Origin: Pectobacterium polonicum
GTDB taxonomy: Bacteria; Pseudomonadota; Gammaproteobacteria; Enterobacterales; Enterobacteriaceae
DNA length: 64,000 nt
Direction of reading: 5' to 3'
Assembly (NCBI RefSeq): GCF_005497185.1
Contig: NZ_RJTN01000022.1
Coordinates: forward strand, 1-64,000
Shown: piece after piece, positions 1 through 64,000 of the stretch
Numbering within the stretch: position 1 is the stretch's first letter
Layout: every line of letters begins with the position of its first letter
Notes under the pieces: model-generated
Databases searched by the model: none
What the model was told of the DNA's origin: nothing
The model's input: only the letters and a program-made list of their open reading frames with translations
Translations under genes and position numbers: made by a program

Positions 1-1053
1 AAACGAGGGGAAGAAAAAGGGACGATATTTCCGTCAATGGGCTATTTGCATATTGATGGTAAAGGTATGCAGGCCAACGGTGGAAGTCGTTATAACACCT
101 TTGAAGCTGAGACGATAGCAGCATGGCTTGCGGATCACAAAGAAGAAATTGAGCGCTATTACGATAAGCCCTTACATCAATTAGTCGGAGTTGTGACGCC
201 ATTTTCGGCGCAGGTCAGCACGATTAAATCGTCATTACGTAAGCTGGATATTAATTGTAATGGTGATGAACATTCGCTGACAGTGGGTACTGTTCATTCA
301 TTGCAGGGGGCGGAAAGGGCAATTGTACTTTTCTCTCCGGTCTATTCGAAGCATGAAGATGGTGGATTTATCGACAGCGACAGCAGCGTGCTGAACGTCG
401 CAGTTTCTCGTGCTAAAGATAGTTTCCTGGTTTTTGGTGATATGGACCTATTTGAGATCCAGCCAGGCTCTTCGCCGAGAGGGTTGCTGGCAAAATACCT
501 GTTTGCGTCCACCAGCAATGCCTTGCAGTTTGAGTACAAAGAACGCCAGGATCTTAGTACAGCACAAACGCAGATCTCTACCTTGCATGGTGTTGAGCAG
601 CATGATGCGTTTCTGAACCAGACTTTTGACGCTATCGGTAAGAGTATTACCATTGTTTCTCCTTGGCTAACTTGGCAAAAGTTGGAACAAACCGGTTTTC
701 TTGCATCGATGGCCCAGGCACGCGCTCGTGGTATCGACATTATTGTGGTAACGGACAAAAGTTTTAATACCGAGGATGCCGATTATGAAAAGCGTAAAGA
801 GAAACAGCTGCGCTTAAATGATGCTATGGAAAAACTCAATGAGATGGGCATCGTGATGAAGCTGGTCAATCGTGTTCACAGTAAAATTGTGATTGGTGAC
901 GAAGGGCTGTTGTGCATAGGGTCGTTTAACTGGTTCAGTGCGGCCAGGGATGAGAAGTTTAAGCGATACGATACATCAATGGTATATCGTGGCAAAAACT
1001 TAAAAGGTGAAATTAAAACTATATATAACAGTTTGGAGCAACGTGAATTCTAA
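1..1053 (+). CDS. SF1 (DNA2/UPF1-like) helicase C-terminus fused to PLD nuclease domain, 5'-truncated by window edge
   Basis: The reading frame is open from base 1, so this is the 3' part (350 codons) of a larger gene. The first half carries superfamily-1 helicase signatures of the DNA2/UPF1 type: [12 protein letters not shown] (motif V region, near base 290) and NVAVSRAKD (motif VI, near base 400, with the arginine finger). The second half is a single phospholipase-D-like domain, with IVSPWLTW at about base 650 and the catalytic HxK motif in [11 protein letters not shown] followed by GSFNW near base 900. Proteins joining an SF1 helicase to a PLD nuclease are common in defence islands and are expected to unwind and cut nucleic acid. 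The role is inferred, because the Walker A half lies outside the window. No partner gene follows directly; the next DNA is a decayed transposase. Confidence 0.75.
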
Positions 1054-1084
1054 TTCAGGATCATCATTTTAGAGAATTAAGGTT

Positions 1085-1127
1085 CTGTGTCATTCCAGTC
1101 ATCTGTTCAGAAAAATGAATGACACAG
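1085..1127. repeat. 11-bp inverted repeat at left edge of IS256 remnant
   Basis: CTGTGTCATTC (1085-1095) is repeated in inverted form as GAATGACACAG (1117-1127), with 21 bp between. It lies just upstream of the decayed IS256-type transposase. It could be a relic of that element's terminal repeat or a terminator for the helicase gene, although no T-run follows. Confidence 0.4.
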
Positions 1128-1199
1128 GTCCTAGCCTTTCGATTTCGATAAAACTCACCAGACCAGCCAAGCATTGGCCGGAAAAAATGGCATATTAAT

Positions 1200-1805
1200 A
1201 TTATTAATGAAATAGTTAACCGAATCAGTTCTGGCTACCGAACTCGACTCATAGCTGGTTCAGGATGTGGACGCGAACCGTAAAAATGGTTCCGACAAGA
1301 AGATTACCAAAGCCACAATAGGCAGTCGAACCTGCTACGCAGCATGACTGTAACGGCAATTTTGAGTCTCAACTGGTTAAGTGGTTCTAGGCTACGCAGC
1401 CAGAGGAGATTAAGCAGAAAATTATCAGTCTGTTCACGCAAAGAATGAATTACGCCAACATCAGTCAGGATGTCTAAAATTTACACGATTTCAGTATCGT
1501 AACCGCTACGATTAGCGACGCCACCGACAAGATTATCCCTATCTCTGAATTCAAATAGTGGCAGTTGCGCCTATTCGCAAGGCTATTCACACGACTAACA
1601 CCATTGAGTCGGTTCACTAGGAATTTTGCAAATTGACGGAAATCAAAGGTACCTTCCCTACGAGAATAGCATATTAAAGCGGCTTTATCTGGAATTGGTG
1701 AATGAGCAGGTGAAGTGGACAATGCCTATCCAGAACTGGAATTTAACATTGTCGCAGTTAGCTATCTATTTTGACTGGCGACTGGATAACGTTATTACGT
1801 TGTAA
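1200..1805 (+). pseudogene. decayed IS256-family transposase (multiple stops and frameshifts)
   Basis: No intact frame exists, but stepping through frames recovers an IS256-family (MULE superfamily) transposase in order. KNGSDKKITKATIG lies near 1280, EEIKQKIISLFTQ near 1410, DATDKIIPISEF near 1530, IRKAIHTTNTIES near 1575, and KWTMPIQNWNLTLSQLAIYF near 1715, ending WRLDNVITL-stop at 1805. The central DDE part is deleted around 1560-1570, and at least four stops plus two frame changes are present. The element is therefore an old, dead insertion. It fills the gap between the helicase gene and the HNH gene, and no other coding sequence was seen in 1054-1901. Confidence 0.8.
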
Positions 1806-1901
1806 TCTTTTTACCGTGGCATAGCATTTTGAATGCTCTCAACTGGTTTGCAGCCAAGCAATTTTTAATCTCTCGGTATTATTTTCCTGATAGTAAGCAA
1901 C

Positions 1902-2777
1902 TCAGAGACCTTTAAAAACCTGCCCACGATGCCACTCAATAAACCTATCAAGTGGGTAATACTCCCGCTTTTTAGGCAGAAACAGCGGCTTTCCCTCAAA
2001 ATCCCAGAATAGCCTTTCGACGATCTTGCTGCCATTCACGCCTTCAGAAACCATCAATTTCATGCCGTCATCAATACCGATAACGCCAATATCAAACGCA
2101 GAGTGATGTACTGAGCACAAGGCTAATCCGTTGGTCACGGTGCAAGGGCCACCGTATTGCTTCCATTTGATGTGAGCCGCTTCGAGGCCGACAGGCGTTG
2201 TATCGTGTCGTAAATCATAGCCGCATACCGCGCAGCGGTATTGGTACGCACGTAGTACCGTTTGACGGAAATGGGGATCGCGAGACTTGCGTACATCATC
2301 TAGCGATAGTTCCAGACGGTTGGCAATAACTTCCTGAACACTTTCAGGAAAATGCTCACTTAAAATTTGTTGAGCCAGTTTATCGATAAGTTGCGGCTGT
2401 TTGCACAATAGCTGATAGCTGACTTCATCAAATCCCCCCATGACACCGTGCTGAATCAGCTCACGATTTGGCGGCTCTTTACTCCCTTTCTGCGGTGAAC
2501 AATGCTCGTCGTTCTGCAACTGCCAAAAACCATCTCCCTTCAGCCGCCAGAAAGGCATTTCAGGGTAATGAGCACGCCGCTGTGGCCCAAAGCTGTTCAA
2601 AAGTGCCAATAGAGAAGGGCGGATTTCGTCGCCATAGTGAAACAGGCGCGGGTGTCCTTGTTGATAGGCCGATAAGACATAAAGCAGCAACAATGGCTTA
2701 TGAGGCGCACGTTGATCACCTTTACGCCATATCGACATGTTGGAAATTGCGGTTTGAAGTTCCTGAGCAGATGGCAT
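1902..2777 (-). CDS. HNH restriction endonuclease, probable phosphorothioate-DNA-binding (SBD-HNH, McrA-like)
   Basis: This 291-aa protein has two domains. The N-terminal 150 residues resemble the sulfur-binding domain of type IV enzymes that recognise phosphorothioated DNA: WRKGDQRAPHKPLLLLYVL, then FGPQRRAHYPEMPFWRL. The C-terminal part is an HNH nuclease with two CxxC/H metal clusters (CAVCGYD and CSVHH) and the catalytic core LEAAHIKW. The family cuts foreign DNA carrying DndABCDE-type sulfur modification; no dnd genes are visible here, as expected for a restriction-only enzyme. The ATG at 2777 is preferred to an in-frame TTG at 2822 because it directly precedes the conserved domain. Being alone between a dead IS and a regulator suggests acquired defence cargo. 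Confidence 0.75.
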   Translation of the reverse strand: MPSAQELQTAISNMSIWRKGDQRAPHKPLLLLYVLSAYQQGHPRLFHYGDEIRPSLLALLNSFGPQRRAHYPEMPFWRLKGDGFWQLQNDEHCSPQKGSKEPPNRELIQHGVMGGFDEVSYQLLCKQPQLIDKLAQQILSEHFPESVQEVIANRLELSLDDVRKSRDPHFRQTVLRAYQYRCAVCGYDLRHDTTPVGLEAAHIKWKQYGGPCTVTNGLALCSVHHSAFDIGVIGIDDGMKLMVSEGVNGSKIVERLFWDFEGKPLFLPKKREYYPLDRFIEWHRGQVFKGL

Positions 2778-2865
2778 ACGCAACACGGGCTGAAAGGGAA
2801 TATATTGCGATAATGCTCGCAAAATCAGTGGGATTCAAGTCTCCAGTTGCTCTCAGAATGTTACC

Positions 2866-3411
2866 TCACGCCATCTTATCAACGTAGATAACCCTGTGAT
2901 GCTCGGCGTCAGTGATACTTTGCATATGTGAGATTCTGGCGATGAGTAAAAAGGTGAGCAGATCCTTTATGCCATATTTTCTGTAGATATTATTTTTCAT
3001 ATTATTGGCTGTTTTATGGGTTATCACCATTTTCCTTGCGATGGTTTTTATTGCCATTCCGTCCAGCCAATAGCCGAAGAATATTTTCTCATTTGGTGAT
3101 AACGATATCGTCTTGCCTTTTATTTCTTTGAACGATGACAGGGCAGAGATCACTTTTTTAATCGTACTCATCGGTACGTGTTTTGATAATAGCAATACCT
3201 TTTTAGCCACCATCACCGGTGCATGTCTGCGGTTGTTGAGAATAATAATGAATGTCCGGTGTTCAGTGGTAATGATGTAGCTTAATAGTGCCATGTCGAT
3301 ACCGTGTTCAATATCAACAACAGTGATTGGCACATTACCGTTATCACTATTTCCCAGACAGGTAAACGCCGCCGTGGTGAAAGGGCAGCGGCTGAATATT
3401 TCAATGCTCAT
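2866..3411 (-). CDS. LuxR-type HTH transcriptional regulator, orphan
   Basis: This 181-aa protein ends in a LuxR/FixJ-type helix-turn-helix, starting LSPNEKIFFGYWLDGM and continuing IKTIARKM and HKTANNMKNNIYRKYGI, roughly residues 110-160. The N-terminal 100 residues resemble a degenerate receiver domain, as in the FimZ/EcpR/BglJ class. I see no clear phospho-accepting pocket, so it probably acts without a cognate kinase. The ATG at 3411 is chosen over an in-frame TTG at 3441. It follows the orphan flagellin gene by 51 bp on the same strand, so the two are probably co-transcribed. Its target is unknown; regulation of the flagellin or of fimbrial or motility genes is a guess from position. Confidence 0.65.
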   Translation of the reverse strand: MSIEIFSRCPFTTAAFTCLGNSDNGNVPITVVDIEHGIDMALLSYIITTEHRTFIIILNNRRHAPVMVAKKVLLLSKHVPMSTIKKVISALSSFKEIKGKTISLSPNEKIFFGYWLDGMAIKTIARKMVITHKTANNMKNNIYRKYGIKDLLTFLLIARISHMQSITDAEHHRVIYVDKMA

Positions 3412-3462
3412 GGCGATCGCGATTCGATAGAAAAATAGCAACGTGATGTTTATGGTGGCACG

Positions 3463-4917
3463 TCATCCCTGTAACAGCTTTAATACGTTTCCCGACTGCT
3501 GATTGGCTTGTGACAAGACGGACAGGGAAGCCTGTTGCAGGATCTGGGATTTTGTCATCGCGGAAACCTCAATGGCATAATCGGCATCCAATATGCGGGA
3601 GCGAGCGGCAGCGGTGGCAATTTTCTCCTGTGACAGCACGGCAGTGACGGATTCGAAGCGGTTCATCTGGCTGCCGTATTCACTGCGGTAACTGTCCAGC
3701 GTTTTCAGCGCGTTATCGAACGTGGCTAATGCCGCTCTGGCCTGTTCAGGTGCACCTAGCGTCACAGAGGAAAGTCCCAACGACTGGCTATCTGCGGGCG
3801 TAGGGTTGAGGGTAACCGTTTGCAATGCATCACCGAAACTCGCCCCGACGACAAACGTCGTTTCTTTGCTGATCGGTACTGAGGGCGGCAGTGGCGGGGC
3901 TGGCTCTGTCGGTGTGGGAAGTTCATCCCAGCTTGCGCTACTATTAAAGACGCCGCTGCCAACCACAATGACAATCAGATCTTCTGTCACCTCATCAATA
4001 TGAATTTTTTCCAGTCGGTTTGCAGCCCCCACATTCCCATCGTTAAATCCCCCGGTGTTGGCATCTTCAAAACGGTCACCATCACCGCTGTAGGTGATGG
4101 TCATACCTTGATACGTTGTCTGTGCCCCTGTATTGATATTGTATTCCCCGGCTTGCAGCAGCGAATCTGCCGAGTAGGTGGCTCCAGGTAAAAAGCCGTT
4201 ATCTTGCGTAATCACGGCGGTATTCATGGTACTTTCATCTGTCACACCGTTTGCTGACCAGACGATATCGGCGTCTGTGCCTTCTGCGGGCGTACCGGCC
4301 AGATGTCTGCCGTCTCGCGCAAAGAGCTGGATATCGTCATCGGCGCTCAATGAGTCGATGGTTATGGTGATATTTTTTGCGCCAGCAGGAATGTAAGCCA
4401 GCGAAATTACCCCAGAGGGAAATTGATGATTGATATTGGGGACGGGAAACTTTTCAGCCAGTGGCAAGGTTTCCCCCAATTTGGCAGGCTGAGGACCCGG
4501 TTCAGCTGGAGCCAACGGATAGCGGCCAAAGATCTGTGTCGACGAAGCGATGCGGTCGATCTCTTCCCTGATTTGTTGATATTCACCGTTCAGGCTTGCC
4601 TGGTCGGAATCTGACAACGTGCGATTTGCCGCCTGCACTGCAAGATGTCTGCCGCGTTGTATAAGGTTATTGATAGCATTAAGCCCGCTCTCGGCGGTTT
4701 GCATCAGGCTGAGACCGTCTTTCATTCCGTTGGTGATAACGCTGTTGGCATTCAGATTAGCGGTCATCCGGTTGGCAATCGCCTGACCAGCGGCATCATC
4801 CTTCGTACCATTGATGCGCAGACCCGATGAAAGCCGTTCAATCGCCTGGCTCAATCGGGTGGCCGATTTATCCTGTTGATTCCGTATCGTTAAATGAAGA
4901 GAGGTAATCGGCGTCAT
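3463..4917 (-). CDS. orphan flagellin with unusual central domain
   Basis: This 484-aa flagellin has both conserved ends. The N-terminal D0/D1 contains RLSQAIERLSSGLRINGTKD and DDAAGQAIANRMTANLN. The C-terminal D1/D0 contains RILDADYAIEVSAMTKSQIL and ends QQSGNVLKLLQG. The central ~200 residues do not look like enterobacterial FliC: they start NHQFPSGVISLAYIPAGAKN, run through acidic beta-rich sequence with DSLSADDDIQLF and GDGDRFEDANTGGFNDGN, and end in a Pro-rich linker (PTPTEPAPPLPPSVP). This resembles a carbohydrate-binding or pre-peptidase C-type beta sandwich rather than a metalloprotease, since no HExxH is present. The start is ATG 4917. It lies 19 kb from flhDC and is not the main fliC, which should lie beyond the window end next to fliD. 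It probably forms an operon with the LuxR-type gene. Confidence 0.75.
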   Translation of the reverse strand: MTPITSLHLTIRNQQDKSATRLSQAIERLSSGLRINGTKDDAAGQAIANRMTANLNANSVITNGMKDGLSLMQTAESGLNAINNLIQRGRHLAVQAANRTLSDSDQASLNGEYQQIREEIDRIASSTQIFGRYPLAPAEPGPQPAKLGETLPLAEKFPVPNINHQFPSGVISLAYIPAGAKNITITIDSLSADDDIQLFARDGRHLAGTPAEGTDADIVWSANGVTDESTMNTAVITQDNGFLPGATYSADSLLQAGEYNINTGAQTTYQGMTITYSGDGDRFEDANTGGFNDGNVGAANRLEKIHIDEVTEDLIVIVVGSGVFNSSASWDELPTPTEPAPPLPPSVPISKETTFVVGASFGDALQTVTLNPTPADSQSLGLSSVTLGAPEQARAALATFDNALKTLDSYRSEYGSQMNRFESVTAVLSQEKIATAAARSRILDADYAIEVSAMTKSQILQQASLSVLSQANQQSGNVLKLLQG

Positions 4918-5066
4918 TGCGCACCAGTCCTGATTTGGCAAAAACAACGGGATGATTTTTATCTGCTGATTATTGATTTACCGTACAACAAGCAATAGTT
5001 AGCCCTTCCCGATAATGGAAATAAAAACAGATAAAACATTACGTTATGGTTATTTTCGGCAATAGC

Positions 5067-5093
5067 TTATCGACGGTGGCGATCAAAAGATAA
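5067..5093 (-). promoter_or_regulatory. weak sigma-28-like promoter upstream of orphan flagellin
   Basis: On the minus strand TTATCTTT, 11 bp, GTCGATAA matches the sigma-28 consensus TAAAGTTT-N11-GCCGATAA at 7 of 8 positions in the -10 box and about 5 of 8 in the -35 box. It lies 150 bp upstream of the flagellin ATG. The leader would be long, so this is only a candidate. Confidence 0.35.
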
Positions 5094-5144
5094 TCGTTTT
5101 GATAGATCGATGCGATCGTATCGATCGGCGTTACCGATCAAAAG
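5080..5144. repeat. GATC-dense repeat block upstream of orphan flagellin
   Basis: The 10-mer CGATCAAAAG occurs directly repeated at 5080-5089 and 5135-5144. Between them are further GATC/ATCGAT units (AGATCGATGCGATCG, ATCGATCGG). Five Dam sites fall in about 65 bp of a non-coding stretch, which overlaps the candidate flagellin promoter. Possible roles are methylation-sensitive regulation or a regulator-binding array; neither is shown. Confidence 0.5.
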
Positions 5145-5179
5145 CGCTCTGAATCAGTGTTTACGTAACGTCATGAAAA

Positions 5180-5761
5180 TTAAGCAGGTCGGTAGTCTGC
5201 CCAGTAACTAAAGCAGGCGAAGAAGACATATTCTTCAATCACCGCCTGTAGTGTTGGCTGAGTGCGCAGGCGGGTGTTAATCCACACCTGAACCTGTCTG
5301 TCGGTTTTATCTGCCAATGATGCCCATTCACGATAAGACAGGCCGTCAAGTAGCTCGGACCAGCACAGTAGCGTCAGTATTTCCCGAATGCCGGGGTCGT
5401 TTTCCCGATCAAATAATTGCTGAAGACTGTCACTCAATACCTCCAGATGCAGTCGCTCACATTCGCTGATGAGAATACCACTCAGCATAGGGTATCGGCG
5501 AAGATAGCGAGCAGCCTTCACTGGCAGAATGGCTCTGCTACCCGCTTCAATACGTGATACGTCTGATTGCTGCATTAGCCTCGCGGGAATAATCAGATGC
5601 GCTTTACGCTGGCCTGGCAGAGACACTGTCGTCAGACTCAACTGATGGAAGGTATGAATTTTTCTCGTACTGATACCCTGACGGATGGCGTGCGTTGCAC
5701 TGTCATCAAGATGACTCTGATATTTATCCAACAACGTGGATAGCGTCGTGTTACGTGTCAT
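5180..5761 (-). CDS. hypothetical protein, 193 aa
   Basis: I do not recognise this protein. It is soluble, mostly alpha-helical in appearance, with no signal peptide or membrane segment. Notable stretches are RLMQQSDVSRIEAGSRAI near residue 63, which faintly resembles an XRE-type helix-turn-helix, and LSYREWASLADKTDRQVQVW near residue 137, which looks like a second helix-turn-helix (SLADKTDRQVQVW). A DNA-binding role is therefore conceivable but unproven. The ATG at 5761 is the only good start. It lies upstream of, and in the same orientation as, the orphan flagellin with 260 bp between, and its 3' neighbour region contains the GATC-rich repeats. It may be a regulator of that locus. Confidence 0.5.
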   Translation of the reverse strand: MTRNTTLSTLLDKYQSHLDDSATHAIRQGISTRKIHTFHQLSLTTVSLPGQRKAHLIIPARLMQQSDVSRIEAGSRAILPVKAARYLRRYPMLSGILISECERLHLEVLSDSLQQLFDRENDPGIREILTLLCWSELLDGLSYREWASLADKTDRQVQVWINTRLRTQPTLQAVIEEYVFFACFSYWADYRPA

Positions 5762-5915
5762 TTGGAAAATGTCTCCAATATGCGGAATAACAGACAGCCC
5801 GTGTCCTCCGTGGAATCGGATAGTGGTCTGTTATCCTGGGAAAATGAAATAACGGGGAGGGGGAATGGTGCTGTTTCGGTCTGAAATGATGGGAGAGATA
5901 ACGCGTCTGGATTAT

Positions 5916-6338
5916 CTATTCCTGATGAGCTCCTTCCTCGAATTCATGTCCCTTCTCCCTGGCGACAACACTGTAGATACCGTCTTTACATGTTGGGCAG
6001 AGTTTCTTACCGGTATAGTCTTTTTTGCACAGTACGCAATACCAGCTTTTCGGTTTAGGAAGAACGTAGCTGGCAAAGACCTTCTCTCGTAATTTTTTAA
6101 TCCTCTCTTCTTCTTTCTCTTCGGGGTCTCGATAGGGACATGCCATCAGTTTTTTTGAACTTATATTGAGCAGGTCATGCTCAAACCAGGTTCTTTCATG
6201 TTGAGAGCCTTTATGCAGGATTAACGTGCAGCCACAGGATGTACATGTCCAGTAACCTTGAGGCAGGCGGCTAGCCTCAGTCGAACTAACAAAACGATTT
6301 TTGGCGTTGTTAGCCAGATAGCATTTTAGAAAGCGCAT
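5916..6338 (-). CDS. putative zinc-ribbon protein of prophage/island type
   Basis: This 140-aa protein has cysteine pairs typical of zinc ribbons. CTSCGC lies near residue 30, a lone Cys near residue 67 (MACPYRDPEE), and two CxxC pairs (CVLCKKDY and CPTC) near residues 102-118, separated by a highly charged helix (EEKEEERIKKLREK). Similar short proteins occur in enterobacterial CP4-like islands next to AlpA, as here. No enzymatic motif is visible; nucleic-acid or protein binding is inferred. An upstream in-frame ATG at 6374 would add 12 residues, but 6338 (MRFLKCYL) fits the expected beginning of such proteins better. It is the last gene of a leftward group with alpA and the Gp2-like gene. 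Confidence 0.55.
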   Translation of the reverse strand: MRFLKCYLANNAKNRFVSSTEASRLPQGYWTCTSCGCTLILHKGSQHERTWFEHDLLNISSKKLMACPYRDPEEKEEERIKKLREKVFASYVLPKPKSWYCVLCKKDYTGKKLCPTCKDGIYSVVAREKGHEFEEGAHQE

Positions 6339-6430
6339 AAATTGATTCCATTTCTGGCGACAAGGAGTCCGCATGTAGAGTGTGTCCTATCGCTGTTAGC
6401 AGGAAAATAAGTAGGGTTGAAGGCGTGTGA

Positions 6431-6643
6431 TTACTGGCGAGATTGATCGATACGTTGCTGTAACCAGATTTCGACTTCACTTTGCAGCCAGCGGGAACTG
6501 CGGCCCAGCTTAATCGGCCTCGGAAATTCACCCAGTTGAATAAGCTTGTAAAACCATTTGTCGGTTAGTCCGGTCAACTGGGTGATAAATGCCATATCGA
6601 CGAACTGGTCTTCAAGAAGGCGATAATCGGTAGTGGTGCTCAT
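6431..6643 (-). CDS. AlpA-family phage regulatory protein
   Basis: A 70-aa MerR-like winged-helix protein of the AlpA type (DNA-binding activator of excisionase/integrase genes in P4/CP4 islands). The sequence VDMAFITQLTGLTDKWFYKL is the recognition helix-turn-helix, followed by GEFPRPIKLGRSSRWLQSEVEIW, where RSSRW and the Trp-rich end are family hallmarks. The start at 6643 is supported by an AGAGGAG ribosome-binding site 7 bp upstream; a longer frame to 6706 lacks one. It sits between a YagK-like gene and a zinc-ribbon gene, all on the minus strand. In CP4-57, AlpA drives excision of the island, but here the integrase is broken, so its target may be lost. Confidence 0.8.
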   Translation of the reverse strand: MSTTTDYRLLEDQFVDMAFITQLTGLTDKWFYKLIQLGEFPRPIKLGRSSRWLQSEVEIWLQQRIDQSRQ

Positions 6644-6747
6644 CGTTTTTTCTCCTCTGGTGAATGGAGAAGGAGCCGGAAAATGGAAATTGGCGAACTC
6701 CTTCAAACGATGTGCGCGTGGCGTAGTTTTTTATGGCTGAGTGACAA

Positions 6748-7338
6748 TTAACCCAAGCATCTTGGTCGGCCTCGACGAGTAGGTTGGGAGATTTCACTAA
6801 CCTGATAAATAATCCTCTCCGTTTTCTGATCCTGTTTACTCAGGTAACTCAAGATATATAGCATTCTGTTTATTCCTTCATCGTCGTCATAGGATGTCAC
6901 CCATTCCCCTTTTACCCTGTAATGTTCCTTGGGTTCACATCGGTGTGCATACCCATCCCCCTCTGTCACATTCGCCCAAATATCCCTAATGTCTTCAAAT
7001 ACGGCCCAAACCTTACGATGTTTCTGACCATTGAGATAAAAAGCAGCATGGATATGAAAACTATGTTCTTCGGTATATTCCAGCACCCAGACATATCCGA
7101 CGAGTCCCTTTAGCGAAGGGCACTGTTGTAATAACTGCGTGATATCAAAAACGGTGGAATGAGTATCTGCGTAATGATGGGCGTCACTCTTTTTTAAATA
7201 TGAGAAATCGACTCGTAGCATAAGTAATTTTGAATAACGGTCAAATAGTCGACTGAGGTGATTTCGTATATTTCTACGTAGTGTCCGATGGTGAGCGTAC
7301 CTGACGTTGGTATCAGTGATGATTTTATTGTATTCCAT
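6748..7338 (-). CDS. YagK/YfjJ-type protein (inovirus Gp2 family)
   Basis: A 196-aa protein matching the C-terminal domain of E. coli CP4-prophage YagK/YfjJ, also called inovirus Gp2. Recognisable parts are MLRVDFSYLK near residue 40, YVWVLEYTEEHSFHIHAAFYLNG near residues 82-104, and ILSYLSKQDQ near 165. The FHIHAAF segment places two histidines as in HUH-type rolling-circle initiators, so a link to replication or DNA nicking has been suggested for the family; no activity is proven. ATG 7338 is used. It is the first gene of the leftward trio with AlpA and the zinc-ribbon protein, and it points away from the 343-aa gene across a 765-bp AT-rich gap. Confidence 0.65.
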   Translation of the reverse strand: MEYNKIITDTNVRYAHHRTLRRNIRNHLSRLFDRYSKLLMLRVDFSYLKKSDAHHYADTHSTVFDITQLLQQCPSLKGLVGYVWVLEYTEEHSFHIHAAFYLNGQKHRKVWAVFEDIRDIWANVTEGDGYAHRCEPKEHYRVKGEWVTSYDDDEGINRMLYILSYLSKQDQKTERIIYQVSEISQPTRRGRPRCLG

Positions 7339-8103
7339 GAATTCATTCCTGAATGAGTGTTTTTCATGGGATAGGATGCTGGCGTAAATTTTTAAATTTT
7401 ATTAGCACAAGATAATGCACATGAAGATAACATCTTGGGTTCTTTCTTGTACGGAGTGATAGGCGTAGAGATAGTGGTATGGATAATTTTATTTACATAA
7501 ATCGTCTTCTTATAAAATATTAGTATTTACCTTAATTAATCGTTCCACCTTCAGAAGAATGAATATCTGAAATGGAATATGTCTTTGGAATACTGCGGTT
7601 TTCCTTGGATAACTATTCTGCCTCATTCATTGTGATAGTGTTATACTTACCAGGCATCGATATTGCTTATCGCTGTATGTCTTGGTACGTTATCTCTGTT
7701 GCCGATTCGCATCTATTGTGAATCATTCCGGCATCAGAACTATGGTCGCCTTCAGTCGACTGGGTACAAAAGCCAATGGCGACGAACCATCCTGATTTCT
7801 TGGTTCGTGTGACTATCGCGCCTAAACTCAGGTCAGATACAGATATCTGAAGCAACATGGATGTGTCATCGTATAGATAAGCCTTTGGGATACTGCCTCA
7901 ATACTTAGCGTGAATCGTGCTGCAATACTGATATTTTTAGTGTAAAAAACACCTTTTATATCAATAAAAAACCTATCAATTCACCTTAAAAAACATTGAA
8001 TCTATGCTTAAAAAACACCTTTTTAAAGGGTAGAATTATATGCTGAAAAGTAAGATTAAATTTTTTTGATAGTGGTTATCATTTGCGTATGGGGTAAGGC
8101 ACG
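7339..8103. other. 765-bp AT-rich divergent intergenic region with short repeats
   Basis: I see no convincing gene in this gap between two divergent island genes. A 63-codon frame at 7667-7858 (minus) has no ribosome-binding site or recognisable domain. Near the right end the unit TAAAAAACACCTTTT occurs twice, at 7943-7957 and 8009-8023, and a related TTAAAAAACA lies at 7986-7995. These could be operator repeats or an iteron-like array for the divergent genes. The region is far more AT-rich than the flagellar DNA. Confidence 0.5.
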
Positions 8104-9135
8104 ATGACGGATATGATGGATGATCTGAGAGTATTTAAGCTGCGCTCAAAAGATACAGGTCGCAAAGTGCATCTGTTAACCTACGGAGATATCAGCCGGT
8201 GCTATAGTTTTATCTGTTTTGATGAGAAGGTTCTTTTTTCTGCTAGATGGAAAGACGTTTTTTCAAAAGGAGATAATATCCCCTTTGATTTACTGGATGA
8301 TATTTATTACAAGCAGAGAACACATGACGGTAAGAGAAATATAAGATTGCGCTACGATGAAAGAAATGACCATGAAATTAATGTGCTCCTGACTTACGCG
8401 CAGGAGTGCTGGGTGAAAGAATCAGTTGCACAGAAAGAAGAAACCGAAAAATACCTTTGTGATAAGTATGATACACTGCTAAAGAAACACAAAAAAATCA
8501 CATTGCTGCCATTTGCTTTTTATCTTGCGGATGACTGGGAAGAACAAAATGGAGTCAGCCTATCTCGGAAGTTTTCTGTTAACGTTATAAAGTTAGCTCT
8601 GGAAGAACTTCAGGAGCGTTTCGATAAAATGATAAAAACTCTGAAGTCTCATAGCGAATATGAACCTGCTTGCGCCTATACTCGACTCATTTTACTTGAT
8701 GAACAATTCAGGCCTTTTTATTTGGTGAATTTTTTCTTTCGTGGTGATGATATTAGTGACTTTTTTGCAAAGGATATCTGGGAGGAATGGCTGAACACTC
8801 GATGTTCTAGAAATAAAGAAAATGAACGAGCGACTCTTTACGCTTTTGAACACGAACACAAGCCATGTCGAAATGATGTAGAGGGATTGTTGTTTAGCCG
8901 TCCCGATAGGAGTATTTTTAGTATACATGATGAAGATGAAATAATTAAAAAGTTATTAAATTTTGATATAAATAACTTTGGCACAGTAAAAAATAACCGT
9001 AAATCTCATGAAAACTTTTTCCGTCTTCAGGCACAGAAATACAATGCCATCCCAGGTTCAAGAGCAAAAACGTTCTCAGACAACTTTACCTATACACTTT
9101 CTGCGAAGAAAAAAATGAAAGACAAATCAGATTAA
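8104..9135 (+). CDS. hypothetical island protein, 343 aa
   Basis: I do not recognise this protein. It is charged, rich in aromatic residues and looks cytoplasmic, with no signal peptide, membrane span or cysteine motif. Features are an N-terminal beta-rich stretch (VFKLRSKDTGRKVHLLTYGD), a helical segment (residues about 95-140, KEETEKYLCDKYDTLLKK), and a second globular part with RLILLDEQFRPFYLVNFFFRG near residue 200. The layout loosely recalls Gp2/YagK-like proteins of inoviruses (short strand-rich core, C-terminal KSHENFFRLQAQKY), but a conserved HIH motif is missing. It follows AT-rich repeats and ends 54 bp before a strong terminator, so it is probably a single-gene unit. Its AT-rich codon use differs from the GTPase gene next to it. 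Confidence 0.6.
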   Translation: MTDMMDDLRVFKLRSKDTGRKVHLLTYGDISRCYSFICFDEKVLFSARWKDVFSKGDNIPFDLLDDIYYKQRTHDGKRNIRLRYDERNDHEINVLLTYAQECWVKESVAQKEETEKYLCDKYDTLLKKHKKITLLPFAFYLADDWEEQNGVSLSRKFSVNVIKLALEELQERFDKMIKTLKSHSEYEPACAYTRLILLDEQFRPFYLVNFFFRGDDISDFFAKDIWEEWLNTRCSRNKENERATLYAFEHEHKPCRNDVEGLLFSRPDRSIFSIHDEDEIIKKLLNFDINNFGTVKNNRKSHENFFRLQAQKYNAIPGSRAKTFSDNFTYTLSAKKKMKDKSD

Positions 9136-9188
9136 AAATTTTTCAGTTATATATCATCCCTATGAAAACCCACCCATTTCAATTCATC

Positions 9189-9215
9189 AGGCCATCCATC
9201 CCGGATGGCCTTTTT
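9189..9215 (+). terminator. rho-independent terminator after the 343-aa gene
   Basis: GGCCATCC (9190-9197) and GGATGGCC (9203-9210) form an 8-bp GC-rich stem with a 5-nt loop, followed directly by five T. It ends the upstream gene and shows that the GTPase gene must start downstream of it, at 9231. Confidence 0.85.
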
Positions 9216-9230
9216 CATTCTGAGGTTGAT

Positions 9231-10118
9231 ATGAAAAAATCATCAGGCTATGCCCTGATACGCCGCCATCTGCGGCGTTATCCCCGTTCGTTACGTCATA
9301 CCCTTATGCAGGAGTTGACCCGGTTGGTCACCTATGAACCGGTGATTGGCATTATGGGCAAAACCGGTGTAGGGAAATCCAGCCTATGCAATGCGCTGTT
9401 TCGCAGCGAGGTCTGTGCGGTGAATGCTGTCGCAGCCTGTACCCGTGAACCACGGCGAATCCGTCTGCGTTTTGGTCGTCATTATCTCACGCTGGTTGAT
9501 TTACCGGGTGTCGGTGAGAGCCAGCAACGGGATGAGGAATATCGCGCACTGTATCAATCCCTGCTGCCGGAGTTGGATATGGTGCTGTGGGTATTGAAGG
9601 CAGATGACCGCGCCTATTCTGCCGAGGAGCAGTTTTACCGTGATGTGTTCGGCTCCGTGAACGGTGAGCATCCGCCGATACTCTGGCTACTCAATCAGGT
9701 TGACAAGATTGAACCGAGCGAGGAATGGCATTGAGCCTCTGCGCAGCCGTCATCCAGGCAACGGGAGCATATGGCGCAAAAGCAGGCGGTTATCGGGCAA
9801 CAACTCGGTATCGTGGCAGAGAACATTTTGCCGCTTTCCGTCAAAGGCCGTTACCAACTGGGAAAGATGGTGGAGGCGATGATAACCCTTCTCCCAAAGC
9901 AGGCCCGCAGTCCGGTCATTCCGCATTTACGTGCCGAGCACCAAACCGACAGCGCGGTACAGCAGGCCCAGGCAGGATTTTCCGACACGGTGGTCAGTGC
10001 GGTGGATTGGGTCATTGACCACGCGCCGTTGCCTCAGGTGGCAAAACAGGTGCTGCATGGCGTCACCCATTCCGTTGCCAGAGTGGCAAATGCTGTGTGG
10101 TCTTTTTTCTTCGACTAA
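9231..10118 (+). pseudogene. YfjP/YeeP-type GTPase interrupted by an in-frame TGA
   Basis: The ATG at 9231, with GAGG 5 bp upstream, begins a 50S-ribosome-binding-type GTPase of the CP4-prophage YfjP/YeeP family. Walker A is GIMGKTGVGKSS, the DxxG motif is VDLPGVGES, and the NxxD motif is LLNQVDK. The frame stops at TGA 9732-9734 (EEWH-stop) but continues in exactly the same frame with ASAQPSSRQREHMAQKQAV to a natural stop at 10118. The total of about 295 codons matches the family length. A single substitution such as CGA to TGA would explain it. The rest looks undamaged, so the mutation is recent, or a sequencing error, or read through. An internal restart at 9771 would give only the C-terminal tail. 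Confidence 0.8.
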
Positions 10119-10155
10119 TGTTTTTGCTGCTTCCCATCAGATTTCTTTATCGTCA

Positions 10156-10185
10156 CCGATCGATTTTGTCGATCGAACCGATCGA
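10156..10185. repeat. triple CGATCGA repeat in GTPase 3' intergenic region
   Basis: CGATCGA occurs three times in 30 bp (10157-10163, 10170-10176, 10179-10185), about 40 bp after the GTPase stop. Each unit is nearly palindromic and contains a Dam site. The context is non-coding. Function is unknown; it resembles the GATC-dense block at 5080-5144. Confidence 0.5.
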
Positions 10186-10300
10186 ATTGATTTGTTATAC
10201 CGCCATTTCTCCCCGCTATAAAATCGACATTCCACTCTGAGATTTTTTACTTTTACGAATCAATAACATGTTCATGTAACGCGTATGCGTCTGGAGGGCA

Positions 10301-10459
10301 ATGATGCCGTTGTTACTGCTTTGGGTTGGACTGGCAATCGTACTGGGGTGCGTGGCATCCAGTAACGGTCGCTCATTCTGGGGCTGGTTTATTTTGGGTA
10401 TGGTCATCGACCCGTTATTGGCCGGATTGCTGTATTACCTGATTTGCAGAGAAAAATAA
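10301..10459 (+). CDS. small membrane protein, 52 aa
   Basis: The frame from ATG 10301 has GGAGGG 3-8 bp upstream. It encodes 52 residues with two hydrophobic stretches: LLLLWVGLAIVLGCVA near the start and FWGWFILGMVIDPLLAGLLYYL in the second half, joined by the short polar turn SSNGRS and ending in CREK. It looks like a two-span inner-membrane miniprotein. I do not recognise a family. It is followed one base later by another small membrane frame, and both lie between the broken GTPase and a secreted-protein gene, so they are probably one transcript. Confidence 0.6.
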   Translation: MMPLLLLWVGLAIVLGCVASSNGRSFWGWFILGMVIDPLLAGLLYYLICREK

Positions 10460-10460
10460 T

Positions 10461-10577
10461 ATGCGAACGCTGTTGAAGCTGTTTGGCCGCTTTATGCGCT
10501 GGTATATCACGCTGGTGATTTTTATGGCCTGCCTGCTTTTTATTATCAATACCGTTGGTGGATGGGCTGGTTTTTAA
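10461..10577 (+). CDS. small membrane protein, 38 aa
   Basis: ATG 10461 starts one base after the stop of the preceding miniprotein, indicating translational coupling. The 38-residue product has a basic N-terminus (MRTLLKLFGRFMRWY) and a single hydrophobic helix (ITLVIFMACLLFIINTVGGW). This is the layout of a one-span inner-membrane miniprotein with N-terminus in the cytoplasm. No family is recognised. Its stop precedes the next gene's start by 28 bp. Small size makes the call less certain, but tight spacing with both neighbours supports it. Confidence 0.5.
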   Translation: MRTLLKLFGRFMRWYITLVIFMACLLFIINTVGGWAGF

Positions 10578-10605
10578 CCGAAAGCCCTTCCGAAGGAAAA
10601 TCACA

Positions 10606-11439
10606 ATGAAAACACAACCTGCACTGCCATGCAGCGGAATGCTGCTGGCCTCGCTGATTGTTCTTCCCATTCTGTCTGTACAGGCAAAGCCTGCTGACAA
10701 TGAACCGCAAATTATCACCGACAGCGAAGGGCACATGGTTTGCCATCTTTGTGGACCCGACAGGAAAGACAGCTTCTTTATTTCTGACTATCCACAGGGC
10801 TATAAAAATAAAACGGATCAGTACAGCAAGTTATGGGACATGACGCGCTACACCATTCTGCTGAATGATGCCATTCCTGCTTATACGGCTAACCGGACAC
10901 CCGATTTTTATTACATCGATAAATATGCAGCTTCTCCCACCGTTCACTTTATTGAGTTTGACGATGACCGCTCTGATTTATCGGCTGTAGCCACCGTGTC
11001 GGTTACGGAAAATAAAAATAACACGCTGCTCACTGTCATCTGGAAGAATGGAGAGAAGAACCGTTTCCAGATGAATAACCAGGCTCTGGCGTATCAGGCC
11101 CAAATCCTGAAAAACACGCAGGACCAGCTTTTTTGCCGGAATTGCGGAGACAGTGGTAAGGATGTTCTGGTTCAGGGCGCGGATACCGCCAGCCTTTATA
11201 CCCGTTTGACCGACACGCCGTATTACGCCTTTCTGGAACAACGTGCCGGGATGGCCTGTCCGGCAGGAAGCTGGTATGCCGTCAATAAAACCAACCCCGC
11301 TCCTGAAATCAAGGTGATTAGCATCAAGGATTGCAGTGAAATCGTGAAGATTGACAGCACCCATGATGCCGACAAAACCACGCTTAACCTTACCCACTAC
11401 AACGGCAAAAAGGACTCGCTGACATTCAGCAATCGTTGA
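10606..11439 (+). CDS. secreted hypothetical protein with two CxxCG motifs
   Basis: The 277-aa product starts at ATG 10606, preceded by GAAGGAAAA. It has a signal peptide with hydrophobic core MLLASLIVLPILS and a predicted cut after VQA. The mature protein contains two related cysteine motifs, VCHLCGPDRKDSFF and FCRNCGDSGKDVL. Each is followed by similar sequence (YSKLWDMTRYTI and YTRLTDTPYYAF), suggesting an internal duplication of about 120 residues. Two further cysteines (MACPAGSW and SIKDCSE) may form a disulfide. I do not recognise the family. Its neighbours are small membrane proteins upstream and another secreted protein downstream, so this cassette probably acts at the envelope. Confidence 0.65.
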   Translation: MKTQPALPCSGMLLASLIVLPILSVQAKPADNEPQIITDSEGHMVCHLCGPDRKDSFFISDYPQGYKNKTDQYSKLWDMTRYTILLNDAIPAYTANRTPDFYYIDKYAASPTVHFIEFDDDRSDLSAVATVSVTENKNNTLLTVIWKNGEKNRFQMNNQALAYQAQILKNTQDQLFCRNCGDSGKDVLVQGADTASLYTRLTDTPYYAFLEQRAGMACPAGSWYAVNKTNPAPEIKVISIKDCSEIVKIDSTHDADKTTLNLTHYNGKKDSLTFSNR

Positions 11440-11495
11440 GTGTTATCCCCTCTGGTCATTGACCGGCATCGGCCTGTCGAATAAAGGAAAATATC

Positions 11496-11846
11496 ATGAA
11501 GAAAGCACTCATCGCGCTTTGTCTGGGGCTGTGTTCGCTCAGCGCTTTTGCAGAAAACGCGCCAGTCAGAGTGAAAAGCTATATTGCATCAGGAAACTGG
11601 TACGCTGGTCCCTATTACCCAAGGATATCCGTGACGGCGTTGACAGATGTTGTCGTTGTCAAAGACATTACGGTTAACCGGGGAAATTGTAAGCATCTTT
11701 CCGAAGCGTCCTGGAAGCCCGTTCGACTCCGTTTCGGCAACACTTTTGAAACGACGTTCAAGTCAAAAAACTGGGGAGCTGAATGTAATGTCCTTGAAAT
11801 CATTGTTGATACCGATCAGGGCATATGGGAATTCAGGATGGAGTAA
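11496..11846 (+). CDS. small secreted hypothetical protein, 116 aa
   Basis: ATG 11496 has AAAGGAAA upstream. The product has a classic signal peptide (MKKALIALCLGLCSLSAFA, cut before ENAPV), leaving about 97 mature residues. The mature part is beta-rich with two cysteines (NRGNCKHL and GAECNVLE) that could form one disulfide, and an aromatic N-terminus (YIASGNWYAGPYYP). The repeated pattern of strands and a final IWEFRME suggest a small immunoglobulin-like or inhibitor-like periplasmic fold. I do not recognise a family. It lies 56 bp after the CxxCG secreted protein on the same strand, probably in the same unit. Confidence 0.65.
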   Translation: MKKALIALCLGLCSLSAFAENAPVRVKSYIASGNWYAGPYYPRISVTALTDVVVVKDITVNRGNCKHLSEASWKPVRLRFGNTFETTFKSKNWGAECNVLEIIVDTDQGIWEFRME

Positions 11847-11873
11847 CCGCTGACCTTATTTGCTATTCCGCAA

Positions 11874-11905
11874 CCAATACCTCGTGCGTCTGCGCGAGGC
11901 ATTGG
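11874..11905. other. long hairpin ahead of the RadC-like gene
   Basis: CCAATACCTCGTGC (11874-11887) can pair with GCGCGAGGCATTGG (11892-11905) across a 4-nt loop. This gives 14 base positions with one A-C mismatch and one T-G wobble. No T-run follows, so it is more likely an RNA-processing or attenuation structure than a simple terminator. It separates the secreted-protein unit from the RadC/toxin unit. Confidence 0.55.
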
Positions 11906-11973
11906 ATTTATGTGCTCTTATCATCCATTTCACCCTGCTTTTTCATCATCCATCGTTTAGATAAGGGATCACC

Positions 11974-12447
11974 ATGTCATGTAATTCATTGGCAGGCAGC
12001 GTTGCGTCCAGAGAGCAGCGCATCATCCAGATGGCACTGTGCCTGCTGGAAAAACGGGTGCGTAAAAATGCGCGGCAGTTCAAAACCTCGGAGGACACCA
12101 AAAGCTGGTTAATGCTGGAGCTCAGTAGCCTGGAGCGTGAAGTCTTTATGGTGCTGTATCTGGATAACCAGCATCGCCTGATAGAAAAGGAAATTATCGC
12201 GCTGGGTGGTATTAACAGCACCGAAGTGCATCCGCGTGAAATCCTTAAAGCCTCACTGCGCCATAACGCCGCTGCCGTAATACTGGCGCATAACCATCCT
12301 TCCGGCTGGGCCGAGCCCAGTCAGGCCGACCGCCATATCACCGACAAGCTGAAGGACTCATTGTCACCACTCGACGTCAAAGTGCTCGACCATCTGGTTG
12401 TCGGCGGCGCTGAAGTGGTGTCGTTCGCTGAACGCGGCTGGCTGTGA
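11974..12447 (+). CDS. RadC-family JAB-domain protein (YeeS/YkfG type)
   Basis: The 157-aa product is the short, prophage form of RadC, consisting almost only of the JAB/MPN metalloprotease-like domain. The metal-binding signature is [15 protein letters not shown] (H-x-H, ten residues, D) near residue 108, with the conserved glutamate earlier in the fold and LDHLVVGG near residue 136. In E. coli the paralogues YeeS and YkfG sit just upstream of the cbeA-cbtA pairs, exactly as here. Biochemical function is not established for this branch; the old radiation-repair name is not supported. ATG 11974 is preceded by AAGGGATC. Confidence 0.85.
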
Positions 12448-12486
12448 TAACCACATTCATCACCGCGCTTTTATAAGGAAACTATC

Positions 12487-12822
12487 ATGCCATCATCGGA
12501 TACCCCTGAATGGGGATTAAAATGTACCATCACTCCGCGATTCGGAGCCAGACTGGTGCAGGAAGGTAACCGTCTGCATTATCTGGCAGACCGGGCCAGC
12601 GTTGTCGGTACATTCAGCAAAACAGAAGCCAGAAGTCTGGAACGTTGCTTCCCTGAGCTGATTAAGCTGTTGGAACAGAAAATGCGAACGGGAGAACTGA
12701 ATCCCCGTCAGCAGAACGGCGTCACGCTGCATTGCAACGAATGGACCTGTGAAGCCGATACGCTGGGCAGTTTTGGCTACGTGTATATTGCTATCTATCC
12801 CTCTTCTGCGGCAACACAATAA
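12487..12822 (+). CDS. cbeA: CbeA-type antitoxin (YeeU/YfjZ/YafW family)
   Basis: The 111-aa product matches the antitoxin of the type IV YeeU-YeeV system. The family start EWGLKCTITPRFGARLVQEG is followed by LHYLADRASVVGTF, CFPELIKLLEQKM and a C-terminal FGYVYIAIYPS. In E. coli CbeA counteracts its toxin indirectly by stabilising MreB and FtsZ bundles rather than by binding the toxin. The order radC-cbeA-cbtA with about 40 and 70 bp gaps is the standard CP4 arrangement. AAGGAAAC stands 4 bp before the ATG. All key blocks are present, so it should be functional. Confidence 0.9.
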   Translation: MPSSDTPEWGLKCTITPRFGARLVQEGNRLHYLADRASVVGTFSKTEARSLERCFPELIKLLEQKMRTGELNPRQQNGVTLHCNEWTCEADTLGSFGYVYIAIYPSSAATQ

Positions 12823-12890
12823 TCCGCTGCTTCTCTCCCCACCTGGGTATTTTCCTGATTTTATCGACCTAACCTGTAGAGAGTATTCCC

Positions 12891-13211
12891 ATGCAAACAT
12901 CATCTGCAATCCCGCCACGGGAGGATAACCCCTGTGCGTCGCCTATAGCCGTCTGGCAGCAACTGCTTACCTACCTGCTGGAAAAACACTACGGTCTGAC
13001 GCTGAACGACACACCGTTCTGTGAGGAAAATGTTATTCAGGAACATATTGATGCTGGTATCACGTTGCTCAATGCCATCAATTTTCTGGTGGAAAAATAT
13101 GAACTGGTGCGTATCGATCGCAACGGCTTTAGCTGGCAGAAGCAATCGCCGTTTCTCACTGCCGTTGATGTTCTCCGTGCCAGACGTGCTACCGGCTTGC
13201 TCAAAGCATAA
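12891..13211 (+). CDS. cbtA: CbtA-type toxin (YeeV/YkfI/YpjF family)
   Basis: The 106-aa product belongs to the cytoskeleton-targeting toxin family, which in E. coli binds FtsZ and MreB and blocks division and elongation. Family blocks are [38 protein letters not shown], and [18 protein letters not shown] near the C-terminus. The length is close to the 122-124 aa of E. coli members; the extreme C-terminus ends at GLLKA. It directly follows cbeA, and a terminator-like hairpin comes after it. The toxin and antitoxin both look intact. Confidence 0.9.
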
Positions 13212-13273
13212 AGACTGCGAGCCGCTTTCCAGTTACATCTCACCAAATCTATTTATTCTTCTCTCCGATGCAT

Positions 13274-13303
13274 AATGCGCCAGCCCTGACCGGTTGGCGC
13301 ATT
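13274..13303 (+). terminator. hairpin terminator after cbtA
   Basis: AATGCGCCA (13274-13282) pairs perfectly with TGGCGCATT (13295-13303) across a 12-nt loop and is followed by TGCTTTTA. It probably ends, fully or partly, the radC-cbeA-cbtA transcript before the DUF4942 gene. Confidence 0.6.
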
Positions 13304-13328
13304 TGCTTTTATGTATGGACCACAAACT

Positions 13329-14162
13329 ATGCAAACTGAACCCGAGGTTTTGACCGAACACACCGAGCTGATTTGCTCGACCAACATTGAGCGTATCGTT
13401 ACCGGACGTGATGCCGCGCTACAACAGATAGAACAACTCCTTAATCAGCTACAGTCGATCTCAACGCTAACGGCGACTATCGGTGGCGGCACCGCCGAAG
13501 ACTGGGCATTAAAGCAAGGGCATCGCTACGATTGCTGGCTGACAGAAACGCCAGCTAAAGCGATGTCAGCCATCATCCGCACGTTGGATCGCAATATCTG
13601 GCGTGACCTGATGCTGAAATCCGGCATGCTGTCGCTAATGGACGCCGAAGCGCGTACACAATGGCATAAAAATCTGGATGAGGGTGACCTACCTGTCATT
13701 AGCGAAGCCAATATCCTCAGCACCTTTGAGCAACTTCACCAGAGCAAGCAGGAGGTATTCGAGCGTGGGGTAATCAATGTATTCAAAGGGCTATCGTGGG
13801 ATTACAAGACCAATCACCCTTGTTTCTTCGACAAGAAAATCATCATCAGCAATCTGGTGACCTACAACCGTTGGGGCTTTGGCCTGAACTGGGGCTGGCG
13901 ACGCGATCAACTGGCCGACCTAGAGCGTATGCTTTACTTGCTGGATGGCAAACCTATTCCCGACAATCGAGGCGATGTCACTATCCGGCTGATGGACCAT
14001 ATTCGCGATAATCCTCATCAGCAGGAATATGAAGATGAGTATTTTAGCGTGCGTTACTTTCAGAAAGGCACCGGGCATCTCACTTTTAAACGCCCCGACT
14101 TGATCGAGCAGATGAACGACATTATTGCCAAACATTATCCGGGGATGTTGGCGGCGAGGTGA
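13329..14162 (+). CDS. DUF4942 domain protein
   Basis: The 277-aa protein matches the DUF4942 family found next to CbtA/CbeA pairs in enterobacterial islands. The C-terminal domain shows WDYKTNHPCFFDKKIIISNL, YNRWGFGLNWGWRRDQLADL and VRYFQKGTGHLTFKRPDLIE, the family's conserved blocks. The N-terminal 100 residues are helical, with an AEDWALKQGHRYD segment. The family often carries a methyltransferase-like annotation but no SAM-binding motif is obvious here, and its function is unknown. ATG 13329 is preferred to an in-frame ATG at 13311 because the conserved region begins soon after. Confidence 0.75.
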   Translation: MQTEPEVLTEHTELICSTNIERIVTGRDAALQQIEQLLNQLQSISTLTATIGGGTAEDWALKQGHRYDCWLTETPAKAMSAIIRTLDRNIWRDLMLKSGMLSLMDAEARTQWHKNLDEGDLPVISEANILSTFEQLHQSKQEVFERGVINVFKGLSWDYKTNHPCFFDKKIIISNLVTYNRWGFGLNWGWRRDQLADLERMLYLLDGKPIPDNRGDVTIRLMDHIRDNPHQQEYEDEYFSVRYFQKGTGHLTFKRPDLIEQMNDIIAKHYPGMLAAR

Positions 14163-14255
14163 TTAAACAATCAGGTTAATCAGGTATATCCCATTGACAT
14201 ATCCCATCAATATTCTATGCTATCGATAGCACGAATTTTATCCAAGGAGACTGCC

Positions 14256-14486
14256 ATGGAAAAAACTACAGTATTTAAAAGCAATCGCAGTCAGGCTGTA
14301 CGACTCCCTAAAGCCGTTGCACTGCCCGATGATGTGAAGCAGGTTGATATCGTCGCGATTGGTCGCACACGTATCATCACTCCGGCAGGCGAAAGCTGGG
14401 ACAGTTGGTTCGAAGAGGATGGCGTAACGCCTGACTTTATGATCACCAGAGAGCAACCCGATGATCAGAGCAGAGAGGATTTTTGA
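14256..14486 (+). CDS. vapB: VapB-type antitoxin
   Basis: The 76-aa product is a type II antitoxin. Its N-terminal AbrB/SpoVT swapped-hairpin DNA-binding domain is MEKTTVFKSNRSQAVRLPKA, followed by a variable linker and an acidic C-terminal tail (SWDSWFEEDGVTPDFM) that wraps the toxin in the family. It should neutralise VapC and repress its own promoter. The start has AAGGAGA 6 bp upstream. Stop TGA 14484-14486 overlaps the toxin ATG by one base, which couples their translation. Confidence 0.92.
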   Translation: MEKTTVFKSNRSQAVRLPKAVALPDDVKQVDIVAIGRTRIITPAGESWDSWFEEDGVTPDFMITREQPDDQSREDF

Positions 14487-14890
14487 TGCTGAAATATCTG
14501 CTCGATACCAATATTTGTATTTACACCATCAAGAACAAGCCGCAGGAAGTCAGGGATGCTTTCTACCGTCATTACGGGCAGTTTGCTATCAGTTCTATCA
14601 CGCTGATGGAACTGATCTATGGTGCGGAGAAATCGGTAAACCCAGAGAAGAATCTTGCCATGATTGAAGGGTTTTCTGCGCGTCTGGAAGTGCAAACTTA
14701 TGGCTTTGACGCTGCCGTGCATACCGGGCAAATTCGTGCGGAGTTGGCAAGACAAGGAACCCCCATTGGCCCGTATGATGCCATGCTAGCGGGTCACGCG
14801 CGATCCGCAGGTTTGATTCTGGTAACGAACAACGTGCGTGAGTTTGAGCGTGTGCTAGGATTGCGCGTAGAAAACTGGGTCGGTAGATAG
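14486..14890 (+). CDS. vapC: VapC toxin, PIN-domain ribonuclease
   Basis: The 134-aa product is a PIN-domain nuclease. The acidic residues are in place: LLDTNICIYTIK (first Asp, residue 7), TLMELIYGAEK (Glu near 41), and PYDAMLAGHAR with NNVREF (Asp near 97 and the closing region). In enterobacteria this subgroup (MvpT/VapC) cuts initiator tRNA-fMet in the anticodon loop and stops translation. The ATG at 14486 overlaps the vapB stop by one base. Both genes look complete, unlike the surrounding decayed mobile DNA. Confidence 0.93.
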   Translation: MLKYLLDTNICIYTIKNKPQEVRDAFYRHYGQFAISSITLMELIYGAEKSVNPEKNLAMIEGFSARLEVQTYGFDAAVHTGQIRAELARQGTPIGPYDAMLAGHARSAGLILVTNNVREFERVLGLRVENWVGR

Positions 14891-15069
14891 GCTGACAATA
14901 GCCAGTCTTTTTAATATGCTGTCGTAGTTCAACAACTGGCGTTACTTCTTAGTATTGTAGCGAACGGCAGGGTAGGGAATGAAGCAATGTGGGTTGTGGG
15001 TACAAATGCGGGTACATGAGCGTTGTATTTTAAGGTGGAACCTTTAAATTCAATGCTTTTAGCATGTTT

Positions 15070-15091
15070 TTCAAGTCCCGCCCCGGCACCA
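15070..15091 (+). other. tRNA-3'-end-like sequence, possible attachment site of the island
   Basis: TTCAAGTCCCGC followed by CACCA looks like the T-loop/T-stem and CCA end of a tRNA, with the acceptor stem one base short. About 70 bp upstream is a doubled GGGTACAAAT/GGGTAC motif, such as often flanks integrase genes. It lies between the island cargo and the integrase remains, and the rest of the tRNA is absent. It is therefore read as a core att repeat; which tRNA is unknown. The remaining bases of 14891-15222 hold only this and a terminator. Confidence 0.35.
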
Positions 15092-15134
15092 TCAATTTAA
15101 GCTAGTAAAAACAGCTAGTTATCTAGCTCAAGCA

Positions 15135-15156
15135 AACCACCTTACGGTGGTTTTTT
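15135..15156 (+). terminator. rho-independent terminator near att-like site
   Basis: AACCACC (15135-15141), a TTAC loop, then GGTGGTT and a run of T form a compact strong terminator on the plus strand. This is the kind normally found just after tRNA genes, supporting the att interpretation. Confidence 0.8.
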
Positions 15157-15581
15157 GTGCCTGAAAATCCCTTTCCTAATATTCTTCCTAATATGATTTT
15201 TGCGTGTTTGGTGAATATGCAATTATCGTGAATTTTTATTCTGACCGCCAACAACTGGAACGATCGGTGTTTTGCGGTCATATCGTGCTGTCTGGCTGAT
15301 TGTCATGTGTCCCGATATTGCCTGTTTTTCTGCTAACGTCCCATCCAGATCTGAAATGCCTTTCGCCTTCAAATCATGAAGTGTGAAGTCGAAACTTAAA
15401 TCTGGGGGTAGTTCCTCCGCTTTTTTCTTTGCCTTCATTCAGTGTGCGTTAAAGCTGTCGCGGGTGAATCTCGATACTGACGGTTGGTGTACCACGTATA
15501 TCCCGGACATACCTGGTTTTAGCGGGAGAGACTCTGCGATTTTTATTGCCGCTGACAACCGATCATGTAAGTGCACCCGTT

Positions 15582-16376
15582 TTAGTTCCACGCATTTTTT
15601 GAGATTTCCGGGTTTTCAGCCATCAGCCGATATTCCTCCGGCGTCAGGTTATTCAGCGATTCATGGGGACACTCGCTGTTATATTCATTCAGCCAGCGTT
15701 CCGTAATTTCTCTGACCTCATTCAGTGTTCTAAACAGGTAAAAATCCAGTACTTCTGTTCGATACGTTCGGTTAAAGCGTTCGATAAATGCATTCTGTGT
15801 CGGTTTACCCGGTTTAATAAATTCCAATGCCACACCATGCTCTTCCGCCCACTGCGCCAATGTGAGCGATACCAACTCAGGCCCGTTATCCATGCGCAAC
15901 TTCAACGGATATCCACGGTTGGCGACTACCCTGTCCAACACCCTAACAACGCGTTGTGCCGGGATATTCAGATCGATCTCTATTGCCAGCACTTCACGAT
16001 TAAAATCATCCACGACGTTAAACGTACGAAAACGTCTGCCGCATACCAGCGCATCATGCATAAAATCCACTGACCAGCTCTGATTCAGATGTTCCGGCGT
16101 CGCCAGTGGTGCTGGATTACGCACTGGCAAACGTTGCTTTCCTTTACGACGAAAATTCAGTTTCAGTAAGCAATAAATACGATGAACGCGTTTATGGTTC
16201 CATGCATGCCCCTGCCTGCGTAGCTTCTGGAACAACTTCTTGAAGCCGTATCGCGGATAGCGTTCCGCCATTTCAGTCAATGCCTGAATGACCGGCTCAT
16301 CACGCCGGATATCGGGCTGGTAAAAATAAACCGTCCTGCTCAACGATAACGTCCTGCATGCCTGGCGGATGCTCAT
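15582..16376 (-). CDS. IS407-group transposase OrfB (DDE catalytic part)
   Basis: The 264-aa frame from ATG 16376 carries the IS3-family rve-type DDE domain. The aspartates are in SWSVDFMHDAL and LRMDNGPELVS, and the glutamate is in NAFIERFNRTYR, with family end PEEYRLMAENPEISKNAWN. In the element it is made as a fusion to OrfA. In the -1 frame relative to orfA the reading runs [31 protein letters not shown], so the A7G run at about 16434-16441 is the likely slippage site. The protein binds the OrfA-recognised ends and joins them to target DNA. No defect is visible. Confidence 0.93.
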   Translation of the reverse strand: MSIRQACRTLSLSRTVYFYQPDIRRDEPVIQALTEMAERYPRYGFKKLFQKLRRQGHAWNHKRVHRIYCLLKLNFRRKGKQRLPVRNPAPLATPEHLNQSWSVDFMHDALVCGRRFRTFNVVDDFNREVLAIEIDLNIPAQRVVRVLDRVVANRGYPLKLRMDNGPELVSLTLAQWAEEHGVALEFIKPGKPTQNAFIERFNRTYRTEVLDFYLFRTLNEVREITERWLNEYNSECPHESLNNLTPEEYRLMAENPEISKNAWN

Positions 16377-16426
16377 CGCAAACTGCGCGGTCAGATAACT
16401 GACGAGCTCACGCTTTATCGCTGGTT

Positions 16427-16693
16427 TTAAAGCTTTTTTTCAATAACATCTTTGAGTGCGCGGCACTCCAGACTCAGATCAGCAAACATCTGTTTCAATC
16501 GACGGTTTTCGTCCTCCAGATCTTTCATCTTTTTGATATCAGAGGCTTCCATACCGCCAAACTTGGCTTTCCAGTTGTAATACGAAGCCTCGGATATTCC
16601 CGCTTCGCGGCAAACGTCTTTGACGGTCCGTCCGGCTTCAACGGACTTCAACACGGCGATGATCTGGTGCTCGGTAAATCGGGCTTTGCGCAT
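16427..16693 (-). CDS. IS407-group OrfA (helix-turn-helix)
   Basis: The 88-aa frame has the IS3-family HTH_Tnp_1 domain: [20 protein letters not shown], then [20 protein letters not shown]. It is followed by a leucine-zipper-like helix ([20 protein letters not shown]) used for multimerisation. It ends IEKKL just after the A-rich slippery run that allows -1 frameshifting into orfB. It recognises the terminal repeats and by itself tends to limit transposition. Start ATG 16693 is preceded by GGAGATCG. Confidence 0.93.
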
Positions 16694-16920
16694 AGCGATC
16701 TCCTCAACGGGACATAATCAGTATGTCGGAAGATCTCTAAAAGTGAATGGTTCAATTAAGCGGGATGCTTACAATCAGACCACGCCTTTACTTGAGCCAT
16801 GCTGGTTTTGCTTTGCTGTATTAGTATCCCCTGGTCTAACAGGTTTCCTTTTCGTAACTCAAGAATGTCAGCTTGCCGAACGCAGCATCGATAGGCTAAT
16901 GCCATTGCGGCTTTTACGAG

Positions 16921-17386
16921 GTCACCTGCGCACGAACGAAGGCTGGGTGTATCTTGCGGTGTGGCCGCGGGCGGTTATTGGCTGGTCAATGTCATCGCGG
17001 GTGATGGCGCAACTCGCCTGCGATGCGCTACAAATGGCGCTCTGGTGGCGTAAACGCCCGTTATTCACACGGACCGTGGTAGCCAGGACTGTTCATCGGA
17101 TTATCAGGTCTTACTGAAACGCCATAATCTAAGCGGAAGCATGAGCGCAAAAGGTTGCTGTTATGCCAATGCCTGCGTGGAAAGCTTCTTTCACTCGCTG
17201 AAAATGGAATGTATCAAGGTGAACGCTTTGCCAGCCGGGAAATAATGCGAACGGCGGTGTTTAATTATATCGAGTGCGATTACAATCGCTGGCGTCGCCA
17301 CAGTGCCTGTGGTGGACTCAGCCCGGAACAATATGAAAACCAGAACCTCGCTTAGGGCTGTGTCCACATTACGTGTGGTAGGATCA
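16921..17386 (+). pseudogene. 5'-truncated, frameshifted IS3 transposase remnant with right terminal repeat
   Basis: This is the C-terminal half of the E. coli IS3-type OrfB in several frames: [31 protein letters not shown], then [34 protein letters not shown], and [19 protein letters not shown] ending NQNLA at 17355. A small deletion removes the residues between YLAV and RAV, including an expected catalytic Asp region, and two frameshifts follow. Bases 17353-17386 end GTGGTAGGATCA, the inverse of the IS3 terminal TGATCCTACC. The left half of the element is gone, and the left junction abuts the integrase fragment. Confidence 0.85.
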
Positions 17387-17437
17387 TTGGAATAGGCACT
17401 CAATGTGTGACAGCATATTCACCGATCATATCAGTAA

Positions 17438-17794
17438 TTAAACGAATTGTTGGCCTTGTTCCGCCATTTCCTTAATGCGCGCTTGTACTTTGAGTTCTAA
17501 CCCCATCCGTTCTTCTAACGGCATTGCTTCGTATTGTTCTTTGGATATACCCATGGATGCGAGTATGGAGAAGAACAGTTTTTCTTCATAAGACATGGAA
17601 ACCCAGTCCATAAACTCCTGTGCTGCCTGCGAGCGTGGAGGTTCCACTTTCGCGCTAGGTTCGTGTCTGATTAGCTGTCCGTTATCTTTTGCCTTCTCGA
17701 GTGCCATTTTGAAGGTATCTTCATTTGGCGCAATAGGGGGCTTATTGTTCTGGGTAAATAAAGCATTAGCCCCTTGAATGTCTGATGTGATCAT
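17438..17794 (-). CDS. hypothetical protein, 118 aa
   Basis: I do not recognise this protein. It is small, acidic and Gln/Lys-rich without signal or membrane segments. The second half, starting MSYEEKLFFSILASMGISK and continuing EQYEAMPLEERMGLELKVQARIKEMAEQ, is predicted helical and resembles short tails seen in enterobacterial secreted or motility-related proteins. The first half looks disordered. The start ATG 17794 has a good AAGGAGAG Shine-Dalgarno. It stands alone between the IS3 remnant and the KTSC gene, so it marks the beginning of chromosomal backbone. Confidence 0.6.
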   Translation of the reverse strand: MITSDIQGANALFTQNNKPPIAPNEDTFKMALEKAKDNGQLIRHEPSAKVEPPRSQAAQEFMDWVSMSYEEKLFFSILASMGISKEQYEAMPLEERMGLELKVQARIKEMAEQGQQFV

Positions 17795-18000
17795 ATGAAC
17801 TCTCCTTAGTTAGGCAGGGTAGATACTCGCACAATGTGGAGGGATGTTATCGTAGAGATACCATCTACATATCTATTTAATTCACATGATAGTTACGATT
17901 TTTGGCAGGCTGGTGGATGAAATGATAAAAGCAAAGCGACCTTTTAATCGCCGTTAAGATACGGCGACAAGTAGCACAATGATTGTTGCTAAAACTTAAT

Positions 18001-18219
18001 CTATTTGTTTTTTCGGCATAGAAATTTATCTTTTATCACGCCATCAAAGAAACGGCCTTTAGAAACGACAGCGTCAGAAATAAACTTTTTATAGATAGAT
18101 TCAGGTACGCCAACATATTGATAAATATCTTTGTTATGAAATGCTATCTCAAGAATGTGCGTCTTTGGGTCATACCCAATGGAATCAATTCGTGACGATG
18201 ATACCTGCTGTCGCTGCAA
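18001..18219 (-). CDS. KTSC-domain protein, TTG start
   Basis: The 72-aa product matches the KTSC family (lysyl-tRNA synthetase C-terminal-related): VSSSRIDSIGYDPKTHILEIAF, IYQYVGVPESIYKKFISD, and SKGRFFDGVIKDKF. These small proteins have no fixed function; members are thought to bind RNA or proteins. TTG at 18219 is the likely start because GGGGAGGAG lies 7 bp upstream and the resulting N-terminus fits relatives; no ATG is available before the conserved part. It is monocistronic, with about 200 bp of AT-rich non-coding DNA on either side. Confidence 0.75.
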   Translation of the reverse strand: MQRQQVSSSRIDSIGYDPKTHILEIAFHNKDIYQYVGVPESIYKKFISDAVVSKGRFFDGVIKDKFLCRKNK

Positions 18220-18486
18220 TGCTTGCTCCTCCCCTGTGTAAAATCAGATCAAATAATAAAAGAGTTACTGCATGACACATTGTCGACGATCATGCTTATT
18301 TATTGAATATGTATCAAATTTTGGGCGGGTTGGTTAGTAAAATCGTTGCTTTATCATTTTTATGCTGTGAATTTGTTCAATGACGGCAAGTCTTTCTGTT
18401 TGGCAAGGGGAACGGTGCAAATCTACGATGACGAATAGCGTGCTACTCTTTTTCAGATCTAGACTGAAACGCAGATTTGCAGCAAC

Positions 18487-18504
18487 CCAGAATAGCTATT
18501 CTGG
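18487..18504. repeat. 18-bp perfect palindrome across the dosC stop codon
   Basis: CCAGAATAG joined to CTATTCTGG forms a perfect palindrome that covers the TAG stop of dosC (18496-18498). It may act as the gene's 3' hairpin, although no U-run follows. Confidence 0.5.
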
Positions 18505-19908
18505 CGCGTATTCGATCCTGTTTCTGCCATTTGCCTTAGCTTGATAGAGTGCATCGTCCGCAGCCTTTATCAAGCATTCATAATCCGGATGACCATTATA
18601 CACGGCGATGCCTGCACTGATGGTCATTGTCACGCTTTCACCGTTTTGAAGATGAATCGTGTGATCCTGAATTTTCTTTCGCAGTCGTTCTATGATGGTG
18701 TGAGCAGCAACCTTGGGCGTTTCAATGAGCACGATCATGAATTCTTCTCCTCCATAACGGAAAACATAATCACTATTCCTCGTACTCTCATACAGAATTT
18801 CCGCAATTCGTTTTAGAATATTATCGCCAGCAGTATGGCCATATGTGTCATTGATGGATTTAAAATGATCAATATCAATCATAGCGATGCTGAGTGGCGT
18901 GTTTGAATGCATTGTCAGCGATATTTCGTGTCGAAGTATGGTTGGCAGGAAACGGCGGTTTAGCAAGAGGGTTAGCGTATCTTTACCGCTTTCCAGTTTT
19001 TGGACTTCGTCGAATAATGAGCTCAACAGCATATTTATTTTATAAATTTTGCTTCTAACTGTTTTAAGTAGTGGAGCGTAATCTTGCTGTGTCAGTAGTG
19101 CGATATTACTGTAGTTGCGAATGTAGTCATCAGTTTCGGTTATAATTTTCGCAATAGTCCGTATTCCCTGAATATTACTGAAACTGGATTTTCCTTTGTG
19201 GTTAAACCACAGACCAAATTCTGAATCACTCAGGTCTTGGATGCTGGAAAGTGGTGTACCGGTAGCAACGCTAAAAATAAAAGCATTTTCCCAATTGAGC
19301 AGTGATGCATTCTGTCGTTCTCTCTCTATGCTGGCGTTTTCCAGAATAGAAAATAACCGATAAGATTCTTCGTTTTTGGCTGCTAGATCGTGTGATTGTG
19401 AATAGGTTTTATTCATTATCTCTATGGCGATATCCATGGAAATAGAAGCGTAACGCATAGCATCAAAACATAGTGATTTATCATCTGCCACTTGTGTGAT
19501 GTTGTCATAGAGTTGCCATTTTAGACGCCGAGCCCCACGTTCAACCAGATCGATCGGAATACCAATACGTGCATGAATCTGGCCAATTTTCTTTTGATAA
19601 TTAATCAAATCTGCTAGGTGATCCCCAGTGTTTGATAGAATGTCTACTATCCATTTGCTCATAGACCCATGGAGTCGATCATGGACTTGCTGGCTGGAAA
19701 GAAAAAGAGAAGCTTCTTGATCTTTGAGCATGTAGGAATAGAACTTATCAGCAAACTCGGATGCTTTTTGGGCGGCGAGAGTTTGCAGTAGACCAAAAGA
19801 TTTTTGTGAGGTCGTGGCTATCAATTGTGTCCACTCTGATGTTACGACTTGATTGTAGTCTGACTCACCGTTATCTCTCTGTTCATTAACGTTCAGTAGT
19901 TCGTTCAA
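18496..19908 (-). CDS. dosC: oxygen-sensing globin-coupled diguanylate cyclase DosC
   Basis: The 470-aa protein aligns with E. coli DosC (YddV) along its length. The N-terminal globin sensor has the proximal heme histidine in IGQIHARIGIP (His112), and Tyr57 and Leu79 match the E. coli distal-pocket residues Tyr43 and Leu65. A middle helical domain (FGLWFNHKGKSSF) is followed by a GGDEF cyclase domain with the active-site motif RYGGEEFMIVL near residue 385 and an inhibitory RxxD (RNSD) just before. It makes cyclic di-GMP, with activity set by O2 binding. A PdeO (DosP) partner gene, its operon mate in E. coli, is not next to it. Its place beside the flagellar cluster fits control of motile versus sessile life. 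Confidence 0.93.
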   Translation of the reverse strand: MNELLNVNEQRDNGESDYNQVVTSEWTQLIATTSQKSFGLLQTLAAQKASEFADKFYSYMLKDQEASLFLSSQQVHDRLHGSMSKWIVDILSNTGDHLADLINYQKKIGQIHARIGIPIDLVERGARRLKWQLYDNITQVADDKSLCFDAMRYASISMDIAIEIMNKTYSQSHDLAAKNEESYRLFSILENASIERERQNASLLNWENAFIFSVATGTPLSSIQDLSDSEFGLWFNHKGKSSFSNIQGIRTIAKIITETDDYIRNYSNIALLTQQDYAPLLKTVRSKIYKINMLLSSLFDEVQKLESGKDTLTLLLNRRFLPTILRHEISLTMHSNTPLSIAMIDIDHFKSINDTYGHTAGDNILKRIAEILYESTRNSDYVFRYGGEEFMIVLIETPKVAAHTIIERLRKKIQDHTIHLQNGESVTMTISAGIAVYNGHPDYECLIKAADDALYQAKANGRNRIEYAPE

Positions 19909-20117
19909 CTTTTCATCTCTTTTGCAAATATGTCGGGTGTACTAAGATAGAAATGCTCAATTTTTGCTTGAATAATCGATATTTAATGACAGAGAGGGTT
20001 AGCATGTCGTTGCTAAAAATTAATAAAATTAATCATTTCATATAGGTACTATTATTACCGCCGCTGTAAATGATAATGCCGTTTTTTTGATGTTAGAAGT
20101 TATTTTGAGATAAATTT

Positions 20118-20321
20118 ATGAAAGTTAATGATTTGGTTACTGTTAAAACCGATGGGAAGACGCGCAGGGAAGGGATTGTTCTGGCCGTGGAAACGTTTGA
20201 GGAAGGGATAATGTATTTAGTTGCACTAAAAGATTACCCTGCTGGTATCTGGTTTTTCAATGAGGTTAACAGTAAGGATGGTACGTTTGTTGAACCAAAG
20301 ATCTTGCCGGAAAAAGAGTAA
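20118..20321 (+). CDS. dsrB: DsrB protein
   Basis: The 67-aa product matches E. coli DsrB closely: [19 protein letters not shown], then VVLAVE-like [11 protein letters not shown] and [12 protein letters not shown]. It is a small beta-rich protein of unknown function. In E. coli dsrB lies near rcsA and downstream of fliR; here it lies upstream of flhDC, still in a motility context. The start ATG 20118 is preceded by TTTTGAGATAAATTT with only a weak ribosome-binding site. A hairpin terminator follows shared with the convergent chemoreceptor gene. Confidence 0.85.
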
Positions 20322-20338
20322 AGGGGAATGTCAATATA

Positions 20339-20366
20339 CGAGCATTGTCCGAGTGAACAATGCTCG
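20339..20366. terminator. bidirectional hairpin between dsrB and chemoreceptor gene
   Basis: CGAGCATTGT (20339-20348) and ACAATGCTCG (20357-20366) form a perfect 10-bp stem with an 8-nt loop between two converging genes. There is no long T-run on either side, so it may be a moderate terminator. Confidence 0.6.
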
Positions 20367-20387
20367 TAGCTATTCTAGTATCCAGTA

Positions 20388-22109
20388 TTAGAATGTTTCC
20401 CAGTTACCGTTTTCCGTATTGGTTTTGCGGGGAAGGGCAAGTGATGAATGACCCTTCGCGTGCAGAGCATTTGGCCGAGCGGGTGCTGAAGGCGTACTTG
20501 ATAGATGGCTGGATAACTTAAATGTTGCAACGGCACGGGTCAGTAATGCGGCTTGCTCCTCTAGCGAGGCCGCAGCGGCACTGGCTTCCTGAACGAGCGC
20601 AGCATTCTGCTGTGTCACGCTATCCATTTCAGATATCGCTTGGCCGACCTGAGTTATTCCTCGACTTTGCTCGTCAGACGCAGAAGCAATTTCACCCATG
20701 ATGTCGGTGACATTCGTGACTGCATCGACGATCTCTTTCATTGTTTGACCCGCGTTATCAACCAAGACAGAACCACTATTGACCAGGTTGACTGATTCGG
20801 AAATCAGCGTTTCTATCTCTTTTGCTGCTTGCGCACTACGTTGTGCGAGGCTACGAACCTCACTTGCGACGACAGCAAAACCACGACCTTGTTCTCCTGC
20901 TCTGGCTGCTTCAACTGCTGCATTTAGCGCAAGAATATTTGTTTGAAAAGCAATGCTGTTAATGACGCTGGTAATTTCAGATATTTTCTTTGAGCTACCT
21001 GAAATACTGTTCATTGTATTGACAACGTTTGCAACGATCTCTCCACCTTGTTTAGCTTTCCCAGAAGCGTTTGCTGCGAGTTGGCTTGCATGGTGAGCAT
21101 TTTCTGAGTTTTGTTTCACAGTAGCGGTAAGTTGCTCCATGCTTGCCGCAGTTTGTTCAAGCGCTGCCGCTTGCTGTTCGGTACGTGAGGAAAGGTCTGT
21201 GTTACCAGATGAGATCTCTGTCGAACCTTGATAAATAGAATCTGCGCTTTCCCGAACAGTAGTGACGGTTGTGACCAGCGAGGATTGCATTTGTTGAACG
21301 TTGCTGGCTAGCGTACCAATTTCATTCCTGCCATAGCGCTCCGATACTTGAGTCAGATCGCCCTGCGCAATACGTTGAATTCTCATGACCAACTGGTTCA
21401 TCGGTTTGATGAGGATTCCTCGCAGAAGGAAGAATGTCAGAAGCGTTAAAATGGTGGCCAGAGCGAAACTGCTCCCCATTAACGAATATCCGAGTAGCGC
21501 ATTTTTATGTGCGGTTTCGTTTAATTCTTTCGCTCTCTGCGTACGGTAAGCGACAGCTTCGAGTAGAAATTTGTTATAGGCCGAATCTAAAATTCGGGTT
21601 TCTTCGGATTCAAGGGTGATGACTTCTTCAAATAGCCCTTGTTTTGCCGCAGTGAGCATTAACATAATGCCTTGATTGACATAGGCATCATATGATTTGC
21701 GTAAATCGCCGTCCAACGCTATATCCTGAGGTGTTTTAACCGGACGCTCTTCATAGATGAGGAAGGCTTTTTTTGACTGATCCAGACGTTGTTCAGCTTG
21801 CTTCAGGTTGTCATTGAAGACCTGAGAGTCGCCAATGCGTGCTGCGGCGGCTGCTTGGATTAGTAACAGACGGGCAGTGCGAAGGTGGTTAGAACTGTTC
21901 GAAATCCCCATTCGGGTGTCGATTTCTTGTGTAACGTCATCTAATGATTGATTGCTGCTTTGTAAAAAGTAGCTGGATGTGCCGATAGATGCTGCAAATA
22001 GCAGCATAATACCACCCAGAATAATGATGAATAAGGGAACTAGCCGTAAATTGCTCAGCATGCCAGCCTCGACGTGCTGCTCAGACCTTGAAGTTATTTT
22101 CATATCCAT
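20388..22109 (-). CDS. methyl-accepting chemotaxis protein, class III flagellar gene
   Basis: The 573-aa chemoreceptor has a cytoplasmic start, a first membrane span ([19 protein letters not shown], about residues 25-45), a Tar/Tsr-type four-helix periplasmic ligand domain with LRTARLLL near residue 75, and a second span ([21 protein letters not shown] near 210). HAMP, methylation helices and the highly conserved tip ([20 protein letters not shown]) follow. It ends NWETF, the pentapeptide that docks CheR and CheB. The ligand is unknown because the periplasmic domain differs from Tsr. The ATG at 22109 is used, with later in-frame ATGs possible. It has its own sigma-28 promoter and lies 2 kb upstream of flhDC. 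Confidence 0.93.
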
Positions 22110-22222
22110 TCACTCATTCTCAGGAAATTATGATTTACCATGCCACTAGCGGCGGCATTAGCGTTTAGGTTTTAGTGTCTACATTAATGACAATCCATTA
22201 GCTAAACAACCAATGTAAAAGA

Positions 22223-22249
22223 TAATCGGCATATATTGAGAAACCTTAA
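22223..22249 (-). promoter_or_regulatory. sigma-28 (FliA) promoter of the chemoreceptor gene
   Basis: On the minus strand TTAAGGTT, 11 bp (TCTCAATATAT), GCCGATTA fits the consensus TAAAGTTT-N11-GCCGATAA with 7 of 8 matches in the -10 box and 6 of 8 in the -35. It lies about 115 bp upstream of the chemoreceptor ATG. Apart from this promoter the 310-bp gap 22110-22419 shows nothing else, except the Shine-Dalgarno of the next gene. Confidence 0.8.
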
Positions 22250-22419
22250 TCAAATTCGATGCGATCCCGATCACGTTTTTAACGCTTTAAAAAGAAAAGA
22301 AAATTACGTGATGCGAAATCATACAAATTGATAATAAAAAACGAAGAGTCTGACACTCTAACTTTATTTGTCTGTGCTTCAACGCTATTGTGTGAAATCT
22401 ATCTTCGGAGGGATTTTTC

Positions 22420-23346
22420 TTGGAAAAGCATACGCATTTTTTTTCTGATAAAAAAGTTGTTTTTTTTATCGCCACATTATGTTGTTTACTATGGGGGAGT
22501 GCTTATCCAGCCATTAAAAATGGCTATGAGCTGTTTCACATTGCGGATAATGATATTCCTGGAAAACTTGTTTTTGCGGGTTACCGTTTTGCGTTTGCTG
22601 GGCTGTTACTGTTGGTACTAGCCGTGCTACGTGGTCGGTCTATTGGGCGGTTTCGGCCGGGGCAGTTAGCCCAGTTGACAATCTTGGGAACATTTCAAAC
22701 ATCATTGCAATATGTTTTTTTCTATATCGGTCTGGCATATACCACAGGTGTTAAAGGTTCAATTATGAACGCAACCAGTACTTTTTTCAGTGTACTTCTT
22801 GCTCATTATCTGTACAGGAATGATAAGTTAAACGGCAATAAGCTAACAGGTTGTATATTAGGTTTTGCTGGTGTAATGGCCGTTAATATTAGCAGTCATG
22901 AAATGAGTATTAGTTTTACGCTGCTAGGTGATGGTTTTGTTGTTATTGCTGCATTTATTTTGTCAGCATCGACAATATATGGTAAACGGATATCACAAAC
23001 GATGGACCCAACTATTATGACGGGTTATCAATTAGCGATTGGTGGCGTTATCTTAACGGTGTCAGGGTATTGTACAGGAGGATCGCTAGTTATACCCGAT
23101 TGGAAAGCAGTGCTGATGCTCGGCTACCTTATTTTGCTATCTTCAATCGCTTTTTCATTATGGAGTCAATTGCTGAAATATAACCGGGTCGGTATGGTTG
23201 CACCATTTAATTTTCTCATTCCCGTATCCGGTACCGCGTTGTCAGCGTTGTTTCTTAATGAAAGTATTCTGGAGTGGAAATATTTCTTTGCACTCATCTT
23301 GGTATGTTCAGGTATTTGGTTGGTTAACCGGGTTACGAAGATGTGA
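22420..23346 (+). CDS. DMT-superfamily (EamA) transporter, TTG start
   Basis: The 308-aa protein has about ten hydrophobic helices in two EamA repeats (roughly residues 12-145 and 160-300). The first helix is VVFFIATLCCLLWGSAYPAI, where WGS/xP is the usual EamA opening, and SLQYVFFYIGLAYTTGVKGS and FNFLIPVSGTALSALFLNE mark later conserved parts. The family exports amino acids, drugs or metabolites; the substrate cannot be told. TTG 22420 is the start because GGAGGG lies 7 bp upstream and no ATG precedes the first helix. It is monocistronic and not part of the flagellar system, sitting between the chemoreceptor and the flhDC leader. Confidence 0.85.
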   Translation: MEKHTHFFSDKKVVFFIATLCCLLWGSAYPAIKNGYELFHIADNDIPGKLVFAGYRFAFAGLLLLVLAVLRGRSIGRFRPGQLAQLTILGTFQTSLQYVFFYIGLAYTTGVKGSIMNATSTFFSVLLAHYLYRNDKLNGNKLTGCILGFAGVMAVNISSHEMSISFTLLGDGFVVIAAFILSASTIYGKRISQTMDPTIMTGYQLAIGGVILTVSGYCTGGSLVIPDWKAVLMLGYLILLSSIAFSLWSQLLKYNRVGMVAPFNFLIPVSGTALSALFLNESILEWKYFFALILVCSGIWLVNRVTKM

Positions 23347-23827
23347 TCAGAAAATTATTTTTATTACAACCAGATAACTTCCTAATGTTGCATTCTGAGG
23401 TGTAACGTTTGAGATCGCTAAGGTCATGCCGTGCTTTGTATGGCCTCATACCGTAGCGGCTGCAATCAATTCCGATGGCTTACTATTTTATTAAAAATCA
23501 ATAAATTATCCTTTTTTCGACTTTTTTGTTACATTTACATGTGTAGTGGCTTGGTAAGGAATGAGTACATTTTGCATCAAAACATATCGTTGAGAGTTTT
23601 TTGGGGAAAAAGTGTAAGTTTTTCATGAAAGGTATAAACTTACATGATGGCGCGCATATCGGGTATGATGATATTTTTGTATATGTATCATTTACATAGC
23701 AAGCAAATTGTTTCTTTTTTATTATTTTCAATGCTCTTTTTGTAACGTTTATTGTGCATTTGGGATGTAAAAATAAGCATGAAAGTGATCTGACCAGACG
23801 CAGCTTGGTTCATAAAGCTTTCATTTG

Positions 23828-23843
23828 TGTGACTTGCGTCACA
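23828..23843 (+). promoter_or_regulatory. CRP-binding site of flhDC
   Basis: TGTGACTTGCGTCACA matches the CRP consensus TGTGA-N6-TCACA perfectly in both arms. The E. coli flhDC promoter carries a similar site (activation by cAMP-CRP). It lies about 335 bp upstream of flhD. Confidence 0.88.
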
Positions 23844-23911
23844 TAATGGCCAAAATTCTTCTTCAGTCGCGTTGTGTGTGCTATGGATTAGGCGGTACAG
23901 TTGCGCTGTTT

Positions 23912-23925
23912 TAGGATTAATCCTA
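23912..23925. promoter_or_regulatory. RcsAB-type box upstream of flhDC
   Basis: TAGGATTAATCCTA is a perfect 14-bp palindrome and agrees well with the RcsAB box (TAAGAAT-ATTCCTA type). In E. coli and Erwinia RcsAB represses flhDC from such a box just downstream of the transcription start. The distance of about 70 bp from the CRP site fits this geometry. Confidence 0.7.
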
Positions 23926-24164
23926 TGCTCTTGGTTGAGTGAGTCTTCATCGAAGGATCAGGAAAGCAGCGGATGAACGGATTCTCCGCGTGATGCGCAA
24001 AGTTGGCTAAAGTTGGCAAGTAGCATTGCCCGAATAAGAAATGATGAAGTAGTAACTTGCAGTATCTGGCACCGATAGTTTTTTATGCCATCAATGGAGA
24101 GTGATTTTCGAACTGGGCGATATGGTCTATCACCTAACTTATGTTTTAAACATAGCCTGTCGGG

Positions 24165-24524
24165 ATGGGAAATATGGGTACCTCTGAATTACTCAAACAC
24201 ATTTATGACATTAATCTGTCTTATTTGTTACTGGCGCAACGCTTAATTAATGATGAAAAAGCTTCTGCGATGTTTCGTCTAGGAATCAATGACGAGATGG
24301 CAGATATCTTGATGCAATTGACTCTGCCGCAGATGGTGAAACTGGCAGAAACTAACCAACTGATATGCCATTTTCGTTTTAACGATCACAATACAATCAA
24401 AGTGTTGACTCAAGAATCGCGTGTGGATGATTTACAGCAAATTCATACGGGGATCTTGTTGTCGAGCCACTTATTACAACAGTTAACTTCGAAAGAAGAA
24501 AACCTGCCTAAGAAAAGGGCATAA
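24165..24524 (+). CDS. flhD: flagellar master regulator FlhD
   Basis: The 119-aa protein is almost collinear with E. coli Flh[32 protein letters not shown], and [20 protein letters not shown], then [13 protein letters not shown]. With FlhC it forms the FlhD4C2 activator of class II flagellar promoters, working with sigma-70 polymerase. Two in-frame starts are possible, ATG 24165 ([10 protein letters not shown]) and ATG 24174 (MGTSELL); GGGA before the second could serve it, and the shorter form fits E. coli better. It is followed by flhC with a 3-bp gap. Confidence 0.97.
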
Positions 24525-24527
24525 GTG

Positions 24528-25106
24528 ATGGCGGAGAAAAGTATTGTTCAGGAAGCGAAAGATATCCAGTTGGCGATGGAGCTCATTTCGCTTGGTGCTC
24601 GTTTACAGATGTTAGAAAGTGAGACTCAGTTAAGTCGCGGGCGTTTGATCAAGCTGTATAAAGAACTTAGAGGAAGCCCGCCACCAAAGGGAATGTTGCC
24701 TTTTTCAACGGATTGGTTTATGACCTGGGAACAGAATATTCATTCATCAATGTTCTACAACGCTTATAGCTTTTTAATTAAGAATGGGCAGTGTAGCGGT
24801 GTTGAAGCAGTCATTAAATCGTATCGATTGTACTTGGAACAGTGTGCACCTCAGAGTGATTCTCCTCTATTGGCATTGACTCGAGCTTGGACATTAGTCC
24901 GGTTTGTTGACAGCGGTATGCTGCAACTGTCGTCATGCAATTGCTGTAAAGGGATGTTTATTACTCACGCTCATCAGCCTAAAAACAGTTTTGTTTGTAG
25001 TTTGTGCCAACCGCCTTCCAGAGCGGTAAAAAGGCGTAAACTTTCGCAAAATCTTGCCGATATAATACCTCAACTGCTGGATGAACAGGTAAAACACGCA
25101 GTCTGA
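24528..25106 (+). CDS. flhC: flagellar master regulator FlhC
   Basis: The 192-aa protein matches FlhC, the zinc-bearing DNA-contacting partner of FlhD. Blocks are [35 protein letters not shown], and the zinc site [11 protein letters not shown] near residue 140 with CSLCQPP about twenty residues later (four cysteines). It lacks no family part. The ATG at 24528 is used; a GTG three bases earlier is in frame. It is translated just after flhD in one transcript and is followed by a clear terminator before motA. Confidence 0.97.
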
Positions 25107-25128
25107 GTCTGTAGCGCGATTTGTGAAT

Positions 25129-25165
25129 CTATCACTGTTGCTTGTGAAAGCAGTGATAGGTTTTT
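25129..25165 (+). terminator. rho-independent terminator after flhDC
   Basis: CTATCACTG (25129-25137) pairs perfectly with CAGTGATAG (25151-25159), then G and five T. It separates flhDC from the motAB-cheAW unit, so motA must have its own promoter in the remaining 76 bp, where I found no good sigma-28 match. Confidence 0.85.
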
Positions 25166-25241
25166 CCTCAAGAACGTCTTGGCTATGGCTCCGCAGTTTT
25201 ATCTCACCTTCCGCCCACCTTTTTTATTATAAGGATTTCTT

Positions 25242-26129
25242 GTGCTGGTTATATTGGGTTATATCGTAATTGTGGCCTCGATACTCGGCGGTTATCTCAT
25301 GGTCGGTGGGGCCTTGGGTGCGCTTTATCAGCCTTCGGAGTTACTGATTATTGGTGGTGCAGCGTTGGGCGCTTTCATTGTGGGCAACAATGGAAAGGCG
25401 ATAAAAGCAACATTGCGAGCGCTGCCTCTTTTGGTCAAAGGCTCCAAGTATAATAAAGCTTTGTATATGGATCTTATGGCCTTGCTCTTTCGTGTGATGG
25501 CCAAATCTCGTCAGCAAGGGATGCTTTCGCTTGAGTTTGATATTGATAATCCTCGCGAGAGCGAGATCTTCTCAAGCTATCCGAATATTCTTTCCGACAA
25601 CAACATTGTTGAGTTTATCACCGATTATTTGCGTTTGATGGTCAGTGGTAACATGAATGCGTTTGAGATTGAAACGTTGATGGACGAAGAGATCGAAACG
25701 ATTGAACATGAAAGTGAAGTACCTGCGAGCAGCCTGACAATGATGGGTGACGGCCTCCCAGCATTTGGTATTGTTGCAGCAGTTATGGGCGTTGTTCACT
25801 CATTAGCCTATGTTGACCGGCCTGCCGCTGAGTTAGGGATGATGATTGCCCATGCCATGGTGGGGACTTTTCTTGGTATCCTACTGGCTTACGGTTTCGT
25901 CTCTCCATTAGCAGCTTTACTGCGGCAGAAAAATGCAGAAAAAATCAAGGTATTGCAGTGTATTAAAGTGACTTTACTGTCGAGCCTTAATGGCTATGCA
26001 CCGCAAATTGCTGTGGAGTTTGGACGTAAAACGCTGTACTCAACGGAACGCCCTTCTTTTACAGAATTGGAAGAACATATTCGTCGTGTAAAATCGCCGA
26101 CCCAGCAAGCGTCGGATAGTAACGCATGA
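25242..26129 (+). CDS. motA: flagellar stator protein MotA, GTG start
   Basis: The 295-aa protein is an inner-membrane proton-channel stator subunit with four membrane spans (first [21 protein letters not shown]). The conserved cytoplasmic loop contains [20 protein letters not shown], which includes the rotor-contacting charged residues. The third and fourth spans include [19 protein letters not shown], which has the channel proline corresponding to E. coli Pro173, and [14 protein letters not shown] with Pro222. GTG 25242 has AAGGA 9 bp upstream, and E. coli motA also uses GTG. It overlaps motB by 4 bp (ATGA), giving coupled translation. Confidence 0.97.
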
Positions 26130-27178
26130 AACATCAGCATCCCATTATTCGCAAAAAGCGCAAATCTGGGCATGGGGGCCACCATGGTGGCTCTTGGAAG
26201 ATTGCCTACGCTGACTTTATGACAGCAATGATGGCATTGTTTCTGGTTATGTGGCTCATCGCCATCTCTACACCTATGCAGTTGGCCCAAATCGCGGAGT
26301 ATTTTCGTACCCCATTAAAGGTTGCATTAACTTCAGGTTCTAAATCAAGCGACAGCTCCAGCCCCATCCCTGGTGGGGGGAACGATCCAACTCAACAAGA
26401 TGGTGAAGTGAAAAAGGCCATCAAAACAGATAACATAGAAAAGAAACTGGATGAGGCACGACTGAATAAACTGCGAGAGCGCTTGGATCAGTTAATTGAG
26501 GCCGATCCCCGATTACGTGCACTCCGTCCACATTTGCTGATTGAGATGATTGAGGAAGGGTTACGTATTCAAATCATCGATAGCCAAAACCGTCCAATGT
26601 TTAAAACTGGGAGTGCGCAGGTTGAACCTTATATGCGGGATATTCTGCGTGCAATAGCCCCTATTTTGAATGACTTCCCTAATAAACTGAGTATTTCAGG
26701 CCATACCGATGATGTTCAGTATACGACAGGGGAACGCGGTTATAGCAACTGGGAATTATCTGCTGATCGCGCCAATGCATCACGACGAGAGCTTATTTTT
26801 GGTGGTTTGTCTGATGGAAAAGTTTTGCGCGTTGTGGGCATGGCTGCGACAATGAGCCTCAAACAGGCGACAAGCGGAAATGATGCAATTAATCGACGTA
26901 TCAGTCTCTTGGTACTGAGCAAACAAGCTCAGAAGGATATTGAAGAAGAAAATGCAGAAAGTTCTGCTGTAAATATAGACAAAGCAGAAAATTTACAAAA
27001 TATGGGGTTGGATAAGCCTAAACCTACCACGCCGACTGCCGAAAATAGTGATAACAATACGGGTGGAAGTGGTGAGGCATTGCCACAACCAACAAATGGA
27101 GTTCCTGCTCCAGAGCGTCAACAGCCAACTACTGCGTTGCCTGCTGCGCCGGATAGCCAGGCGACGCCTTCTCAATAA
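26126..27178 (+). CDS. motB: flagellar stator protein MotB with long C-terminal tail
   Basis: The 350-aa protein has a short cytoplasmic start, one membrane span with the proton-accepting aspartate ([19 protein letters not shown]), a plug segment after it, and the OmpA-like peptidoglycan-binding domain ([25 protein letters not shown]). Beyond residue 280 there is an extra, low-complexity tail rich in Pro, Thr and Gln that is about 40 residues longer than in E. coli MotB (308 aa). It assembles with MotA as a 5:2 stator. ATG 26126 overlaps the motA stop. Confidence 0.97.
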
Positions 27179-27205
27179 GCCGCGATTCACAGCTGAGGTG
27201 ACCAC

Positions 27206-29215
27206 GTGAGCATGGACATGAGTGCTTTCTATCAAACTTTCTTTGATGAAGCAGATGAATTACTGGCAGATATGGAACAACATTTATTGTTGTTGGATCC
27301 TTCAGAGCCTGATACCGAACAATTAAATGCGATTTTCCGTGCAGCTCACTCCATAAAAGGAGGTGCAGGCACATTCGGTTTTAAAATTTTGCAGGAAACT
27401 ACGCACCTTTTAGAAAATCTACTCGATGGGGCAAGACGTAGTGAAATGCGTCTTAGCACTGATATCATTAACCTGTTTCTGGAAACAAAAGACATCATGC
27501 AGGATCAGTTGGACGCTTATAAAACCGCACAGGAGCCCAATGCTGAGAGCTTTGAGTATATCTGTCAGGCCTTGCGCCAGCTTGCTCTGGAGTCTAAAGC
27601 AGATGGTGAGGCAACCCAGCCTGACACATCGTCTACAACCCTACACTCTGTCAGCCCAACATCTAATGATGTAGGTAAAGGTGAAATGCGTATCGCATTA
27701 ACCGGCCTGAAATCCCAGGAAATACCTCAGATGCTGGAAGAACTTGGTAATCTGGGAACCGTTAAAGATCCTCACCAGACTGACACCAGCGTAGAAGTGA
27801 CATTAGTCACTTCTGAAAGTGAAGACGATATTAGCGCTGTACTGTGTTTTGTTCTTGAACCAGAGCAAATCAGTTTCAAGTCTGCCGTAGCCAGTCAACC
27901 CGTTGTCGCTGAAGTCGCAGAAACGTTAACTGTTGTTGAAGCACCCGTTGCGCCAATAGCACCGTCTGCGCCCGTTGCAGCGAAACCGCAATCTGCTCCG
28001 GAAAATGGAAAAAATAAAGCAAAAACCGGTGATACCAGCATCCGTGTAGCGGTTGAGAAAGTTGACCAACTTATCAACCTGGTTGGTGAGTTAGTGATTA
28101 CGCAATCGATGCTGGCACAGCGCTCAAGTGAGCTTGACCCTGTGGCGCACGGCGATCTGCTCAATAGCATGGGGCAATTGGAACGCAACGCCCGCGATCT
28201 GCAAGAGTCGGTTATGTCCATTCGTATGATGCCGATGGAATATGTATTTAGTCGTTTCCCTCGTTTGGTGCGTGATTTGGCTGCCAAGTTGGATAAGCAG
28301 GTCGAGTTAACGCTGATGGGGAGCTCGACTGAATTGGATAAGAGCTTGATCGAACGTATTATTGATCCTCTGACACACTTGGTGCGCAACAGCCTTGATC
28401 ACGGTATCGAGTCTCCAGATAAACGCGTTGCTGCCGGTAAGTCTGCCGTGGGTAACCTGACGCTTTCTGCGGAACATCAGGGCGGTAACATCTGCATTGA
28501 GGTTATCGACGATGGGGCTGGGCTTAACCGTGAAAGAATTCTTGCTAAAGCTCTGTCTCAAGGGTTGGCGGTGAGCGATGCAATGTCTGATGAAGAAGTG
28601 GGCATGTTGATTTTTGCTCCTGGCTTCTCCACAGCAGAGAAGGTCACTGACGTTTCTGGCCGAGGTGTCGGCATGGATGTCGTCAAGCGGAATATCCAGG
28701 AAATGGGCGGACATGTTGAAATCCACTTCCAGGCTGGAAAAGGTACAACGATAAGAATCTTGTTACCATTAACGTTGGCCATCCTTGATGGTATGTCCGT
28801 TAAAGTTAACAATGAAGTCTTTATCCTACCGCTTAACGCCGTGATGGAATCTTTGCAACCTCAGTCTGAAGACCTGTACCCGTTAGCGGGTGGTGAGCGT
28901 GTGCTACAAGTTCGTGGTGAATATTTACCTCTCGTTGAACTATTCCATATCTTTGATGTGGATGGTGCTAAAACGGATGCTACTCAGGGTATAGTCGTTA
29001 TTCTACAGAGTGCAGGTCGACGTTATGCCTTGTTGGTCGATCAGTTGATTGGGCAACATCAGGTCGTCGTCAAAAACTTGGAAAGTAATTATCGCAAGGT
29101 ACCAGGCGTTTCAGCCGCTACCATTCTTGGTGATGGTAGCGTTGCGCTGATTGTGGATGTTTCAGCGTTACAAGCGCTTAATCGTGAAAAGCGTGTGGTT
29201 GAAACTGCTGCTTAA
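27206..29215 (+). CDS. cheA: chemotaxis histidine kinase CheA, GTG start
   Basis: The 669-aa kinase has all five domains: P1 phosphotransfer with His48 in IFRAAHSIKGGAG, P2 CheY/CheB-binding (about 155-235) followed by an Ala/Pro-rich linker, P3 dimerisation (KVDQLINLVGELVITQ), P4 ATPase with N-box LVRNSLDHGIESP and G-boxes DDGAGLN and GRGVGMDVV, and P5 CheW-like (LPLTLAILDGM to the end). It autophosphorylates at the receptor array and passes phosphate to CheY and CheB. GTG 27206 matches the E. coli start (GTG-AGC-ATG). The internal Met that gives CheA-short in E. coli is also present (FLETKDIMQ). Confidence 0.97.
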   Translation: MSMDMSAFYQTFFDEADELLADMEQHLLLLDPSEPDTEQLNAIFRAAHSIKGGAGTFGFKILQETTHLLENLLDGARRSEMRLSTDIINLFLETKDIMQDQLDAYKTAQEPNAESFEYICQALRQLALESKADGEATQPDTSSTTLHSVSPTSNDVGKGEMRIALTGLKSQEIPQMLEELGNLGTVKDPHQTDTSVEVTLVTSESEDDISAVLCFVLEPEQISFKSAVASQPVVAEVAETLTVVEAPVAPIAPSAPVAAKPQSAPENGKNKAKTGDTSIRVAVEKVDQLINLVGELVITQSMLAQRSSELDPVAHGDLLNSMGQLERNARDLQESVMSIRMMPMEYVFSRFPRLVRDLAAKLDKQVELTLMGSSTELDKSLIERIIDPLTHLVRNSLDHGIESPDKRVAAGKSAVGNLTLSAEHQGGNICIEVIDDGAGLNRERILAKALSQGLAVSDAMSDEEVGMLIFAPGFSTAEKVTDVSGRGVGMDVVKRNIQEMGGHVEIHFQAGKGTTIRILLPLTLAILDGMSVKVNNEVFILPLNAVMESLQPQSEDLYPLAGGERVLQVRGEYLPLVELFHIFDVDGAKTDATQGIVVILQSAGRRYALLVDQLIGQHQVVVKNLESNYRKVPGVSAATILGDGSVALIVDVSALQALNREKRVVETAA

Positions 29216-29246
29216 TAAAACAGATCGTTAATAAAGGGTGGAAAAC

Positions 29247-29744
29247 ATGACTGGACTTGCAAGCGTCACCAAATTAACTGGCGAAACCGTAGGACAGGAA
29301 TTCCTGATTTTTACGCTGGGTGACGAAGAGTACGGCGTTGATATTTTAAAAGTACAAGAAATTCGCGGTTATGACCAGGTAACGCGTATTGCCAACACGC
29401 CTTCTTTCATTAAGGGTGTGACCAATTTACGTGGTGTTATTGTCCCTATCGTTGACTTGCGCATTAAATTTGCCAAGCAAGATGTTGAATATGATGACAA
29501 CACGGTTGTTATTGTTCTGAACCTTGGGCAGCGTGTTGTTGGTATCGTTGTAGATGGTGTGTCCGATGTATTGTCATTGACTGCGGACCAAATTCGACCT
29601 GCACCAGAGTTTGCCGTAACACTGTCAACAGAGTACCTGACTGGGTTGGGTTCTCTGGGTGAGAGAATGCTGATTTTGGTTGATATTGAAAAACTGTTGA
29701 GCAGCGAAGAAATGGCTCTGGTTGATAGTGTATTGAAAGTCTAA
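29247..29744 (+). CDS. cheW: chemotaxis coupling protein CheW
   Basis: The 165-aa adaptor links receptors to CheA P5. It is nearly identical to E. coli Che[53 protein letters not shown] and [18 protein letters not shown]. The ATG at 29247 is preferred, with AAAGGGTGG about 8 bp upstream; an in-frame GTG at 29238 would add three residues. It follows cheA by 31 bp in the same transcript and precedes a strong intercistronic hairpin. Confidence 0.97.
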
Positions 29745-29758
29745 TTCATCGGCCTTCA

Positions 29759-29778
29759 GGGGCTACGAAAGTGGCCCC
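29759..29778 (+). other. strong GAAA-loop hairpin between cheW and tsr
   Basis: GGGGCTAC and GTGGCCCC form an 8-bp stem (one T-G wobble) closed by a GAAA tetraloop, 15 bp after cheW. The sequence after it is GAAAACCTCC, not T-rich. It is therefore more likely an RNA-stability or processing element that sets cheW/tsr ratios than a terminator. Confidence 0.65.
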
Positions 29779-29879
29779 GAAAACCTCCCTTAGCCATATC
29801 CTTGTCAGTTCAGAAATTCGTAAAGATATCCAGAATAATGCCGATATTACCGGTGGTTGGTCTACTCAAAAGGCGTTGT

Positions 29880-31565
29880 ATGTTTAACCGTATAAAAGTT
29901 GTCACAGGTTTGATGCTTGTGCTGGTGTTGTTTGGAGCCCTTCAGCTTATTTCTGGTGGTTTATTTTTTAGTGCATTAAAAAATGATAAGGATATCTTCA
30001 GCTCAACGCAGGTTATTAACCAGAAGCGTTCTGAACTGGATTCAGCATGGTCATATTTATTACAGACCCGCAATACACTTAACCGTGCAGGCACGCGTTT
30101 TGCTCTTGATGCCAGCGGTACGGGCACGGGCACAGGGGGAAAAGAGCTTTTGGCTTCTGCTCAAAAGCAACTGTCTGTAGCAAACGATTTTTTCTCACGG
30201 TATGAGAAAGTGCCGCAGGATTCACGTCAGGATGAAAGCGTTGCTCGGGGCGTAAAAGAGAATTATGTGGCTTTGAATAGTGCGTTGATTGAATTAATTC
30301 AGTTCTTGAACGCAGGGGAATTTAAGAAATTTATTGATCAGCCGACACAGCGTTTTCAGGATAACTTTGAAAAAGCGTATTACACCTATAAAGCTGAAAG
30401 CGACAAACTTTATCAGGCTGGCATAACTAAAAATGATGAAGCTTACGATTCGGCACTTTGGATACTTGGTTTCATTACCGTGTTGGTTTTTGCGTTAGCC
30501 TTGATTTCCTGGATTGGTATTCAACAATTATTAATGAGGCCGCTAAATAATATTGTTGAACATATTCGTCATATCGCTAAAGGTGATTTGACAAAGACGA
30601 CCAATTTTCATAGCAGTAATGAAATGGGCATTCTTGCTGACAGCATTCGTCATATGCAAAGCGAGTTTGTTTCAACGGTGAGTGCAGTCCGACAAGGTGC
30701 CGATGCTATCTATACTGGCGCGACGGAAATTAGTGCCGGGAATAACGATCTTTCCTCACGTACAGAACAACAGGCGGCTTCGTTAGAAGAAACGGCTGCC
30801 AGCATGGAACAACTGACGGCAACGGTTAAACAGAATGCGGAAAATGCCCGCCAAGCTAGCCAGTTGGCACTAAGTGCGTCAGAGACTGCTCAGAAGGGGG
30901 GCAAAGTTGTCGATAATGTCGTCAAAACCATGCACAATATTGCTGGAAGTTCGCAAAAAATTGCCGATATTACTAGTGTGATTGATGGTATCGCTTTCCA
31001 AACCAATATCCTTGCGCTGAATGCGGCGGTTGAAGCGGCCAGAGCCGGGGAGCAGGGACGTGGGTTTGCGGTTGTTGCTGGGGAAGTTCGCAATTTGGCA
31101 CAACGTAGTGCTCAGGCTGCGAAAGAAATCAAAAGCCTGATTGAAGATTCAGTCAACCGAGTCGATGAAGGCTCTGTACTGGTTGAAAGTGCGGGCGAGA
31201 CGATGGGAGAAATCGTCAGTGCGGTCACACGTGTAACAGATATTATGGGCGAAATTGCCTCGGCCTCTGATGAGCAAAGTAAAGGCATCGATCAGGTTGG
31301 CCAGGCTGTTACTGAAATGGACCGCGTAACGCAACAGAACGCCTCTTTGGTTGAAGAGTCTGCTGCTGCTGCGGTTGCTTTGGAAGAGCAGGTTAAAGTG
31401 CTAAACCAAGCCGTTGCTGTATTCCGGCTGTCTGAGGATACGGGTTCGTTTAGAAGAACAACGCCAGCAGCAACCGGACAAAAGCCTGTATTGTTGGCTC
31501 CATCAGCAAATGGCGGTAAGAAAGTGAAAGAAGGTTCTTCCAATGATAATTGGGAAACGTTCTGA
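29880..31565 (+). CDS. tsr: serine-type chemoreceptor (Tsr homologue)
   Basis: The 561-aa receptor resembles E. coli Tsr throughout: start [19 protein letters not shown] and first span, then [18 protein letters not shown]-like sequence containing the serine-binding arginine and asparagine. A second span ([19 protein letters not shown]), HAMP, methylation helices and the conserved tip [20 protein letters not shown] follow, and it ends NWETF for CheR/CheB docking. Compared with Tsr it has a short GTGTGTGG insert in the periplasmic domain. The ATG at 29880 is the true start; an in-frame TTG at 29802 would add an unlikely 26-residue extension. It is placed where E. coli has tar/tap in the same operon. 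Confidence 0.93.
30117..30143 (+). repeat. short hexanucleotide repeat inside the tsr periplasmic domain
   Basis: The codons GGT ACG GGC ACG GGC ACA GGG GGA encode GTGTGTGG by nearly identical 6-bp units. The insert lies in the ligand domain just after the serine-site helix, and E. coli Tsr lacks it. It could expand or contract by slippage. Confidence 0.6.
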
Positions 31566-32074
31566 TAAAAACCTTGGTATAGCGGCTATAAGTAAGCCCA
31601 ATATGTAAAGCTTCTAGTGAGCTAACGCCCAGCCGCTTGCGTGTCGGTGGCTGGGTGATTGTTTATTTAAAAAGATAAGCGTGAGCGTCACTTATCTGTG
31701 TACGTTTACTGTTTACGGTGATACAGCACTTGGTGCTTTGAAGCAGGGTAATTCATGGTATTGTTCAATCTGTAACTTATGTTATGGATATGATGGGGTG
31801 ACGTTGACTTTGGTATAAAAGCCAGAGGCAAAGCAAGCAGGTAGCACAGCTGTGACGAGAGGGACAATGCCACCCGACAGCATGTGGCTTTGGTAGAACA
31901 GACACGCTGAGCGTTCTGCTTTCAGAACTTGCGGAGTGTATTACCAATACAGTGTCAATTTTAATCGTAATGCGATGAGCAATTGACGAATGACAATAAA
32001 AACCTGCGTTAGCTGTAAAGGAAAGTTCAGATTGAAAAACACCATAGCAAAACACACTATTCGAGCGGTTTGAT
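31566..32074. other. 509-bp gap between tsr and cheR
   Basis: No gene was found in this stretch; a 126-codon minus-strand frame covering its right end lacks any recognisable domain or start site. It holds a terminator-like hairpin (31628-31655) and a second hairpin with GATAAG/CTTATC arms near 31674-31697. E. coli has tar/tap here, so the gap may mark a lost receptor gene, and cheRBYZ probably has a separate promoter within it. Confidence 0.5.
31628..31655 (+). terminator. hairpin terminator after tsr
   Basis: CCCAGCC (31628-31634) and GGCTGGG (31649-31655) form a 7-bp GC-rich stem, followed by TGATTGTTTATTT. It is probably the end of the motAB-cheAW-tsr transcript. Confidence 0.65.
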
Positions 32075-32947
32075 ATGAAAAGTATACCATCGCAAAATCG
32101 CCCCGAATCTGCGTCTATTCTGACGCAGATGGTTGATCGGTTGCCGCTGTCGGACACACATTTTCGACGGATCAGCCAATTAATATATCAGCGTGCTGGA
32201 ATTGTCTTGGCCGATCACAAACGTGAAATGGTTTATAACCGTTTGGTTAGACGTCTCCGTTTACTTGGAATCAATGATTTTGGCCAGTATTTAGCGCTCT
32301 TGGAGTCAGATCCTAACAGCGCGGAATGGCAGGCTTTCGTTAATGCGTTAACGACTAACCTGACGGCATTTTTTCGCGAAGCTCACCATTTTCCTATATT
32401 GGCAGAACATGCCAGAAAACGCCCCAATGGCTATACGATTTGGAGTACAGCGGCTTCCACGGGAGAAGAACCTTATTCATTGGCGATGACACTTGCTGAA
32501 GTCTTAGGTAATAAAGCGAGTGGATGTCAGGTGTGGGCCAGTGATATTGATACTCAAGTGTTAGAAAAGGCAACTGCTGGTATCTACCGTCAGGAAGAAT
32601 TACGTTCTCTTTCTCCACAGCAGCTACAGAAGTTTTTTTTACGCGGTACCGGGCCGCATAGTGGTTTAGTTCGTGTTCGCCCGGAACTTGCGTCTATGGT
32701 GCATTTCCAACAACTCAATCTGCTCGCCCCCGATTGGTCTGTCCCTGCACCATTCGATGCTATTTTTTGTCGCAATGTAATGATTTATTTCGATAAAGAA
32801 ACCCAAGAGCGTATTCTCCGTCGATTCGTCCCGATGCTCAAACCGGGTGGATTGTTATTTGCTGGACATTCAGAGAATTTCAGCCAGATTAGTCGAGAAT
32901 TCTATTTGCGTGGGCAAACTGTATATGGACTGGCTAAGGAAAGATAA
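32075..32947 (+). CDS. cheR: chemoreceptor methyltransferase CheR
   Basis: The 290-aa enzyme transfers methyl groups from SAM to receptor glutamates. The N-terminal helical domain ([21 protein letters not shown]) is followed by the SAM-binding domain: [30 protein letters not shown] and [19 protein letters not shown], where the CRNVMIYF motif is characteristic. The beta-subdomain that docks on NWETF tails is present, and both receptors in this window carry that tail. It overlaps cheB by one base (TAATG). It sits 509 bp from tsr, so probably heads the cheRBYZ unit. Confidence 0.96.
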
Positions 32948-33999
32948 TGAGCAAAATAAGAGTATTATGCGTTGATGATTCTGCCCTAATGCGCCAGATC
33001 ATGACTGAAATAATTAATAGCCATCCTGACATGGAAGTTGTTGCGACTGCGCCAGATCCATTAGTTGCTCGTGATTTGATTAAAAAATTCAATCCTCAGG
33101 TATTAACGTTGGATGTTGAAATGCCGCGCATGGATGGGCTGGATTTTCTTGAAAAACTTATGCGTCTGCGTCCGATGCCTGTTGTAATGGTGTCGTCGCT
33201 GACGGGAAAGGGTTCAGAAATTACGCTTCGCGCATTGGAACTTGGTGCTATTGATTTCGTCACCAAACCGCAACTGGGTATCCGCGAAGGGATGCTTGCA
33301 TACAGTGAACTGATTGCGGAAAAAATTCGTATGGCAGCGAAAGCGCGTTTGCCGCAACGTAGCACAGTAGCAGAGCCGACAAAAATTATTCAGCACATGC
33401 CACTGCTCAGTAGTGAGAAGCTGATCGCGATTGGTGCATCCACGGGGGGAACAGAAGCGATACGGCATGTATTACAGCCTCTGCCACCAACAAGCCCTGC
33501 GCTATTGATTACACAACATATGCCCCCTGGTTTTACGAAGTCTTTTGCCGAGCGTTTAAACAAGCTATGCCAGATTACGGTGAAAGAAGCAGAAGACGGG
33601 GAACGTGTGCTTCCTGGTCATGCATACATCGCTCCAGGGGCTCGCCATCTTGAATTGGCTCGTAGTGGGGCAAATTATCAAGTACGTTTAAATGATGGAC
33701 CTCCAGTTAATCGGCATCGTCCATCAGTTGATGTGTTATTCCGTTCGGTTGCGCAATATGCCGGGCGAAATGCTGTAGGGGTAATCCTTACTGGAATGGG
33801 GAATGATGGGGCGGCCGGCATGCTGGAGCTCCATCAGGCTGGTGCTTATACGCTGGCCCAAAATGAAGCAAGTTGTGTGGTTTTCGGGATGCCACGCGAA
33901 GCGATTGCGATGGGTGGTGTCGATGAAGTGGTGGATTTGCACCAGGTGAGCCAGCGAATGTTGGCACAAATCTCTGCCGGACAGGCATTACGTATATAA
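32947..33999 (+). CDS. cheB: chemoreceptor methylesterase/response regulator CheB
   Basis: The 350-aa protein has a receiver domain with phospho-acceptor Asp in [16 protein letters not shown] (about residue 56) and a C-terminal esterase domain. The catalytic triad is visible as Ser in [10 protein letters not shown], His in ITQHMPPGF and Asp in [12 protein letters not shown]. When phosphorylated by CheA it removes receptor methyl groups and so drives adaptation against CheR. The one-base overlap with cheR and the 38-bp gap to cheY place it in the middle of a four-gene unit. Confidence 0.97.
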
Positions 34000-34013
34000 G
34001 CAGCTCTCGGTGA

Positions 34014-34427
<414 letters not shown>

Positions 34428-34436
34428 GGGGATCTT

Positions 34437-35081
34437 ATGACGCCACATATGCCGTCAGTTAACGACACAGCTTCAGCAACCGAGATCATTTCGCGTATTG
34501 GCCAATTGACTCGTATGCTGCGTGACAGTTTGAAAGAACTGGGTCTGGATAATGCGATAGCAGAAGCAGCAGAGGCCATTCCTGATGCCCGCGATCGTCT
34601 TGACTATGTTGTCCAGATGACCGCGCAAGCGGCGGAGCGAGCACTGAACTGTGTCGAAGCTGCGCAACCACGCCAGAACCAGCTCGAGTCAGGCGCAAAA
34701 TCCCTGAAGGTTCGTTGGGATGAATGGTTTGAAAATCCAATCGAACTTGCAGATGCGCGCGAATTAGTGACGGATACGCGTAGCTATCTTGAAGATGTGC
34801 CACAACATACCTCATTTACCAACGCCCAACTGTTGGAAATTATGATGGCGCAAGATTTCCAGGACCTTACTGGCCAGGTAATCAAGCGTATGATGGATGT
34901 TGTTCAGGAGATCGAAAAACAATTGCTGATGGTATTGCTGGAAAATATCCCAGAAAAACCTGATGCACCTAAGCGTGCCAATGATGGTCTTCTGAATGGA
35001 CCCCAATTGGACAAAGGTGCAGCAGGTATTGTAGCCAATCAGGATCAGGTTGATGATCTTCTGGATAGTCTCGGGTTCTAA
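34437..35081 (+). CDS. cheZ: CheY-P phosphatase CheZ
   Basis: The 214-aa four-helix protein removes phosphate from CheY. The catalytic region is [19 protein letters not shown], whose Asp and Gln correspond to E. coli Asp143 and Gln147. The extreme C-terminus DDLLDSLGF is the CheY-tethering peptide. CheZ is typical of gamma- and beta-proteobacteria. The last gene of the cheRBYZ unit, it ends directly before an intrinsic terminator. Confidence 0.97.
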
Positions 35082-35097
35082 TGAGCCTTGCTTTAAG

Positions 35098-35119
35098 AAA
35101 AGGAATCATTTCCTTTTTT
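35098..35119 (+). terminator. rho-independent terminator after cheZ
   Basis: AAAAGGAA (35098-35105), loop TCAT, then TTCCTTTTTT forms an AT-rich stem running into a T-tract. It closes the cheRBYZ transcript ahead of the flhBAE promoter region. Confidence 0.75.
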
Positions 35120-35146
35120 GAAAGGCTAGAGTGCCGTTGTTCCGGT

Positions 35147-35176
35147 TATTTATGGCCAGATTTATGGCCATAAATA
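35147..35176. promoter_or_regulatory. 12-bp inverted repeat ahead of flhB, candidate FlhDC operator
   Basis: TATTTATGGCCA (35147-35158) and TGGCCATAAATA (35165-35176) are perfect inverted copies around GATTTA, and a third GGCCATAAA copy occurs at 35252-35260. The AT-rich arms resemble the AAATAGC part of FlhDC boxes (AAATAGC at 35172-35178). As flhB is a class II gene, this is a candidate activator site. Confidence 0.5.
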
Positions 35177-35324
35177 GCTACTCTTGATTTCCCCTTTCCC
35201 TTTCCTTTTCACTATGCGTTAAAGAAGCGTTAGTTTTTCTCGTTGTTCCGGCCATAAAATTTTTCTGTATTTGTCATGCTAGGCAGCAAATTCCTATCCC
35301 GGAAGTCGTAACAGGAACATCGCC

Positions 35325-36476
35325 GTGGCTGAAGATAGCGATCTGGAAAAAACAGAGGCCCCCACTCCCCAAAAGGAGGAGAAGGCGCGAGAAGAAGGCC
35401 AAGTCCCACGTTCTCGAGAGTTGACTTCCGTTTTGATGATGGTCGCAGGATTGGCTATTTTGTGGATGGGAGGCGATGCAATGGCTGGCAGACTGACCAG
35501 AATTGTCGCGCAGTCGCTAAATTTTGATTATGCAACGATTAGCGATGATACCCAAATGCTACGCCATGTTGGTTCATTATTGCACCAAGCTGCATTTGCA
35601 TTGATACCGATTATGCTAGGGGCTGTGTTGGTGGCGTTGTCTGCTCCGATGCTGCTAGGGGGAATATTATTTAGCACTAAGTCATTAAAAGTTGATTTTA
35701 AAAAACTAGATCCTATTTCTGGTTTAAAACGTTTATTTTCTGCTCAGTCATTGGCTGAACTTTTCAAGGCAATATTAAAATCTGTCATGGTTGGGATCAT
35801 TAGTACCTTGTTCCTGATTCATAACTGGCCGAAAATATTGCATTTGGTATCCGAAGCGCCGATTGCAGCGTTAGGTGATGCATTGGAATTGGCCGTAATG
35901 TGTGGCTTTCTCATCATAATGGGCCTTATTCCCATGGTTGCATTTGATGTGTTCTGGCAAGTCTGGAGCCACATCAAGAAATTACGGATGACGAAGCAGG
36001 AAATTCGTGACGAGCATAAGCAGAACGAAGGCGATCCTCATGTTAAAGGTCGTATTCGTCAGCAACAAAGGGCAATTGCCCAACGTAGGATGATGGCGGA
36101 TGTTCCTAAGGCGGATGTAATAGTCACTAACCCGACGCATTATGCGGTAGCATTACGATATGATGATAAAAAAATGAATGCGCCGAAAGTGTTGGCTAAA
36201 GGGGCTGGTGAAATCGCTTTGCGTATTCGTGAACTGGGGACCGAGCATCGCGTTCCTATTTTAGAAGCGCCGCCGTTGGCGCGAGCGTTATTTCGTCATT
36301 CAGAGATCGGAGAGCATATACCTGCTGCGTTGTATGCTGCCGTTGCAGAAGTCTTAGCTTGGGTTTATCAACTGAAACGCTGGAAGCGAGAAGGTGGATT
36401 AATCCCTAGAAAACCGAAACATCTACCAGTGCCTGATGCACTGGATTTTGCTAAAGAGAATACTACTGATGGCTAA
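35325..36476 (+). CDS. flhB: flagellar export switch protein FlhB, GTG start
   Basis: The 383-aa protein has four membrane spans in the N-terminal half and a cytoplasmic domain with the self-cleaving NPTH motif (VIVTNPTHYAVAL, Asn near residue 269). The cut there changes export from hook to filament substrates. The N-terminal tail is charged (DLEKTEAPTPQKEEKAREEG). GTG 35325 starts it: no ATG is available before the conserved tail, and CAGGAACA lies upstream. It overlaps flhA by 8 bp. Confidence 0.97.
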   Translation: MAEDSDLEKTEAPTPQKEEKAREEGQVPRSRELTSVLMMVAGLAILWMGGDAMAGRLTRIVAQSLNFDYATISDDTQMLRHVGSLLHQAAFALIPIMLGAVLVALSAPMLLGGILFSTKSLKVDFKKLDPISGLKRLFSAQSLAELFKAILKSVMVGIISTLFLIHNWPKILHLVSEAPIAALGDALELAVMCGFLIIMGLIPMVAFDVFWQVWSHIKKLRMTKQEIRDEHKQNEGDPHVKGRIRQQQRAIAQRRMMADVPKADVIVTNPTHYAVALRYDDKKMNAPKVLAKGAGEIALRIRELGTEHRVPILEAPPLARALFRHSEIGEHIPAALYAAVAEVLAWVYQLKRWKREGGLIPRKPKHLPVPDALDFAKENTTDG

Positions 36477-38553
36477 TTTGGCCTCTTTGCTTCGTTTACC
36501 GAGTAATATGAAAGGTAGCCAATGGCAAATATTAGCCGGACCTATACTGATCCTGCTGATACTGTCTATGATGGTATTGCCGCTGCCACCATTCATTCTG
36601 GATCTGCTATTTACCTTTAATATCGCACTATCAATCATGGTCTTGCTGGTTGCGATGTTTACGCAACGGACGTTGGAGTTCGCTGCATTCCCTACCATCC
36701 TACTGTTTTCTACATTACTGCGCTTGTCACTTAACGTCGCCTCTACCCGTATTATTTTGCTGGAAGGGCACACGGGGACCGCCGCAGCAGGGAAGGTTGT
36801 CGAAGCATTTGGACACTTCCTTGTAGGTGGGAATTTTGCTATTGGTATTGTGGTATTTATCATTCTCGTTTTAATCAACTTCATGGTTATTACCAAAGGT
36901 GCCGGCCGTATTGCCGAAGTTGGTGCTCGCTTTGTATTGGACGGTATGCCTGGTAAGCAGATGGCGATCGATGCCGATCTTAACGCTGGGATAATTGGTG
37001 AGGAAGAAGCGAAAAAGCGCCGTGCAGAGGTAACACAGGAGTCAGACTTTTATGGTTCTATGGATGGTGCCAGTAAGTTCGTGCGTGGTGATGCTGTCGC
37101 TGGACTGATTATCATGGTCATCAATATTGTTGGCGGATTGATCGTCGGTGTCGTGCAACATGGAATGCCAGTAGGGCAGGCGGCGGAAAGCTATACCTTG
37201 CTTACTATCGGTGACGGGCTGGTTGCTCAGATCCCTGCTCTGATTATTTCTACCGCTGCGGGTGTTATTGTTACTCGTGTGAGTACCGATCAGGATGTTG
37301 GCCAGCAGATGGTCACTCAGTTATTCAATAATCCGCGGGTTATGGTGCTGAGTGCGGCAGTGATTGGGCTTATTGGGCTGGTTCCTGGAATGCCTAATTT
37401 TGTCTTTTTGTTATTCACCGCATCTTTGTTGGGGCTTGCTTGGTGGATGCGCGGGGAACAGACAAAAGAACCCGCTATGCAGCCCATACCTGCATCAATG
37501 GAGAAGCATCAGGTTGTTGAAGCTAGTTGGTCTGATGTACAGCTTGAAGATCCGCTAGGTATGGAAGTGGGCTATCGTTTGATCCCAATGGTTGACGCGC
37601 AGCAAGATGGAGAACTATTGGGAAGAATTCGTAGTATCAGGAAGAAGTTTGCTCAGGAAATGGGATACTTACCTCCAGTGGTTCATATTAGGGATAACCT
37701 GGAGCTCCAACCTGCCAGTTACCGCATATTAATGAAAGGTGTTGAAGTGGGGAGCGGTGAGGCTCATCCTGGTCGGTGGATGGCAATAAATCCAGGGAAT
37801 GCGGTTGGCTCTTTATCTGGAGATATCACACAGGACCCTGCGTTTGGGCTACCAGCAGTCTGGATTGATAATGCTCTGAAAGATCAGGCTCAAGCTCAAG
37901 GGTTCACGGTTGTAGAGGCCAGTACTGTGGTGGCTACACACCTGAACCACTTAATTGCATTACATGCTAGCGAACTGTTTGGTAGACAAGAAGCTCAGCA
38001 ACTGATGGATCGTGTGGCGCAGGAAATGCCAAAACTGACAGAAGATTTTATTCCAGGCGTTGTGACGCTAACCACATTGCACAAAGTTTTGCAAAATCTG
38101 CTCAGCGAGCGGGTTTCGATTAGGGATATGCGAACCATCATGGAGACATTGGCTGAGCATGCGCCTGTGCAACCAGACCCCTATGAATTGACTACAGTTG
38201 TCAGGGTTGCATTAGGACGTGCTATCACTCAGCAGTGGTTCCCGGGAGACAGCGAACTTCAGGTTATTGGGCTGGAAGGTTCATTGGAACGCCTTTTACT
38301 ACAGGCCCTTCAGGGGGGCGGTGGCCTCGAACCGGGGCTTGCCGATCGCCTACTCGAGCAGGCGAGACAGGCACTACAACGACAGGAAATGTTAGGTGCT
38401 CCACCTGTGCTGCTTGTGAACCATGCTTTGCGTGCTTTACTTGCCCGATTCTTGCATCGTAGTCTGCCAAACATGGCTGTACTTTCTAATTTGGAAATTA
38501 GCGATCATCGCCAAATCCGCATGACATCAGTTATAGGGGAAGCTCAACAATGA
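36469..38553 (+). CDS. flhA: flagellar export gate protein FlhA
   Basis: The 694-aa export-gate component has eight N-terminal membrane spans and a large cytoplasmic substrate/chaperone-docking domain. The FHIPEP-family signature region is visible as RLSLNVASTRIILL, then FVIGIVVF-like and AEVGARFVLDGMPGKQMAID, with RRAEVTQESDFYGSMDGASK. ATG 36469 (MANLASLL) overlaps the flhB end; the longer frame from 36436 lies inside flhB. Length equals E. coli FlhA (692). FlhE follows with a 4-bp overlap. Confidence 0.97.
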   Translation: MANLASLLRLPSNMKGSQWQILAGPILILLILSMMVLPLPPFILDLLFTFNIALSIMVLLVAMFTQRTLEFAAFPTILLFSTLLRLSLNVASTRIILLEGHTGTAAAGKVVEAFGHFLVGGNFAIGIVVFIILVLINFMVITKGAGRIAEVGARFVLDGMPGKQMAIDADLNAGIIGEEEAKKRRAEVTQESDFYGSMDGASKFVRGDAVAGLIIMVINIVGGLIVGVVQHGMPVGQAAESYTLLTIGDGLVAQIPALIISTAAGVIVTRVSTDQDVGQQMVTQLFNNPRVMVLSAAVIGLIGLVPGMPNFVFLLFTASLLGLAWWMRGEQTKEPAMQPIPASMEKHQVVEASWSDVQLEDPLGMEVGYRLIPMVDAQQDGELLGRIRSIRKKFAQEMGYLPPVVHIRDNLELQPASYRILMKGVEVGSGEAHPGRWMAINPGNAVGSLSGDITQDPAFGLPAVWIDNALKDQAQAQGFTVVEASTVVATHLNHLIALHASELFGRQEAQQLMDRVAQEMPKLTEDFIPGVVTLTTLHKVLQNLLSERVSIRDMRTIMETLAEHAPVQPDPYELTTVVRVALGRAITQQWFPGDSELQVIGLEGSLERLLLQALQGGGGLEPGLADRLLEQARQALQRQEMLGAPPVLLVNHALRALLARFLHRSLPNMAVLSNLEISDHRQIRMTSVIGEAQQ

Positions 38554-38969
38554 GAAAGCTGATTCGTTCTCTAGTCGCTGTAGTGATGGTTTTTCCGCTT
38601 TGCGCTATCGCAACGCCGGGTAGTTGGAATGGAAGTCAGCCTGGGGTAAAACTTGATTACCGTGGTGAAATGATTACGACATCGGCCTTTGTCCCTAACA
38701 CCATGGTTAAGCCGAATGAAACCATTACGACAATATACTGGCGATATGTGATTGATTCAGTGATACCTACGGGGCTGGTCGTTAAGCTTTGTTCGGAATC
38801 ACCGCAGCGTTGTGTTGACTTAAATGGAAGCGGTGACGGGCAAACTCAGGCATTTGATGGATTAGCGGCCAATAATGAGTTTCGTTTTGTATACTACATT
38901 GAAGGAAAAGGGCGCATTAAGCAGACGTTCATCGTCCGTACGATCGATATCGCGGTCAACTATAAATAG
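38550..38969 (+). CDS. flhE: flagellar periplasmic protein FlhE
   Basis: The 139-aa protein has a signal peptide (LIRSLVAVVMVFPLCAIA, cut before TPGSW) and a small beta-rich mature domain with a pair of cysteines (VKLCSESPQRC). The family motif GSWNGSQPGVKLDYRGEM is clear. FlhE is restricted to enterobacteria, where it lies after flhA and affects proton leakage through the export gate and swarming. ATG 38550 overlaps the flhA stop by 4 bp. A shared terminator lies between it and the converging flgN gene. Confidence 0.93.
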   Translation: MRKLIRSLVAVVMVFPLCAIATPGSWNGSQPGVKLDYRGEMITTSAFVPNTMVKPNETITTIYWRYVIDSVIPTGLVVKLCSESPQRCVDLNGSGDGQTQAFDGLAANNEFRFVYYIEGKGRIKQTFIVRTIDIAVNYK

Positions 38970-39003
38970 TGGTTTTAAGTAAGAAGCTGTATTGGACAAT
39001 GAG

Positions 39004-39029
39004 AAGTCTCTGCTGAAACGCAGAGACTT
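39004..39029. terminator. bidirectional terminator between flhE and flgN
   Basis: AAGTCTCTGC and GCAGAGACTT form a perfect 10-bp stem with a 6-nt loop between convergent genes; its right end touches the flgN stop codon. Confidence 0.75.
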
Positions 39030-39466
39030 TAGAATGTGATTTTCCTGCCGCCCACGATAACACCTTTCGACTGACCATCAGGACCATACAGTCCTTGACC
39101 ATGGCGAGGCTTCAATATATTGATGGCTTCATTGGTATAGGCAATATGGCGGTTAAGCAGAAGGCCATTATGCTTATTCTGATCATTTAAACGTCTGGTT
39201 AATTCCTGCACTTGCTGCCAGTAATCAGATAGCTTTTCAACACCGTCATAAGGTGCCTGTAACTTAAGTGTCGATTCTGTTGCATGGCGTCGAACTTCCA
39301 AATGCTGCATAGTCGCCAGCAAGGAAGTCTTCTTCTCTGTTACCTGTTGCAGAGCAATGCTATTAATATGTCCAGCGCAAAGTAACGTTTGCTCTTCAGA
39401 CATGACTACATCAAGTTCACGTAGGTTGTTGAGCAGTTGCTCCAGGATCGATTGTAGATTTTCCAT
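39029..39466 (-). CDS. flgN: flagellar chaperone FlgN
   Basis: The 145-aa helical protein matches FlgN, the export chaperone for the hook-filament junction proteins FlgK and FlgL. It begins MENLQSILEQLLNNLRELDV and has EEQTLLCAGHINSIALQQVT and a C-terminal region with LLNRHIAYTNEAINILKP. It lies 5 bp after flgM and forms the flgMN unit. Length is close to E. coli (138). It likely shares the sigma-28 promoter in front of flgM. Confidence 0.93.
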   Translation of the reverse strand: MENLQSILEQLLNNLRELDVVMSEEQTLLCAGHINSIALQQVTEKKTSLLATMQHLEVRRHATESTLKLQAPYDGVEKLSDYWQQVQELTRRLNDQNKHNGLLLNRHIAYTNEAINILKPRHGQGLYGPDGQSKGVIVGGRKITF

Positions 39467-39471
39467 ACGTG

Positions 39472-39768
39472 TTAATTACCTGCTAAAAAATCCCGCGTTT
39501 CTTTAAGTAGCGCATCAGCAATTCTTCCGGTATCAATTTTAAGTGAGCCATCACGAATTGCCTGTTTCAAGGTTTCAACGCGAGCCATGTCTATATCCTG
39601 CGTACCAGGCTGCATCAATTTTGCCTGCGCATCGCTCAGCTTTACCTGTGTTGCGCTGACTTCAGACTGAGTTTCAGCTTGTTTACGCTTGGTTTTAACG
39701 ATATCGCCAGATTCGCGTTGTTGCACTTGACTGACCGGCTTCAGTGATTGTGTGCGATCAATACTCAT
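39472..39768 (-). CDS. flgM: anti-sigma-28 factor FlgM
   Basis: The 98-aa protein has the enterobacterial FlgM pattern: [20 protein letters not shown], a disordered Gln/Lys-rich middle, and a helical sigma-binding C-terminus ([20 protein letters not shown], then LLKETRDFL). It holds FliA (sigma-28) inactive until hook completion, after which it is secreted. The start ATG 39768 is preceded by AGAGGGATG. A strong sigma-28 promoter lies upstream between flgA and flgM, giving feedback. Confidence 0.97.
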
Positions 39769-39877
39769 AATACATCCCTCTGATTTGAGGATAAATAGTT
39801 AGTCACCAACGTGTTACGAAATGTTCATCACATTGGCATTCAATTTTAAAACGTCGTCAGCAATGACTCTGTAACTA

Positions 39878-39904
39878 TCATCGGCAAACATGAGCAAATC
39901 TTTA
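39878..39904 (-). promoter_or_regulatory. sigma-28 promoter of flgMN
   Basis: On the minus strand TAAAGATT, 11 bp (TGCTCATGTTT), GCCGATGA. This differs from the consensus by one base in each box except for the seventh -10 position, and stands 110 bp before the flgM ATG. FlgM is known to be made from a class III promoter in Salmonella. Confidence 0.85.
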
Positions 39905-39909
39905 ATTAA

Positions 39910-40578
39910 TTACTGCGAGATCAGAATAATCCCATCTTCGTTCGTAATGCCGCTGATTATTTGTCCATTTGCCGTTCTGACCCTAACTGTCTGTCCGGCA
40001 GCCGCGTTGTTCATGGCCTTCCCTTCGCCATTAATCGTGAAACCGTCACCTTGGGCAATAACTTGTACCGACTGGCCTGCCTTTACCACCCAAGCGCGTC
40101 TGATCATGGAAGCAGTAATAACCTGACCGGGTGTTAGATCGCGTAAAAGAACCGCACCCTGCGCGCCTTGTAACGTCAGTATAGGGCGCAGTGGTAATAA
40201 ATCGAGCCTGCCTTTTGTCAAACCAATATCTTTTTCCGTCAGCGTTGTCCCACGATTTATAGGTCGCGAACTGGTGACATAATTCCCTGTCACCTGAACT
40301 TCGGTTTGAATGAAGCGACGCTGCTGCTCACAACGCACGGACAGGCTCACATTTCCCCACATTTTTGTATTTCCGGGCTGCGTGATTTGGGGCGCTTCAC
40401 ACTGTGGCCATTGCGATTCTGGCGATTTTATCAGAACGTTGACGGTATTGGTGCTTCCCTGAAAGCGCGAGGCAAAAAATTGATTGATCTGTGCCGGAAG
40501 GTTGCTCGCATTGATTGGGGCACACAAGATGAAAAAACAGGGCGTTGCCAGGCAGAGATAATAATATATTGTTTTCAT
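39910..40578 (-). CDS. flgA: P-ring assembly chaperone FlgA
   Basis: The 222-aa periplasmic protein has a signal peptide (IYYYLCLATPCFFILCAPINA) and a SAF domain in its C-terminal half: SSRPINRGTTLTEKDIGL, RDLTPGQVITASMIRR, VKAGQSVQVIAQGDGFTING and GEGKAMNNAAAGQTVRVRT. It guards FlgI monomers during P-ring assembly around the rod. It is transcribed away from flgB, with which it shares a 164-bp promoter region holding a FlhDC-like box. A 141-bp gap with the flgM promoter follows. Confidence 0.95.
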   Translation of the reverse strand: MKTIYYYLCLATPCFFILCAPINASNLPAQINQFFASRFQGSTNTVNVLIKSPESQWPQCEAPQITQPGNTKMWGNVSLSVRCEQQRRFIQTEVQVTGNYVTSSRPINRGTTLTEKDIGLTKGRLDLLPLRPILTLQGAQGAVLLRDLTPGQVITASMIRRAWVVKAGQSVQVIAQGDGFTINGEGKAMNNAAAGQTVRVRTANGQIISGITNEDGIILISQ

Positions 40579-40642
40579 TCCAGTTCAGCTCTCCTGATTC
40601 CGATCGTGTCGTGCATAAGTGTAACGATGTCAGCATAAGGTT

Positions 40643-40658
40643 AAGGCAATAAATAGCG
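40643..40658 (+). promoter_or_regulatory. FlhDC-like box between flgA and flgB
   Basis: AAGGCAATAAATAGCG fits the FlhDC half-site pattern AAYGS-N3-AAATARCG at nearly every position, and a degenerate second half GCCTATTC lies 11 bp further on. It lies midway between divergent class II genes flgA and flgB, where E. coli and Salmonella also have FlhDC sites. Confidence 0.65.
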
Positions 40659-40742
40659 CTGCATTTGGTGCCTATTCGTTCGATGGCATAGCCATAATGA
40701 GAATTATCCTACCCACTCCAAATTCTAACTTGCGGAGGGAGC

Positions 40743-41159
40743 ATGCTTGATAAATTAAACGCCTCATTGCGGTTTCAGCAGGAAGCGTTGAACTTGCGTG
40801 CCCAGCGGCAGGAAATTCTGGCCGCGAATATTGCTAATGCGGATACACCTGGCTATCAGGCCAGAGATATAGATTTTGCCAGCCAGCTCAGTAAAACGAT
40901 GGAGCAAGGGCGGGTGAATGGTACGGGTATCGCGCTGAAAACTACATCTGTACGGCATATACCGGCACAGAATTTTCAGCCGCCGGAACTTGATTTGCTC
41001 TATCGTGTACCCGATCAGCCAGCATTAGACGGTAATACGGTCGATATGGATCGGGAACGCACTAATTTTGCCGATAATAGCCTGAAATATCAAACCAGCC
41101 TGACCGTTCTGGGTGGACAGATTAAAGGCATGATGTCGGTCTTGCAATCAGGTTCATGA
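40743..41159 (+). CDS. flgB: proximal rod protein FlgB
   Basis: The 138-aa rod protein has the flagellar basal-body rod signature ([20 protein letters not shown]) and a C-terminal helix ([20 protein letters not shown]). It forms the first ring of the proximal rod next to FliE and the MS ring. GCGGAGGGA precedes the ATG. It opens the flgBCDEFGHIJ operon, driven in this layout by the FlhDC-type box upstream. Confidence 0.97.
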
Positions 41160-41187
41160 TCGTAGCGCGATGGGAAGGTAAAGATTC

Positions 41188-41592
41188 ATGTCGTTATTAA
41201 ATATATTCGAAATTTCGGGCTCAGCACTTTCAGCGCAATCACAGCGTCTGAATGTGAGTGCCAGTAATCTGGCGAACGCAGACAGCGTAACGGGTCCAGA
41301 TGGCGAACCTTATCGCGCCAAGCAGGTTGTATTCGAAGTGAATGCGGCTCCGGGTCAGTCAACTGGCGGCGTGCGCGTTGCTAATGTAATCGAAGACCCA
41401 TCACCGGCTCGTCTGGTTTATGAACCGGGCAACCCGTTGGCTGATGGACAGGGATACGTTCGCATGCCGAATGTTGACCCAGTGGCAGAAATGGTAAACA
41501 CCATTTCTGCATCGCGTAGTTATCAGGCAAACGTCGAAGTCTTGAATACGACAAAATCGATGATGCTGAAGACATTAACGATCGGGCAATAA
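41188..41592 (+). CDS. flgC: proximal rod protein FlgC
   Basis: The 134-aa rod protein follows flgB by 28 bp. It has [24 protein letters not shown] at the N-terminus (rod signature), and [20 protein letters not shown] with [15 protein letters not shown] at the C-terminus, where the coiled-coil D0 helices pair. It builds the proximal rod with FlgB and FlgF. Start and stop agree with E. coli FlgC, which has exactly the same length. Confidence 0.97.
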
Positions 41593-41607
41593 TCGGGAGA
41601 CAAGATA

Positions 41608-42291
41608 ATGTCTATCACAACTAATGATACTTCCTCGGCAACGAGAACACAGAATACATCCAATACGTCTGTGTCGTCGTCGATAGATAAGAACAGCGCT
41701 GCCGACCTTCAGAATCAGTTTTTGACACTTCTGGTTGCGCAGTTGAAGAATCAGGACCCGACAAATCCGATGAGCAACGATCAGCTTGTAAGCCAGCTTG
41801 CTCAGCTCAATACGGTCAGCGGTATTGAGAAATTGAACACTACACTCGGTTCTATCTCCGGTCAGATCAATAACAATCAATCCATGCAAGCAACAACGCT
41901 GATTGGCCGCAGTGTCATGGTTCCTGGCAAGAGTATTCTTGTTGGTAAAGAAACCAGCACTCCTTTTGGTGTGGAATTGGAGAAAGCGGCAGAGGTTGTT
42001 ACTGTCACTATTAGTAACGAGCAAGGTAGCGTCGTCCGTACTGTTGAGTTGGGGACGCTTTCTGCTGGGGTTCACTCATTCAACTGGGATAGTAAGCTTT
42101 CTGATGGTTCTGTTGCGCCTGATGGTGCTTATACCTTCACGGTTGCTGCCAGCACCGGTGGTGCGCAACAGGTTGTTCAGCCATTGAGCTATGCGGTTGT
42201 GAATAGTGTTGTTCGCGGCGATAGCGGTGCATTGCTGGATTTAGGGCTGCGCGGCAAAGCCACCATGGACGATGTCAGGCAAATTCTGTAA
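41608..42291 (+). CDS. flgD: hook scaffolding (cap) protein FlgD
   Basis: The 227-aa protein caps the growing hook and is lost when the hook ends. The N-terminal export part is Ser/Thr-rich and carries SAADLQNQFLTLLVAQLKNQDP, followed by SNDQLVSQLAQLNTVSGIEK. The C-terminal Ig-like/tudor domain has GRSVMVPGKSILV and DGSVAPDGAYTFTV. It follows flgC by 15 bp, with a 74-bp gap before flgE holding only AT-rich sequence and the flgE ribosome-binding site. Confidence 0.96.
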   Translation: MSITTNDTSSATRTQNTSNTSVSSSIDKNSAADLQNQFLTLLVAQLKNQDPTNPMSNDQLVSQLAQLNTVSGIEKLNTTLGSISGQINNNQSMQATTLIGRSVMVPGKSILVGKETSTPFGVELEKAAEVVTVTISNEQGSVVRTVELGTLSAGVHSFNWDSKLSDGSVAPDGAYTFTVAASTGGAQQVVQPLSYAVVNSVVRGDSGALLDLGLRGKATMDDVRQIL

Positions 42292-42365
42292 CGGCATAAA
42301 TTTCATAGTATTCCAGTGGTACCCACAATCTGGAATATGATTAATTAATTTATCTGGAGAGCAAC

Positions 42366-43640
42366 ATGAGTTTTTCTCAGGCAATCAGTGGCATAAATGC
42401 AGCATCTCAGAACCTGGATGTTATTGGTAATAACATTGCTAACTCAGCAACAGTAGGTTTCAAATCTAGCAATGTAACATTTGGTGATATGTTTGCAGGA
42501 TCACAAGTCGGTATGGGTGTGCAGGTTGCAGCCGTACTGCAGGATTTCTCTAATGGCACGATCACTTCGTCTTCTCGAGACCTGGATGTTGCGATCAGTA
42601 ACGGTGCTGGCTTTTACCGCATGCAAGATACCAATGGTGCCACTTATTATAGCCGCAATGGTCAGTTTATGCTGAATGGGCGTAATATCGTTAATGCTCA
42701 AGGTATGCAATTGACGGGTTACCCAGCTATCGGAGCTCCGCCGGTTATTCAAACGGGGGGCGACCCACAGCCACTGACTATTCCTGATGGTGATATGTTT
42801 GCGAGTGCGACGACGGCTGCATCTCTGATTGCCAGCTTGAAATCATCTGACGCTGTACCAGCCAAGCCTTGGGTTGCCGCAAATCCTACAGCTACACCTC
42901 CGGTATTAAGCACAGAGGGGCAAGAAGGTACCTTTAACAATTCAACATCGTTGACGACTTATGACAGTCAGGGAAATAAGCACAATTTTACGCTGTACTT
43001 CGTTAAGGTTAGCGATAATAACTGGAAAACCTATGCACGAGATGCTTCAGCGGCATCCCCTAAATATCAAGATGTTGGCACGCTAACTTTTGGTGCTAAT
43101 GGTGCATTACTTTCCCAGAATCCGTCCCCTGATGCCACTACTGGCGTAACGCCTGGAGCCCTTACTGTCGATCTCGCGGGGACTAATGGTGCGGCGCAGG
43201 GTACGTTCACACTCGATTTCACTGGTAGCGTGCAGCAAAACACAGACTATAGCTATAAAAGCCCCGTTCAGAATGGCTACGCGCCAGGTGCTCTGACAGG
43301 ATTTGCTATCCAGGGGGATGGTACCATTGAGGGTAGCTACAACAATGGTCAGAAACAAGCATTAGGACAAATTGTATTAGCGGGCTTTGCTAACCCTGGT
43401 GGTTTAGTGCCTAATGGGGATAACGTCTGGTCTGAAACAATAAGTTCTGGTCAGGCGGTTGTCGGTACTGCGGGTTCCGGAAATTTAGGACGGCTCATCG
43501 GTAAATCGACGGAAGCGTCAAACGTTGATATGGGGCAAGAATTGGTCAATATGATCGTTGCGCAACGTAATTACCAATCAAACGCGCAGACGATTAAAAC
43601 GCAGGATTCTATTCTGCAAACGTTAGTTAGCATGCGTTAA
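42366..43640 (+). CDS. flgE: hook protein FlgE
   Basis: The 424-aa hook subunit starts SFSQAISGINAASQNLDVIG, with the rod/hook signature NNIANSATVGFKSSNVTFGD. The variable outer domains occupy the middle, and the C-terminus has the coiled-coil VDMGQELVNMIVAQRNYQSN. Length is close to E. coli FlgE (402) with slightly larger outer domains. It polymerises under the FlgD cap to about 55 nm, limited by FliK. GGAGAGCAAC precedes the ATG. Confidence 0.97.
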   Translation: MSFSQAISGINAASQNLDVIGNNIANSATVGFKSSNVTFGDMFAGSQVGMGVQVAAVLQDFSNGTITSSSRDLDVAISNGAGFYRMQDTNGATYYSRNGQFMLNGRNIVNAQGMQLTGYPAIGAPPVIQTGGDPQPLTIPDGDMFASATTAASLIASLKSSDAVPAKPWVAANPTATPPVLSTEGQEGTFNNSTSLTTYDSQGNKHNFTLYFVKVSDNNWKTYARDASAASPKYQDVGTLTFGANGALLSQNPSPDATTGVTPGALTVDLAGTNGAAQGTFTLDFTGSVQQNTDYSYKSPVQNGYAPGALTGFAIQGDGTIEGSYNNGQKQALGQIVLAGFANPGGLVPNGDNVWSETISSGQAVVGTAGSGNLGRLIGKSTEASNVDMGQELVNMIVAQRNYQSNAQTIKTQDSILQTLVSMR

Positions 43641-43661
43641 TTATCCTAACGGGGACATTGC

Positions 43662-44417
43662 ATGGATCACGCGATTTATACGGCAATGGGTGGCGCGAGC
43701 CAGTCATTGGAAAAGCAGGCGATTACTGCGAACAACTTGGCTAATGCCTCAACGCCGGGTTTCCGTGCACAGCTCTCAGCTTTGCGTGCCGTGCCGGTAA
43801 ATGGGTTGACCCTGCCCACCCGAACGCTGGTTGTCGCTTCAACGCCTGGCGCTGATATGACCGAAGGCGTGATGAATTATACTGGTCGTGCAATGGATGT
43901 CGCTTTACCGAAAGAAAGTTGGCTGGCAGTACAAACGGCTAATGGCGGTGAGGCGTACACCCGTAATGGTAATATGGAAATCAGTGCTGATGGGCAGTTG
44001 ACTATTCAGGGACGTGTGGTGATGGGGGATGGGGGACCGATTGACATCCCTCCTCAAGCCCAAATCAGTATTTCTCCTGATGGTACGATTTCTGCACTGA
44101 ATGCGGGTGACCCGCCGAATACTATTGCCCAGCTAGGTCGTCTGAAGCTTGTTAAGGCTACTGGGCAGGAAGTGGAGCGATCCGATGATGGATTATTCCG
44201 CTTGACGCAACAGGCTCAGCAACAACGTGGTAATGTGCTGCAAAACGATCCCACCGTGCGTATCATGCCGGGTGTAATTGAAGGCAGTAATGTGAACACG
44301 GTCGATACGATGGTCGATATGATTGCCAATGCTCGTCGCTTTGAAATGCAGATGAAAATCATTAGCAGCGTTGACGATAATGCACAACGTGCTAATCAGA
44401 TATTAGCAATGGGTTAA
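43662..44417 (+). CDS. flgF: proximal rod protein FlgF
   Basis: The 251-aa rod protein has the N-terminal rod signature AITANNLANASTPGFRAQLS and the C-terminal VNTVDTMVDMIANARRFEMQ. The middle carries NGNMEISADGQLTIQGR, typical of FlgF/FlgG-type domains. It belongs to the proximal rod, between FlgC and FlgG. It lies between flgE and flgG with gaps of 21 and 27 bp. Confidence 0.97.
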   Translation: MDHAIYTAMGGASQSLEKQAITANNLANASTPGFRAQLSALRAVPVNGLTLPTRTLVVASTPGADMTEGVMNYTGRAMDVALPKESWLAVQTANGGEAYTRNGNMEISADGQLTIQGRVVMGDGGPIDIPPQAQISISPDGTISALNAGDPPNTIAQLGRLKLVKATGQEVERSDDGLFRLTQQAQQQRGNVLQNDPTVRIMPGVIEGSNVNTVDTMVDMIANARRFEMQMKIISSVDDNAQRANQILAMG

Positions 44418-44444
44418 GCGCCGAGTGCGCACAGGAGTGAATAA

Positions 44445-45227
44445 ATGATCCGTTCTTTGTGGATTGCAAAAACCGGCTTGAACGCTCAGCAGACCAATAT
44501 GGACGTTATTTCCAATAACTTGGCAAACGTCAGTACTAATGGTTTCAAGCGTCAGCGTGCGGTATTTGAAGACTTGATGTATCAAACCGTTCGTCAGCCC
44601 GGAGCTCAGTCTTCAGAACAAACCATGCTACCGTCCGGTTTGCAGTTAGGTACCGGGGTTCGTCCGGTATCAACAGAGCGTATTCATACTCAAGGGACGT
44701 TTTCCGAGACGGGTAACTCTAAGGATGTTGCTATTAAAGGGCAGGGGTTCTTTCAGGTTCAGTTGCCTGATGGTACGACTGCTTATACGCGTGACGGTGC
44801 TTTCCAGCTTGACGGTAACGGCCAGTTAGTGACGTCCAGTGGCTATCAGGTTCAGCCAGCCATTACTGTCCCAGCGAATGCAACTGAACTCAATATTGGT
44901 CGTGACGGTATTGTCAGCGTTAAATTGCAGGGGCAGGCGGCAACAAACCAGATTGGTCAGTTGACGTTGACGACCTTTATTAATGATAGCGGTCTTGAGA
45001 GCATGGGGGAAAATCTGTATTTGGAAACGGCCAGCTCTGGTGCGCCGAATGAAACGAACCCTGGTTTGAATGGTGCGGGTCTGCTATATCAAAAATATGT
45101 CGAAACCTCCAATGTCAATGTGGCTGAGGAATTGGTGTCGATGATTCAGACTCAGCGTGCTTATGAGATCAACAGTAAAGCAATTTCGTCTTCTGACCAG
45201 ATGTTGCAGAAATTGACTCAGCTGTAA
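44445..45227 (+). CDS. flgG: distal rod protein FlgG
   Basis: The 260-aa rod protein forms the distal rod that passes through the P and L rings. It begins [20 protein letters not shown], with [20 protein letters not shown] and the FlgG-specific loop downstream ([20 protein letters not shown]). It ends with the C-terminal helix [20 protein letters not shown]. Length equals E. coli FlgG (260). A 172-bp gap to flgH contains a small hairpin (AGAGC/GCTCT at 45256) but no gene. Confidence 0.97.
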
Positions 45228-45399
45228 TGTTGTAATCCGCTAATTTCATTAATGAGAGCAAACGCTCTGATGATTTGGCGGTGGTAGCATAGATAGCGTT
45301 TAACGGGGTAATGAAGGCCATAAGCAACCGAAATGGGGAATATGGTTTTGATTTACCCCGTGAATATGTGAAATAGATTAATTTAAGGCGATATCCGCA

Positions 45400-46119
45400 G
45401 TGATAATGAATGCAAAGTCGGTTATCAAACCACTCCGCCGACCCCGTCTGTTGGCATTGATCGCGATGTTAGCACTTAACGGCTGCGCCTATATTCCGCA
45501 TGATAAAGTTGTCACTGGGCCTACAACAGCCCAGCCGGGATCGCCAGTACTAGCGGGTCCTAATGGTTCTATTTTCCAAACCGTGCAGCCGATGAATTAT
45601 GGCTATCAGCCGATGTTTGAGGATCGTCGCCCGCGTAATATTGGTGACACATTGACGATTGTGTTGCAGGAAAACGTCAGTGCCAGTAAAAGCTCATCAG
45701 CGAATGCTGCGCGTAATGGTGCGTCGACGTTTGGTGTGGCTACGACACCACGCTACCTCGAAGGGCCATTGGGCAATAACCGTGCAGCTCTGAATGCTAC
45801 GGGCACAAATGATTTCACAGGGCAAGGCGGCGCCAATGCCAACAACACGTTTAGCGGAACGATTACAGTTACGGTGGGTCAGGTGTTAGCAAATGGCAAC
45901 CTGAGCGTCGTTGGTGAAAAACAAATTGCAATTAATCAGGGAACTGAGTTTATCCGTTTCTCTGGGGTTGTTAATCCGAGAACCATTAGTGGTAACAATT
46001 CGGTGCCATCAACTCAGGTTGCGGATGCGCGCATTGAATATGTCGGTAATGGCTATATTAACGAAGCGCAAAACATGGGCTGGTTGCAGCGGTTCTTCCT
46101 CAATGTTTCTCCGTTCTAA
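45400..46119 (+). CDS. flgH: outer-membrane L-ring lipoprotein FlgH
   Basis: The 239-aa protein has a lipoprotein signal peptide ending [11 protein letters not shown] (lipobox Cys near residue 29). The L-ring domain has [39 protein letters not shown] and [21 protein letters not shown]. It forms the outer-membrane bushing of the rod. The start is either GTG 45400, with AAGG 11 bp before, or ATG 45406; GTG has the better spacing. It is followed by flgI after 16 bp. Confidence 0.94.
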
Positions 46120-46135
46120 GTTTAAGAGGCCTGTC

Positions 46136-47245
46136 ATGCGGATTACATCATTTTTCACTGTACTGCTGATGTTACTGACGCTGAATATTGCTCCTGCGTC
46201 TGCAGAGAGAATTCGCGATTTGGTTAATATCCAGGGCGTACGTGGTAATGCGTTGATTGGTTACGGTTTAGTGGTTGGATTGGATGGTTCTGGTGATCAG
46301 ACCATGCAAACACCGTTTACTACGCAAAGCTTAACCAACATGCTTTCCCAATTAGGGATCACCGTTCCTGCCGGAACGAACATGCAGTTGAAGAATGTAG
46401 CGGCAGTGATGGTAACGGCGGAACTTCCACCTTTTGGTAGGACAGGCCAAAATATTGATATCGTGGTGTCTTCACTCGGTAATGCGAAGAGCTTGCGTGG
46501 CGGGACGCTGCTGATGACTCCGCTAAAAGGGGTGGATAACCAAGTGTATGCTCTGGCTCAGGGTAACGTTTTGGTTGGCGGTGCAGGCGCTTCTGCTGGT
46601 GGAAGCAGTGTTCAGGTTAACCAGCTTGCAGGCGGTCGAATTAGCAACGGTGCCGTGATTGAGAGAGAATTGCCAAGTACGTTTGGCACATCAAATACGA
46701 TAATGTTGCAACTGAAGAACGACGATTTCTCGATGGCGCAGAAAGTGAGTGATGCGATCAACCGTTCTGGATACGGCGGTACCGCAAGCCCATTAGACTC
46801 ACGGACTATCCAGGTGCTTGCCCCGCATGGCAATAGCTCTCAGGTTCGCTTTTTAGCCGATATCCAGAATATCGAAGTTAGCATCGGTATTCAGGACGCC
46901 AAGGTTATTATCAACTCTCGCACTGGCTCTGTCGTGATGAATCGTGATGTTACCTTGGATAGCTGTGCTATTGCCCAGGGTAACCTTTCTGTAACGATTA
47001 ATCAGCAAGCTAATGTCAGTCAGCCGAACACGCCATTCGGTGGCGGTCAGACGGTAGTGACTCCACAAACAGAGATTTTAGTTCAGCAAGCAGGCGGTGC
47101 GTTACAGCGAGTCAATTCCAGCGCCAATCTTAACAATGTTGTGCGTGCACTGAACTCCTTGGGTGCAACGCCGATGGAGCTGATGTCTATTCTGCAGGCG
47201 ATGCAAAGCGCTGGCTGCTTGCGTGCCAAACTGGAAATTATCTGA
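46136..47245 (+). CDS. flgI: periplasmic P-ring protein FlgI
   Basis: The 369-aa protein has a signal peptide ([18 protein letters not shown], cut before ERIRD) and the FlgI body: [37 protein letters not shown] and [19 protein letters not shown]. It forms the P ring in the peptidoglycan layer with help from FlgA. ATG 46136 is chosen; the frame stays open upstream inside flgH. Its stop overlaps the flgJ ATG by one base. Confidence 0.97.
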
Positions 47246-48207
47246 TGAGTGATATGCAGACGCTGAATAACGCGGCCTATGATGCACAGTCCCTGAATAC
47301 GTTGAAGCGTGAAGTTTCAGGTAACCCTCAAAGTAAAGAGGGTATCAGGGCCGTGGCGCAACAAATGGAAGGCGTGTTTGTACAATTAATGATGAAAAGT
47401 ATGCGCTCTGCGATTCCGCAGGACGGGCTCTTCAGCAGCGATCAGACGCGTCTGTATACCTCAATGTATGACCAGCAAATTGCTCAAGAGATTTCAACGA
47501 AGGGCAAGGGGCTAGGGCTCGCGGATGTTATGGTTGAACAATTGACTCGACAATCCCCAGATGCTACGTCGACTAAAGTTGCTGTGCCCTCGGTTCCATT
47601 AACATTCGATGGTGACGTACTCAAAAGTATGCCAATCGCGGCTGTGGAGCAAATGGTGCGTAAAGCGCTCCCCAAATTACCAAGTACTGGGTCAGCGCTG
47701 CCGCTATCCAATAGTAACTTTGTATCTCAGATTTCTTTACCGGCTCAGATTGCCAGTCAGAGTAGTGGCATACCTCATCACCTCATCATCGCCCAAGCCG
47801 CGCTTGAGTCTGGCTGGGGGCAGCGTGAAATTCCTACCGAAGATGGGCGGCCAAGCCACAATTTATTCGGTATCAAAGCTGGTGGCAGTTGGAATGGGCC
47901 GACAACTGAGATAACCACGACCGAGTATGAGCAGGGTGTGGCTAAAAAGGTAAAGGCCAGTTTCAGAGTTTACGATTCCTATATTGAAGCGATTGGCGAC
48001 TATGTGAAATTGCTGACTAATAACCCACGCTATTCTGCGGTGATGAGTGCCGGAACGGCTGAGCAAGCAGCCCATGCGTTGCAAAAAGCGGGTTATGCAA
48101 CAGACCCACAATATGCTCAGAAACTGGTTAGCATGATCCAACAAATGAAAAATTCAGGTGAGAAAGTAGCAAAAGCCTACACCCACGATTTGAGTCGGCT
48201 ATTTTGA
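47245..48207 (+). CDS. flgJ: rod cap / peptidoglycan hydrolase FlgJ
   Basis: The 320-aa protein has two parts. Residues 1-110 are the rod-capping domain (GIRAVAQQMEGVFVQLMMKS). Residues about 160-310 are a glucosaminidase-type muramidase domain with the acidic active site in AQAALESGWGQREI, and SHNLFGIKAGGSWNGP and SYIEAIGDYVKLLTNNPRY further on. It opens the cell wall for rod growth. Last gene of flgB-J, it is followed after 126 bp by flgK with its own promoter. Confidence 0.97.
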   Translation: MSDMQTLNNAAYDAQSLNTLKREVSGNPQSKEGIRAVAQQMEGVFVQLMMKSMRSAIPQDGLFSSDQTRLYTSMYDQQIAQEISTKGKGLGLADVMVEQLTRQSPDATSTKVAVPSVPLTFDGDVLKSMPIAAVEQMVRKALPKLPSTGSALPLSNSNFVSQISLPAQIASQSSGIPHHLIIAQAALESGWGQREIPTEDGRPSHNLFGIKAGGSWNGPTTEITTTEYEQGVAKKVKASFRVYDSYIEAIGDYVKLLTNNPRYSAVMSAGTAEQAAHALQKAGYATDPQYAQKLVSMIQQMKNSGEKVAKAYTHDLSRLF

Positions 48208-48216
48208 GTTTTTTAT

Positions 48217-48243
48217 TCAAGATTTGCACTTTCTGACCGATAA
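48217..48243 (+). promoter_or_regulatory. sigma-28 promoter of flgKL
   Basis: TCAAGATT, 11 bp (TGCACTTTCTG), ACCGATAA. The -10 box differs from GCCGATAA at one position and the -35 from TAAAGTTT at about three. It lies 90 bp before flgK, where Salmonella also has a class III promoter. Confidence 0.8.
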
Positions 48244-48333
48244 AGTAATTAACTTATGTAGCAGATTTGCTGCTTTCAGCATTTAGTTAACTGCGCAGAG
48301 CGAAGAGAGCCTGTGTAAAAGGAACAACACCCT

Positions 48334-50004
48334 ATGTCCAATTTAATTAACACCGCGATGAGTGGCTTAAAAGGTGCACAGGTTGCGCTGAATACCGTGA
48401 GTAATAACATTAGTAATCAGGCTGTTATTGGATATAGTCGGCAAAATACGATAATTGAACAAGCGATTAGCAGCAGCACATCGGCTGGATATATGGGCAA
48501 CGGTGTGAATGTTGTTAGCGTCGATCGCCAATATAATGAATTTATTAACAACCAATTGCGTTCTGCACAAACGACAAGCAGTTCAGTTTCTGCGTATTAC
48601 GATCAGATCTCTAAGATTGATAATCTGCTGGCCAGTAGTACCACCAGCCTTTCATCAGCGATACAAGGATTTTTTTCTAACTTACAGAACCTCACCAGTA
48701 ATTCTGGCGATTCCGCTACTCGCCAAACCGTGCTGGGTAAAGCTGAAGGGCTTGTAAACCAGTTTAAAGTTACTGATAAATATTTGCGTGACATGGACAG
48801 TGGCCTGAATACGCAAATTCAAAGTATCGTCGGGCAGGTTAATACTTATACTAATCAAATTGCATCTTTAAATAACGATATCAATCGGTTGCTGGGTGCA
48901 AATAGTGGTGCAATGCCTAATGATCTTCTCGATCAGCGCGATCACTTGGTTGACCAACTCAATAAATTAGTCGGTGTCGATGTCGTTATTCAGGATGGAA
49001 CTGTTTATAACGTCGCGTTAAAAAATGGGACTAACTTAGTTCAGGCGGGTAGCAGTAATCAATTGGTAGCAATTGGTTCGAGTAATGATGGGGCTCGCCT
49101 TACCGTTGGTTATAAAGACCAGGCAGATAATGTCACCACGTTGAATGAGAGTTCGTTAACTGGCGGCTCATTAGGGGGATTACTTTCCTTCCGTTCAGAG
49201 ACGCTGGATGGGACGCGCAATCAGTTAGGGCAATTAGCGCTGGCATTTGCTGATGCATTTAATATCCAACATCAAAAAGGTTACGGCCGCGATGGCGTTG
49301 CAGACAGAGAGTTCTTCGCGTTTGGTAAAGCTGTTGTCTTGGGTGACAGTAAAAATGGCGGCACAGCTACGTTAACGCCATCTTACACTGATACCAAAGA
49401 CGTACAGGCAACGAATTATGCGGTTAAATATGATGGTGCGAATTGGCAAGTTACCCGTTTATCTGACAATTCAACCTTTACGGCAGCGGTAGACGTTTCT
49501 GATAACAGCCTGAATTTTGATGGTATCAAGATGGCTATCACGGGGACTCCTGCAGCGAATGACAGCTTCTTACTTAAACCAGTGAACGATGTCATTATTA
49601 ATATGTCGGTAGCTATTTCCGATCCTGATAAAATTGCAGCCGCCGCTGCTTTTGATGCGGATGGCAATTCTATACCTTTTGGTGGTGTGAGTGATAACAC
49701 CAATGCTAAAGCGTTACTTGCGCTGCAAAATGAAAAGATTGTAGGTGGCAAAGCTAGCGTGTCTGGCGCGTATGCAGGGATGGTTGGTTCGATTGGTAAT
49801 CAGGCCAGTACGCTGAAGATAAATAACGCATCGCAGCAAAACGTTGTCAAGCAACTGACGGCAGAACAGCAGTCTGTATCTGGTGTGAATCTAGATGAAG
49901 AGTACGGCGATCTGATGCGTTATCAACAATATTACATGGCAAATGCTCAGGTCATCAAAACAGCACAATCCATATTTGATGCACTTTTAGCAGCCCGTGG
50001 CTAA
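48334..50004 (+). CDS. flgK: hook-filament junction protein FlgK (HAP1)
   Basis: The 556-aa protein has the N-terminal D0/D1 (LINTAMSGLKGAQVALNTVS, SNNISNQAVIGYSRQNTI) and the C-terminal D1/D0 helix (LDEEYGDLMRYQQYYMANAQ). It forms the first junction ring between hook and filament and is delivered by FlgN. Its length matches E. coli FlgK (547). AAAGGAACAAC precedes the ATG. FlgL follows after 31 bp. Confidence 0.97.
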   Translation: MSNLINTAMSGLKGAQVALNTVSNNISNQAVIGYSRQNTIIEQAISSSTSAGYMGNGVNVVSVDRQYNEFINNQLRSAQTTSSSVSAYYDQISKIDNLLASSTTSLSSAIQGFFSNLQNLTSNSGDSATRQTVLGKAEGLVNQFKVTDKYLRDMDSGLNTQIQSIVGQVNTYTNQIASLNNDINRLLGANSGAMPNDLLDQRDHLVDQLNKLVGVDVVIQDGTVYNVALKNGTNLVQAGSSNQLVAIGSSNDGARLTVGYKDQADNVTTLNESSLTGGSLGGLLSFRSETLDGTRNQLGQLALAFADAFNIQHQKGYGRDGVADREFFAFGKAVVLGDSKNGGTATLTPSYTDTKDVQATNYAVKYDGANWQVTRLSDNSTFTAAVDVSDNSLNFDGIKMAITGTPAANDSFLLKPVNDVIINMSVAISDPDKIAAAAAFDADGNSIPFGGVSDNTNAKALLALQNEKIVGGKASVSGAYAGMVGSIGNQASTLKINNASQQNVVKQLTAEQQSVSGVNLDEEYGDLMRYQQYYMANAQVIKTAQSIFDALLAARG

Positions 50005-50035
50005 TCTGACCAATTGAGAAAGAGGAATTGATACC

Positions 50036-50992
50036 ATGCGCTTAAGCACCAGCATGATATACCAGCAAAATATGCAAGGCATTGTTAATGGTCAGACAAC
50101 ATGGCAAAAAACGGGTGAACAATTGTCAACCGGTAAACGTGTTGTGAATCCATCGGACGATCCGATAGCGGCAGCGAATGTCATTATGCTTGGTCAAGCT
50201 CAATCAGAAAACAGTCAGTACACATTGGCACGTACGTTTGCTAAGCAAAGTATGTCGTTGGAAGATTCTATTCTGAATAGCAGCGTTATTACTATTACTA
50301 GTGCATTGACGGAAGTGATTAGCGGTGGTGGTATTAAGAGCGATGATGACCGTAAATCAAATGCGACCGCGCTGCGTGGGATGAAGGCTGAATTACTTAA
50401 TCTTGCAAACAGCACTGATGGTAACGGAAATTATATCTTTGCAGGCTATGAAACGGATAAAACCCCTTTCGCAGATAGTGCAACAGGCATCAAATATGTT
50501 GGCGGAGATAAGGCGATTTCACAGCGCGTGGACGCGTCTCGAAATATGAATGTTAGCCATGTCGGTTCTACGGTTTTCAATGCTGTAACGGGAGATGCTA
50601 AAAAAGAGCCAGATGGTAGTATCCAATCGGACTTATTTGAAACATTGGATATTGCAATTAAAGCGCTTGAAACACCGCTTGATGGTGCTGACGATGCAAC
50701 AATAGCTGATGTTGAAGCAAAATTGGCAACGGCTAATCGTGGTTTAAATAACTCTATAAACAATATTTCTTCTGTTCGTGCAGAATTAGGTATTCAACTT
50801 AATGAGATCGATACTCTAGATTCTATCGGTAAAGACCGTGATGTGACCAACAAATCAACGTTGTCACAGTTGGAGGATACCAACTGGGTTGAAGCTATTT
50901 CGTCCTATATGATGCAACGAGATTCTTTGCAGGCTTCTTATACAGCATTTCAGAATATGCAAGGCATGTCGTTATTTCAGATAAATCGGTAA
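50036..50992 (+). CDS. flgL: hook-filament junction protein FlgL (HAP3)
   Basis: The 318-aa flagellin-like junction protein begins RLSTSMIYQQNMQGIVNGQT and has STGKRVVNPSDDPIAAANVI. The C-terminal part includes the helix with DRDVTNKSTLSQLEDTNWVE. It forms the second junction ring, on which FliD and then flagellin assemble. The following 308-bp gap to fliR is non-coding and contains two terminators (51031-51057, 51059-51104) and a 7-bp inverted repeat CGTGTAG/CTACACG at 51178-51198. In E. coli fliR is instead followed by rcsA and dsrB. Confidence 0.97.
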   Translation: MRLSTSMIYQQNMQGIVNGQTTWQKTGEQLSTGKRVVNPSDDPIAAANVIMLGQAQSENSQYTLARTFAKQSMSLEDSILNSSVITITSALTEVISGGGIKSDDDRKSNATALRGMKAELLNLANSTDGNGNYIFAGYETDKTPFADSATGIKYVGGDKAISQRVDASRNMNVSHVGSTVFNAVTGDAKKEPDGSIQSDLFETLDIAIKALETPLDGADDATIADVEAKLATANRGLNNSINNISSVRAELGIQLNEIDTLDSIGKDRDVTNKSTLSQLEDTNWVEAISSYMMQRDSLQASYTAFQNMQGMSLFQINR

Positions 50993-51030
50993 TAAGTGAA
51001 ACTAAACGATACTCTTTGCATTCAAATTTG

Positions 51031-51057
51031 AATACGCTTAAACCGGGCGTATTTTTT
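51031..51057 (+). terminator. rho-independent terminator after flgKL
   Basis: AATACGC (51031-51037) pairs with GCGTATT (51047-51053), followed by four more T. It ends the flgKL transcript. Confidence 0.8.
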
Positions 51058-51058
51058 A

Positions 51059-51104
51059 GGCATGTCACCTTTTCATTATACTGAATGGTGACATGCCGTT
51101 TTTT
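51059..51104. terminator. second strong terminator between flgL and fliR
   Basis: GGCATGTCACC (51059-51069) pairs perfectly with GGTGACATGCC (51087-51097), followed by six T. The minus strand also reads GGCATG..., but without a matching T-run, so it mainly serves the plus strand. Two terminators in tandem give a firm stop. Confidence 0.8.
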
Positions 51105-51300
51105 ACTAATCATGAATTTCACTTCTCTATACTATTTATTTTCATGTCATTCTCTCACCGCTTAGCGTACCTACATCCGTGTAGTTATTATCTACACGTC
51201 GTTTATTTCAATCACAGTCTATGTGTCCATGTAACGAGTTAGGATTAACGCATTTATTACCGATGCGGAATTCGTGTTGTACGCGCTTTCATAGATAGCT

Positions 51301-52086
51301 CTAAGAGCCTGCTAGTTGGGTAAGAATATCAGCGAGTAAATCGAATACCTCACTGAATAAATGCTCTGCGAATGGTGGGATTAGCGGGAGTAATAAGCCT
51401 ATCGTCATGATTCCGATAGTGAGGGTAATCGGGAAGCCAACAACAAATATTGAGAGCTGGGGGGCCATGCGGTTAAGCATACCTAACGCCAGGTTGATAG
51501 TTAGCAAGAGGGTTATGATGGGTAGCGCCAGCATCAATCCGTTAATAAAAATCAATCCACCGGCACGTGCCAGAGCAAGGAAAGCATGGCTATTAATGGG
51601 AGCAGTACCGATGGGCAGGGTATAGAAGCTATCTGCCAATAACGAGATCAGCCAGAGATGTCCATCAAAGGTTAAAAACAGTAATATGGCGAGAATATTC
51701 AGGAAACGAGCTATTACTGGCATATTCGGACCGCCAGTCGGATCAAAGAAAGTCGCAAAGGCGAGACCCATCTGTAAACCAATAAGTTCCCCCGCGTGGC
51801 GAATAGCGGCAAATGCCAACTGCATTGACAAACCGAGAGTTACACCGATGAGGATTTGCTGTATTAGCAGCCACACGCCCGAGACAGAAAAAATGGGCGT
51901 TGTGTTTAGCGGTAAATAGGGTGCAACGAGCAGGGTAATCAGCACTCCCAGACCTATTTTCACTCGGTTAGCGATAGCTCTTTCGTTAAAGACTGGCGCA
52001 GTACTGATCAGTGCGAGAATTCTGACAAAGGGCCAGAAAAACTGGCTAACCCAATTCACCATGTCCCAGCTGTTAAACGTCAGCAT
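51301..52086 (-). CDS. fliR: flagellar export gate protein FliR
   Basis: The 261-aa protein has about six hydrophobic spans and belongs to the export gate with FliP and FliQ. Recognisable parts are [40 protein letters not shown] and [20 protein letters not shown]. It is the last gene of the leftward fliLMNOPQR run; its start follows the fliQ stop by 2 bp. Length equals E. coli FliR (261). Confidence 0.97.
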
Positions 52087-52088
52087 GT

Positions 52089-52358
52089 TTACCCAATAAT
52101 ATTAGGTAACTGGCCGAATAGCGTACGCATATAGTCCAGCATCAGGTTTAACATCCAAGGACCAGCGATCACTAAGGTGAAAAACACGGTTAGGATTTTA
52201 GGAATAAACGATAATGTCATTTCGTTTATTTGGGTAGCTGCCTGCAAAAGGCTAATAGTCAGACCGCTGAGCAGAGCCGCCATCAGAGGAGGGGCAGCTA
52301 GTGCCAATGCGACTTTCATTGCTTCATAGCCAAGTGCCATCACCGATTCTGGTGTCAT
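52089..52358 (-). CDS. fliQ: flagellar export gate protein FliQ
   Basis: The 89-aa protein has two membrane helices: [20 protein letters not shown] and [19 protein letters not shown], with [13 protein letters not shown] between. Four copies join five FliP and one FliR in the export channel. The length matches E. coli (89). It is placed between fliP (12-bp gap) and fliR. Confidence 0.97.
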
Positions 52359-52370
52359 AGTCGGATTCCT

Positions 52371-53147
52371 CTAACTGTAAAAACTTTGGGCTAATGAACC
52401 AAGTAGCAGTTGCCAGCCATCGACTAATACGAAAAGCATGAGTTTAAAAGGCAAAGAAATGGTAGCTGGGGGAACCATCATCATCCCCAGTGCCATCAAT
52501 ACACTGGCAACAACGAGATCGATGATAAGGAAGGGAATAAAGACGGTAAAGCCAATTTGGAAAGCTGTTTTTAATTCACTTGTCACAAACGCGGGAAGAA
52601 GTACGCGCATCGGCACCGCTTCAGGCCCCTGAATTTCTGGAATTTCTGCCAGCCTTGTAAACAGCGCCAGATCGGTTTCCCTCGTTTGTCGCAGCATGAA
52701 TTCACGTACTGGTTCTGCGCCGCGTTCGATGGCGACTTCCATGCTGATTTGATCTTGGCTGAATGGAAGATAGGCCTCGTCATAAACACGATTTAATACT
52801 GGCGACATAACAAAAAATGTCAGAAACAGCGTCAATCCTAGCAACACTTGGTTTGGCGGTGCAGTGGGTGTACCCAACGCATTGCGTAACAAACTTAATA
52901 CAATGATGATTCGGGTGAAGCTGGTCATCATTAGCAATGCGGCGGGAATAAAAGTTAATGACGTGAGGAAAACCAACGTCTGTACTGATAGCGTCCAGCT
53001 CTGTCCGCCATTAGGTAGCGGTTGAGTCACAATTCCCGGAAGCTGTGCCCATACTGACGGCGCCATGAATAATAAACCGATGGCTAAGCTATAGCGCAGT
53101 GTATGAAGAAAGGTAGTGATACTACAATATTTAGACAACGCTCTCAT
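52371..53147 (-). CDS. fliP: flagellar export gate protein FliP
   Basis: The 258-aa protein has a cleavable signal peptide ([15 protein letters not shown]), unusual for a channel subunit but typical for FliP, and four later spans. Conserved blocks are [39 protein letters not shown] and [19 protein letters not shown]. It forms the pentameric core of the export gate. Start ATG 53147 overlaps the fliO end by 4 bp. Confidence 0.97.
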
Positions 53148-53566
53148 TCCGATTTTTCCGGACGCTTTAAAACTCTCTTTAACAGTTGATTAAAATCTGC
53201 CGGCTTGCTATCGCCTACAGATGAACTGTCATTGGTTGGTTGTGCTGGGAGCGTATGCAGTGGCGTGACTTGCTGAGGAGTAACACCTAATACTAACCAG
53301 GTATTATCCACTTCGACAATAACGACACGCTCACGTTGGCCGACAGAGCAACTGGATACGACTTTTAGCAACTTGTTTTGTTTGGCTTGCGGAGCAAAAC
53401 CGAGTTTACGGGCAAGCCAGGCAATGAGTAGAATAAATAACAAAATGCCGGCAAGTACGCTACCGACCTGTGTCAGTAGCATGCTGCCAGTAAGTGGTGG
53501 CCCAGTAACAAGAGTTGATTGTTGGCTTGCTACTGAAGTCGGGGGTGATACCGAAACTGTTGCCAT
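53144..53566 (-). CDS. fliO: flagellar export assembly protein FliO
   Basis: The 140-aa protein has one membrane helix ([20 protein letters not shown]) after a short Ser/Thr-rich N-terminus, and a cytoplasmic domain ([36 protein letters not shown]). FliO helps assemble the FliP ring and is not in the final gate. It starts one base into the fliN stop and ends 4 bp inside fliP. Confidence 0.93.
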
Positions 53567-53979
53567 TAACGACTCAAGCGGCGCATACGTTCAGAGGGTG
53601 TCATGATATCGGTAATACGAACACCATACTTATCAGAAACGACGACGACTTCTCCCTGTGCGATCAAATAGCCATTGATCAGGATATCCAGCGGTTCACC
53701 TGCTAAGCCATCAAGTGCAACAACAGATCCCTGAGTCAAACGCAGGAGTTCCTTTATCGTCATTTTGGTTCGGCCAAGCTCAACGGTAAGTTTAACCGGA
53801 ATATCCAATATCAGATCGATATCTTGTAGGGCACCTAGCGGGTCATGACCTTCTAACGACTTAAAAATGCCTTCCGTTGTCGCGGCCGGTTTTTCTGCAG
53901 CCTGCTGCTCGTTAAATGCATCAGCCCACAGATCGTCCACTGATTCCTTGTCGTCGGACGGTTTCTTGGTGTCACTCAT
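53566..53979 (-). CDS. fliN: flagellar motor switch protein FliN
   Basis: The 137-aa protein is the C-ring component at the base of the rotor. Its SpoA domain is clear: LILDIPVKLTVELGRTKMTI, SVVALDGLAGEPLDILINGY and YGVRITDIMTPSERMRRLS. It binds CheY-P and FliH. It overlaps fliM by 8 bp and fliO by 1 bp. Length equals E. coli FliN (137). Confidence 0.97.
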   Translation of the reverse strand: MSDTKKPSDDKESVDDLWADAFNEQQAAEKPAATTEGIFKSLEGHDPLGALQDIDLILDIPVKLTVELGRTKMTIKELLRLTQGSVVALDGLAGEPLDILINGYLIAQGEVVVVSDKYGVRITDIMTPSERMRRLSR

Positions 53980-54985
53980 GGGGCTGTTCCTCGTTATCCA
54001 GAGAATTCAATATAGGGTTAATCAAATGTTCAACACGTAGAGCATATTGCCCGTTCAATGTACCATACTGGCTGGTCAGAACTGGTACACCGTCAACATG
54101 GGCAACGATCTTTTCAGGTTTGTCGATCGGTAACACATCGCCGGGTTGTAACTTCAGAATTTTGGAAAGTCGCAACGGAATATCTACAAAATTTGCGACT
54201 AATTCCAGCTCGGAATGTTGTACCTGCTTGGCTAAGGTATCCCGCCAGCTCTGATCTTCTTGTCGCGAGTTTTCCAATGGTGGGTTCGCGAGCAGTTCAC
54301 GTAGCGGCTCTATCATTGAAAAAGGAATACAGATGTTAAATTCACCGGTTAATGAACCGATTTCAACATGGAACGGTGTGGTCACAACGATATCATTAGG
54401 CGACGTCGTAATGTTGGTGAACTTGACCTGCATTTCTGAACGCACGTATTCGATATCAAGTTTATAAATCGCGTTCCAGGCTTCACCATAGGCTTCCAGC
54501 GCCAGACGTAACATACGCTTCACGACGCGCTGCTCGGTATGGGTAAATTCACGCCCTTCTACTTTTGTCGGGAAACGTCCATCGCCACCGAAGAGATTAT
54601 CTACGGCGATAAACACCAGGCTTGGCGAGAACACAAATAGCGCGGTGCCACGTAGTGGTTTTAAGTGAATCAAATTCAGGTTCGTCGGTACTGGAAGATT
54701 CCTTGCAAACTCGTGGTAAGGCTGGATTTTAATCCCTCCCACAGTAATGTCAGGACTACGGCGCAGTAGGTTAAACAGAGCCATACGAAACTGGCGAGCA
54801 AAACGCTCATTAATAATTTCTAATGCTTGTAAACGCTCACGGATAACGCGCCGTTGAGTATTCGGATCATAGGGTTTTACATCCCCATCCGTTTTTGATA
54901 ACGCATTTGTATCAGCGTCACTATCGCCGCTGTCACCGTTTAATAATGCATCAATCTCTGCTTGTGAAAGAATACTATCGCCCAT
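53972..54985 (-). CDS. fliM: flagellar motor switch protein FliM
   Basis: The 337-aa protein has the N-terminal CheY-P-binding peptide (ILSQAEIDALLNGDSG), a middle domain contacting FliG (GGIKIQPYHEFARNLPVPTN and YVRSEMQVKFTNI), and a C-terminal FliN-like SpoA domain (LSKILKLQPGDVLPID). It passes the CheY-P signal to FliG and reverses rotation. The gene starts 5 bp after fliL. The length is close to E. coli (334). Confidence 0.97.
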   Translation of the reverse strand: MGDSILSQAEIDALLNGDSGDSDADTNALSKTDGDVKPYDPNTQRRVIRERLQALEIINERFARQFRMALFNLLRRSPDITVGGIKIQPYHEFARNLPVPTNLNLIHLKPLRGTALFVFSPSLVFIAVDNLFGGDGRFPTKVEGREFTHTEQRVVKRMLRLALEAYGEAWNAIYKLDIEYVRSEMQVKFTNITTSPNDIVVTTPFHVEIGSLTGEFNICIPFSMIEPLRELLANPPLENSRQEDQSWRDTLAKQVQHSELELVANFVDIPLRLSKILKLQPGDVLPIDKPEKIVAHVDGVPVLTSQYGTLNGQYALRVEHLINPILNSLDNEEQPHE

Positions 54986-54990
54986 AATGG

Positions 54991-55476
54991 TTACCGCAGT
55001 ATAAAGGCCGTGAACAGAACATCAGTGACGACCTGGTTAGGTTGACCAGGAACTAATGGTGGGCTTAGCACTTGCTTGATTTGCTCTATCAGCTTCTGTT
55101 TACCTTGCTCATTGGCAAGCGCGATGGCGTCCTGACGAGAAAGTAATAGTAACAGCCTGCTGCGAACTTCAGGCAGGTAATTCGTAAATCGCGTGCGGGT
55201 TGCTTCATCTGGCAAACGCAGCGTGAATCCTACATATAATACACGGTCAGGGTCATTATCTGCATTGACGAGATTAACGGTAAAGGTATCCAGTGGCATG
55301 AAAACAGGCTCTGGCGGTGGCGGTGCTTCCTGCTCAGACGTAGCCGCATTTTTTTGACTTAATAGCCACCATGTGGCACCCGCAGCAGCACTCGCAGCGA
55401 GAGCAACGATTATCAGTAGTATTAGCCAAACAGACCGTTTACGTCCTGGTCGAACTTGCATATCAGACATAGCCAA
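54991..55476 (-). CDS. fliL: flagellar basal-body-associated protein FliL
   Basis: The 161-aa inner-membrane protein has one membrane span ([21 protein letters not shown]) after a short basic N-terminus and a periplasmic stomatin-like domain ([28 protein letters not shown] at the end). FliL rings around the stator and raises torque and swarming. It heads the fliLMNOPQR run. The 149-bp gap before it holds a FlhDC-like half-site and a hairpin, suggesting a promoter of its own. Confidence 0.95.
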
Positions 55477-55496
55477 AGATAGTTCCCGTTACTTAT

Positions 55497-55512
55497 CGAT
55501 ATTTATTGCAGG
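55497..55512 (-). promoter_or_regulatory. FlhDC-like half-site ahead of fliL
   Basis: On the minus strand CCTGCAATAAATATCG fits the GS-N3-AAATARCG part of the FlhDC half-site with one mismatch, 20 bp upstream of fliL. In E. coli fliLMNOPQR is a separate class II operon, which agrees. A second half-site was not clear. Confidence 0.45.
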
Positions 55513-55553
55513 GTGAAATTAACAATAAATAAATGCGTAATGTCGATGATTAT

Positions 55554-55591
55554 CCTGCCTATTGCAATGTTCAATACAGAGAATAGGCAGG
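55554..55591. other. 10-bp stem hairpin between fliK and fliL
   Basis: CCTGCCTATT (55554-55563) and AATAGGCAGG (55582-55591) are perfect inverted repeats with an 18-nt loop, just after the fliK stop. No T-run follows on the minus strand, so it may reduce rather than end transcription from fliK into fliL. Confidence 0.6.
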
Positions 55592-55625
55592 GAAAACCGT
55601 GCTAACTTATTCGTTTACTTCACTT

Positions 55626-56933
55626 TCAAGCAAAGATATCAACACCGTTGACGGATGATGCCATTGCTTTTAGCTGTTCTGGTACGTTTAATGACTCACT
55701 TGTGCTTTCTGACGAATGACCAAATTGTTGTTGGTAAGACGGGCCACGGTTGTTGCCATCATTATTATTACTTGCCATTTGCTGCTGCCAGGCTGATGAG
55801 TCACTGCCGACACTGCTTTGCCCAAGGTTAATGCCGCTTTCTGCCATTGTATTACGTAAATGTGGCAATGCGGCTTCCAACGCTGAGCGAACCTGACTGT
55901 TTGCTGAAACTAAGTGAATCTGGGCTTGGTTATCATCGATTTTTAGGCTGATGTGTAGGGGGCCAAGTTCTTGTGGATTTAAACGCAATTCTGCGGTCTG
56001 CTGACCATTACGACTGAACATAACGATTTGTTGTCCCAATGCGTCTTGCCACTGTGGAGAGCCAAACGGTGCATTCAGTTGTGCATTTGCTACCTGAGGG
56101 GCTGGAGCGGTGCTTCCCACCGTTGCCGGCTGAACGTGCATAGCCTGAACTACAGGCGACGTTGTTTGAGATGCGCTATTGCCTAAAGTGGAAATCGATT
56201 CAGATGCATTACGATCGCCAGCAAAGGAATGTGGTGCAGCCAGTGAGAATTTTGCCACATCATCCTTAGACTCGGTCGAAGTCGGTGACGCCTGCTTAGT
56301 TACATGCGGAAGATCGCGTGATATGTCAGCACCTTTATCTGACACTATTGATGTGTCTAGCAGCTTTGCCAAAGTACTTTTGCCATTTTCATCTGTGCTG
56401 CTTAATGCAGCAGATGCGGGGATATCACTTTGGCGTTTAGCGTTAATGAGTCCTGGAATATTTAAACCGGTGTTTACTGCTGTCATGGCGATACTATCAG
56501 TATCAGCTGCAGTTTGCGTAGGCAATGGCGTTGTTTGCAACATAGCAAACAGTGTCTGCATTGCAATCGCGTCGTTTGCGCTATCGTCGCTATCTTTTTT
56601 GTCTATATCTTTTAACTTCGCCTGATCAGCAATTTCTGGGTTTTGCTTATTAGACGCAACAGCTACCCCAGTTAGAGAGCTGAATGAAGAAAGAAAGGCA
56701 TTTAAATCGTCACGGCTGAGCAAGGTATTATCCTTACCCAAGGCATTTAACAAAGCATCCTCGTCCACTTTATCAAGCGTCTTTTTACTCGATGTATCAG
56801 CTACTTGTGATATGCGTTTGCTCAACAGATCAACAAAATCTTTTGGCAGCTCACCCTGTGTCAGCAAAGAAGCAGAGGAACTGCTCGTATCACTGGCAGT
56901 GGTAGCAGCTATAGGTAATGCGGACAGATTCAT
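55626..56933 (-). CDS. fliK: hook-length control protein FliK
   Basis: The 435-aa protein is the molecular ruler for hook length. The long N-terminal part is Ser/Thr/Asp-rich and poorly conserved. The C-terminal domain that contacts FlhB and switches substrate specificity has the motif QQIVMFSRNGQQTAELRLNP, then QELGPLHISLKIDDNQAQIH and VRSALEAALPHLRNTMAES. It is about 60 residues longer than E. coli FliK (375), as for a slightly longer ruler. It overlaps fliJ by 4 bp. Confidence 0.95.
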   Translation of the reverse strand: MNLSALPIAATTASDTSSSSASLLTQGELPKDFVDLLSKRISQVADTSSKKTLDKVDEDALLNALGKDNTLLSRDDLNAFLSSFSSLTGVAVASNKQNPEIADQAKLKDIDKKDSDDSANDAIAMQTLFAMLQTTPLPTQTAADTDSIAMTAVNTGLNIPGLINAKRQSDIPASAALSSTDENGKSTLAKLLDTSIVSDKGADISRDLPHVTKQASPTSTESKDDVAKFSLAAPHSFAGDRNASESISTLGNSASQTTSPVVQAMHVQPATVGSTAPAPQVANAQLNAPFGSPQWQDALGQQIVMFSRNGQQTAELRLNPQELGPLHISLKIDDNQAQIHLVSANSQVRSALEAALPHLRNTMAESGINLGQSSVGSDSSAWQQQMASNNNDGNNRGPSYQQQFGHSSESTSESLNVPEQLKAMASSVNGVDIFA

Positions 56934-57376
56934 GATTCTGTTTTCCTCTGTGAGGCCCGTTGGGCAAATTCATCCATTTGTTTTTGTTCTATTTTATTCT
57001 CTTTTGCAAGCTGTCTTGTCAGTTCACGATCTTGCAGTTTTTCAAAAGCATTCAATCTCTGCTGTTTTTCTTGCCAGGTTTTCATTGCCAAATCTAAACG
57101 TGATGTCCATTGAGAGAGCTGTTGCCTGTGTTGCTCAATTGCACTGTCCAACGTTCGGATGAACTGCTGATAATTTTGCCAACTATTATTCGCCATACCA
57201 GAGGACATCGTCGAATTTAACTTTTGACGATAGTCATCCTGATAGTTTAACAGCATATCGAGTTGCTGCTCAGCCTGTTGATGAGCCCGACGCACCTGGC
57301 CCAACTGACCTGCGGCTTTCTCAACGTCCTTCTGCGCCAGTTCGCGTAGTGTAACCAGCGGTGACTGGGTTTTCAT
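56930..57376 (-). CDS. fliJ: flagellar export protein FliJ
   Basis: The 148-aa coiled-coil protein connects the FliI ATPase ring with FlhA, acting like the gamma subunit of F-type ATPase. It begins KTQSPLVTLRELAQKDVEKA and is highly Gln-rich and helical through residue 140 (QAEQQLDMLLNYQDDYRQKL). It follows fliI by 8 bp and overlaps fliK. Length matches E. coli (147). Confidence 0.96.
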   Translation of the reverse strand: MKTQSPLVTLRELAQKDVEKAAGQLGQVRRAHQQAEQQLDMLLNYQDDYRQKLNSTMSSGMANNSWQNYQQFIRTLDSAIEQHRQQLSQWTSRLDLAMKTWQEKQQRLNAFEKLQDRELTRQLAKENKIEQKQMDEFAQRASQRKTES

Positions 57377-57384
57377 CTGCTCTC

Positions 57385-58755
57385 CTACTCGTTACGAGGG
57401 AAAATAGCGTGCAACGCTTGGCAGGATTCATCATAGTCACTTTGTTCAAACATACCCTGTTGCAAGAAGGCTTCCAAGTAGGGATAGAGCCGAATTGCTT
57501 TATCAAGCATTGGATCACTGCCTGCGGCGTAAGCACCAACACTGACTAAATCACGGTTACGTTGGTAACTGGATAGTAACTGTTTAAACTGCCTTACAGA
57601 AGCATAGTGACTTTCATCAATCAGTGCTGTCATCGCACGACTAATCGATGCTTCAATATCAATTGCCGGATAATGACCAGACTCTGCGAGTTGACGAGAT
57701 AGTACGATATGTCCGTCAAGGATGGCACGAGCAGAGTCGGCTATAGGGTCCTGCTGATCGTCACCTTCTGTCAGAACGGTATAGAAGGCGGTGACAGAGC
57801 CACCTCCATGAATACCATTCCCAGCACGTTCTACCAGCGCGGGTAATTTGGCGAAGACAGACGGTGGATAGCCCTTGGTTGCCGGTGGTTCACCAATTGC
57901 TAAAGCAATTTCACGTTGTGCCATAGCATAGCGCGTGAGCGAATCCATGATTAGCAGTACGTGATGACCACGATCGCGAAAATCTTCAGCAATACGCGTG
58001 GCATATGCTGCCCCTTGCATCCTTAATAATGGAGAAACATCAGCCGGGGCGGCAATAACGACAGAGCGTGCTCGCCCTTCCGTGCCCAGAATATTCTCGA
58101 TAAAATCTTTCACTTCTCGGCCACGTTCGCCGATAAGACCAACGACAATGACGTCAGCCTGAGTATAGCGCGCCATCATGCCCAACAGCACACTTTTACC
58201 AACCCCTGAGCCAGCAAACAAGCCCATTCGCTGCCCTCGACCTACGGTGAGCAGGGCATTGATGGCTCGGACACCCACATCAAGAACACTTTCGATTGGT
58301 GTTCGTTGCAATGGGTTAAACGGCGGTGTAATCAGCGGGGCGCGATAACCTGTATCAGGGGCGGGTAAACCATCCAGTGGTTTTGCGCTCCCATCTAATA
58401 CTCGTCCCAGCAATTCAGGACCTAAGGGTAATTGCTTTCCTTGGCTGCTGCTGTCTTGGCCAACGCGGGCGTAAACGCGCGCGCCAGGAGTAATACCTTC
58501 AACTTCTTCCAGCGGCATAAGAAAGAGCTTTTGCCCGTTGAAACCGACAACTTCGCTTTCGATTTCTTCAACTTGAGAGCCATTCTGCCGTTCGATGAGG
58601 CAGGTTGCTCCCAGCGGCATATGTAGCCCAGTGGCTTCTAATACCAAACCTGTTGCCCGGGTTAAGCGACCGTAACGACGCACTGAAGGGGTGTCGTCAA
58701 TACGCTTCTCAAATGAATCGAGAGAAGAGAGCCAGCGACCAAGGCGTGAAGTCAT
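57385..58755 (-). CDS. fliI: flagellum-specific ATPase FliI
   Basis: The 456-aa ATPase powers export. Walker A is [16 protein letters not shown], Walker B is [19 protein letters not shown], and the C-terminal chaperone-binding region follows. It is nearly identical to Salmonella FliI along the catalytic core. The start may be ATG 58755 (MTSRLGRW) or 58758; either overlaps the fliH stop. It forms a hexamer with FliJ inside and is held by FliH. Confidence 0.97.
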
Positions 58756-59477
58756 CATAGCTCTCCCGGTGCGGCCAAACGGCAAAGTTCATGCCAGCGT
58801 GTCGCCAGGCTAGCATCCAGATCGCCTTCTTCTGCACTGACCTTACAACCGCCAGGGTGGAGTTGGCTATCAGCTAACAATCTCCAGCCATGTAAACTAA
58901 GCGTTGGACCAAGATGTTGTTCAACACGCTCCAAATCTGAAGGGTGAACGCGCAATTGTGTTTTACCTGAAAACATCGGTTCTTGTTGAATCAATTGCTG
59001 TATCTGACCGAGCAGGGCATTACCGTCACATACCGGAGGCTGCCCCAGAATCTGTTTGGCTGCCGTCAGTGCCAACTGCATCAGGCGAGCGGGGATAACA
59101 CTGTCAAGAGTATCCAACGTCTGTTGGAATTCAGTGACCATATTTTGCATCTGTTCAATGATCGGTTGCTGTTGCTGCAAGGCATTCTGCAAACCCTGCT
59201 GTTGCCCTTTAGCTAAACCTTCCTGATAACCTGCGTCATATCCTTGTTGATGACCTTGTGCAAAACCTGCTTCTCGAGCTTGTTGCATTATACTTTCGCG
59301 CAAAGACTCCAGCTCATCCTCTGCGGAGAATTGGACGCTCTCTTCACTTAAACGCTCAATATCAGGAAAATCAGGCTCATCATTTACCTGGTACGTTGGA
59401 ACAGCTTTTGACACGGGGTCAGCCAGATCGTTGAGTTGCCAGGGCTGCCAGGCCAGATTTTTTGAGGCGTTAGACAT
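58755..59477 (-). CDS. fliH: flagellar export ATPase regulator FliH
   Basis: The 240-aa protein links FliI to the C-ring. The start is ATG 59477 ([20 protein letters not shown]), which overlaps the fliG end by 8 bp as in E. coli. The middle has GxxxG-type helix repeats ([20 protein letters not shown]) typical of FliH, and the C-terminal region resembles the V/F-ATPase peripheral-stalk domain ([19 protein letters not shown]). Confidence 0.96.
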
Positions 59478-60462
59478 AAGCATCCTCACCGCCACCAATA
59501 ATCATCTCGCCACTGTCTGCCAATCGACGAACGATAAGCAGTATCGCTTTCTGTTCGTTTTCGACCTGCGACATACGTACCGGACCACGTGTAGACAGAT
59601 CGTCGCGAAGAATCTCCGCCGCACGCTGGGACATATTGCGCAGGAATTTCTCGCGCAACGGTTCTTCGGCACCTTTCAATGCCAGCAGCAGAGACTCGGA
59701 CTCGACTTCTTGCAGAAGTCGCTGGATGCTGCGGTCGTCCACGTCCACCAGGTTTTCGAACAGGAACATTTCGTCGATGATTTTTTGTGCCAATTCGCCA
59801 TCGAACTCGCGTACAGCATCGATAACGGCTTCTTCTTGCTGGCTTTTCATCAAGTTGATGATCTCAGCCGCAGTACGCACACCACCCATTTTGCTGCGTT
59901 TAAGGTTCTGGCCATCGAGTAAGCCATTCAGAACATCTGTCAATTCTGCCAGAGCGGAAGGCTGTACGCCGCCGAAGGTTGCGATACGCAGCATGACGTC
60001 ATGGCGAAGGCGTTCGTCAAACAGGGCTAAGATATCGGCAGCCTGAGCACGCTTCAGGTGTACCAAAATTGTGGCAATGATCTGTGGATGTTCGTCGCGG
60101 ATGAGGTCCGCGGCGATCTGCGGTTCCATAAAGTTGAGAGTTTCCATCCCACTTGTGGAGTCACGACTCTCAAGAATGTCTTCCAGCAAGCTAGACGCGC
60201 GTTCTTCACCCAGCGCTTTAACCAGAACAGAACGCAGGTAATCACCAGCATTGACGCTAAGCGCTGCATATTGCTCAGCGTCAGCCTCAAATTCCTTGAG
60301 GATTTCTACCAGTTGTTGATGTGATACCTGGCGCATACTCGCCATTGCGGCACTGAGGTGCTGTACTTCTTTGGTTGAAAGATGAGTAAACACTTCCGCC
60401 GCGCGGTCTTCGCCTATGGTCATCAATAAGATGGCGCTTTTTTCTGTTCCTGTCAGGGTCAT
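59470..60462 (-). CDS. fliG: flagellar motor switch protein FliG
   Basis: The 330-aa protein is the torque-generating C-ring component. It has an N-terminal FliF-binding part ([20 protein letters not shown]), the conserved EHPQ in the middle ([18 protein letters not shown]), and the charged C-terminal helix that meets MotA ([14 protein letters not shown], then [19 protein letters not shown]). The length matches E. coli (331). It overlaps fliF by 4 bp and fliH by 8 bp. Confidence 0.98.
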
Positions 60463-62168
60463 AGTTCACTACTCATCCATTGGCGAATCACCAGAGCAAC
60501 CACGCGTGGGTCATTTTCGGCCAGTTCACGTATCCGGTTACTTTGCATTTCCGCACTAACGCGTTGTTGAGATTTCCGTTGTTGCTCAATTTCAGAGGTA
60601 CTGAGATTAACAACGACATCATCATTGCCCTTATTAAGGGTGGCAGCCGCCAATGCCGCTTCTTGTTGCTGAGATTTCCTCTGTAGTTGCGGACGGACCA
60701 ACTTACGCCACAGAATCCAGGCAACAATCAGAACTAGCAGCCAACGACCCGCTTCCATCAGGAGATCGAAGAAGGCTTGTTTTTGCCAGAAGGGGAGTTC
60801 ACTAGAGCTTTCGGCACTGTCCATAAATGGCGTGTTAACGACATTCAATGTATCCCCACGCTCTGCAGAAAAACCCATGGCTTCGCGTGCTACCGTTTCA
60901 ATCTGTTTGATCTGATCTTCCGTTAGCGCAACGGGTTTACCATCCTCACCAGGGGGCTGATAGTTAACGATAACGGCCGCAGACAAGCGTTTCACGCCAC
61001 CAGTGCTATGTTTGGTATGCAGAATAGTCTTGTCGACTTCATAGTTGGTGGTTGCATCATTGCGAACATTCGATGTCTGAATGACTGCATTGGCCGAATT
61101 AGCTTGTGTGCCCGCGGCATTGTTTGGGTTCTGCTGGCCTGCCTGGTTGTTCGCATTGGCATTATTCGGCGCGGTTGCAATAGGCGCTGTAGGAGCTGGT
61201 GCTGGCTGATTGGTCAATGCGCCAGGAACACCACCTACATTCGGGCCTCCTTTCTGCTCACTCTGGCTGGTTTGTTGAGAGCGAACGGCTGCTTTATCAG
61301 GCGGTTGGTTAGGCTGATACTGTTCGTCGGTTTGTTCACGAGCAGAAAAATCGATTTGCGCAGTGACCTGAGCATGTACGTTGCCCATACCAACCATTGG
61401 CGCGATGATTGACTCTATACGGCGCTGGTACATTGCCTCGACTTCGTTGCTGTACTTAAGCTGCGCCGCATTCAGATCGCGGCCGCTTCCGCCTGCCTGA
61501 GTCAACAGGCGTCCGGTTTGATCGACGACAGTAACATTATCGGGTGGCAGACCAGCAACGCTACTGGAAACCATGTAAACAATAGAGTTGATTTGACCTT
61601 CATCTAAAGCACGACCTGGTTGTAGTGTCAGGGTGACGGAAGATGAGGGCGATTTTTGCTCACGAACGAACAGTGAGGGCTTCGGTATGGCAAGGTGCAC
61701 TCGCGCGTTTTGAACGGGACCCAGCGTTTCTATTGTTCTGGACAGCTCACCTTCTAGCGCACGCTGATAATTAATCTGTTCGCTGAATTGGCTGATGCCA
61801 AATTTTTCCTGGTCGAGCAATTCAAAGCCAACAGCGCCGCCTTTTGGCAGCCCCAGTTGAGCAAGCCGGAGTCGAGTCTCATAGACATTCGCGGCGGGAA
61901 TCATGATTGCGCCGCCGTTTTCCGCAAAGCGGTAAGGGATATTCAGCTTTGTTAATTCGCTGACAATCGCACCGCCATCTCGGTCATTTATATTGCTATA
62001 AAGGACTCGATAATCAGGGCCTTTAGCCCATAACGTCAATGCGACGACAATGGCAATCGTCGCTGCTGCTGCGATGAGGAGCGGAATCTTCGGATTGGCG
62101 CGTAACCGGTTGAGTATTTCGCCAAAGCTATTTTTACCGGTAGCGGAGCCGGTTAATGAGGCGTTCAT
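60459..62168 (-). CDS. fliF: MS-ring protein FliF
   Basis: The 569-aa protein builds the membrane ring of the basal body. It has an N-terminal span ([21 protein letters not shown]), the ring-building motif domains ([20 protein letters not shown]-like, then [16 protein letters not shown]), a long Asn/Ala/Pro-rich low-complexity part, a second span ([18 protein letters not shown]) and a FliG-binding C-terminus ([19 protein letters not shown]). It heads the leftward fliFGHIJK unit and is divergent from fliE. Confidence 0.97.
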
Positions 62169-62267
62169 ACTCTATCTCTGCTTGGTTGTTGAACGATATA
62201 CTTAACGTTGTGACGTGACAAAACAGAACTCCCTGATTGCGCAATCAATAAAACATTTCGCCTACAT

Positions 62268-62294
62268 TTATCGGCATGTCATTATTTTCCGTAA
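62268..62294 (-). promoter_or_regulatory. perfect sigma-28 -10 box upstream of fliF, weak -35
   Basis: On the minus strand GCCGATAA (62268-62275) matches the -10 consensus fully. The -35 region at the right spacing (TTACGGAA) is poor. It lies about 100 bp before fliF and may be a minor class III start added to the class II promoter. Confidence 0.35.
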
Positions 62295-62339
62295 AAGAAA
62301 AATCGATGGGTCGATAAGGTGGCATTTTTCACGCTAATT

Positions 62340-62362
62340 ACCCCATTTAGACTAAATGGGGT
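62340..62362. repeat. 23-bp near-perfect palindrome between fliF and fliE
   Basis: ACCCCATTTAG, one A, CTAAATGGGGT: 11 bp perfectly inverted, in the middle of the divergent promoter region. With so short a centre it is more likely a protein-binding operator or cruciform than a terminator. No match to the FlhDC or sigma-28 consensus was seen in it. Confidence 0.65.
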
Positions 62363-62427
62363 GTGGTAGGGTATCGTTGTCATAAATGTGTATAGAAAGC
62401 CTAATTAGCAAGGTTTAGCGAGGTAAT

Positions 62428-62742
62428 ATGTCGATTCAAGGTATTAATGGCGTTCTACAACAAATGCAGGTAAACGCTCTGCAAGCCTCGGGTACGCCAA
62501 TAGCCAGACCGTCGGTAGAACCTGGTTTTGCCAGTGAGTTAAAAGCGGCGATTGATAAGATCAGCGATACGCAACAAGTCGCTCGTGCGCAAGGTGAAAA
62601 ATTCACCATGGGCGTTCCGGGTGTAGCATTGAATGATGTAATGGTGGATTTGCAAAAGTCATCTATTTCAATGCAGATGGGCATTCAGGTGCGTAATAAA
62701 CTGGTGTCGGCGTATCAGGAAGTAATGAATATGTCTGTTTGA
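62428..62742 (+). CDS. fliE: MS-ring/rod junction protein FliE
   Basis: The 104-aa protein joins the MS ring to the FlgB rod and is the first substrate of the export gate. It begins [20 protein letters not shown] and ends in the conserved helix [20 protein letters not shown] then MNMSV. The length equals E. coli FliE (104). It is divergent from fliF and has its own promoter region. A GATGTC/GACATC hairpin (62741-62759) follows; the 248-bp gap beyond holds only the fliT terminator. Confidence 0.96.
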
Positions 62743-62929
62743 TGTCGTTTAATGACATCTTGCTGTAATGATTAAAGTTATTGCACATCATCTCACTGTT
62801 AAACAATGGGATGACGTGCGATTTCTATCTGTAGCGATTTTCTGCCCATATCTCCCTTTTCCTCGCCACGAACTGATCTCTTGCTGTGGTAATTCCTGAG
62901 AATTTGTATCAAAAGTTTCCGCTATGGAT

Positions 62930-62961
62930 AAAAAAACGCGCCTCGTATAAACAGAAGCGCG
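62930..62961 (-). terminator. rho-independent terminator of the fliDST operon
   Basis: Read on the minus strand, CGCGCTTC, a 9-nt loop, GAGGCGCG and seven T form a strong terminator 30 bp after the fliT stop. Confidence 0.88.
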
Positions 62962-62990
62962 ACGGTGACAGCGATATAATTTATAGAACA

Positions 62991-63371
62991 CTACGATCGC
63001 GTTTCGTCAGGCAAGGGCTCACCAGGTAGCAGCCGCTGGCCTGCAAATTCACCATAAGTCGTATTAATTGACTTTTGCTTCAGTGATTTCCCCATTAACG
63101 AACTTAATTCATCCATCCGCTTCTGCAGAAGTTGTTTTACTTTCGCTTCATTATCCATCACTTCCTGCAAAATCTGTCGCAGATGCAAACGCATCACACT
63201 GTCAATTTCGTCAGGAATTGGCGTGTTAACTAAGCCTTCAACGGACTGAACATAAACAATCTCTTGCTCAACCAACGTATCCCATTGGCCGCTGACGGCC
63301 AAATGAAGAATTTTTTGACTCAGAGACAAAAGCTGTTGGTAATCTTTTAGAAGCCGATGGGGGGAGGCCAT
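62991..63371 (-). CDS. fliT: flagellar chaperone/regulator FliT
   Basis: The 126-aa helical protein is the export chaperone of FliD and in Salmonella also binds FlhC to block FlhDC. It begins ASPHRLLKDYQQLLSLSQKI and contains AVSGQWDTLVEQEIVYVQSV and RQILQEVMDNEAKVKQLLQK. It overlaps fliS by 1 base, as in E. coli. It is last in fliD-fliS-fliT and is followed by the terminator at 62930-62961. Confidence 0.93.
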   Translation of the reverse strand: MASPHRLLKDYQQLLSLSQKILHLAVSGQWDTLVEQEIVYVQSVEGLVNTPIPDEIDSVMRLHLRQILQEVMDNEAKVKQLLQKRMDELSSLMGKSLKQKSINTTYGEFAGQRLLPGEPLPDETRS

Positions 63372-63784
63372 TAACGTACTTCCTGCTCTGGTTTGTAATT
63401 AGGGCCGATTTGCCGCCAGGCATCAGCGATATTTTCCAACAATATTTCGACTTCTTCTATCGCTTTGGGATCGTTATGTAAGTTGGCAATCAACAATCGT
63501 TGAGACATGTAATCGTATAGGGCGGACAGGTTTTCAACCAACTCGCCGCCTCTGTCCATATCCAGCCCAGCTTTGAGCCCGTTATTAATTATGTTTATTG
63601 CTTTAGATAACGCCATGCCTTTGCCTGGTATATCACCTTGTTCCATGAGAATACGCGCGCGCAACATTGCACTGCGCGCACCATCAAACAACATGACAAT
63701 AAGTTGATGAGGGCTTGCGCTCATCACACTGCTTTCAAGGCCTACCTGAGCGTAGGCCTGACTGCCTTTCATATTGTACATCAC
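63371..63784 (-). CDS. fliS: flagellin chaperone FliS
   Basis: The 137-aa four-helix protein keeps flagellin unfolded before export and helps control FlgM. Family blocks are GSQAYAQVGLESSVMSASPH, QLIVMLFDGARSAMLRAR, KGMALSKAINIINNGLKAGL and LYDYMSQRLLIANLHND. It lies between fliD (27-bp gap) and fliT. The start may be ATG 63784 or the next codon. Confidence 0.96.
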   Translation of the reverse strand: MMYNMKGSQAYAQVGLESSVMSASPHQLIVMLFDGARSAMLRARILMEQGDIPGKGMALSKAINIINNGLKAGLDMDRGGELVENLSALYDYMSQRLLIANLHNDPKAIEEVEILLENIADAWRQIGPNYKPEQEVR

Positions 63785-63811
63785 GCTACCTATCTTTCTT
63801 TTATCAGAAAC

Positions 63812-64000
63812 TTAGAGTTTAGAGAACATGCTCGTCAATCTACTGGTGGTACTGCTCATGTCAGACATGGCTTTATCTAAGTTAGTAAACTGCTTTTGAT
63901 AGCGAGCGATCGTTTCTTCGATGCTGTTAGTCACGCGAGTTAATTGGGTATCTAATTTTTTTATTGTACTGTCAAGACCATCCTGTTTGGTTTTAATAAC
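63812..64000 (-). CDS. fliD: filament cap protein FliD (HAP2), C-terminal part
   Basis: The last 62 codons of fliD lie in the window; the gene continues beyond base 64000. The visible end has the long coiled-coil tail: GLDSTIKKLDTQLTRVTNSI, then EETIARYQKQFTNLDKAMSD and the final SSTTSRLTSMFSKL. FliD caps the filament and folds incoming flagellin. Its position before fliS and fliT is the standard operon. The main flagellin fliC should lie on the other side of it. Confidence 0.9.
   Translation of the reverse strand, partial: VIKTKQDGLDSTIKKLDTQLTRVTNSIEETIARYQKQFTNLDKAMSDMSSTTSRLTSMFSKL

Follow-up and report, generated by a model that had tools for sequence, protein, structure and literature searches.

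We analysed a window of 64,000 nucleotides from Pectobacterium polonicum (contig NZ_RJTN01000022.1, positions 1 to 64,000), in which a flagellin gene, a gene for a LuxR-type regulator and a cluster of GATC sites lie together on the minus strand. The features of the locus were as follows:

5081..5139, minus strand: cis element with five GATC (5081, 5105, 5114, 5123 and 5136) and two OxyR-like half-sites (7/10 and 8/10)
4918..5100, minus strand: conserved leader from the half-sites to the start codon, holding the fifth GATC (78 of 185 alignment columns invariant in 13 rows)
3463..4917, minus strand: accessory flagellin gene, ATG at 4917, 484 aa
4525..4917, minus strand: N-terminal flagellin part, D0/D1, residues 1-131 (PF00669 over residues 9-135)
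3913..4470, minus strand: acidic central domain, residues 150-335, tentatively a PPC-like jelly-roll (family conservation, weak PPC matches, low-confidence model)
3745..3912, minus strand: Pro-rich linker and transition to the C-terminal part, residues 336-391 (from sequence)
3466..3744, minus strand: C-terminal flagellin part, D1/D0, residues 392-484 (PF00700 over residues 399-482)
2866..3411, minus strand: LuxR/GerE-type regulator gene, 181 aa from the ATG at 3411 (GerE HTH at 28.1 bits, cut-off 23.5)

The window protein is a bacterial flagellin. Both terminal Pfam domains exceeded their curated cut-offs, Flagellin_N (PF00669) at E = 8.2e-28 (97.6 bits, cut-off 26.6) and Flagellin_C (PF00700) at E = 5.8e-20 (71.8 bits, cut-off 23), in agreement with an earlier sequence-only reading that had recognised flagellin ends here. 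An alternative in-frame start, TTG at 4947, is possible and was rated less likely than the ATG at 4917. The central domain has a pI of 4.05 with 26 D+E against 7 K+R, and the HExxH zinc motif was absent from all 484 residues. PF00669 matched four proteins in the genome, namely FliC, the accessory flagellin, a paralogue on another contig, and a protein at C15:50045, inside the window, which we take to be FlgL, partly from its place beside flgK. The strain's FliC has 297 aa, and its gene stands beside fliD on the same contig, beyond the window and about 60 kb from the accessory gene. The accessory gene is thus far from fliD, as the proposed orphan position implied, does not lie at the fliD-fliA locus, and is not the strain's sole flagellin gene. 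FliC of the strain matched the accessory protein by the ends only, and among 19 carriers no central-domain match fell within the top FliC match; the central domain is therefore unlike FliC, as had been suspected, and is not an ordinary FliC variable domain.

The paralogue is 62% identical to the window flagellin, adjoins an HNH-domain gene, fliA and fliZ, and was found in 3 of 25 genus genomes (G000, G007 and G009). The HNH-domain gene (L035:7671-8468, minus strand) separates the paralogous flagellin gene from fliA; G009 (L037) has a similar gene there and G007 (L039) has none. In the stretch from fliC to the fliA-side paralogue, one species of this L037/L039 pair carries genes judged by eye to be of sugar- or amino-acid-modification type, and the other carries the flagellin lysine-N-methylase FliB (NF038110).

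Genes 92-96% identical to the accessory flagellin gene were found in named Pectobacterium records, and relatives at 80-88% in Samsonia, Brenneria and a Serratia marcescens record. Searched alone across 392 genomes and 154 genera of the same taxonomic family, the central domain matched 36 genomes in 18 genera, or 35 genomes in 17 genera without a chance match in G027. The G027 match (E 5e-5) was rejected as a family member; its frame sits in a phage-like region, and the match was counted as chance because we take that frame to encode phage baseplate J. G026 (36%), with no central-domain match in the 392-genome search, and G074 (33%), judged by eye from its sequence, were likewise not counted. 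Each carrier genome held one matching gene, the strain's own genome excepted. The frame was interrupted in four of the 35 carriers (G052, G410, G185 and G367), and the unbroken frames listed ran to 483-542 residues. The sites of the gene differed among the 24 of 35 carriers with fetched surroundings: it was found near thrS, near frdA and efp (gene names checked on loci L094 and L101), and on Pantoea and Duffyella plasmids, where the copies are annotated simply 'flagellin'. At least three PF00669 matches were present in all 21 carrier genomes tested, and FliC-type frames were recovered in 19 of them (not in G410 and G013).

Outside these carriers, a search of 5,426 E. coli genomes with one family member returned no DNA match, and the central domain had none in 50,697 phage records, a test of phage origin. 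Two scans of viral contigs for more sequences for folding returned no relative, and a sequence and profile search of 369 genomes of the class returned the strain's own genome and one decayed remnant only. The remnant, in G812 (L119), derives from a flagellin of this family and lies in another taxonomic family of the class. A flagellin on a Pseudoalteromonas megaplasmid (L163:5518-6873, plus strand), adjoining a chemoreceptor gene, matched the central domain at 34%, and from this match the domain may reach beyond Enterobacterales.

Alignments were made of 39 rows, which leave out G052, G367, G410 and the carriers without fetched surroundings. The rows include duplicate records (Samsonia = G168, Brenneria = G280), so that the 19 Pectobacterium-type rows represent 17 distinct records. 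G185, whose frame is broken and which contains unread bases, contributed to the promoter count and was excluded from the tree and from the counts of invariant positions. In a tree of the flagellin ends, 18 FliC sequences formed one group apart from 38 family rows; the midpoint root fell inside the family, and the tree was therefore read as unrooted.

Conservation along the protein was compared with that of FliC in the same genomes, using 136 pairs from 17 of the 19 genomes with a recovered FliC (21 tested, G013 and G410 without). Median identity in the family was 0.44 in D0N, 0.59 in D1N, 0.54 in the centre and 0.59 in D0C, compared with 0.88, 0.72, 0.18 and 0.87, respectively, in FliC. Of the 136 family pairs, the centre was more conserved than D0N in 127, than D1N in 32 and than D0C in 51; in none of the 136 FliC pairs did it exceed D0N, D1N or D0C. 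Because the centre mostly beats D0N, and beats D1N and D0C in a minority of pairs, the family shows roughly even conservation from end to end and lacks the conserved D0N and variable centre of FliC. For G193 and G359 the second FliC copy was used, and the FliC of G203, with an odd N-terminal start, entered the identity pairs and was left out of the invariant-position count. The FliC D0 motif SLxTQNNLNKSQ is replaced in the accessory flagellin, and the window protein keeps 13/21 FliC-invariant positions in D0N, 34/50 in D1N, 10/15 in D1C and 21/26 in D0C. The dN/dS of the whole gene was 0.09 among 10 Pectobacterium copies, and 0.05 (three rows, with dS saturated or nearly so) and 0.12 (two rows) in two other clades. 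It was low in the flagellin ends too, so these ends still matter. By these measures the whole protein is constrained, with packing surfaces that have diverged from those of FliC. The constraint on the central domain across genera, the opposite of FliC in the same genomes, implies a specific ligand or function.

Regarding the fold of this domain, PPC (PF04151) was its commonest library match, in 10 of 21 members at E<=1 (best E 1.9e-4). The score apparently stayed below the cut-off of 25.9 bits, at 12.9 bits for the window protein and, by our estimate, about 23 bits for the best member. Another jelly-roll in Pfam, ADAMTS_spacer1, was hit by 5 of 21 members, at best with E 0.01, one PHROGs family of no known function matched 3 of 21 (best E 0.08), and no NCBIfam family matched in more than one member. 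Two HisF-like matches of the profile to PDB sequences (E 0.42 and 0.54) were taken as chance. Modelled alone, the central domain gave a beta sandwich at low confidence (pLDDT 52.8, pTM 0.61), for which Foldseek returned nothing at E<=0.001 (best 0.043); a whole-protein AF2 model with nine close sequences (pLDDT 44) was too low for use. The VIA neighbours of the low-confidence model were jelly-rolls, all at Z<8, with the best (Z 7.8, rmsd 3.5, 113 aligned) within the chance range; the rows, possibly chance, included the ADAMTS13 spacer (Z 7.8), Csp jelly-rolls and the ColG collagen-binding domain (Z 5.1). For the carbohydrate-binding or PPC sandwich that had been proposed, PPC was thus the leading library match, while a match above the Pfam cut-off or by Foldseek did not materialise, and we call the fold PPC-like tentatively. 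The invariant acidic motifs DDDxQxFxRDG and YSGDxDR suggest a metal or ligand site in the domain.

The LuxR-type gene lies downstream of the flagellin gene on the same strand, with 51 bp between the flagellin stop and its ATG, and no minus-strand terminator-like site was found in 2700-5800. This arrangement points to a two-gene unit, probably an operon. A survey of the genus strengthened the operon-like pairing that had been noticed in the window: the flagellin and a LuxR-type protein (best match at least 54% identity) occurred in the same 13 of 25 genomes, a paralogue of about 30% present in all 25 being excluded from the count. The two genes were adjacent in 12 of the 13 carriers, with both frames whole in 11, and the pair was also found in Samsonia, Brenneria and a Serratia record. 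At 49% or more, the LuxR-type protein occurred in 4 of 198 sampled family genomes (two Pectobacterium, Samsonia and Serratia), all flagellin carriers; G012 has two more LuxR-like copies elsewhere in its genome. The flagellin frame was broken in two of the 13 genus carriers, G012 (flagellin end and adjacent LuxR gene broken) and G015 (frame split in two), so the flagellin is dispensable.

Taken together, the best explanation of these sequences is a widespread, non-essential family of enterobacterial accessory flagellins with a conserved PPC-like surface domain. Searches of the open-licence PMC literature found no description of an orphan flagellin, of PPC combined with flagellin, or of this gene or its control, and to the extent of these searches the family and its control are apparently undescribed. 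The second copy near fliA, the spread of the family over 17 sampled genera and the GATC element with its OxyR-like half-sites had escaped the earlier reading.

The surroundings of the pair vary. Directly downstream of the LuxR gene, the window carries a phosphorothioate-DNA-dependent HNH restriction endonuclease gene (1902-2822, minus strand; NF045808, 459 bits), and on this side of the pair other species have a helicase-type protein, T6SS-like or other genes, like a defence hotspot. On the other side, DUF7828/zinc-ribbon and weak YagK/YfjJ-type genes at 5916-7338 (minus strand), with a presumably AlpA-like gene between them, are the remains of a small mobile element, which in this strain separate the flagellin from DosC-type cyclase and chemoreceptor genes.

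The control region differs between the Pectobacterium-type clade and the rest of the family. An exact TAAAG-N14/15-GCCGAT, a motif of sigma-28 type, was present within 80 nt of the start in 20 of 20 rows outside this clade and in 0 of 19 within it (39 rows). Since the motif has 23 occurrences in all over 1.45 Mb of strand sequence from these loci, the 20 copies near a start account for nearly all of them. The window gene has no exact sigma-28-type motif within 80 nt of its start, and a degenerate site (12/16) at -149 is not kept in G005. No core promoter was identified upstream of the window flagellin; a promoter presumably lies within the 4918..5100 leader.

The clade carries the GATC element upstream of this leader. 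The conserved block, GATCGGTAACGCCGATCGATACGATCGCATCGATCTATC, begins 222 bp upstream of the start codon, the fifth GATC following further on in the window. Across 13 rows, identity was 71% in the 35 preceding columns, where a contig end truncates one row, 97% in the element and 88% in the leader after it; the unit is taken to begin at this block because identity jumps there though the upstream neighbours differ between species. Five GATC fall within 59 bp, and the fetched loci (1.02 Mb, with many copies of this locus among them) contained clusters of five in 70 bp nowhere else; of 20000 shuffles of the upstream sequence, 11 reached even four. The element was present, once each, in exactly the 13 of 25 genus genomes with the flagellin and LuxR genes, and absent from the other 12. 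A relic second copy in P. betavasculorum (G007; L063:6780-7099) is joined to a C-terminal flagellin remnant and looks like the product of an internal deletion. The 39-base element gave weak scattered matches only to phage and plasmid records (best E 0.1). A leader dyad, TTCCC-N6-GGGAA, was set aside as an operator, being imperfect in the window and other rows and without a perfect copy in the window.

The element resembles the control sites of known OxyR/Dam switches, described as having GATC inside OxyR half-sites (PMC2909390, PMC3350482, PMC12902445). Several GATC likewise stand within OxyR-like half-sites upstream of the window gene. The first half-site, GATCGGTAACGCCGATC, is identical to that of P22 gtr, GATCGGTAACAACGATC, at 15 of 17 positions, and the Samsonia half-site at 16 of 17. 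At least 15 matches to the gtr half-site occurred 19 times in 2.04 Mb of strand sequence; 17 of these were this element, and a single site present in two related genomes accounted for the other two. The element, gtr and agn43 have a 13-bp GATC pair in common. The half-sites of opvAB with embedded GATC score 8/10 and 7/10, as described in PMC12902445, and those of the window 7/10 and 8/10; in the same scan, E. coli agn43 had two half-sites of 8/10 and P22 gtr reached 8/10, 10/10 and 8/10, above the window element. The half-sites are spaced by 22 bp in the window and by 32 bp in gtr, the latter described as the spacing of reduced OxyR (PMC2909390), so the gtr-type spacing is not that of the main pair; a weaker pair at 31 bp (7/10 and 7/10) is also present. 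Two half-sites of at least 7/10 at 22 bp with at least three GATC, a combination set after the site had been seen, occurred in 1.03 Mb at this element only, with 22 loci showing it, and P22 gtr in the same scan does not show it because its half-sites stand 32 bp apart. The OxyR consensus score of 15/20 is not rare, since another 15 occurs in the 64-kb window and 7 of 20 shuffles reach 15. Both oxyR and dam were present in all 25 genomes of the genus; a stop was counted within each OxyR match, and in the one match read it proved to be the natural gene end.

Because the element resembles proven sites, co-occurs with the flagellin and LuxR genes, and belongs to a clade in which the sigma-28-type motif is missing, we favour, with somewhat better than even confidence, a flagellin-regulator operon under OxyR/Dam epigenetic control, which would resemble Salmonella fljBA in its working and differ from it in its switch. 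Bound at the half-sites that contain GATC, OxyR would block Dam methylation there, and methylation of the half-site GATC would block OxyR binding, so that through this mutual exclusion each cell would inherit an ON or an OFF state. ON cells would make the flagellin, which its flagellin ends predict to be exported by the standard flagellar apparatus, and would also make the LuxR-type regulator, by which other, perhaps flagellar, genes would be adjusted. Switching, export, co-transcription, the role of the regulator and the place of the protein in the filament are what we infer from the sequences, whereas the gene, its family, the conservation, the co-occurrence and the element are observed. Several observations count against a switch. 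Conservation is not confined to the half-sites, since it peaks in a 39-column stretch that begins 12-16 columns further 3'; a Brenneria copy 88% identical lacks the element; and a GATC site is missing from G023 and G010, as is the fifth from other rows. The palindromic element could instead bind the LuxR protein.

In Salmonella, the fljBA operon encodes the second, phase-2 flagellin and, after it, a regulator, and lies apart from fliC. The window likewise has a flagellin and then a regulator gene, separate from fliC, with a presumed heritable switch; the analogy is one of working and not of membership. Whereas fljBA switches by DNA inversion, with FljB and Hin in Salmonella (PMC11868660), the switch proposed here is OxyR/Dam methylation, the regulator is of LuxR type, and the flagellin contains a conserved domain that FliC lacks. 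With gtr(P22), agn43 and opvAB the locus shares GATC in OxyR-like half-sites upstream of a surface-structure gene; it differs in that the gene is a flagellin and the switching a prediction from sequence, and from gtr(P22) also in the 22-bp against 32-bp spacing. As in Vibrio vulnificus FlaE/FlaF and Campylobacter FlaC, the latter cited as a secreted flagellin-homologous protein in PMC4863622, there is a further flagellin in addition to the main filament protein, and D0/D1 positions in it are changed; unlike these, which were tested as secreted, the window protein is known from its sequence and has a conserved central domain of about 185 residues. Flagellinolysins, as described in PMC5595980, similarly have a domain added in the flagellin central region. 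These are metallopeptidase flagellins, unlike the window protein, which lacks HExxH, and PPC falls outside the ten most frequent domains in Table 1 of that paper (PMC5595980).

We gave slightly less than even chances to the possibility, compatible with a switch, that the protein is exported by the flagellar apparatus and not built into the filament, as a secreted flagellin-homologous protein whose centre binds polysaccharide or a host surface. The precedent is FlaE/FlaF of Vibrio vulnificus, described as secreted through the flagellar gate, absent from the filament by 2-D gel and EPS-binding (PMC6692518). The replaced D0 motif, the many changed FliC-invariant D0/D1 positions, and a D0N identity of 0.44 against 0.88 in FliC agree with this, whereas the well-kept D0C (21 of 26 FliC-invariant positions) and the low dN/dS of the flagellin ends speak against it. 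By their conservation, the divergent D0N leans to a secreted protein and the kept D0C to a minor filament subunit. A minor subunit that shows an adhesive PPC-like domain on the shaft and is expressed with the normal filament, the GATC cluster being a mere operator part, for instance of the LuxR protein, is in our judgement unlikely. The sigma-28-type motif kept in 20 of 20 aligned relatives elsewhere and the conservation of the centre as a surface module would fit such a subunit; the absence of the motif from all 19 rows of the window clade, the resemblance of the half-site to proven OxyR/Dam sites, and the divergence of D0N would not. The adhesive, tip-modifying flagellin suggested in the earlier reading is a possibility that these data neither favour nor disfavour.

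That the gene is a functionless, decaying passenger of a variable region beside the flagellar cluster appears very improbable. Its patchy presence (13 of 25 genomes), the broken copies in G012 and G015, the relic in G007 and the mobile neighbours are what such a passenger would leave, but dN/dS is 0.05-0.12 over the whole gene in three clades, with dS near saturation in one, and the element, flagellin and regulator are kept as a unit. Beyond the favoured OxyR/Dam-controlled operon, we offer as a speculation, rather doubtful as a whole, that OxyR and Dam flip the flagellin-regulator operon, that the LuxR-type protein reprograms the main flagellar or biofilm genes, and that the cells of a heritable minority produce either a coat on the filament or a secreted flagellin, with a domain for binding carbohydrate or protein; this arrangement would have arisen by replacement of the sigma-28 promoter of an old and widespread accessory flagellin.

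DNA inversion is the known basis of flagellar phase variation in enterics. If the favoured reading is true, an OxyR/Dam-controlled flagellin would represent a second, independent route to flagellar phase variation, in soft-rot plant bacteria, and the putative switch could let part of a population alter its flagellar surface while the remaining cells keep theirs.
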